Shown here piece after piece: positions 1 through 29,377 of a DNA stretch of 29,377 nt. The notes beneath the pieces are model-generated. The model was given only the letters and a program-made list of their open reading frames with translations. It was not told the DNA's origin and did no database searches. Both the position numbers and the translations under genes were made by a program. The stretch covers positions 1-29,377 of IMG/VR virus record IMGVR_UViG_3300048831_000035; one strand, given 5' to 3'. How positions within the stretch are numbered: the first letter of the stretch is position 1; every line of letters begins with the position of its first letter. This DNA is from a virus.

Positions 1-43
1 CCTGGGCCCCCGATGGACCCAGGGCGGCGCGAGGCGGTTCCAT
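1..43 (-). CDS. possible start of a further leftward gene, cut by the window edge
   Basis: On the minus strand an ATG at 43-41 opens a frame that stays open for 14 codons to the left edge (begins MEPPRAALG). It lies 33 nt downstream of the RecT stop, as expected for the next gene of a leftward operon. No good ribosome-binding site precedes it, and two short inverted repeats overlap the area (GTCTC 46-50 with GAGAC 55-59; CCTGGG 1-6 with CCCAGG 18-23). The product cannot be judged from so few residues. Confidence 0.2.
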   Translation of the reverse strand, partial: MEPPRAALGPSGAQ

Positions 44-76
44 CTGTCTCGTGGGAGACCCTCGCGCCACACTTGA

Positions 77-1162
77 TCAACCTTGATCGCTCGCCGGCGC
101 CCCCTGGAGGCGCGCGAGGTTGCGGTCGTAGGCCGCTCTGATTCGCTCGCGCTCCTCGGGAGGAGCTCCAGCGATCCGGACCGACGCTTTTTTCAGCTCG
201 CGCACCGTGGTGACGTTGTCGAGCTGGAGCTCGAGCAGGTCCCACGAGCTCATCTCAGCCGAGGCCTGACGAGCAGGAGAGACGTCCCCGAGGACGTCCG
301 CCGGCTGCTCCTCTGTAGGGGTGGAGGGCAGGGCGGCGGACGCCTCGGGAGGTGCAACGGAGCCCTCACCCGGCCGCCTATCGGAGGTGGTTGACGGGGT
401 TGAATCCGCCATGGCAGGCGAGGGCTCCTTCTCGGTGTCGTCGACGACCTCCCCAGTCTCGGGGAGGACTCTCATTCCCAACTCTCGGGTTGGGATCGCC
501 GTCGCGTCGATGATGAGGCCATCCTCCACTTCCTCGGTCTCCCTCATCCCCATGGAGATCTCGGGCGCGTGTGTGCGCACCCAGAAGGACGCGGAGCGAT
601 ACATGAACATTTGCTCCGGCATGGTCCGCCACTTACTGCAGAGCCCGCCGTTCTTGTCTTTGCGGTCCCACCAGCCCTCCGCCTTCACCATGGCCAAAGT
701 GACCCAGGCGCCGTAGAGCCTCTCCTGGAGCGGACGGCCGACGGAGTCCTTCTCCACGGTCCACGCCCGGCATCCCCATTCGTCCGATCCTGGCTTGCCC
801 TTCCACTCGTAGCGGAGAGCCGCGTACCGCCCGGAGCTATTCACGGACGCGACGAGAAACTGGGCCGAGAACGAGGGCACTCCGTAGACCACATTCAGGT
901 GTTGCATCACCATGAGTGGGTCGGCGCCCATTCTGCCGGCCATGTTGAGCGCGATCACCACGTTGGGCAGATTGTTGGCGCCCTGGTAGCGGCGCGGGAC
1001 AAGGTCGCTCGCTGTAAACATCTTTGCGCACCGCTGGAGAGCCTCGAAACCCTGCACCGTGTCCATCGACATACGGATGGGTTTGAGCTCCTTGTTGTCT
1101 GTCTGTGCGCCAGCGGGCGGAAGCGCCCGCGTGTCCGAATACATGCTGCTCGTGATCGCCAT
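77..1162 (-). CDS. recT: RecT-family single-strand annealing protein
   Basis: RecT proteins bind single-stranded DNA and anneal complementary strands during phage recombination and replication repair. The core (about residues 30-225 of 361) has the family's run of motifs: ALNMAGRMGADPLMVMQHL near residues 72-90, then VPSFSAQFLVASVNSSGR, a GCRAW strand, and SKWRTMPEQMFMYRSASFW followed by RTHAPEISMGM. After about residue 225 the protein becomes Pro/Ser/Glu-rich and low in complexity, ending in a short charged helix; such tails are common and poorly conserved. The start is supported by GGAGGT five bases upstream of the ATG. It sits downstream of the repressor-like gene on the same strand, matching the leftward recombination arm of lambdoid phages. 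No partner exonuclease is visible; it may lie left of the window. Confidence 0.88.
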   Translation of the reverse strand: MAITSSMYSDTRALPPAGAQTDNKELKPIRMSMDTVQGFEALQRCAKMFTASDLVPRRYQGANNLPNVVIALNMAGRMGADPLMVMQHLNVVYGVPSFSAQFLVASVNSSGRYAALRYEWKGKPGSDEWGCRAWTVEKDSVGRPLQERLYGAWVTLAMVKAEGWWDRKDKNGGLCSKWRTMPEQMFMYRSASFWVRTHAPEISMGMRETEEVEDGLIIDATAIPTRELGMRVLPETGEVVDDTEKEPSPAMADSTPSTTSDRRPGEGSVAPPEASAALPSTPTEEQPADVLGDVSPARQASAEMSSWDLLELQLDNVTTVRELKKASVRIAGAPPEERERIRAAYDRNLARLQGAPASDQG

Positions 1163-1226
1163 GAGTCACCTCCGATGTTGGAGGCGACGGTAAGCGAAGA
1201 AATACCGATTCGTCAACCGCTTTTTG

Positions 1227-1676
1227 TCATCGTTGACTTACATCATCGACGACACACGCGCGACGCGCCAAGATCAAGAAATGGAGGGACTTATGGGTCG
1301 GGGGGCCGCCGAGCCAGATCGCGGAGCTCGCCTCGCGAAGCCAGTCTACTTCCGACTCTGACAAGGCGGGCTCGAGAGTGATCGCCCAAGGCGAGGACAG
1401 GAAAGCCTCGATGCTATACCCCGCGGGCGACCATTCGTGATCGCGCCATAATTCGGCAATCGGGACGTCCAGCTTGCGGGCTAGCTTGGCCAAGGTCATA
1501 GCGTCGAAACGTTGCGTCTTGCCCGTTTCAATCTCCGTGACGGTGGGGCGGGCGAGATCGCTTTCTTCGGCCAACTCGTCTTGAGACCAACCGCGCTGGG
1601 AACGGAGGCGCCGGACGTTGCGACCAACCAGGGTTGGTTGCCGTTTCGTTTTGATTCTCCCACCCGGCGACTTCAT
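1227..1676 (-). CDS. XRE-family regulator, CI-like repressor candidate
   Basis: A 149-residue DNA-binding protein with an XRE helix-turn-helix at about residues 17-77 (LVGRNVRRLRSQRGWSQDEL, then LARPTV as recognition helix, then LAKLARKLDVPIAEL). The remaining 70 residues resemble no peptidase (no LexA/CI-type Ser-Lys dyad that I can see), so RecA-stimulated self-cleavage is not supported. It is divergent from a smaller XRE gene, with a roughly 110-bp control region between them, the classic cI/cro arrangement, and lies upstream of recT on the same strand. The role as lysogeny repressor is inferred from position and fold. Its helix-turn-helix closely resembles the divergent partner's (shared LVGR, LARPTV and IE.G.T), so both may read related operators. 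No clear ribosome-binding site precedes the ATG, so the start is uncertain. Confidence 0.75.
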   Translation of the reverse strand: MKSPGGRIKTKRQPTLVGRNVRRLRSQRGWSQDELAEESDLARPTVTEIETGKTQRFDAMTLAKLARKLDVPIAELWRDHEWSPAGYSIEAFLSSPWAITLEPALSESEVDWLREASSAIWLGGPPTHKSLHFLILARRACVVDDVSQR

Positions 1677-1788
1677 CGCCGCATGGTAGCCCCTGCCGAA
1701 AACAAGAGCATGACACCCTTGCTTGACAAAAGACCCCCGAGAATCTCTTCTTTGTGGTTAGCCTTGGATGACAAAGGAGTCGATTGAC
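1677..1788. promoter_or_regulatory. divergent control region between the two XRE regulators
   Basis: This gap separates the leftward CI-like and rightward Cro-like genes and must hold their start signals. It contains a perfect rightward -35 hexamer TTGACA at 1723-1728, but I see no convincing -10 box at 16-18 bp spacing, so the promoter is only half supported. The pentamer TGACA recurs in the same orientation at 1711, 1724, 1769 and 1785 and could be an operator half-site. AAAGGAG at 1773-1779 is the ribosome-binding site for the ATG at 1789. Confidence 0.45.
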
Positions 1789-2022
1789 ATGGCAGTATCC
1801 AAAAAGCGCTCAGTTAGCCGTCTAGTCGGGCGTCGCATTAGAGAATTGCGGACCGCTCGAGGTTTGACCCAAGAAGTCCTGGCGAAGAGGGCACGCTTGG
1901 CCCGTCCGACTGTATCGATCATTGAGGTGGGCGAGACCATCAACGCGCGGCTCGCGACCATCGATCAGATAGCCCAAGCACTTGGGGTTTCCATGGGGCA
2001 GTTGTTCGGATCTATCGAATAG
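1789..2022 (+). CDS. small XRE-family regulator, Cro-like
   Basis: A 77-residue protein made almost wholly of one XRE helix-turn-helix (LVGRRIRELRTARGLTQEVL, recognition segment LARPTVSIIE, then IAQALGVSMGQLF). It has no room for an oligomerisation or protease domain, as in Cro-type regulators. I choose the ATG at 1789 because AAAGGAG lies nine bases upstream; an in-frame ATG at 1768 would add seven residues but has no ribosome-binding site. It is the first gene of the rightward early transcript, before the replication genes. The likely job is to repress the divergent CI-like gene or the early promoters. This is inferred from size, fold and position, not from a recognised family member. Confidence 0.8.
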   Translation: MAVSKKRSVSRLVGRRIRELRTARGLTQEVLAKRARLARPTVSIIEVGETINARLATIDQIAQALGVSMGQLFGSIE

Positions 2023-2096
2023 TCCGCAAGACCGGGGCCCTATCTTGTCCAGAGAAAGGGCCCCGAAAAGACATGAGACTTGAAGGGAGCCGTGTA

Positions 2097-3263
2097 ATGC
2101 CACGTCCGCCCGTGCGGAGCAAGTCGCAGTTATCGTCCCCCCTGAATTTAGAGCCTCCGAGAGCCTCCGGCCAGGCGGGAGATTCTCCGGAGAATCTCCC
2201 GGAGAAACCAAGACACTTCACTTCTTCTCGCGGGGGGCTCCCTGTCCTCCCTGTCTCCGTAGATCTTCCTCGCCACCTCAAGATCATGGCGCTCAAGCGG
2301 GCGCTGGGCCCTACATCCCCCTGGTATCTCATGGAGATCTGGCTCTGGGCCGCCACCAATGCCCCGGATGGGGTTATTCGCGGAATTTCTTCAGCCGGCA
2401 TTCTCCGCGGAGAATCTGGAGAATCTCCGGAGATCTCCGCGATCGACGCAATCGAGTCTGTCGCGGGCTGGAACGGGCCTCCCGGAAAGCTCGCAAATTG
2501 CCTATTTTCGCTCCGCTTGATCGACAAAGTCGACGATGGCTTAGCAATACACGACTGGGAAGACCACGCGAGCGCCTTCGCTGAAAAATCCTTAAGAGAA
2601 TCAAACGACAGGGCGAGAAAAAAGGCTGCTTACTGGGCCAAGAAGGGGCTTTCGCCGCCTGCATACGATGCCAGAAAAAAGACTGCTAGTATTCTCCGCG
2701 GAGAATCCGCGGATACTCCGCGAGTCTCCTCTATAGAGATAGAGGGAGAGATAGAGGGAGAGTATGGTTACCGATCGCCTGGCGGCGCTCGGTCGCTGGC
2801 CCCAGCCACTCGCGCCGTGGGCCCATGGCTTCCAATGAACCTCCCCGGAGAATCTCCGGAGAAAGCAGAGAACCCCTCTACTCGCCCTTGCCTGGAATCG
2901 AAGAGGTCTCCCGGAGAATCTCCGGAGAAAGCAGAGAGCCCCTCTACTCACCAGGCGATCTTTGATTGCTGGGCGCGCCTATGGCGGGAGCTACGCACCG
3001 ATGAGCCCTACCTTTTCTCGGGCGCCAAGGACGGCGCCTCTGTCAGACGACTGCTAGCGGTCCCGGGCGCGACACCGGCCGAGATCGAAGCTCGCATGAA
3101 ACGGGCCTTTGCGGATTCATGGTTCCGCAATCACGGCACCCTTTCCGTTTTCTGTTCACAATGGAGTCAATGGGCAATTCCGAAAAACGCGAACGGATCT
3201 TTTGGGCCCGAACCCTGCCCCCCTTTCGGAGTCCACAAGACTGGACCCGTTCCGATGACCTGA
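2097..3263 (+). CDS. phage replication initiator / replisome organiser (lambda O-like role)
   Basis: The 388-residue product lies immediately upstream of a DnaC-type loader, the position of lambda O or DnaT/DnaD-like organisers that mark the origin and recruit the loader. The N-terminal part (about residues 50-165) looks like a winged helix used by replisome organisers: hydrophobic helices around WYLMEIWLWAATNAPDGVIR, then a block ending LFSLRLIDKVDDGLAIHDWEDHA. A basic linker (SNDRARKKAAYWAKKG) and a low-complexity centre with repeated GES(P) motifs follow. The C-terminal 90 residues form a separate helical domain (IFDCWARLWRELR to CSQWSQW) that could contact the loader. ATG 2097 is preferred because AGGGAG lies seven bases upstream; an ATG at 2073 is in frame with a weaker site. 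The gene contains the palindromic repeats described separately. The function comes mainly from context and shape. Confidence 0.65.
   Translation: MPRPPVRSKSQLSSPLNLEPPRASGQAGDSPENLPEKPRHFTSSRGGLPVLPVSVDLPRHLKIMALKRALGPTSPWYLMEIWLWAATNAPDGVIRGISSAGILRGESGESPEISAIDAIESVAGWNGPPGKLANCLFSLRLIDKVDDGLAIHDWEDHASAFAEKSLRESNDRARKKAAYWAKKGLSPPAYDARKKTASILRGESADTPRVSSIEIEGEIEGEYGYRSPGGARSLAPATRAVGPWLPMNLPGESPEKAENPSTRPCLESKRSPGESPEKAESPSTHQAIFDCWARLWRELRTDEPYLFSGAKDGASVRRLLAVPGATPAEIEARMKRAFADSWFRNHGTLSVFCSQWSQWAIPKNANGSFGPEPCPPFGVHKTGPVPMT
2736..2759 (+). repeat. 12-bp tandem repeat, two copies
   Basis: GAGATAGAGGGA is repeated exactly twice in a row inside the initiator gene. It encodes the acidic stretch EIEGEIEGE and sits between the third and fourth iteron clusters. 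Confidence 0.7.
2844..2952 (+). repeat. 43-bp direct repeat, two copies 66 bp apart
   Basis: Bases 2844-2886 and 2910-2952 match at 41 of 43 positions (differences at 2872/2938 and 2884/2950). Each unit starts with the iteron CCCGGAGAATCTCCGG. The 66-bp period keeps the reading frame, giving PGESPEKAENPST and PGESPEKAESPST, so the second unit probably arose by an in-frame duplication. Confidence 0.85.
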
Positions 3264-3264
3264 C

Positions 3265-3948
3265 ATGGAAGAACCGAAGCATGTAAGCCAGGCCATCCGG
3301 CACTGGCAGGAACACATAATCGACCCCGACAAGCGCCGCGAGGTCGATACCCTGTTCGTCCGCGCGGATAAAGTCGAACGCGACTGGCTCGATCGCATGC
3401 AAGCGGAACGGATCGCCCGCAATCGCAAAGATGCCCGAATTCCGCAAATTTACCTGGAATCTCTCGAGCACCTGGAGGAGACGGATTCTGTCGCCCAGGT
3501 GCGTGCATTCCTGGCGGAGCCGAAAGTCTTCCTACTCATGTGTGGAGATACGGGGGTCGGAAAATCGGTGGCAGCATGCTGGGCGCTCGAGCAGAAAGGC
3601 GGTCTATTTGTCGAGGCCTCTATTCTCCTCTGTCGTCCATCATGGGACGACGAACACTGGGATCCGGCTCGCGACGCTCGGATCCTGGTGATAGATGACC
3701 TCGGAGCCGAACAGGCAGGGGAAAAAAACTTCGAAAACACCAACCTTCTGTCGCTGATGAGCCACCGCTACGCGGACCTCAAAAAAACCATCATCACAAC
3801 TAATATGACGTGGGAGCGGTTCAAACTGCGATACGCCTCCGCCGATGGCGGCCGAACGATCGACCGATTGAGAGACGCAGGAAGGGTGTTCTCGGTCAGT
3901 GGAAGGTCACTGAGATCGGCCCAAAGAGGCGAACCGAAACACCCCTAA
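3265..3948 (+). CDS. DnaC-type replicative helicase loader (AAA+ ATPase)
   Basis: DnaC-like loaders use ATP to place the host DnaB helicase on melted origin DNA. The 227-residue protein has Walker A GDTGVGKS at residues 94-101, Walker B ILVIDD at 140-145 followed by LGAE, a sensor-1 segment IITTNMTW at 177-183, and RTIDRLRDAG near 197-206 that fits the arginine-finger/box VII region. The first 85 residues are charged and helical, as in loaders where this part binds helicase. The start lies one base after the initiator's TGA with no good ribosome-binding site, so translation is probably coupled. Together with the upstream initiator and its iterons this forms a lambda O/P- or DnaT/DnaC-like module. 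No phage helicase is seen, consistent with use of the host's. Confidence 0.88.
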   Translation: MEEPKHVSQAIRHWQEHIIDPDKRREVDTLFVRADKVERDWLDRMQAERIARNRKDARIPQIYLESLEHLEETDSVAQVRAFLAEPKVFLLMCGDTGVGKSVAACWALEQKGGLFVEASILLCRPSWDDEHWDPARDARILVIDDLGAEQAGEKNFENTNLLSLMSHRYADLKKTIITTNMTWERFKLRYASADGGRTIDRLRDAGRVFSVSGRSLRSAQRGEPKHP

Positions 3949-4068
3949 TGGGGGTCAAAATGCCCGACCGCCTGAGAGCCTCCAGGAGCCGCCGGAAACC
4001 TCGCCCGACCCGAGGCCAGGACATCGCCCGCAAAACGCGCCACGCGGGCAGGGAGGAGGCAATTTGCC

Positions 4069-4302
4069 GTGCCCAAACTCCTCTCCTCTCGGTGGCATCG
4101 TCACCGGCACTCGACCGCGTGGGATCCCTCCCCGATCCCACCCGCCACCTGCGAAAACTGCCGGCATGTGGCGCCCCTGATCTGGGTCGCGTTTCGCGCA
4201 CCTATATTAAGGTGGGTGCGGCTCTGCGGAATTTGCACGGACAGGCATGTTTCCAGGCTCGAGCACGACACTTTGAGTCAATCTCGAACGCCCCGACTTT
4301 GA
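4069..4302 (+). CDS. small zinc-ribbon protein of unknown role
   Basis: A 77-residue product starting at GTG 4069, supported by GGGAGGAGG ending nine bases upstream. It has two CxxC pairs, C28-x2-C31 (CENC) and C53-x2-C56 (CGIC), spaced as in a single zinc ribbon, flanked by basic residues. I do not recognise the family; small four-cysteine proteins are common in phage early regions and may bind DNA or a host protein. It follows the helicase loader by 120 bp in the same direction and is the last rightward gene before the opposing toxin-antitoxin operon. The first 25 residues are rich in His, Arg, Ser and Pro and look unstructured. The strong ribosome-binding site and paired cysteines argue that it is real. 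Confidence 0.55.
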   Translation: MPKLLSSRWHRHRHSTAWDPSPIPPATCENCRHVAPLIWVAFRAPILRWVRLCGICTDRHVSRLEHDTLSQSRTPRL

Positions 4303-4355
4303 CTCACCGTATTGGCTCGCGGGCCGCCGAATATCACCAGGAGCGAAAGCCTCCC

Positions 4356-4392
4356 AAAAAAAAACCCCCGATGCTCTTGAGCAGCGGGGGGG
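4356..4392 (-). terminator. intrinsic terminator of the leftward toxin-antitoxin operon
   Basis: Read on the minus strand, GGGGG and TGCTC arms pair with GAGCA and CCCCC around a two-base loop, with a 2x2 internal mismatch, and are followed by nine T residues (plus-strand A run 4356-4364). It begins about 36 bp after the stop of the last leftward gene. There is no T run on the plus strand, so it should act only on leftward transcription. Confidence 0.82.
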
Positions 4393-4427
4393 TAAACGTG
4401 CCCGCCTACGGGCGTAGCGGATACGTC

Positions 4428-4883
4428 CTATTTAGCCCGAAGACTCTTCGCCAGTCGAGCATGCTTGCGGAGCCCATCCGCAGTGGTCGAGACGCCTTTC
4501 CGGCGCTCGGATGCCAGCACATGCACGATTGCCAGGTAGATGGAGGGAATGACGCGTTTCCTCTTTTCCCACTTACGGATGGTCTCAGGCGTCACCTGGA
4601 GCAATTCAGCCAGCGAATCGATCCGCAAACCGACGCGCTTCCTGAGCCAAACAAAGCCCATGGGTCCGCGGATACCGTCACGAAGCAAGCCGCGAATCAT
4701 GTGGTCTTCAAGTTTCTTCATCACAGAAAGGCTGAAGAAGCACTCTTTACACTGCACGCATCTCGTCACCATGGCGGTCGTGCGATATTCGATTCCATCG
4801 ACGTCCCAACTGGAATGGTATTTCGCAGATACGAATTTAGTACCCGTACACCAGCAACACCTTTTCATTCTCCACCCGCCCAT
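4428..4883 (-). CDS. second MqsA/YgiT-like antitoxin (zinc ribbon plus XRE helix-turn-helix)
   Basis: MqsA-type antitoxins bind their toxin through an N-terminal zinc domain and operator DNA through a C-terminal helix-turn-helix. This 151-residue protein has CxxC pairs at C9/C12 and C42/C45 (extra Cys at 10 and 48), then a helix-turn-helix at about 79-110 containing SLAELLQVTPETIRKWE. It follows the stop of its neighbour directly, with GGAGG upstream; an in-frame ATG at 4868 (MKRC) is an alternative start. The cysteine positions and LAELL/PETI motifs fall at the same residue numbers as in the upstream paralogue, so it arose by tandem duplication. The sequence otherwise differs widely, suggesting an old duplication or a new partner. 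It is the last gene before the terminator. Confidence 0.75.
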   Translation of the reverse strand: MGGWRMKRCCWCTGTKFVSAKYHSSWDVDGIEYRTTAMVTRCVQCKECFFSLSVMKKLEDHMIRGLLRDGIRGPMGFVWLRKRVGLRIDSLAELLQVTPETIRKWEKRKRVIPSIYLAIVHVLASERRKGVSTTADGLRKHARLAKSLRAK

Positions 4884-5366
4884 TCATCCTCCATTGTGGT
4901 GCAGGTCGAGGCGAATTTCGGTTGGCACCTTCGAGGCCCTGCGCCTGGCGCGCAATCGGTCCATTGTTTTGCGGCTCCCCTCCATCGCATCCAATACCAT
5001 CCCGCTCACCAGGGCATTCGCCCGGGAGTCGATAGGGCACTTTCCGTGCTCCCACCGCGAGATTGTTTCCGGGGACACGTCGAGCAGCTCGGCCAGCTCG
5101 ACGGAGGTAAGCTCCAGCGCGCCGTGCATGAATTTGAAGGCGTCCGGGGTACTCAGCTCGAGGCCGGCCAACTCACCAGCCACGGCCAGATCGAAGGCCG
5201 CCAGATCCCCGCCGGCATAGACTTCCTCTTCGCACTTAGGACAGCGGGTGCATGGAATCGTGGCTTTGAAGGTACAACCTCCGATGACTCGATCGATCTC
5301 GGCAGTAGCCCTCTCCAGTCTCTCGCTCTTGCATTTCCAGCAACGCTTCATGACCCACCTCGGCAT
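4884..5366 (-). CDS. first MqsA/YgiT-like antitoxin (zinc ribbon plus XRE helix-turn-helix)
   Basis: A 160-residue protein with zinc ligands C9-x2-C12 and C42-x2-C45 (extra Cys at 31 and 39) and a helix-turn-helix at about 86-112 (ELAELLDVSPETISRWEHGK). The segment after the second cysteine pair (EEEVYAGGDLAAFDLAVAGEL) matches the usual YgiT-type pattern of an acidic loop followed by helices. Its ATG at 5366 overlaps the toxin's TGA as TGATG, giving toxin-first coupling as in mqsRA-type pairs. A later ATG at 5351 (MKRC) has GAGGT upstream and could be the true start. By position it is the cognate antitoxin of the DUF4258-like toxin and probable autorepressor through the upstream palindrome. 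Family assignment is by motif; pairing is by adjacency. Confidence 0.8.
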   Translation of the reverse strand: MPRWVMKRCWKCKSERLERATAEIDRVIGGCTFKATIPCTRCPKCEEEVYAGGDLAAFDLAVAGELAGLELSTPDAFKFMHGALELTSVELAELLDVSPETISRWEHGKCPIDSRANALVSGMVLDAMEGSRKTMDRLRARRRASKVPTEIRLDLHHNGG

Positions 5367-5629
5367 CAAAAAACCGTCACGACCAAGAGATCGTCTTCGA
5401 TTGCCAACACGACCGTAAGCTCACAACCCGAGAAATCGAAGCTGGGCACCTTCCAGCACTCATTCTCCTGGAGGATGCACTTCTGGGCGGTAACGAGCGC
5501 ATGCCGGATCGCCTGTTCATTGATGTTCCGCTCTCTCATGCGTCGCAGGGCATGCCTGGAATACTCGATCCGATGCGCCTTGGCGTATCCCCGGATCACC
5601 TCAAGGGCTTCGGTTTCGCTCGTTCTCAC
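5366..5629 (-). CDS. DUF4258-like toxin candidate (RelE/MqsR-like scale)
   Basis: The 87-residue form has the DUF4258 signature IEYSRHALRRMRERNI at about 21-36, a helix (NEQAIRHALVTAQK), then strands ending SGCELTVVLAIEDDLLVVTVF. DUF4258 proteins are often encoded beside YgiT-type zinc-finger antitoxins and are thought to be ribonuclease-like toxins; the His/Arg-rich helix would fit RNA binding, but the activity is inferred. The frame stays open to an ATG at 5716. I reject that start because it overlaps the divergent gene's start at 5715, adds 29 residues, and would place the 17-bp palindrome (5649-5665) inside the gene. GTG 5629, or GTG 5644, gives the family's usual length. No clear ribosome-binding site is seen, so the start remains uncertain. 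Confidence 0.68.
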   Translation of the reverse strand: MRTSETEALEVIRGYAKAHRIEYSRHALRRMRERNINEQAIRHALVTAQKCILQENECWKVPSFDFSGCELTVVLAIEDDLLVVTVF

Positions 5630-5648
5630 AACCCATAATTGCACATTT

Positions 5649-5665
5649 CTTGACGCGGCGTCAAG
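5649..5665. promoter_or_regulatory. 17-bp perfect palindrome, candidate autoregulatory operator
   Basis: CTTGACGCGGCGTCAAG is a perfect inverted repeat around a central G. It lies just upstream of the toxin start and about 50 bp before the divergent membrane-protein gene, so a bound antitoxin could control both directions. A leftward -35-like TTGACG falls within it, with only a weak -10 (AATTAT) 18 bp further on. Confidence 0.6.
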
Positions 5666-5714
5666 GGAGTGGCGAAGACTGCCAGAATTTTCCACCCGGG
5701 GGATAAGGAGCCAC

Positions 5715-5921
5715 ATGCAGCCCGCAGAAAGCGCAGTAGACGTCCTCGTCGTCCTCGGCCGTTGCGTGGTCTACGGCATCGCCGGGATGGGCATCATCTT
5801 CGTAATCGGCACCCTCTCGGCCTACGCGGCCGGGTGCCTGATCACCAACTCCTGGAACCCCTTCGAGCGCCGGGCGCGCGACCCGCACGCCCCGGACCAG
5901 CCGCGGGATCCCTACCAATGA
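5715..5921 (+). CDS. small single-span membrane protein
   Basis: A 68-residue product starting at ATG 5715, with AAGGAG four bases upstream. Residues about 8-46 are hydrophobic (VLVVLGRCVVYGIAGMGIIF, then a Gly/Ala-rich run), enough for one or two transmembrane helices; the C-terminal 20 residues are polar, with many Arg, Asp and Pro (FERRARDPHAPDQ). It is the first of a chain of small rightward genes and overlaps the next by ATGA. Small membrane proteins here could be holin-like or exclusion factors, but nothing in the sequence decides this, and no endolysin is visible nearby. The gene is divergent from the toxin-antitoxin operon. Confidence 0.6.
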   Translation: MQPAESAVDVLVVLGRCVVYGIAGMGIIFVIGTLSAYAAGCLITNSWNPFERRARDPHAPDQPRDPYQ

Positions 5922-6028
5922 GAGATCTCTGGGTACTCTGCCAATACCTGGCAGCCTCCCTCTCCGTGGGAGCGCTGGTGGTCGGCCTGCTCTGGGTGTG
6001 GGACCGATACTTCACCGTGAGGAGATGA
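5918..6028 (+). CDS. 36-residue membrane peptide
   Basis: A very short gene whose ATG overlaps the previous stop (ATGA at 5918-5921). The product has one predicted membrane helix (CQYLAASLSVGALVVGLLWV) and a short basic tail ending VRR. Translational coupling and the clean helix argue that it is real. It may work with the preceding membrane protein; function is unknown. Confidence 0.5.
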   Translation: MRDLWVLCQYLAASLSVGALVVGLLWVWDRYFTVRR

Positions 6029-6032
6029 CCGC

Positions 6033-6230
6033 ATGAAACCCAAAAAGAAGCCTGCCCCTGCCTCCCCTGCCCCGCGCGTGCTCACCGAAGAGGCCGCCCG
6101 CTCGATCGTAGAGCGGCTCCGGGCCCACCGGATAGAGCAGCTCCGACAGCAGATCCGCCAGGCGGAAGGCCATCCTCGAGTAGCTTCGTTCGTCGAGCGC
6201 GCCACCGGCAAGGTGAGGCCGCCGAAATGA
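6033..6230 (+). CDS. small basic protein of unknown function
   Basis: A 65-residue protein with a Lys/Pro/Ala-rich start (KPKKKPAPASPAP), then a helix with alternating charge (EEAARSIVERLRAHRIEQLR and QQIRQAEG) and a basic C-terminus. GGAG lies nine bases before the ATG, overlapping the upstream gene's stop. Its own stop overlaps the start of the RusA-like gene by ATGA. The net positive charge suggests nucleic-acid or protein binding, but I recognise no family. Confidence 0.6.
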   Translation: MKPKKKPAPASPAPRVLTEEAARSIVERLRAHRIEQLRQQIRQAEGHPRVASFVERATGKVRPPK

Positions 6231-6595
6231 AAATCACGATCCCGATCCGCACCGTCTCGGCCGCGAACGCCCACGAGCTCCCCTTCGTCCGGGCGCGCAG
6301 GACGAAGTCCGAGCGCGCGAGCACCTGGGGTGCCTGGATGGCCATGCCGAACGCGGAGAGATGCGCCGCCCGCAAGCTCAAGTCCTGGCGGATCACGCTC
6401 ACCAGGTGCACGCCCGGGAGCCGGCGCTTGGACGACGACAATCTCCCGCCCGCGCTCAAGGGCATCCGGGACGAGATCGCGAGGCAATTGGCCGTAGACG
6501 ATGGCGACCCGCGGATAGAGTGGCGCTACGCGCAGCAACGGAGCGCCTGGGCCGTGCTCGTAGACATCGAGGAGGGAGGGACCCGTGCAGACTGA
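6227..6595 (+). CDS. rusA: RusA-family Holliday junction resolvase
   Basis: RusA enzymes are dimeric, metal-dependent endonucleases that cut Holliday junctions and branched phage DNA. At 122 residues it matches the family length (120 in E. coli). The acidic cluster RRLDDDN puts Asp at 69-71, and a second pair lies at 91-92 (AVDDGDPRIE). These correspond to the known catalytic Asp70, Asp72 and Asp91 of E. coli RusA. The helix LPPALKGIRDEIARQL between them and the strand after them also fit, with Lys78 a possible match for the conserved lysine. The N-terminal strand (KITIPIRTV) is typical. It would resolve recombination or replication intermediates made by the RecT and initiator pathway before packaging. 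It overlaps both neighbours. Confidence 0.8.
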   Translation: MKITIPIRTVSAANAHELPFVRARRTKSERASTWGAWMAMPNAERCAARKLKSWRITLTRCTPGSRRLDDDNLPPALKGIRDEIARQLAVDDGDPRIEWRYAQQRSAWAVLVDIEEGGTRAD

Positions 6596-6836
6596 CCCGC
6601 AGGAAGACCTGATAGCGCGCGAGATCGAGGCCGTGGCCCAGCTCCTATCCGGAGTCCGGGAGCCGGGCGAGTCCTCGGCCGCATGCATCGCGCGGCTCAT
6701 CCGGACGACCGACCACCAGCGGTCCGAGAACGCCCGCCTCTCGGCCGAGAATGCCCTCATGCTCGCCGCGGTCCTGCGGGTGGAGTGCGCGATCGGAGAG
6801 TGGAGAGACAAGCTCCACGCTCGGACCTCGCTTTAG
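6585..6836 (+). CDS. small helical protein, likely coiled coil
   Basis: An 83-residue product starting at GTG 6585 with GGAGGGAGGG directly upstream, overlapping the resolvase by 11 nt. It is almost fully helical, with a heptad-like middle (SENARLSAENALMLAAVL) that suggests a coiled-coil dimer. No enzyme motif is seen. It ends tail to tail with the opposing regulator, sharing four bases at the stops. Last gene of the early-middle rightward cluster; function unknown. Confidence 0.6.
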   Translation: MQTDPQEDLIAREIEAVAQLLSGVREPGESSAACIARLIRTTDHQRSENARLSAENALMLAAVLRVECAIGEWRDKLHARTSL

Positions 6837-7114
6837 AGCTCAATCTCGAGGCCCTGGCTGAACGCCCCCTCGACGATCTTGGTGGCGACCAAAGAGACAG
6901 GGACCTTGTGCTGCGCCGCGAGGTCCTCGAGGAGACGGACGTCTGCATCCTCGAGGAAGAGCGCGCATCGCACCTTACGGCGCCCCACGAAAGAACCATG
7001 GGGCCCGCGTAGGGCCGTGAGTGGCCGGCCTCGAGCTCGCTGGACGGAGTGGGCCGAGCAGAGGCCTCGGACTCGGGCATCTCGAGCGCATCCTGGGAAC
7101 GTGCAGGTTTTCAT
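6833..7114 (-). CDS. zinc-finger plus ribbon-helix-helix-like regulator
   Basis: The 93-residue protein starts with a compact zinc module: C4, C9, C19 and H22 (CTFPGC, then GLCSAH), followed by a basic RARGRPL segment, as seen at the N-terminus of some phage HNH proteins. No HNH catalytic core follows. Instead residues about 48-85 (RCALFLEDADVRLLEDLA, then VSLVATKIVEGAF) resemble a ribbon-helix-helix: a strand, two helices and a final helix. Read together these suggest a DNA-binding regulator, perhaps of the late genes that start 170 bp to its right. It is the only leftward gene between the early and late clusters, and has an inverted repeat at 7127-7143 just before its start. The domain call is by pattern and moderately sure. 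Confidence 0.55.
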   Translation of the reverse strand: MKTCTFPGCARDARVRGLCSAHSVQRARGRPLTALRGPHGSFVGRRKVRCALFLEDADVRLLEDLAAQHKVPVSLVATKIVEGAFSQGLEIEL

Positions 7115-7285
7115 GTCCTCGTGCTAACAGATAGACTCTGTCTGTCAACATAAATGTGGTGAGAGGTATACAGGTTTGTTGCACTGATCTCCGCACTCAG
7201 GGTAAAGATCAGATCGGAGCCTAGCTACCTCCTCGCGAAGGCAGTCTCCCCTCCCCGACCAACCCCGGGGAGGGGCCTCTAAGGG
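7115..7285. promoter_or_regulatory. control region between leftward regulator and late operon
   Basis: This 171-bp gap must start the leftward regulator and probably the late transcript. ACAGA 7127-7131 pairs with TCTGT 7137-7141, and AGAC 7133-7136 with GTCT 7140-7143, giving overlapping dyads that could be an operator. A leftward TTGACA (complement of 7143-7148) is a perfect -35, but no -10 stands at the right distance. A weak rightward TTGCAC/GTAAAG pair lies near 7177-7205. AGGGG at 7271-7275 serves the small terminase start. Confidence 0.4.
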
Positions 7286-7870
7286 TTGCCAGGACGGAAT
7301 TTGCAGACTCCGAAGACCCCGAAGACATCGAGGAAGCCAGGGCTCAACGCCCGACAACGCGCTTTCGTTTCTGAATACCTGAAAGACAAGAACGGCAAGC
7401 AGGCCGCGATCCGGGCGGGGTACGCCAAGACCACCGCGGAGGCCCAGGCGGGCCGCTTGTTGGCTTGCGTCGGGGTTCGCGCCGCCATCGAAGCGGCATT
7501 CTCGAAGCTCGAGAAGCGAAACGAGGACCTCGCCGACAAAGTGATCCGCGAGCTCTCCCGCATCGCCCTCTCCGACATCCGCGATCACTTCGCCCAGGAC
7601 GGCAAGCTCCTCCCGCCCCACCTGCTCTCCGATGACTCCGCCGCCGCGGTCGCCTCCCTCGAGAGCGAGGAGCGCTTCGATCGCGCCGCGGAAATGCCGT
7701 TCGTCGTGAAGAAGATCAAGCTCTGGCCGAAGGTGGAGGCACTACGGACCCTTTGCGACCACCTCGGGCTCACCCGCCAGCGCGTGGAGGTCTCGGGGCA
7801 GGTCACCTCGATCCAGGTGGCGGACCCCTACGCCGCGAAGGCCTCGACGGATGACGAGGGGCAGGAATGA
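7286..7870 (+). CDS. terS: terminase small subunit
   Basis: Small terminases bind the packaging site on concatemeric phage DNA and regulate the large subunit. The 194-residue product shows the terminase_2-type start LNARQRAFVSEYLKDKNGKQ AAIRAGY at about 20-46, a helix-turn-helix that contacts DNA, then long helices (LEKRNEDLADKVIRELSRIA) expected to form the oligomer core, then strand-rich segments (FVVKKIKLWPKVEALRTLCDHLGL). The last 25 residues are loose and acidic, suited to large-subunit binding. The start is TTG 7286 (AGGGG ten bases upstream) or a TTG at 7301. Its stop overlaps the large-subunit ATG as ATGA. First gene of the late operon. Confidence 0.85.
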   Translation: MPGRNLQTPKTPKTSRKPGLNARQRAFVSEYLKDKNGKQAAIRAGYAKTTAEAQAGRLLACVGVRAAIEAAFSKLEKRNEDLADKVIRELSRIALSDIRDHFAQDGKLLPPHLLSDDSAAAVASLESEERFDRAAEMPFVVKKIKLWPKVEALRTLCDHLGLTRQRVEVSGQVTSIQVADPYAAKASTDDEGQE

Positions 7871-9219
7871 CCGTCGCCCGTGTCGAGCTGGGCTTCGTGC
7901 CCTACCCTCACCAGCGCGAGGCCCACGCGGCCCGGAAGAGATTCTCTGTCGTGGTATGGCACCGCCGAGCTGGCAAGACCTTCTGGGCGCTCGGAGAGCT
8001 CTTCCTCTCCGCCTGCTCGTGCACTCTCCCGCGTCCGCGGTACGCCTACGTGGACCCCTTCTTGAAGCAGGCCAAGGCAATCGCCTGGCCCTACCTGAAG
8101 GACTTCGCCCTCCGGCTTCCGGGCACCAAGATCAATGAGAGCGACCACGTCGTGACCCTCGCGAACGGCGCCACGATCTGGCTCCTCGGCGCCGACAACC
8201 CTCCCTCCCTCCGCGGGGTGTACTGGGACGGAGTGGTCCTCGACGAGTACGCCGACATGAGGCCGGACACCTGGACTCTGATTCTCCGGCCGACCCTCAT
8301 CGATCGGCGCGGGTGGGCCATCTTCATCGGGACGCCGAACGGGCCCGACGCCTTCCAGCAGGTCTACGAGACGGCCAGCTCCGGCGCGGATCCAAACTGG
8401 TATGCGGACCTCCGGACGGTCGACGATACCGGACTCATCCCGGACGACGAGCTCGAGGCCCTCAAGCGCGACATGCGGCCGAACGAGCTCGCTCAGGAGC
8501 TCTACTGCGACTTCACCGCCGCCGCGACCGACACCCTGATCAGCCTCATCGACGCGAGCCTCGCGACGAAGCGGACGGTGGAGCTCGCCGAGTACCGCTT
8601 CGCCCCCCGCATCCTCGGCGTGGACGTCGCGCGGATGGGAGACGATCAGACCGTCCTAGCCTTCCGTCAGGGCCTCCACGTCGAGCCCTTCCGCGTGGAG
8701 GCGAAGCTCGACACGATGCAGGTCGCGGATATCGTCGCCGGCGAGATCGAGCGCTGGGACCCGGACGCGACCTTCATCGACATGGGAGCTTGCGGAGCTG
8801 GGGTCTTCGACCGCTTGCGGATGCTCGGCTACAAGCGGATCCACGGCGTGGACTTCGGGGGCAAGGCCAGCCAACCGAGGTACGAGAACAAGCGAATCGA
8901 AATGTGGGACTCCTTGCGCGACTGGCTCAAGGTCGGCTCCCTCCCCCCGCGCGACCACGAGCTCCTGACCCAGCTCGCCGGGCCCAAAGTCCAACACAAG
9001 AACGACTCGGGCCGGATGCAGCTCGAATCGAAGGACAGCATGAAAAAGCGAGGTCTCCGCTCTCCAGACAAGGCCGACGCCCTCGCCCTCACCTTCGCGT
9101 TCCCCGTCCGCCCTCGAGCGCTCGCCGAGGAGCTCGCCCAGCGCGGCGCCTCCCTGCGCCCGCGAGAGGGACGGTGCGTGTCCGAGCTCGACGCCGAGGC
9201 CAGACAGGAGGCTTGCTGA
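7867..9219 (+). CDS. terL: terminase large subunit (packaging ATPase and nuclease)
   Basis: This motor pumps DNA into the prohead and cuts the concatemer. The 450-residue protein shows both domains. ATPase: Walker A-like HRRAGKT at 32-38 (with WHRR, as in many terminases), Walker B VVLDEYA at 123-129 with catalytic Glu127, and the coupling motif FIGTPNG at 153-159. RNase H-like nuclease: GVDVARMGDD with Asp253, FIDMGACG with Asp305, and RSPDKADALAL with Asp401/Asp404, the usual three-Asp set. The length is on the short side but complete. It is coupled to the small subunit by ATGA and overlaps the next gene by one base. The type of packaging (cos or headful) cannot be read reliably from the sequence. 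Confidence 0.95.
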   Translation: MTVARVELGFVPYPHQREAHAARKRFSVVVWHRRAGKTFWALGELFLSACSCTLPRPRYAYVDPFLKQAKAIAWPYLKDFALRLPGTKINESDHVVTLANGATIWLLGADNPPSLRGVYWDGVVLDEYADMRPDTWTLILRPTLIDRRGWAIFIGTPNGPDAFQQVYETASSGADPNWYADLRTVDDTGLIPDDELEALKRDMRPNELAQELYCDFTAAATDTLISLIDASLATKRTVELAEYRFAPRILGVDVARMGDDQTVLAFRQGLHVEPFRVEAKLDTMQVADIVAGEIERWDPDATFIDMGACGAGVFDRLRMLGYKRIHGVDFGGKASQPRYENKRIEMWDSLRDWLKVGSLPPRDHELLTQLAGPKVQHKNDSGRMQLESKDSMKKRGLRSPDKADALALTFAFPVRPRALAEELAQRGASLRPREGRCVSELDAEARQEAC

Positions 9220-9785
9220 TGGGTGCTATGAGATTGCCCTACTACGCGGGAGGCATCGGCGACGACGTCCGCCGTAACGCGATCGACCCGGACAAACCGA
9301 AGTATGCGAACCCCTTCTCCGAGGACCCCGGGACGACGCTCGAGGAGCCGCGGCGCTTCGGGAACGAGGACCCCGGAACCACCCTCGAGGAACCGAAGCG
9401 CTTCGGCACGGAGAGCCCCGCAGGCCCCGGGAAATACAGCACAAATGAGGACCCGCACCTCAAGACCACGCCTGCAGCTCCCATGCCCCTCCCGGAGCCC
9501 TACCGCAAGCTACCAACCCGCGAGACGGTCGACCGCGCCGCGATGGACGCGGAGGCCGCTTTCCGGGCGCGCATGGCCGCGCGCAAGGGCTACGCGGGCA
9601 CCTTCCACTCCGGCGACCACCCAGGCACGGGACCGACCACGGAGCCGGCCGGCCTGACTCCGCTCGCGGACCGGGACGTCCGCATTCCGAACCCGAAGCC
9701 GAACCCGGTCAAGTGGGATCCCGCGTGGCTCTACGGGCCCGGCGGGCCCTTCGCGCTCGGTTCATCCCGGCTCAGCCGCAAGTGA
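9219..9785 (+). CDS. repeat-bearing protein between terminase and portal
   Basis: A 188-residue protein starting at ATG 9219 with AGGAGG seven bases upstream; the frame is open far upstream but that part overlaps the terminase. I recognise no domain. It is hydrophilic and Pro/Gly/Glu-rich. Residues about 35-64 are a 15-residue tandem repeat, EDPGTTLEEPRRFGN then EDPGTTLEEPKRFGT, with a degraded third start (EDPHLKTTP). A helix (VDRAAMDAEAAFRARMAARKG) sits in the middle, and the end is again Pro-rich. Its place between terminase and portal suggests a packaging or portal accessory, but that is inference. Low complexity and repeats imply a mainly unfolded chain that binds partners. Confidence 0.7.
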   Translation: MGAMRLPYYAGGIGDDVRRNAIDPDKPKYANPFSEDPGTTLEEPRRFGNEDPGTTLEEPKRFGTESPAGPGKYSTNEDPHLKTTPAAPMPLPEPYRKLPTRETVDRAAMDAEAAFRARMAARKGYAGTFHSGDHPGTGPTTEPAGLTPLADRDVRIPNPKPNPVKWDPAWLYGPGGPFALGSSRLSRK

Positions 9786-9791
9786 GGACCC

Positions 9792-11510
9792 ATGGCCGCG
9801 CTCTCCAAAAAGGCCCAGTACCTCCAGCGCAAGGCCGAGCTCGAGCTCGAGCGCGCCTCGTGGCTCGATCTCTGGCGCGACCTCAACGATCAGTTTTGCC
9901 CGCGCCTCGGGCGCTTCCTCGCGTCCGAGCAAAACAAGGGCGCCAAGCTCAATGAAAAAATCGTCAACTCGAGCCCCCTGAACGCCGTCCGGATCCTCGC
10001 GTCCGGAATGATGGCGGGTTGCTCGTCCCCCTCCCGTACGTGGTTCAGACTGACCACACCTGATCCAGAGCTCGCCGAGCAGGACGCCGCCAAGGTCTGG
10101 CTGCACTGGGTCGAGGAGCGCATGAGGAAGGCCATGGCCTCCTCGGATCTCTACCTCGCCCTGGCGCGCGGCTACGAGGAGGAGGGCGTTTTCGGGACTG
10201 GCCTCCTCTGGATTGAGCCCGCGAAGACCGGAGACAAACTCCTCCATGCCGAGACGATCCCGATCGGCCAATACTGCCTCGCCTGCGGGGAGGACGGCCA
10301 GGTCGACACGCTCTACCGCGCCTTCCGGATGACCGTGCGCCAGCTCGCGCAGAAATTCGGCCTCGAGGCCTGCTCCGCGTCCGTGCGCCGCGAGTACGAA
10401 GAGAAACACTTCGACACCTGGCACGACGTATGCCACGTCGTCGAGCCCCGCTCCCTGCGCGACGAGGCGAGCCCGCTCGCGCGGGACATGCCTTGGGCGA
10501 GCACCTGGTTCGAGGTGGCCTCGGACGAGGACCAGCTCCTCCTGGAGTCCGGCTACGAGGAGAAGCCCTTCGCCGCCTCCCGGTGGTATCTCACGGCGGG
10601 GGACGTCTACGGGCGCTCCCCCGCGATGGACTGCCTCGGCGACGCGAAGGCGCTCCAGAAGCTCGAATCCCGCAAGCTCCTCGCCCTGGAGAAGTACGTG
10701 AATCCCCCCATGGTCGGCCCCTCCTCGCTCCGCGAGGACCGCGCTTCCCTGCTCCCCGGGGACATCACCTACGTGGACACGGTCTCCGGCGGGCAGACCT
10801 TCCAGCCCGCGATCCGGATCGACCCGGGCGCGCTCTCCGAGATCGGCAAGGAGATCCTCCGCCACGAGCAGAGGATCGATGACGCGATGCTCGTTTCGAT
10901 TTTTATGATGCTCAGCCAGACGGACCGCCGGCAGATCACGGCCACCGAGATCGAGGAGCGCAAGGAGGAGAAGTCCCTCCAGATAGGCCCCGCGCTCGAG
11001 CGCCTCCACTACGAGAAATTCGGGCCCATGATCGCCCGCGTCTTCGGCATCATGAACCGCGCCGGCCTCATCCCTCCCCCGCCCCCGGAGCTCCAGGGGA
11101 CCGAGCTCAAGATCGAATTCGTCTCCGTGCTCGCCGCCGCTCAGAAGCTCACGGGCGTGGTCTCCATCGAGCGATTCTCCAGCTACATGGGCAACCTCGC
11201 CGCGGCGCTCCCCGAGGTGATCGACGTGCTCGAGCCCGACAAGGCCGCCCGAGAGTATGCCGCGGCCGTGGGCCTGAATCCCGAGCTCCTGCGCGCAGAG
11301 GAGGAGGTCCTCGCCATGCGCAAGCAGAGGACCGAGCAGGCGCAGCAAGCCCAGCAAGCGCAGCTCGCCGCGCAAGGCGCTCAGACCGCCCAGACGGTGG
11401 CCCAGGGCGCGCAGACACTCTCTCAGACGGACATACGCGGGGATAGCGCTCTCTCTCGGCTCATCTCCGCTAGCGGCGCAGGTCTCGCGCCAGGAGTGGG
11501 CCAGGCATGA
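9792..11510 (+). CDS. portal protein (podovirus head-tail connector type)
   Basis: The portal is the dodecameric channel at one capsid vertex that binds terminase during packaging and the tail afterwards. The 572-residue length and motif order fit the T7/BPP-1 connector family: an N-terminal helical region (ASWLDLWRDLNDQFCPRLGRF), the conserved NSSPLNAVRILASGMMAGCSSPSR-like block at about 58-82, a stem region (YEEEGVFGTGLLWIEP), then YLTAGDVYGRSPAMDCLGDA and KLESRKLLALEKYVNPP. The helical crown DRRQITATEIEERKEEKSL follows. The C-terminal 60 residues are Gln/Ala-rich (QAQQAQQAQLAAQGAQ), a low-complexity barrel tail. The gene starts seven bases after its neighbour ends and overlaps the following gene by four. 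Confidence 0.92.
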   Translation: MAALSKKAQYLQRKAELELERASWLDLWRDLNDQFCPRLGRFLASEQNKGAKLNEKIVNSSPLNAVRILASGMMAGCSSPSRTWFRLTTPDPELAEQDAAKVWLHWVEERMRKAMASSDLYLALARGYEEEGVFGTGLLWIEPAKTGDKLLHAETIPIGQYCLACGEDGQVDTLYRAFRMTVRQLAQKFGLEACSASVRREYEEKHFDTWHDVCHVVEPRSLRDEASPLARDMPWASTWFEVASDEDQLLLESGYEEKPFAASRWYLTAGDVYGRSPAMDCLGDAKALQKLESRKLLALEKYVNPPMVGPSSLREDRASLLPGDITYVDTVSGGQTFQPAIRIDPGALSEIGKEILRHEQRIDDAMLVSIFMMLSQTDRRQITATEIEERKEEKSLQIGPALERLHYEKFGPMIARVFGIMNRAGLIPPPPPELQGTELKIEFVSVLAAAQKLTGVVSIERFSSYMGNLAAALPEVIDVLEPDKAAREYAAAVGLNPELLRAEEEVLAMRKQRTEQAQQAQQAQLAAQGAQTAQTVAQGAQTLSQTDIRGDSALSRLISASGAGLAPGVGQA

Positions 11511-11869
11511 CGAAGAAGGCAGGCACCCTTTCGGACGAGCAGGCCCAGGCCTCGGCGCGGCGCCGCGAGAAGGACCGCAAGCGCCAGGACCGCGAGGACC
11601 TCCGCGCCGTGATGAACCACGAGCCAGGGCGCCGGTGGGTCTACCGCCTCGTCTACGGCCACCTGCGCCTACTCTCCGGCTACTCCGGGAATGACCAAGG
11701 ACTCTACCGCTACCTGGGCCGCCAGGACGCCGGCCGGGAGCTCCTCCAGCGAATCCAGGAGCAGGTCCCCGACCTGCACGAGCGGATGGTCCTCGAGCAG
11801 GTCGCAGCAATCAAAAAATCTCAGCAACTCGATCCGGACCCGGAAAAGGAACCCGAAGATGGCAATTGA
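11507..11869 (+). CDS. Bbp19-like small virion-assembly protein
   Basis: A 120-residue protein that overlaps the portal stop. Its core, about residues 28-98, follows a pattern I associate with the Bbp19-like phage family found next to portals: DLRAVMNHEPGRRWVYRLV, YSGNDQGLYRYLGRQDAGRE, then LLQRIQEQVPDLHERMVLEQ. The exact role of this family is not known to me; a head or connector assembly factor is likely from position. The N-terminus is highly charged and helical (ARRREKDRKRQDRED) and the C-terminus acidic. The next gene starts inside its last codons. Confidence 0.7.
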   Translation: MTKKAGTLSDEQAQASARRREKDRKRQDREDLRAVMNHEPGRRWVYRLVYGHLRLLSGYSGNDQGLYRYLGRQDAGRELLQRIQEQVPDLHERMVLEQVAAIKKSQQLDPDPEKEPEDGN

Positions 11870-12575
11870 GACCACCCCCGCTACCACGACAGCTCCTCAA
11901 GTCCCCGCCCCGGCCTCGGCCGAGGCAGGGCAGGCGCCAGCCCAGGCACCTGCTCAAGCCGCACCGGCGACCCCGCCGGCCGCGGAGAGCACGCCCGAAC
12001 CCGCCACTCTCCTGGGAAGAGAGGCCTTCGAGAGACAGCAGAAAGCCGCCACCGAGCCCGCCGGCGAGGCGAAAGCCCAGGAGCCCGCGCAGGCCACGGA
12101 GGCAGAGTACGAGCTGAAAATCCCCGAGGGGATGGTTCCCGACGATACTTTGCTCGGCCAATTCAGGCCGCTCGCCAAGGAGCTTGGGCTCAAGGCCGAA
12201 CAGGCCCAGAAGCTCGTGGACCTCTATGTCGGTCGGCAACAGGCCCAGGCGGTCGAGGCCCAAGCGAACCAACGCGCTACCACGCGGGCGTGGGCCGAGG
12301 ACTTGAAGAAGGATCCGGAGATCGGAGGAGCCCAATTCGATAGAAACATCGATGTCGCGCGCCAGGCCGCCACGAAATTCGGCGGCCCGAAGCTCCTCGA
12401 GCTCTTCGACCGGACAGGCCTCGGTTCACATCCCGACGTGGTCCGCACGTTCCTTCGAATGGGTCGCCTCCTCCAGCCTGATCAGGTCGCAGCAACGATC
12501 GGCGCTCCGCCCCCTCAGACCCAGAAAAAACCATGGGAGATTCTCTACCAGAACTCCCACTACAAGCAGAGGTAA
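11859..12575 (+). CDS. capsid scaffolding protein candidate
   Basis: Scaffold proteins fill the prohead core and leave before packaging. The 238-residue product lies between portal-associated genes and the major capsid gene, the normal place for a scaffold. The first 75 residues are Ala/Pro/Thr-rich and disordered. A short ordered segment follows (EYELKIPEGMVPDDTLLGQF), then long helices (KELGLKAEQAQKLVDLYVGRQQ and onward) typical of scaffolds. A C-terminal helical and basic end (PWEILYQNSHYKQR) could bind capsid. ATG 11859 is set by AAAAGGA eight bases upstream; the frame is open further up, but that part overlaps the previous gene. No protease motif is visible, so this looks like a plain scaffold. 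Confidence 0.72.
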   Translation: MAIETTPATTTAPQVPAPASAEAGQAPAQAPAQAAPATPPAAESTPEPATLLGREAFERQQKAATEPAGEAKAQEPAQATEAEYELKIPEGMVPDDTLLGQFRPLAKELGLKAEQAQKLVDLYVGRQQAQAVEAQANQRATTRAWAEDLKKDPEIGGAQFDRNIDVARQAATKFGGPKLLELFDRTGLGSHPDVVRTFLRMGRLLQPDQVAATIGAPPPQTQKKPWEILYQNSHYKQR

Positions 12576-12578
12576 GCC

Positions 12579-13580
12579 ATGGCAACGCTGAACGCCACCC
12601 GGGGAACCCTCCTCGACGTGGTCCGAATGATGGACCCCACCGGCAAACTGATGTCCGTCGCCGAGGTGCTGGCGCAAACCAACGAGATGCTGAAAGACAT
12701 CCCGTGGGTGCAAAGCAACGGGCCCACCCAGAACGTCGTGACGGTGCGCAGCTCCCTGCCGACCGCCGCCTTCGCGCGGATCAACAGGGGCATCGCCGCG
12801 CAGAAGGCGACCACCGAGCAACTGCAGGACACAATGGGTGTCCTCGACATGAACAACGAAGTCCACGACCTCATGGAGAACGTGGCCGCCGGCCAGCTCC
12901 CGCAGTACCGCTGGAAGCAGGACCAGGCCTTCCTCGAGTCCATGGCGCAAATGGCCGCTCAGACGTTCGTCTACGGGAACGAGGATTCGAACCCCGCAGC
13001 CTTCACTGGCCTTGCGCCTCGATTCGGCGCGACCACCGCCACCTATGGGAGCCAGCTCGTCCTTGGCGGCGGAGCGAGCACCGACAATACCTCGATCTGG
13101 ATCGTCGACTGGGGCGAGGATTCGGTCTACGGCATCCATCCCCCGGGCGTGCCCGCGGGGTTGCAGACCGAGGACATGGGGCGCCAGCGCGTGACCGATG
13201 GCGACGGGTACGCCTTTTGGGCCTGGGTCTCCAGGTTCAAGTGGAGCCTCGGGCTTGTGGTCGAGAATTACAAGCACGTGGCTCGGATCTGCAATATCGA
13301 CGCCTCGGATCTGGCTGACGCGGGAGAGTCCGGTTACGCGGGCGCAAACCTCGTTTCCCTGCTCGTCAAGGCGCTCCACAAAATGGATCCTCCTGGAGGC
13401 CGGCGCCGCGTGATCTATGCCAACGAAACGGCGTTGACGGCGCTCGATCTGCTCGCCAACAACAAATCCACTCTCGCCGTCGGGTATCGTGAATACGCGG
13501 GCGAGGAGGTCCTCTCCTTCCGCCAGTATCCAATCCGCCGTGTGGACCAGATCACGGTCGCCGAGGCCACGATCAGCTAA
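12579..13580 (+). CDS. major capsid protein (BPP-1/GP7-like)
   Basis: The 333-residue protein fits the podovirus GP7-like capsid family: a short helical start (ATRGTLLDVVRMMDPTGKL), NEMLKDIPWVQSNG, the strand pair VVTVRSSLPTAAFARINRGI, a long spine helix (EVHDLMENVAAG, then QAFLESMAQMAAQTFVYGNE), and the near-C-terminal FRQYPIRRVDQITVAEATIS, which closes such proteins. GLAPRFGATTATYGSQ and VDWGEDSVYGIHPPG are typical surface regions. It probably has the HK97 fold. Codon use is strongly biased to G/C endings, as expected for a highly expressed gene. It follows the scaffold directly, with AGAGG six bases upstream. Confidence 0.9.
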   Translation: MATLNATRGTLLDVVRMMDPTGKLMSVAEVLAQTNEMLKDIPWVQSNGPTQNVVTVRSSLPTAAFARINRGIAAQKATTEQLQDTMGVLDMNNEVHDLMENVAAGQLPQYRWKQDQAFLESMAQMAAQTFVYGNEDSNPAAFTGLAPRFGATTATYGSQLVLGGGASTDNTSIWIVDWGEDSVYGIHPPGVPAGLQTEDMGRQRVTDGDGYAFWAWVSRFKWSLGLVVENYKHVARICNIDASDLADAGESGYAGANLVSLLVKALHKMDPPGGRRRVIYANETALTALDLLANNKSTLAVGYREYAGEEVLSFRQYPIRRVDQITVAEATIS

Positions 13581-13647
13581 CCCCCTACCCTATCCATCTT
13601 CCGCGCCCGCGGCGCAGGCCTCGGGTTCAGAAAGACGAGAAAACTCC

Positions 13648-14088
13648 ATGTTCTTAGACTCTGAATTGCTGTTTTCCAACGCGCAGGCGGTCACGGCGAC
13701 GGCCGCCTCCACCAATATCCTCGACCTGGGCGCCGCCAAAGACCTGGGCGCAGGCGAGCCCCTGGACTTATTCATTCAAGCCTCGACCGTACCCACGGAC
13801 GACTCAGGATCCGACCTGACCCTCAACGTCGCCCTGCAGATCGACTCCGATGCGGCCTTCGGGTCGGCCACCACCGTGTGGAGCCGGACTTTCACCATGG
13901 CCGAGCTGGTGGCCATGGTCCCGACGGCCGGAGGCATGCTCTCCTACGTCCCCGGCGTCTTCCCTTGGGGCTCAAAAGAGAGATACGCGCGCCTCTATTA
14001 CACGGTCGCGAACGGGACCCTGGGAGGCGGGACCTACACGGCCGGCCTCTGCAAGGGCAAGCCCGCCAACGCGGGCGTGACCGGATAA
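13648..14088 (+). CDS. Bbp16-like capsid cement protein
   Basis: Cement proteins stud the outside of the expanded capsid and stabilise it. The 146-residue product follows the capsid gene and begins MFLDSELLFSNAQAVTATAA, the usual opening of the Bbp16-like family, then alternates strands (DLTLNVALQIDSDAAFGSAT, RYARLYYTVANGT), consistent with a beta-rich fold. It lacks charged coiled-coil parts. ATG 13648 gives the typical start; only a weak GAGA precedes it. A 67-bp spacer separates it from the capsid gene. The end of the gene and the following spacer are rich in G+C hairpins. Confidence 0.72.
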   Translation: MFLDSELLFSNAQAVTATAASTNILDLGAAKDLGAGEPLDLFIQASTVPTDDSGSDLTLNVALQIDSDAAFGSATTVWSRTFTMAELVAMVPTAGGMLSYVPGVFPWGSKERYARLYYTVANGTLGGGTYTAGLCKGKPANAGVTG

Positions 14089-14093
14089 CCCCA

Positions 14094-14136
14094 CACATCA
14101 TGTGACGCCCGGGCGGGCGCTCGTCGAGGCCCGCCC
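14094..14136 (+). promoter_or_regulatory. palindrome and strong hairpin after the cement gene
   Basis: CACATCATGTG (14094-14104) is an 11-bp palindrome. Next comes a hairpin with perfect 8-bp arms, GGGCGGGC (14111-14118) and GCCCGCCC (14129-14136), extended inside by CTC/GAG. No T run follows, so it is not a standard intrinsic terminator. It may protect the abundant capsid and cement messages or lower transcription of the tail genes. Confidence 0.4.
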
Positions 14137-14152
14137 TGGCCGAGGTCCAAAA

Positions 14153-14602
14153 ATGGCAACCTACCTGATCAAGACCAACTACTGGGACGGAGCACACCTC
14201 TACACCGCGGACGCCCGCCATCCCGCGGTGATCGAGGTGCCCGACTCGACCCCTCCCTCCAGGTCGTGGGAGCCGATGGATGAGGCCGCGCGATCAGCCC
14301 TGGCCGCTCTGTTCACCGCTGACCTGGCCAAGGCGGAGGCCCTCGTCAAGAAGCACTCCGATAAAGAGATCGTGGCCATGCACCAACACCGAGCGGACCA
14401 GGCCTCCGAGGCGCTCGAGCGGGTGAAGGCGCAGGGACTCGGCAGGGTCCCCGAGCGCGCGCCGGCGAAGGAGCAGAGCTGGAAGGCGGGGCTCAAGCCC
14501 CATTCCCGCGGCTATATGGCCCCAGCGGAGACGCCAGATCCGAGCGCGACCAAAGATGAGGGCGACGCAAAGAAGGTGAAGCTCGGGCGCTCCGCGACGT
14601 AA
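14153..14602 (+). CDS. small structural or assembly protein, unknown
   Basis: A 149-residue product starting at ATG 14153, with GAGG seven bases upstream. An in-frame upstream start would run through the strong hairpin, so I reject it. The first 35 residues are strand-like (ATYLIKTNYWDGAHLYTADARHPAVIEVPDST), resembling short beta proteins that follow capsid genes. The middle (about 40-100) is helical, and the end is charged and Pro/Lys-rich (ATKDEGDAKKVKLGR). It lies between the cement protein and the tail-tube gene, so a head-completion or head-tail role is likely. I do not recognise a family. Confidence 0.6.
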   Translation: MATYLIKTNYWDGAHLYTADARHPAVIEVPDSTPPSRSWEPMDEAARSALAALFTADLAKAEALVKKHSDKEIVAMHQHRADQASEALERVKAQGLGRVPERAPAKEQSWKAGLKPHSRGYMAPAETPDPSATKDEGDAKKVKLGRSAT

Positions 14603-14630
14603 CGCAGGGTAACGCAGGGTAACGCAGGGT
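14601..14630 (+). repeat. 10-bp tandem repeat, three exact copies
   Basis: AACGCAGGGT is repeated three times exactly, starting within the stop codon of the preceding gene, followed by a decayed fourth unit (AACAGGGCAC). It ends just before AGGGAGG, the ribosome-binding site for the next gene. TAA therefore recurs every ten bases, giving stops in all three frames. Confidence 0.9.
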
Positions 14631-14651
14631 AACAGGGCACAGGGAGGCGCG

Positions 14652-15266
14652 ATGGCCACGAGCGCAGTCCAGGTCTGCAACATGGCCCTCTCAAGGGTAG
14701 GGTCCTCCGCGTTCATCTCGGCCCTGGACGAGGACACGCCAGAGGCCGAAATGTTGAACCTCTACTACGAGCCGAAGCGAGACGGCCTGCTCGAGCTCGG
14801 CGCCTGGCCCTGGGCGACCCGCCGGGTGGCGCTCTCGGCGCTCGCGTCCCCGGACGCGACCACGGAGGAGGTCTGGAGCTACGTCTACACGCTCCCCGCG
14901 GACTGCCTGCAGGTGCAGGACCTCTGGAGCGGCTCCCGCACTCCGACCGCGTCTGATCGGATCCCCTTCGCGGTGGAGTGGGACGCGACCAACGCCTGCC
15001 GGGTGCTCTGCACGGACGAGGAGGACGCGGTCCTCGTCTACACCCGGAAGGTGACGGACGTCGCTGCCTACCCGCAGCACTTCGTCGAAGCCCTCGTCTG
15101 GGCGCTCGCCGCCGAGCTCGCGCTGGGCTTGATCGGCAAGCCGGAGCTCTTCGCGAACGCCCAGGCCATGGCCGACCGGGCGCGCTCCAGGGCCGTGGCC
15201 AAGGCAGGGAACACGAACCGCCCTGACGTCCCAGCGGTATCCGAATTCGAAGCCGAGAGGGCCTGA
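14652..15266 (+). CDS. tail tubular protein A / head-tail adaptor (T7 gp11-like)
   Basis: Adaptors of this kind form a dodecameric ring below the portal. The 204-residue protein shows the gp11-like opening: VQVCNMALSRVGSSAFISAL, EDTPEAEMLNLYYEPKRDGLL, then LGAWPWATRRVALSALA, matching the family pattern of an N-terminal helix, a Glu-rich turn and a PW motif. Strands follow (YVYTLPADCLQVQDLW, VLCTDEEDAVLVYTRKV), then C-terminal helices (FVEALVWALAAELALGLIG). AGGGAGG lies four bases upstream of the start. It precedes the nozzle gene, the standard order. Confidence 0.82.
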   Translation: MATSAVQVCNMALSRVGSSAFISALDEDTPEAEMLNLYYEPKRDGLLELGAWPWATRRVALSALASPDATTEEVWSYVYTLPADCLQVQDLWSGSRTPTASDRIPFAVEWDATNACRVLCTDEEDAVLVYTRKVTDVAAYPQHFVEALVWALAAELALGLIGKPELFANAQAMADRARSRAVAKAGNTNRPDVPAVSEFEAERA

Positions 15267-15270
15267 TCTG

Positions 15271-18200
15271 ATGATGATCAAGCAGAACAGCTTCACCGGC
15301 GGAGAGCTCTCCCCCCGCACCTACGCGCGCTCCGACCTCGAGCGCTACGGGACCGCCCTCCGGATCTGCGAAAACTTCATTCCGCGCCAGCAAGGAGCCT
15401 TGCAAAACCGCCCAGGGCTCCAGTATTGCGGGCCTCCAATGGTCATGGGGGAGATGTCCTGGTGTGGCGGCTACCGAATCGCCGCCTTCACGATGACCGA
15501 CGGCTACACCTACGTCTTGACCTTCGGCCCCGCCGGGATCCGTGTCTTCTACGACGGCTCCCCGCTCCTCTACTCCACGGACATCTACGACGACGACACG
15601 CCCCCGAACCTCATCCATTCGGAGGGCGACCCAGTCACGGTCGGGATCGAGCTCCTCGCCGCGGCGCTCTGTCAGTCCGACGAGGAGACCGCCTGGTCCT
15701 TCGCGCAGTGTGGCGACGAGATCTCGATCGTCTCGTACCTGCCCCGCATCGCCGGTGAGGACGACGCGCATTGTCTCGCCGCAAAACTCATCTACGAGGG
15801 CCCGGACTATTGGACCTTGATCGCTCAGCCCTTCGAGTCCTCGGAGGACGCTGTCGCGGACCTCGCCTTCGTAGGCACGCCGGACGAGGACGGGAACGAC
15901 GACCACCCGCCGAAGACCTGGTCATGGTACGTGACCGCGATCATGGATGAGACCGGGGAGGAGACTCCGGTCTCCGCCGAGCTCAAGACCTCGTCAGGGT
16001 TGATCGCGCTCTATCCCGACATGGCCGAAGTCCTGATGGACTGGACCGCGAAGGACGGCGCATCCCTCTACCTCGTCTACAGATCGCGATTCGGGAAGTC
16101 CGGGCTCGTGGGCTCCACCCTCGAAACTAGCTTTTGCGACGACGGCTCGATCGCCCCGGACTACACCTGCCCGATCCCGCGCTCGAGCTACTGGAACGAG
16201 GACACGACGAGCGTCTGCTTCTTCCAGCAACGGCAGGTGTACGGGTGTCTCCCGCAGACGGTCCGCTTCTCCGAGGTCGCCGACTTCCGATTCTGGGACA
16301 TCGTAGGCCGGACCTACGACACGGCCCCGATCGAGCACCGCCTCGCGTCGCAGTATGCGGACGTGATCAATCGACTGATCCCGATTGGTCGCGGTCTGAT
16401 CGCCCTCACGGAGACAGCCGAGCACTCACTCCAGGGAGGAGAGAACGGGATCACCCCCACGAAATGCGAGATCCTCACGCACTCGCGCCACGGGAGCGCC
16501 GCCCGGCCTCCCCCCGCCGTGGTCGACAACTATCTCGTTTGGGCCCTCCCGAACGGCCGGATCCGAGATCTGGCTTACGACTCCACCTCGGAGTCCTACG
16601 GCGGGCAGGAGCTCTCCCTCTTCGCTGACCACCTCTTCGAGGGACTGACCGTCTATGACATGGCCTGGCAGGCGGACGAGCACGTCCTCTGGGTGATCCT
16701 CTCGGACTACTCGCTCCTCTCCCTCACCTACCTGCGGGATCAGCAGATCTGGGGATGGGCTCGACACGAGACTTGCTCCGGGGATGATCAATTCCGGGCC
16801 GTGTGTGTCGCCCGCGAGGACGGGCGGGACGTGCCCTACTTCATCGTGCGTCGCGACGTCGACGGCAACGCGACGTACTACCTCGAGCGCCTCACCCCGC
16901 GGAACGGGGTAGAGCTCTGCGACCTGGTCCTCCTGGACTGCGCCGTCTCGTGGGACGGAAGGAACACGAACCCCTATCGGACCATGGAGATCGGCGCGTC
17001 GGGCGAAGGCCAGGCGTACACCGTGGGCTCCCAGCAAACCCTCACCAGCGGCATTTCTGGGATGTTCGAGGACGCCGACATCGGAGATCAGATTGTCATC
17101 GGCCTCGGGACCGACACTGAGGTCTGGCTCGAGATCGTGTCGGTCACCGTGGGCGGCGGTAGCTGTACCGTCGAGGTGCAGGATATCGACGTCCCAATGT
17201 CCAGGAGAGGCGAATCCACTGCCGATTGGGCCTGGGCACGTAAGACCTTCGTCGTCCCGGACGGGGACATTTGGGGAGCCGAGAAGACTCTCGCCGCCGT
17301 CGCCGATGGCGCGCCGGTGCCCGCCGCCTCCATGGAAGTGGGGGGAGTGAGTGTCCGCACCGCCAATATCGTGCCGAATGAGGCCCCCTACACGATCCAG
17401 GTCACGGCCGATGAAGGATACGGGCAGGCCTGGACTGTCGGCGACAAGCAGGCGATCACGGCAAGCGCCGCGATCTGGTACGACGCCGACGTGGGGAAAT
17501 ACATCGGCCTCGGTGTTGGGACCGAAGATGAGGTCTGGTTTGAGATCGTCGAGGTCCTCTACGGGTGGACGGGCCTCATCGTCGAGGTCCAGAGCATCGA
17601 CGTCCCAGAGGTCTGGCGCGGAGCGACCCCCACCGCGACCTGGAGCAAGGCAGAGGCCCTCGGCTCCCTCACCGTCGAGGAGGGGCACACGTGGGGCGCC
17701 GGCGACGAGCAGACCCTCACCATGAGCAAGAGCCTCTTCGAGACCGCGGACGTGGGGAGCTACGTCTGCTTCGGCCGCGGAGGGGTGAACGAGATCACCT
17801 TCGTGATCACCGCGATCGCCGAGGGCGGAGAGAGCGCCACCGTGGTAGCGCAGGACATTGCAGTCCCCGAGGTGTGGCGCGCCGCCGACCCCTCCCCGCA
17901 CTGGTACTGGGTCCAGCCGACCCGAGAGATCACGCTCGAGGAACACGCGGTCGTGGTCCACGCCGGCATCCCCTACGAGTCCGAGGCCGAGCTGCTCGAG
18001 GTCTCCGACGCCACGGGGGACGCCCGCACCCGGCAGAAGCTCGTGACCCGGGTTCTCGTCGAGGTCCAGGAGACCGCGGGCCTCCAGGCCGGGGCCTCCC
18101 GGGATGCCTCTGATCCAGAGCTGCACGATCTGATCCGCCGCGAGGTGGCGGACGGCTACACGCGGGCCACGCCGCTTGAATCGGGGCTCTACGAGGTGAG

Positions 18201-18309
18201 GTGCAAGGGCACCTGGGACAACGGCGGCCGCGCCATCCTGCGCCAGACCGAGCCCCTGCCGGTGACGATTCTCTCCGCGATCCGGGAGGTCCAGCTCGGT
18301 GGCAAGTAG
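15271..18309 (+). CDS. tail nozzle / tubular protein B with three tandem repeats
   Basis: The nozzle closes the tip of short tails and holds the fibres. Its 1012 residues start with the family signature NSFTGGELSPRTYARSDLER, then RICENFIPRQQGALQNRPGL, strands such as YTYVLTFGPAGIRVFYDG, and a propeller-like middle (FFQQRQVYGCLPQTVRFSEVADFRFWD and LQGGENGITPTKCE in two typical blocks). Compared with about 800 residues in T7 gp12, the excess is largely a region at about 575-880. It holds three related beta modules, each starting like AYTVGSQQTLTSG, AWTVGDKQAITAS or TWGAGDEQTLTMS and ending in DVP/AVP-x-x-x-R. The C-terminus resumes normal nozzle-like sequence (ATPLESGLYEVRCKGTWDNGG). The start is ATG 15271 or 15274. 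Confidence 0.85.
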   Translation: MMIKQNSFTGGELSPRTYARSDLERYGTALRICENFIPRQQGALQNRPGLQYCGPPMVMGEMSWCGGYRIAAFTMTDGYTYVLTFGPAGIRVFYDGSPLLYSTDIYDDDTPPNLIHSEGDPVTVGIELLAAALCQSDEETAWSFAQCGDEISIVSYLPRIAGEDDAHCLAAKLIYEGPDYWTLIAQPFESSEDAVADLAFVGTPDEDGNDDHPPKTWSWYVTAIMDETGEETPVSAELKTSSGLIALYPDMAEVLMDWTAKDGASLYLVYRSRFGKSGLVGSTLETSFCDDGSIAPDYTCPIPRSSYWNEDTTSVCFFQQRQVYGCLPQTVRFSEVADFRFWDIVGRTYDTAPIEHRLASQYADVINRLIPIGRGLIALTETAEHSLQGGENGITPTKCEILTHSRHGSAARPPPAVVDNYLVWALPNGRIRDLAYDSTSESYGGQELSLFADHLFEGLTVYDMAWQADEHVLWVILSDYSLLSLTYLRDQQIWGWARHETCSGDDQFRAVCVAREDGRDVPYFIVRRDVDGNATYYLERLTPRNGVELCDLVLLDCAVSWDGRNTNPYRTMEIGASGEGQAYTVGSQQTLTSGISGMFEDADIGDQIVIGLGTDTEVWLEIVSVTVGGGSCTVEVQDIDVPMSRRGESTADWAWARKTFVVPDGDIWGAEKTLAAVADGAPVPAASMEVGGVSVRTANIVPNEAPYTIQVTADEGYGQAWTVGDKQAITASAAIWYDADVGKYIGLGVGTEDEVWFEIVEVLYGWTGLIVEVQSIDVPEVWRGATPTATWSKAEALGSLTVEEGHTWGAGDEQTLTMSKSLFETADVGSYVCFGRGGVNEITFVITAIAEGGESATVVAQDIAVPEVWRAADPSPHWYWVQPTREITLEEHAVVVHAGIPYESEAELLEVSDATGDARTRQKLVTRVLVEVQETAGLQAGASRDASDPELHDLIRREVADGYTRATPLESGLYEVRCKGTWDNGGRAILRQTEPLPVTILSAIREVQLGGK

Positions 18310-18802
18310 ACTCCAGATCGTGACGGCTACGGCCGAGCACGCCCGGGACCTCGGGCCTCGCATCCGCCCCGAGGAGCAGCTCGAGGTGTGGGCCTCGTGC
18401 CGGATGAATACCGCCGAGGCGCTCCTCTTCTCTCTCCGGGCCTCGGAGGTGGCGGGCACCGTGCTCGTGGACGGCGAGCCCGCCGCTATGTTTGGCGCCG
18501 CGCCTGTGGTGGGCTCCGAGAAAACCGCGATTGTCTGGCTCCTCTGCTCGGACCTAATCGAGCGCGTCCCAATGCAATTTTGCCGGGCCTGCCGGACCGA
18601 GCTCGGGATCCTCCACCGCCGCTGGCCGGTCCTTCTGAACGCCATCGACGCGCGTTACGCGCGCTCCCTCCGGTGGGCCGAGTGGCTCCGCGGGGTCCTC
18701 GGCCCGCCCGTGCCCTTCGGGGCCGCGCTGATGCCTTTCCGCTGGGTGCGGTTCGAGGCGTCGCCCGGCGAAAGCCATGAAAGAGAGGTGGCCTATGGGT
18801 GA
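18299..18802 (+). CDS. T7 gp13-like acyltransferase-fold protein
   Basis: The 167-residue protein occupies the gp13 slot, before gp14-, gp15- and gp16-like genes. In T7, gp13 is needed for internal virion protein assembly, and such proteins have a GNAT-like fold. It shows the expected pattern: VTATAEHARDLGPRIRPEE, an ASEVAGTVLVDGEPAAMFGA strand pair, TAIVWLLCSDLIERVPMQF, then helices and RYARSLRWAEWLRGVLG. I see no clear acetyl-CoA pyrophosphate loop, so activity is uncertain. Translation starts at GTG 18299 inside the end of the nozzle gene and ends overlapping the next gene. Confidence 0.65.
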   Translation: MASRLQIVTATAEHARDLGPRIRPEEQLEVWASCRMNTAEALLFSLRASEVAGTVLVDGEPAAMFGAAPVVGSEKTAIVWLLCSDLIERVPMQFCRACRTELGILHRRWPVLLNAIDARYARSLRWAEWLRGVLGPPVPFGAALMPFRWVRFEASPGESHEREVAYG

Positions 18803-19364
18803 GGCTATCGCCATCGGTGGAGCGGTCGCCGCGATCGCGGGCATTGGTATCCAGGCCTACGGCGCCTACAAGACAGCGGACGCCCAGGAGAAGGCCGCCG
18901 AGGACGCCGCGCGGATCTCGAGGAGTAACCAACAGGCCGCCGAAAAAGCCGCGGCCCAGAGCCTCGAGCGAGGATCATTCGAAGCCGGCCTCATTAGACA
19001 GAAGGGCACGAAGCTCGTGGCGGCACAGCGATCCCGGTACGCGGCCGGCGGGATCGACGTGACCGGCGGTAGCGCGCTCGAGGTCCAGGCGGAGACCGCC
19101 TACCTCTCGGACCTGGATGCCCGAACCACGGCGCTCAACGCCGCGCTCGAGGCGTGGGGCTACCGCAAGCAGGGGGCCACCTTCTCGGCCCAAGCCGCGG
19201 CGCAAATCCGCGCGGGGCAGAACGCCTCCTCCGCCACGCTCCTCGGCGGGGCCGGGAGCGCCATCGGCCAGGGCGCCCAGCTCGTGAATCAGTATCAGCA
19301 GGCCCAGTACCAGCGCTCCGCGTACCAGGCGCAGCTCGACGCGCAGACCAAGGGGCAAACGTGA
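18795..19364 (+). CDS. internal virion protein, T7 gp14-like
   Basis: gp14-like proteins leave the capsid on infection and form the outer-membrane channel of the ejectosome. The 189-residue product opens with a Gly/Ala-rich hydrophobic helix (IAIGGAVAAIAGIGIQAYGA) and continues as long amphipathic helices rich in Ala and Gln (DAQEKAAEDAARISRSNQQA onward). It contains the motif RYAAGGIDVTGGSALEVQAE at about 83-102 found in this family, and ends QYQQAQYQRSAYQAQLDAQ. ATG 18795 is supported by AGAGG six bases upstream; ATG 18777 would add six residues with no such site. The gene overlaps both neighbours. Confidence 0.78.
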   Translation: MGEAIAIGGAVAAIAGIGIQAYGAYKTADAQEKAAEDAARISRSNQQAAEKAAAQSLERGSFEAGLIRQKGTKLVAAQRSRYAAGGIDVTGGSALEVQAETAYLSDLDARTTALNAALEAWGYRKQGATFSAQAAAQIRAGQNASSATLLGGAGSAIGQGAQLVNQYQQAQYQRSAYQAQLDAQTKGQT

Positions 19365-21298
19365 GAGTCCCGACCTACGACGGCCTCCAGGTGGCCCCCG
19401 CCGCGCCCTCTCCGGTCTACGACCGATACACGCCCGACGGGCAGGAGCAGGCCGGCGAGGGCTTAGCGCGCTTCGGAGAGGGCCTCGTGCGGGCCGGGAC
19501 GGCCGCCGTGGCGAGCACGGCGTATCGAGACCCCGCAGAGCAGGCTTCGGCCCGGCTTCGGGACGAAGCCGATCGGACCATGGTCTCCCTGCAGGAATCC
19601 CAGCTCCTCGATCGGGTGCAGATCGAGACCGGGAAGGAAAAGGGGATCAAATCGAAGATCGGCGGGGACGCGCTCCCAGAGGTCGACAAGGTCAACAAGA
19701 GACTCTCCGACTTCCGCGACGAGCTCGGGGCGAAGCTCGTGGGACAGAAACAGAAGGAGCTCTGGACGATCCGCTCAAGCGCGATCCTTAGGTCCGCTCG
19801 GGAGATCGTCGTAGACCACGCCTACAAGCAGAAGGAGGCGGTCGACCAGGCATCCTATGTGACCGCGCAAAAGGGGTGGGCCAATATGGCCTATGAGAAC
19901 TACTCGTCGCCTACCATCGTCGCGGACGCCGAATCCACCTCCGGCAATAGAGCCTTCAGCGAGGGCCTCCGCCGAGGCCTCGGCGAGGCGGTCGCGCAGG
20001 AGATGGCCGCGCAGGCTCGGGCAGACATCGTCAAGCGGGTGGTCCAGGGCTACGTGGACGCGGGCCAGATCTTGGGCGCGCAGCTCTACGCGAAGAGCAA
20101 GGCCGCCGTCCTCGGCGACGAGGCGGGCAAGGTGCAGGAAGATATCCTCAAGGAGCTGGCCGTCCAGAACAAGCAGAAGGTCGCCGGCGCCCTGAACGTG
20201 CTGCTTCAGACATGGATGGACACGCACAACTCGAAGGACTTCTCGAAGGAAGCCCTCGTCGTGATCCATGACGAGACCATTCCCGGCACCGCCGACGCCC
20301 GCGAGAAGCTCGAAAACACAATGAGGCAGGACGTGGAAGCCTGGAAGCGCAAGGCCGCTGGGCTCCCGCCGCCCCCGGGCCAGCTTGCCGCATGGGTCAA
20401 CTTCAAGGGCCGGCTCGCGACCGACCCAAAGCAATTCACGACCATGGACGCGGATACCTTCCGGCGCGAGGTCCTCTCCGTTATCCCCGAGAACCGACAA
20501 GAGGAGGCCTCGGATCGGTGGTCCGCGGCTATCCACGATGGCGGCAAGGTGAAGCTCTATGAGGAGGTGGTCCTCAAGGCCTGCCAGGACGCCAACCGCT
20601 GCCCGAAAAAGAGCGCGAACGGGGTCAACGTAAACCAGCCCTCCACCTGGCCGGAGGCGCAACGGCAAACCTTCGAGAAGGCGCTCGAGGTCGCCCACGC
20701 GGCGGACACAGAGTATCGGGCGAGCCCTAAGAACCCCAACAAGCTCGCGGCTCCGGAGAGCGAGATACAGAAGCGGATGACCGCTGTCTTCACTGAGGGT
20801 GAGGTCCCGGACACAATGTTGGGGTGGAGCGTCAACCGCTCAAAGACCTATGCCGAGGCCTTGGCCGAGGGCAAGGCGGACGAGTGGAAGGCCCCGCCGA
20901 TGCCCGTCGAGAAAGGGCTCGAGATCCGGAAGATGATGGCGGGCAGGACGCCGCCGATCCCCGCGTGGCCTGAAAACGTGGAGGGTTTCTGGCGGATGAG
21001 CTTCACCGGCAAGGCTCCCAAGATCCGCTGGGAGCCAATGTCCGCCCCCGCCGGAAAATACATATCGAGGCCCGCGCCCGAGCCCTCGGCCGAAGAGAAG
21101 AGCACGCCTGCGCCGAGGGCGATCCGCACGTCGCCTTCAGGCTTGCCGATAGGCACGACCGCCGCGGAGATGGCCGGACAAGCCGCCGGCGAGCGAGCGC
21201 AGGGCTCCGCCGACCCGACTTCAGGGGTTCCGCGTGGCGCCACCATGGCGGACCTGGTGGCGCGCGAGAAGGCCGCCAAAGTGAAGGTGGTCCCATGA
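19361..21298 (+). CDS. internal virion protein, T7 gp15-like
   Basis: gp15-like proteins are ejected to span the periplasm together with gp16. The 645-residue product starts at GTG 19361 overlapping the previous stop (GTGA) and begins MRVPTYDGLQVAPAAPSPVY, resembling the openings of such proteins. Most of the chain is helical with regular charge (SARLRDEADRTMVSLQESQL, KAAVLGDEAGKVQEDILKEL). The last 100 residues are Pro/Ala-rich and probably loose, ending in a helix (ATMADLVAREKAAKVKV). No catalytic motif is seen. The identification rests on position, length and helical nature. Its stop overlaps the next start. Confidence 0.72.
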   Translation: MRVPTYDGLQVAPAAPSPVYDRYTPDGQEQAGEGLARFGEGLVRAGTAAVASTAYRDPAEQASARLRDEADRTMVSLQESQLLDRVQIETGKEKGIKSKIGGDALPEVDKVNKRLSDFRDELGAKLVGQKQKELWTIRSSAILRSAREIVVDHAYKQKEAVDQASYVTAQKGWANMAYENYSSPTIVADAESTSGNRAFSEGLRRGLGEAVAQEMAAQARADIVKRVVQGYVDAGQILGAQLYAKSKAAVLGDEAGKVQEDILKELAVQNKQKVAGALNVLLQTWMDTHNSKDFSKEALVVIHDETIPGTADAREKLENTMRQDVEAWKRKAAGLPPPPGQLAAWVNFKGRLATDPKQFTTMDADTFRREVLSVIPENRQEEASDRWSAAIHDGGKVKLYEEVVLKACQDANRCPKKSANGVNVNQPSTWPEAQRQTFEKALEVAHAADTEYRASPKNPNKLAAPESEIQKRMTAVFTEGEVPDTMLGWSVNRSKTYAEALAEGKADEWKAPPMPVEKGLEIRKMMAGRTPPIPAWPENVEGFWRMSFTGKAPKIRWEPMSAPAGKYISRPAPEPSAEEKSTPAPRAIRTSPSGLPIGTTAAEMAGQAAGERAQGSADPTSGVPRGATMADLVAREKAAKVKVVP

Positions 21299-24200
21299 GC
21301 ACGGACTGGGACGCCCTCGCCGACGAGGCGCTCGAGCTCGAATCCGGGGTGGGTAGCGTGGAGACACTCCCTCCGCTCGCGCCCGTGGCGAGCCCAGCAA
21401 AGCCCCCTGCCCCGGCCGCTCCCTCTCCCTGGGATGCCCTCGCGGACCAGGCCATCGCCGCGGACGAGGCCGCCCAGGAGCAGGAGGTCGGCCAGCTCCG
21501 TTGGCTCGAAAAGAACAACGTCCGCGACCCCGAGCAGGCCGGCGAGCTCCTCCGGTACTCCGCCGCCGCCAGGCTCCCGATAGACCAGGTGGCGCTCGAC
21601 CTGCCCGCGGTCAAGCGCAACATCGACGCGCAGCAGACGGACTGGGACCGCGTCTATCGGGAGAACCCGGTCGTGGCGCAATTCGCCCGCCAGCCCGGGA
21701 TCATGCCGCTTGTGAAGGACGACTGGGCCAACCTCCCATGGTTCGAATGGGGCATGAAAATGCCCTTCCGCGTCGCGCTGGACGCGACGAAGGCGCTCGA
21801 GACCACGGCCCGGCAGATCGGGGAATACGAGGGGTGGGGCTCGGAAGAGAACCGCCAGCGGATCCGCGAGCTCGAGGTCTCCCAGGCGAAGGACTACGGA
21901 GCGAATTCGTTCTTCGCAAAGGCCTGGATTGGGCTCCCGAAGATGGCGCCCTTCATTCTCGGGGACCTGGCCGCCCGTGTCGCCGGCGGGGCCGCGGGCG
22001 CCCTGGCGGGCCCCGGAGGCCTCGTGGCCGGCCAGTATTCCGGCTCCGCTCTCTTCAACTATTATCAGTCAATAGGCCCCCTCTACTGGCAGCTCATCCA
22101 GATCCCGGGCATGACTGAGGACAAGGCGCGCTGGCTCGCCCGCGGAGCAAGCACGGTCACCGCGGGACTGATGGCGGGCTTCTTCCAGAAGGCCTCCTCG
22201 GCTATCCCAGGGGTCAAGAGCGCCCTCGAGAAGGCCGGCGCCCTGACCGTCCAGAAGGCCCTCACGAGCGCCACCGTGCCCGCGGCATTGGGACAGGGAC
22301 TCAAACAGTGGGGCAAGCACGAGGCCGTGGGCGCGAGCCTCATGGCAGCGCAGAGCGCGATCAACCAGGCCGCGCTCGAGCTCGGGAAGGCGCCGGGTCC
22401 TTGGTCGGAGTCTTACGGGTTCGAGGCGGACCCCGGAGAGGTGTTCCGCGCCGGGCTCGAGGGCCTCAAGACCGGCGCCACCGATATGCTGCTCTTCTCT
22501 GCCTCGGGCCCCGGCAAGGCCTTCCTCAAGGAGCTCGGCCGGATTCACAACTCCGAGGTGAATTATTCGCGGGTGCTCGCCCTCTCCGACGCGGCGCAGG
22601 CCTCGACGGCCATGCAACGGTTCCCGCAAGGGGTCCGCGAGCTCATGGCCGAGCTCAAGCAGACCGAGGGCGCGGTCCAGGACATTCACTTCGACCGGGA
22701 GCGCTTCAACGCGCACTGCGAGAAGCTCGGCCTCGACCCAGGCGAGGTGTGGGCGGGGCTCCTCGGCGACGAGGGCAAGGCCTACCAGGAGGCCACGGAG
22801 ACCGGCGCCGAGACGCTCACCGTGCCCGTCGAGCTCGCCCTCGAGAAGATGGCGCGGAGCGAGGCTTTCCGGGACTTCTTCCGCACCGAGGGCAGGATCG
22901 AAGCGGACGGCATGACGGGCCGCGAGCTCGCCGAGCTCCACCAGAAGATGGACGAGGCCGCGAAGGTCCCCGTCGAGAAGCTCGAGGAGCCCTCACGCAA
23001 GGTCTACGACGACGTCTTCCAGAAGGCGCGCGAGGCCGGCCGCGGAAAGGCGGAGAGCGACGCGAACGCGAAGATCACCGTGGCATGGTTCGACTCCCTC
23101 GCCAAGCGGCTCACCGAGCCCACCGACCCCTGGGAGCTTTACTCGCGGTTTGTGCTCAGAATTGGCCGAGGTGATCACACCGAGGCGGGCGCCCTTGCGC
23201 AGAAAGAGGCGGCGCCAGGCAATCGAGCCATGGATCAGGCCTACGCCACGGCGGAGGCTTCCTATCTCAACTACCCGGAGGCGGAAAGGAAAGGACTGCA
23301 GTCCCGAGACTACTTTATCGACCCGACCACCGAGCTTCTGGGCGAGCAGGCCCTCCGAGACCTACCGGCCGACCCCAACCGCCCCATGGTCGGGATCCTT
23401 ACCTTCCCGTTCAAAAAACCCATCAATGACATAGGAGGCCACGAGTCCCTGGACGCCCTATTCGCCGACGTGGGGCGCGTGCTCCACTCTATCGATCCGG
23501 ATATCGCCAAGGTCGGAGGAGAATTCGTCGTCCCTCGCCTCAAGGATGAGGCGACGCTGAAGGAGATGATCTCGACGGCCAAGAAGGCACTCGCCGCCGA
23601 ATTGCCCCCGGAGGTGCTTGCTGAATTCGATCTTACCGGAGTCGCCGTCAATCGAGAGAAGGACCATAGGGCGACCGTCTACGCCGCGCAAGACGCTCTC
23701 AAAGAACATATTGAAAAGCGTAGAACGACTCCGGACGAGGCGGGCAAGCTCTGGCCTGGCCGCGAGCAACGCCCAGGGTTCGACGCCGCCGCCGTCGAGT
23801 TCAAAGGAAAGAAGGGACGCGCGGCAATCCCTGACGAGCTTCGAGCACTCCACGCTGGCCTGGACGAGAAGCAAGCGGCGCGAAAGATATTCCTCAAGCC
23901 GAACGGTTGTTTGACGATGGCAGGCTGGGAACGTCAACCGGAGATGCCTGTCTATGCCTCCTTCGACCTGCGCGCCTTCGGCGAGACTGACAAAAGCCTG
24001 GGCCATGTTGCAGCCGATGAAATCAACGAATCCTTCGGCGCGCTGGCCGTTGAAATAGGAGGAGACAAGTTCGTCATAGCCAACCCTTCCGGAGATGAGT
24101 ATCGGGTCGGGGGACAAAATGAGGCCGAATTGCGGGCCTTTCTCGATGTTTTAGGCGAGGAGGCCATCAAGATCGAGCGCGCCTATCGAACGAAGAGCGG

Positions 24201-27200
24201 TGGAATAGTCGCCCAAAATGGGGTATTCTTTACGTATGGTGTCGCAAAATCCTTCCACGATGCAGACAAAGTCGACCTCCCCCGAAACAAAGCCGAGCTC
24301 GGTAAAGCAGGACGAGGCAAGGAATGGTTTGCTTCCCATATCGGAGTGGTCCCCCGAGAACGATCCGATAGTTGGCTTAGAGATGCTGAGTTACGACGGG
24401 ATCGTGCTCTGGCGCAAAGGCGAACAGGTCTTACCGGGCGAGGTAGCGCAAAGGATGAAGGAAGCCTATCGCGCGACCCACTCCGAGAAGTAGCAGAGAC
24501 CGAAGGTTTCCCCCTCGCAGACCTCGGACCCGGGAAAGTAAAGCTCCCGCAAGGCGACCGAGGCTCGATCAGCTTCGCCCTGCCTGGTAGCACGACACCC
24601 CGTGAATTCCGGATCAGTCTTTTCGCGACCGCGAACCAGTCGACCCTCACCCACGAGCTCTCCCATTTCTTCGCCGAGGTCCTCGGCGACGTCGCCTCGA
24701 CTGAGACAGCCTCGCCCGACCTGATCGCAGACTACGACGCCCTACTCAAATGGATGGGCCACGCCTCCCACGAGGAGCGCACGGCCGCGACCCGCGAGCG
24801 GGTGCAGCTCGCCGCCCTCGTCGAGAAGACCCCCGAGCAGGCCGCGCGGCTCAAAGAGCTCGCTTCCCGTGAGGAGCGCTTCGCCTTCGCCTGGGAGCAG
24901 TACCTCGCCGAGGGCAAGGAGCCCGCGGAGCCGGGGCTCGCCGGGGTGTTCGCGCTCTTCTCCCGCTGGATGGTCAAGATCTACAAGGGGTTGCAGTCCA
25001 TCGCCCCGGCCATGCGCGGGGTGGAGGGCGTCAAGGAGTCCTACCGCAAGGAATACGGGCGCGAGATCGAGCTCTCGGACGACGTCCGGGCGATCTTCCA
25101 CCGCCTGCTCACCGCCGAGGACCGGGCCGAGGAGGCCCGCAAGGAGGCCGGACAAGACGCCTGGCAGTGGCTCCGGGAGCGCCTCTCCCCCGAAGAGCAA
25201 GCCGAGTACGATCGCGTGGTGACCGACCACCAGGACGAGGCCCGGCGCCAGCTCGTCGCTCGACTGGCCGCCGACAAGAGCGGCGCCGCCTCCATGTTCC
25301 TTGACGAAGAGCGGTCTCGACTCAGAGGTGAAGCCGAGGCCGAGCTCGCCGACAAGGCACCTTGGCGGGCTCTCCGTCTCCTCTCCGCCGGAGAGATGCG
25401 CCTCGCGGACGGCTCGGTGGTCTCTTCGGCGGCGCTCCCGGAGCCCTTTCGCCTGGCCGATGGCCGGGCCCTCAAGATCGACTGGGCCGCCGCGAAGAAG
25501 GTGCTCGGCCTGGCCGCGATCGAGCGCCTGCCCGAGGGGATCTTCACCTCCCGGGGCGGCGCGCACCCGGAGGAGGTGGCCTCCCTGCTTGGCTACGCCT
25601 CGGCTCACGCCATGGCCGAGGACCTCGCCAAGGCCAACAAGGCCGCGGTGGAGGCCGCGGCGCCGCTCTCCGTGGAGGACCCGGCTCGCCTGCCACGCAC
25701 CATCAAAGACCCTTACGGCGCCTACCTCGAGGCCGAGGTCTCCCGCCGGCTCACCGAGCTCTTCGGGCCGTCTCTCATCGACGATCCAGGGCGCCTGGGC
25801 GAGGAGGCCCTCTCGGCCGTGCACACGACGAAGGCCGCCCGGAAGCTCCTGCTCGAGCTCCGACACCTCACCCGGTTGATGGACCCCTCCCAGTCCCCCC
25901 GGATGCGCCAGGTGGACCTGGCCAAGCTCAAGGAGCACGCGGAGCGCCTGATCGACGAGCGGAAGATCCGGGACCTCCAGCCGAATTCCTTCCTCCGGTC
26001 GGAGCGCGCCCAGGCGCGGAAGGCGCTCGAGCTCGCCGCCGACGGGGACCTCCAGGGCGCCTACGACGCGAAGGAACTCCAACTCCTCAATCAGCTCCTC
26101 TTCGATTCGGCGAGAAAGAAGCTCGAGCGCGCGGAGAAACTGGCGGCGCGCCTCGGGAAGACCGGGGAGGAGGCCTGGCGCAAGGCCTTGGGCAAGGCCT
26201 CGCCCACCTACCGGGACGTCCACGACTCCTTGCTCGAGGCCCTCGGCCTCAAGGAGCCGGAGCGGGGCGAGCCGCAACCGCGTCAAGGAATTGACGCCCT
26301 CCTCGTGAAGATGCTCCAGGACGCTTCCGGAGCGTCCGTGGAGCGCGTGGCCGACCCCCGGACCGGCGCCGAGCTGGAGCGCCTCGTCGCGGACAACTGG
26401 GACTCCGAGCTCGTCCGGGACATCCTCTCCAGGCCCCGAGACCACAAGGAGCTCACCCCCGCCGAGCTCGAGGAGGTCCAGGCCGCGGTCAAGAACATCC
26501 GGAAGATGGCGAACGCGGACAATGAGGTCACCATCGCCGGCAAGCGTGCCGAGCGGACCGCCCTCCTCGAGGAGGCCGCGCGGGAGGCCGCCGCGAACCT
26601 GCCCGAGCAACCCGCCATCCCCCGGGACGAGCTCGCCGGCGGGGCCGGGAAGAAGGCCCTGCGCGACCTGCGCCTCAAGGTGCAATCGTGGGACGCGAAC
26701 CTCCTCACCATGGAGACCATGGTCGACATGCTCTCGGGAGGGAAAAAGGACACCGTCTTCCGTCGGCTCCTCGTGGACGGCTACCAGGAGGCCCGCAGGA
26801 AGAAGGAGGAGCTCTCCTCTCGATACCTCACGCGGATCACCGACCTCTGGGAGAAGCTCCCCAAGGCCATGCGGGCTCGGCGCTACGAGACGGTGGACCT
26901 GTCCGGAGAGCTCCCGATCCCGGACTCCATCGAGACCCTGGGCGAGGGGCCCTCGACCCGCACGCAGCTCTGGATGATCGCCCTCAACATGGGGAACCGC
27001 GGGAACAAGCAACGCTTGCTCGATGGCTACCAGTGGACCGAGGACCAGGTCATGCGGGTGCTCAAGCGGGAGCTCTCGGCCGAGGAGTGGAAGTGGGTGC
27101 AAGGCGTGTGGGACTCGCTCGAGGACCTCTACCCCGAGATCGCCCGCGTGCACGAGGAGGCCACGGGGCTCAAGCCTGGCAAGGTGCTGGCCACGCCCGT

Positions 27201-28761
27201 TGTCGGGACCGCGGCCGGGGACCTCAGAGGAGGCTACTTCCCCGCGCGCTACGACCCCCGGATCCCCTCGCTCGGCTTCCAACAGACGGAGAGCCAGATC
27301 GCGGGGCTCTTCGCCCCGGGCTACCGCCGGCCGGTGGTTCAGCATAGCCATTCCAAGAAGAGGGCCGTGAAATTCACGGACGTGGTCTCCTTGGACTGGT
27401 CCGTCCTCCCCTCGCACGTCGCGCAGGTCCTCCACGACATCTCCTTCCGGGAGTACGTGCGGAACACGGCGACGATCCTCCTAGACAAGCGATGGCAATT
27501 CCTCGCCCAGCGCTACCTCGGCGAGGAGCGCGCGAAGCAATTCGTTCCCTGGCTCCAGGCCGTGGCGAACGCGCAGGCGGACGCGGTCCCCGCGCACCTG
27601 GCGAAGGCCTCGAGCCTCTTGAGCTGGATGAAGAACCGCGCCGCGGCGCAGGCAATCGGGCACTCCATTGGCGTGGCCCTCGGCGACCTCTCGAACCCCT
27701 TGCTGGCCGCCGCCTCGGGCGAGGTCCGCCCGCGCTATCTCGCCCTCGCCACCGCGAAGATGGCCTCGGACTTCAGGGGCGCGCGGAAGATGGCGCTCGA
27801 GGCCTCCCCCGAGCTGCGCCACCGGGCGAGTGACTACGCGCAGAAGCTCCGGCTCCAGCTCGGGCTCATGGGAGGCTCTCCGGGCCTCGAGAACCCCACC
27901 CTCCGGGCCGTCCGGGAGAGCGCTTACTTTTTCATGGAGCAGACGGACAAGCTCACGGCCACGCCGATCTGGCTCGCCAAATATCACCAGGCCCTCGGCG
28001 AGGGCCGCGCGGACGCGGACGCCGTGAAAGACGCGGACGCCACGGTCCGCAAGCTCTTCCCCGCGCAGGCGGACCCGGAGAAGGCCGCGTGGCTGCGGGA
28101 TCACCGGGGCATGGCCTCCTTGCTCATGTTCTACGGGTTCATGAACAAGGTCTACAACCTTAACCGCTTGTACGTCCACGACGTATACAAGGAGTGGAAC
28201 GACGAGGCCGCGACCCCCGTCTCGAAGGCCACCGCGGTAGCGAAGGCCACGGGAAAGCTCCTCGCCACGGCCATGGTCGTGGGCGCCGCCTCGGAGTTTT
28301 TGAGCGGTCGAGGCAAAGAGGATGACGAGACCTGGGAGGAGTGGCTCGCCCGCAAGACCCTGGTCTCTCCTCTCTCCACCGTGCCCTTCGTGGGCCAGGC
28401 CGTCGAGGGAGTCTTCTTGCGGAAGCAGATCTCGATCAGAAACGCCCCTGCCCTCTCCCTCATGCAGAGCGCGGCGCAGTCCGTCCAGCGGCTTCTCAAG
28501 GCCGCGGAGGCGGGGGACGCCGACGCCGCGAAGACCGCCTGGGACACGGTCGAGCTCCTCGGCCTCGCCGCCGGCATCCCCACCCGCCAGCCAAGGAAGA
28601 CCCTCGAGTATCTCGGTGGCGTCGCCTCCGGCGCGGAGAGCCCCCGCGGGCCCGGGGACGTGGTCGGCGGGGTGATCTACGGCAAGCGCAAGGCGAACCC
28701 CGCAAACCTCGGGACCGTATCGCAGGACCTCATTGACCGCGTGACTGGAGCCTCTCCATGA
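21295..28761 (+). CDS. giant ejection protein (gp16 position) with GGDEF-like and zincin domains
   Basis: This 2488-residue protein fills the T7 gp16 slot, the inner-membrane part of the DNA-ejection machine, but is much longer and of the phage polyvalent-protein kind. I see no gp16-type transglycosylase. Residues 1-620 are helical, with a Gly/Ala-rich membrane-like stretch at about 220-270. Residues about 865-1020 form a GGDEF-like domain: D891 in ASFDLRAF, GH at 903-904, D908, SGDEY at 932-936, and a closing TYGVAK...NKAELGKAGR. Residues about 1085-1260 form a zincin: HELSH at 1120-1124, then ERFAFAWEQYL giving a likely third ligand. The rest is mainly long helices, with a conserved-looking end holding a hydrophobic helix at about 2320-2340 (KLLATAMVVGAASEFL). 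Codons around 620-1066 are lower in G+C than the rest. Confidence 0.82.
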   Translation: MSTDWDALADEALELESGVGSVETLPPLAPVASPAKPPAPAAPSPWDALADQAIAADEAAQEQEVGQLRWLEKNNVRDPEQAGELLRYSAAARLPIDQVALDLPAVKRNIDAQQTDWDRVYRENPVVAQFARQPGIMPLVKDDWANLPWFEWGMKMPFRVALDATKALETTARQIGEYEGWGSEENRQRIRELEVSQAKDYGANSFFAKAWIGLPKMAPFILGDLAARVAGGAAGALAGPGGLVAGQYSGSALFNYYQSIGPLYWQLIQIPGMTEDKARWLARGASTVTAGLMAGFFQKASSAIPGVKSALEKAGALTVQKALTSATVPAALGQGLKQWGKHEAVGASLMAAQSAINQAALELGKAPGPWSESYGFEADPGEVFRAGLEGLKTGATDMLLFSASGPGKAFLKELGRIHNSEVNYSRVLALSDAAQASTAMQRFPQGVRELMAELKQTEGAVQDIHFDRERFNAHCEKLGLDPGEVWAGLLGDEGKAYQEATETGAETLTVPVELALEKMARSEAFRDFFRTEGRIEADGMTGRELAELHQKMDEAAKVPVEKLEEPSRKVYDDVFQKAREAGRGKAESDANAKITVAWFDSLAKRLTEPTDPWELYSRFVLRIGRGDHTEAGALAQKEAAPGNRAMDQAYATAEASYLNYPEAERKGLQSRDYFIDPTTELLGEQALRDLPADPNRPMVGILTFPFKKPINDIGGHESLDALFADVGRVLHSIDPDIAKVGGEFVVPRLKDEATLKEMISTAKKALAAELPPEVLAEFDLTGVAVNREKDHRATVYAAQDALKEHIEKRRTTPDEAGKLWPGREQRPGFDAAAVEFKGKKGRAAIPDELRALHAGLDEKQAARKIFLKPNGCLTMAGWERQPEMPVYASFDLRAFGETDKSLGHVAADEINESFGALAVEIGGDKFVIANPSGDEYRVGGQNEAELRAFLDVLGEEAIKIERAYRTKSGGIVAQNGVFFTYGVAKSFHDADKVDLPRNKAELGKAGRGKEWFASHIGVVPRERSDSWLRDAELRRDRALAQRRTGLTGRGSAKDEGSLSRDPLREVAETEGFPLADLGPGKVKLPQGDRGSISFALPGSTTPREFRISLFATANQSTLTHELSHFFAEVLGDVASTETASPDLIADYDALLKWMGHASHEERTAATRERVQLAALVEKTPEQAARLKELASREERFAFAWEQYLAEGKEPAEPGLAGVFALFSRWMVKIYKGLQSIAPAMRGVEGVKESYRKEYGREIELSDDVRAIFHRLLTAEDRAEEARKEAGQDAWQWLRERLSPEEQAEYDRVVTDHQDEARRQLVARLAADKSGAASMFLDEERSRLRGEAEAELADKAPWRALRLLSAGEMRLADGSVVSSAALPEPFRLADGRALKIDWAAAKKVLGLAAIERLPEGIFTSRGGAHPEEVASLLGYASAHAMAEDLAKANKAAVEAAAPLSVEDPARLPRTIKDPYGAYLEAEVSRRLTELFGPSLIDDPGRLGEEALSAVHTTKAARKLLLELRHLTRLMDPSQSPRMRQVDLAKLKEHAERLIDERKIRDLQPNSFLRSERAQARKALELAADGDLQGAYDAKELQLLNQLLFDSARKKLERAEKLAARLGKTGEEAWRKALGKASPTYRDVHDSLLEALGLKEPERGEPQPRQGIDALLVKMLQDASGASVERVADPRTGAELERLVADNWDSELVRDILSRPRDHKELTPAELEEVQAAVKNIRKMANADNEVTIAGKRAERTALLEEAAREAAANLPEQPAIPRDELAGGAGKKALRDLRLKVQSWDANLLTMETMVDMLSGGKKDTVFRRLLVDGYQEARRKKEELSSRYLTRITDLWEKLPKAMRARRYETVDLSGELPIPDSIETLGEGPSTRTQLWMIALNMGNRGNKQRLLDGYQWTEDQVMRVLKRELSAEEWKWVQGVWDSLEDLYPEIARVHEEATGLKPGKVLATPVVGTAAGDLRGGYFPARYDPRIPSLGFQQTESQIAGLFAPGYRRPVVQHSHSKKRAVKFTDVVSLDWSVLPSHVAQVLHDISFREYVRNTATILLDKRWQFLAQRYLGEERAKQFVPWLQAVANAQADAVPAHLAKASSLLSWMKNRAAAQAIGHSIGVALGDLSNPLLAAASGEVRPRYLALATAKMASDFRGARKMALEASPELRHRASDYAQKLRLQLGLMGGSPGLENPTLRAVRESAYFFMEQTDKLTATPIWLAKYHQALGEGRADADAVKDADATVRKLFPAQADPEKAAWLRDHRGMASLLMFYGFMNKVYNLNRLYVHDVYKEWNDEAATPVSKATAVAKATGKLLATAMVVGAASEFLSGRGKEDDETWEEWLARKTLVSPLSTVPFVGQAVEGVFLRKQISIRNAPALSLMQSAAQSVQRLLKAAEAGDADAAKTAWDTVELLGLAAGIPTRQPRKTLEYLGGVASGAESPRGPGDVVGGVIYGKRKANPANLGTVSQDLIDRVTGASP
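24218..24493 (+). CDS. possible overlapping or fossil reading frame inside the giant gene
   Basis: In the +1 frame relative to the giant gene, a 91-codon frame runs to TAG 24491-24493. Its last 44 codons (24359-24490) have G or C at 32 of 44 third positions, against 16 of 45 in the giant gene's own frame over the same DNA; the giant gene shows 17 of 20 at 24841-24900. The +1 product there looks protein-like (VGLEMLSYDGIVLWRKGEQV), while the main-frame product is Arg/Ser-rich. The first half of this frame looks less real, and no good ribosome-binding site precedes ATG 24218. A frame switch at the CCCCC run (24351-24355) is an alternative to an independent gene. Confidence 0.3.
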   Translation: MGYSLRMVSQNPSTMQTKSTSPETKPSSVKQDEARNGLLPISEWSPENDPIVGLEMLSYDGIVLWRKGEQVLPGEVAQRMKEAYRATHSEK

Positions 28762-29377
28762 CCCTTGAATCGACCACTCGATCAATCGACTACACCAGCG
28801 GGACAGAGCTCTCCGTCACCTTCCCGTTCTTCGAGGATACGGACCTTGTGGTCACGGACGACGACAACGCCGGCACCGTGACCACGCTCTCCATGGGGGA
28901 GGAGGCGGACTACGTGGTCTACGGAGCCGGCAACCCCCTCGGCGGGGCGGTTACGCTCGCCTCGGCCATCACCGAGGGCCACACGGTGACGGTCTCCAGG
29001 ACCGTGCCCCTGACCCAGGAGACCGACTTCCGCAACTCAGGGAGGTTGCTCCCGAGCACAATCGAGGACGCGCTCGACAAGACCACGATGGCGCTCCAGC
29101 AGCTCGATAGTGGCGTGGTCACGGCCGAAGCGGAGCTCGCCTCGATATCAGGGACCGTAGCTTCGTTGACGGCCGCCGTCGAGGTGCTGACCTCCGGCTT
29201 CGGGTCGAGTCTCGAGGAGCTGATTGCCGAGGCCGTGGCCGCATACATGGAGGAGCACCCCGCCGGCTCGGGCTCGTGCCGAACGGTCTGGTTTCTGGAT
29301 TACTGGGACGGCGACCTGACGGGGACGGCGGACGCCACCTCCGCCGTGCAGGAAGCAGTGGTCGCCGCCAAAGTCCT
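28758..29377 (+). CDS. tail fibre or tailspike, N-terminal part (cut by right edge)
   Basis: The gene starts with an ATGA overlap and is open to the window end (206 residues visible). Residues 1-95 match the T7-type fibre adaptor that docks to the nozzle: RSIDYTSGTELSVTFPFFED, LSMGEEADYVVYG, GGAVTLASAITEGHTVTVSR, then QETDFRNSGRLLPSTIEDALD. Next come helices able to form a trimeric coiled coil (MALQQLDSGVVTAEAELASI and onward to about 175). The last visible segment (DGDLTGTADATSAVQEAVVA) resembles the start of a pectate-lyase-like beta helix (GDG..DDT.AIQ.A), suggesting an enzymatic tailspike. The receptor-binding end is not in view. Confidence 0.8.
   Translation, partial: MTLESTTRSIDYTSGTELSVTFPFFEDTDLVVTDDDNAGTVTTLSMGEEADYVVYGAGNPLGGAVTLASAITEGHTVTVSRTVPLTQETDFRNSGRLLPSTIEDALDKTTMALQQLDSGVVTAEAELASISGTVASLTAAVEVLTSGFGSSLEELIAEAVAAYMEEHPAGSGSCRTVWFLDYWDGDLTGTADATSAVQEAVVAAKV

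Follow-up and report, generated by a model that had tools for sequence, protein, structure and literature searches.

An ejection-type gene in T7-like order

The window, i.e., the whole stretch of viral DNA analysed here (29,377 nucleotides; IMG/VR record IMGVR_UViG_3300048831_000035), contains an intact giant open reading frame (ORF) that, both here and in relatives, lies between a gp12-type tail gene and a tail fibre gene and after gp14- and gp15-like genes, which is the T7-type order. The following features are found in this region:

18777..19364, + strand: gp14-like internal virion protein, borderline (PF24072 T7_gp14, 26.4 bits for a cut-off of 27)
19154..21298, + strand: structural lysozyme/transglycosylase-like protein at the gp15 position (phrog_10475 endolysin, E 2e-12)
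21295..28761, + strand: giant polyvalent ejection-type protein at the gp16 position, 2488 aa
21517..21759, + strand: LPD22 (large polyvalent protein associated domain 22), residues 75-155 (Pfam PF18834, 37.5 bits, cut-off 28.6)
23287..24399, + strand: whole A+B cassette, residues 665-1035, a low-GC island
24652..24666, + strand: zincin-type HExxH motif (HELSH, residues 1120-1124) of a predicted metallopeptidase directly 3' of the cassette
24553..28692, + strand: conserved C-terminal core of the ejection protein, residues 1087-2466 (phrog_9880)

In relatives, the gp14-like gene is kept upstream of the giant ORF and a structural lysozyme is likewise annotated at the gp15-like position. The C-terminal core matches phrog_9880 (E 2e-209), and 545 relatives of it were counted in the candidate stretches from IMG/VR. 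Homologues of the giant protein are found in BPP-1 (bbp10, 'structural protein cassette'), Pseudomonas phage AF_016, and Cobetia phage Carin1 (gp32). Moreover, the two His and the Glu of the HExxH motif, together with one later Glu, are invariant in an alignment of this core from five phages. The protein has the traits by which polyvalent proteins are recognized, being large and multidomain, combining LPD22 with a zincin-type peptidase, and lying among late virion genes. It is a polyvalent ejection-type protein that is probably injected into the host; its T7-like gene order and polyvalent architecture also bear out the gp16 position proposed in a sequence-only reading of this DNA.

A tandem pair of GGDEF palms

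The same reading had placed a GGDEF-like domain at 23890-24330, within the giant protein. The domain is real, and every residue named for it (D891, D899, GH 903-904, D908, SGDEY 932-936, TYGVAK, AD, and NKAELGKAGR) lies where it was reported. That description was, however, incomplete, since it overlooked an upstream pseudo-catalytic copy at about residues 670-800 that makes the module a tandem pair:

23302..23694, + strand: GGDEF-like palm A, pseudo-catalytic copy, about residues 670-800 (A-only profile, 13 modules, AF2 palm topology)
23857..24330, + strand: GGDEF palm B, catalytic-type copy, about residues 855-1012 (B-only profile, AF2 hairpin with GDEY)
24088..24102, + strand: SGDEY signature of palm B, residues 932-936

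Taken alone, the window protein is a marginal case, scoring 12.2 bits (E 0.15) against Pfam GGDEF (PF00990), below the cut-off of 23.8, with a best PDB match at E 0.05. Single-sequence scans with either the window module or the C-terminal 788 aa alone recovered no relative in IMG/VR or GTDB contigs, and relatives of the module were recovered only with multi-sequence alignments. These revealed the A+B pair in 12 relatives (nine IMG/VR contigs and three Myxococcota genomes), so that the conservation counts below refer to 13 modules, window included, which share 23-45% identity. L124, a protein kinase-like protein with a degenerate B-like stretch, was judged to be a different protein and left out.

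All 10 module members scanned match Pfam GGDEF (best E 1.2e-8), with scores above the cut-off in the orthologous modules L023 (35.4 bits), L092 (27.5), L087 (25.3), and L097 (26.6). A profile of 10 members gives 48 PDB matches at E up to 1, all of them GGDEF-family domains, and the separate halves retrieve essentially GGDEF structures only, from E 2e-9 for the A-only profile and from E 2.5e-9 for the B-only profile, which lists about 47 GGDEF chains ahead of the first unrelated one. Profiles A and B also match each other (probability 98.4, E 4e-15). Because of these family profiles, the GGDEF resemblance is far better than chance despite the marginal score of the lone window sequence; a fortuitous likeness is ruled out, and both palms are of GGDEF ancestry. 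The proposal that a true GGDEF-family palm lies within this protein was thus correct. The strict GG[DE]EF signature is absent from both copies, B carrying SGDEY, HGDEY, or SGDEF and A a GG-x-F type, and the models of defence systems used for comparison gave no match.

AF2 predictions for two module members (pLDDT 83.9 and 85.9, pTM 0.78 and 0.81) show two palm folds, and Foldseek aligns these models with GGDEF domains at TM values, on target length, mostly of 0.5-0.67, while matches spanning both halves superpose poorly (rmsd 10-17 Å). According to these models, both halves adopt a palm fold, in which D891 and the GDEY hairpin occupy canonical strand positions, in agreement with the fold anticipated from the sequence.

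The two palms differ in what they conserve. In palm B, whose landmarks in the window are D891, G903, D908, SGDEY 932-936, and a C-terminal AD/K..GR, the equivalents of the metal ligand D327, G369, an Asp at E370, and E371 (PleD numbering) are each present in 13/13 members, so that the metal Asp and the acidic pair to which the sequence-only reading had drawn attention are kept across diverse relatives. N335 and K442 are each kept in 11/13, the equivalent of Asp344 is D or N across the family (D908 in the window), and H340 is replaced, by K in 10/13. Within the signature, GDE is invariant, preceded by S in nine members and by H in four. Neither residue precludes activity in known cyclases, since ECA3270 works with SGDEF and VCA0965 tolerates HGDEF (PMC3974145). 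Palm A (D676-P-T-T, T703 in place of the metal Asp, K708, N711, GH 715-716, and VGGEF 740-744 in the window) keeps K332, N335, G339, and H340 in 13/13 members, and neither the metal Asp nor E370 in any (0/13). None of 100000 random column draws was as conserved as the catalytic set of B or as the nucleotide set of A. Conservation is therefore complementary, B keeping the catalytic residues and A only those that contact the substrate.

The window copy is the most divergent of the 13 at the active site. It has D899 in place of the base-contacting N335 and G896 in place of K332, and its C-terminal Lys is not cleanly aligned. Since window B lacks two nucleotide-contact residues, altered substrate specificity or inactivity is possible and, judged from these substitutions, the window's own B may have changed in specificity or become inactive.

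Cargo, sensing, or synthesis

The cassette differs in composition from its surroundings. Its GC content is 58.2% (rest of the ORF, 68.6%) and its GC3 0.65 (whole ORF, 0.85), and about 2% of the segments of this size in the ORF are as GC-poor. This break is cassette-like in the window phage. Among 70 relatives, the length ahead of HExxH ranges from 672 to 3035 aa, and sibling slots are filled with ddrB-ParB, LPD23, RadC, or PBECR5. The A+B pair itself recurs in polyvalent proteins and, in L092, adjoins DarA_C, i.e., it sits in a different protein. We consider evenly poised the reading in which A+B is a mobile cargo cassette within the ejection protein, its catalytic and pseudo-catalytic GGDEF palms pairing within one molecule to yield a nucleotide product in the host. 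A purely structural virion part, a relict palm fold devoid of nucleotide function, would fit the virion-type protein that houses the module as well as the divergent active site of the window copy, but it is highly improbable, given that the slot varies among relatives and can be dispensed with, that the active-site residues are the most conserved ones, and that the module also occurs beside DarA_C.

As mobile cargo with a paired active site, the cassette could act as follows. Firstly, the giant protein would be packaged and enter the host with the phage DNA, where the zincin-type peptidase just 3' of the cassette might release it by cutting. Secondly, A and B would form an asymmetric pair within one chain, B binding metal and transferring phosphoryl groups through its Asp and GDEY hairpin, and A, devoid of a catalytic metal site, holding the partner nucleotide via Lys, Asn, and Gly-His. 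As A lacks the metal ligands, it cannot take part in the symmetric chemistry that ordinary diguanylate cyclases perform. From GTP or ATP, the pair would make a di- or oligonucleotide, which would disturb c-di-nucleotide signalling or nucleotide-based defence in the host. In its most specific form, which we regard as rather doubtful, this would be an asymmetric palm synthase injected as a single chain, the GGDEF equivalent of the paired palms of Cas10, and its product, made as infection begins, would be a non-standard nucleotide, cyclic or linear, e.g., a decoy for nucleotide-sensing defence.

The same residues can also be read as a nucleotide sensor or sponge, somewhat unlikely in our judgement, which would bind GTP, c-di-GMP, or a defence nucleotide without synthesis and either regulate neighbours such as the zincin peptidase or sequester the signal. 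The retention of nucleotide contacts in an A palm devoid of metal ligands and the missing N335 and K332 equivalents of window B are consistent with this role, and binding or ATPase functions do occur among degenerate GGDEF domains such as that of YybT (PMC3974145). However, the metal Asp, the Gly-Asp-Glu, and the C-terminal Lys of B, usually lost in pure sensors, are kept in most members in spite of their divergence, and no inhibitory I-site RxxD precedes the signature in the B alignment. Many active cyclases also lack this site.

An ordinary diguanylate cyclase, in which the B domains of two ejected copies pair symmetrically to make c-di-GMP and A has no role beyond that of a regulatory or structural spacer, appears improbable. 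The ejection proteins of T7 are multicopy, and B resembles the compact SGDEF/AGDEF proteins that Yuavirus and Vojvodinavirus encode as stand-alone domains; invariant nucleotide-site residues in A are, however, unexpected in a spacer, and B lacks H340.

If the module is active, an enzyme for nucleotide signalling would reach the host ready-made along with the phage DNA, ahead of phage gene expression, and the known phage means of degrading or sequestering defence nucleotides would be complemented by a synthesis arm.

Comparison with known palm-domain systems

Among palm-related enzymes, GTP cyclohydrolase III (MJ0145) aligns in Foldseek over about 330 module columns, but with an rmsd of 16-17 Å and TM of 0.2-0.3; it catalyzes a different reaction and is not found by the module sequence profiles. 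Palm polymerases related to the module also include the Palm1-Palm2 of Cas10 (type III CRISPR) and mCpol/OptS of Panoptes. The active palm of Cas10 follows a degenerate one, and Foldseek lists Cas10 chains over long alignments with the module, which, in contrast, has no GGDD motif, lies outside a CRISPR context, and superposes poorly as a rigid body. The sequence profiles point to GGDEF chains, with no Cas10 chain among the matches listed, so that a CRISPR-polymerase palm was rejected as the family of the module. With its active-site residues divided between two fused palms, the module suggests a route from symmetric homodimeric cyclases to asymmetric single-chain ones, comparable to class III cyclases and Cas10.

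The palm fold is shared with the GGDEF cyclases PleD, DosC, SadC, and DgcR, as are the DxLT-type N-terminal motif (A), the metal Asp with the G-D/E-E-F/Y hairpin (B), the base Asn, the Gly-His, and the C-terminal AD...K. The module differs from them in having two palms per chain with the active-site residues divided between them, an S/H-G-D-E-Y signature, a B palm free of the I-site RxxD, and, in the window protein, a score under the Pfam cut-off. The compact GGDEF proteins of Yuavirus and Vojvodinavirus (CN1, Churro) have, like B, a short domain with an SGDEF/AGDEF signature and match the module at E 1e-4 to 1e-3 by sequence and E 1e-7 by Foldseek; they are, however, single-domain proteins whose genes lie close to those for terminase, in non-structural surroundings, whereas the module lies inside a virion-type protein.

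A further parallel is offered by polyvalent proteins, for which GGDEF is listed as a catalytic domain, e.g., in an Acetonema longum prophage protein, in the part of Iyer et al. (2017, PMC5512222) available here; the sequence-only reading had pointed to such modules correctly. There too, GGDEF is found in a giant, probably injected phage protein beside a zincin-like peptidase and LPDs, and the same part of that paper describes no tandem catalytic/pseudo-catalytic pair. Thus, measured against that account, GGDEF domains in polyvalent proteins were already known, and the tandem A+B pair is a new variant of them.

Genomic setting and cargo slot of the giant protein

The window, taken from an IMG/VR-type virus record of 29.4 kb, carries a T7-like gene order, and parts of this order also surround the homologous giant proteins in four relatives (stretches L023, L088, L097 and L141 of other genomes or contigs).

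Genes of the T7-like order (window positions)
7867: terminase
9792: portal/connector (PF12236, E 5e-152)
between portal/connector and major head protein: protease
12579: major head protein
14652, 15271: tail tubular-type proteins
18777: gp14-like protein, borderline (PF24072 at 26.4 bits, below the cut-off of 27)
19154: lysozyme-like protein in the gp15 position
21295-28761: giant protein, uninterrupted ORF of 2488 residues
28758: tail fibre N-terminus, after the giant protein

An HTH_3/Cro-C1-type repressor-like gene (1227-1676, minus strand) points to a temperate phage.

The giant protein bears an LPD22 domain at residues 75-155 (Pfam) and a conserved core formed by its C-terminal 1400 residues (phrog_9880), which is common to Bordetella phage BPP-1 bbp10, Pseudomonas phage AF and Cobetia phage Carin1. 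This core opens, directly after the GGDEF module (residues 665-1035), with a zincin-type HExxH motif (HELSH, residues 1120-1124; window 24652-24666) that is kept in nearly all core relatives and is recognised by no Pfam model in the window. The nearest core relative seen is L141 (36% identity), and Myxococcota genomes hold prophage-type giant proteins with the module (L097, L121/L140 and L122/L141), hinting at a myxobacterial host.

The middle of the protein is a variable cargo slot. Among 70 relatives whose ORF start is intact, HExxH lies 672 to 3035 residues from that start, and sampled slots contain ddrB-ParB, LPD23, RadC or PBECR5 nuclease domains. Among the 80 best core relatives, only two, L023 and L043, have the GGDEF module. 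In the window it forms a low-GC island (58.2% versus 68.6% in the rest of the ORF; GC3 0.65 versus 0.85 in the whole ORF). Relatives do not generally show such a dip, suggesting that this phage acquired the module recently.

A tandem of GGDEF-like palms

Searching slots with the window sequence yielded those two relatives (L023 and L043), a three-sequence alignment added seven in IMG/VR, and larger alignments added three Myxococcota genomes. Each of the 13 members contains two GGDEF-like copies, upstream A and downstream B, which are homologous to each other (probability 98.4, E 4e-15). A ten-member profile matched 48 PDB chains at E ≤1, all of them GGDEF-family domains, and profiles of A alone and B alone each reached E of about 2e-9. 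Some members exceed the Pfam GGDEF cut-off (L023 35.4, L092 27.5, L097 26.6 and L087 25.3 bits); the window protein falls below it (12.2 bits), so that a single sequence was insufficient for certainty. The sequence-only reading had placed one GGDEF-like domain here, with every named residue at its correct number; family, profiles and models bear out the domain, although it is one half of a tandem.

AlphaFold2 predicts two palm units in the modules of the window (pLDDT 83.9, pTM 0.78) and L087 (pLDDT 85.9, pTM 0.81). The model of the window module places the metal Asp D891 (module residue 227) within strand 222-228 and GDEY (269-272) at the turn of hairpin 263-268/271-276, a predicted placement like that in GGDEF enzymes. 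The top Foldseek matches are known GGDEF domains (TM mostly 0.5-0.67 on target length, isolated domains); GTP cyclohydrolase III and Cas10 are listed too, with long alignments and poor superposition. Among viral library entries, Bordetella phage CN1 gives a match at E 1e-7 with its stand-alone GGDEF protein.

The module turns up repeatedly in ejection-type proteins and once in a DarA_C protein; both kinds are thought to be delivered. The DarA_C protein (L092:3-3152) is a different polyvalent protein, in which the same tandem is joined by the DarA_C domain and by a kinase-like region. Additionally, a bacterial protein kinase-like ORF from a Myxococcota genome (L124) includes a degenerate B-like stretch with the signature lost (E 9e-16).

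Active sites and proposed function

Conservation was compared with nine canonical cyclase domains, using PleD numbering and the residue roles generally assigned in the family. In B, the metal Asp, Gly369, Asp at 370 and Glu371 are invariant (13/13), Asn335 and Lys442 are each kept in 11 of 13, and the first signature residue is Ser in nine and His in four. Ser occurs there in the active cyclase ECA3270, and His is tolerated in VCA0965 (PMC3974145). In contrast, A keeps the DxLT Asp, Lys332, Asn335, Gly339 and His340 in all 13, but has T/S/A/G in place of the metal Asp and in no member an acidic residue at 370. Thus, each copy lost a different part of the site; none of 100000 random column sets was as conserved as the catalytic set of B or the nucleotide set of A.

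The module is best read as a nucleotide enzyme that is delivered: B would catalyse, A would hold a nucleotide, and the neighbouring peptidase may set the module free. A role for peptidases of this kind in processing polyvalent proteins is proposed by Iyer et al. (PMC5512222). Since A lacks metal ligands, a single chain is unlikely to carry out the symmetric c-di-GMP reaction, the alternatives being a linear product, a re-bound cyclic product or B-B pairing between chains. The main rival to a delivered enzyme, a sensor or sponge, gains weight for the window's own copy, whose B deviates from the B copies of related modules at two positions, Asn335 (D899) and Lys332 (G896).

Comparison with known systems

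A literature text search found no paper combining GGDEF with a virion protein and ejection, and the literature searched appears to hold no description of a conserved split GGDEF tandem within the cargo slot of an ejection protein. Stand-alone phage GGDEF proteins are known. Compact AGDEF/SGDEF stand-alone proteins lie next to an antirestriction gene in two stretches (L095:6037-6495 and L096:4004-4474) and are widespread among phages of the genera Yuavirus (Pseudomonas) and Vojvodinavirus (Bordetella). For LK3, a related phage, lysogens form more biofilm, although causation is not proven (PMC8471281). GGDEF domains in polyvalent proteins are already reported by Iyer et al. 2017 (PMC5512222), and the giant protein shares the architecture of their polyvalent proteins.
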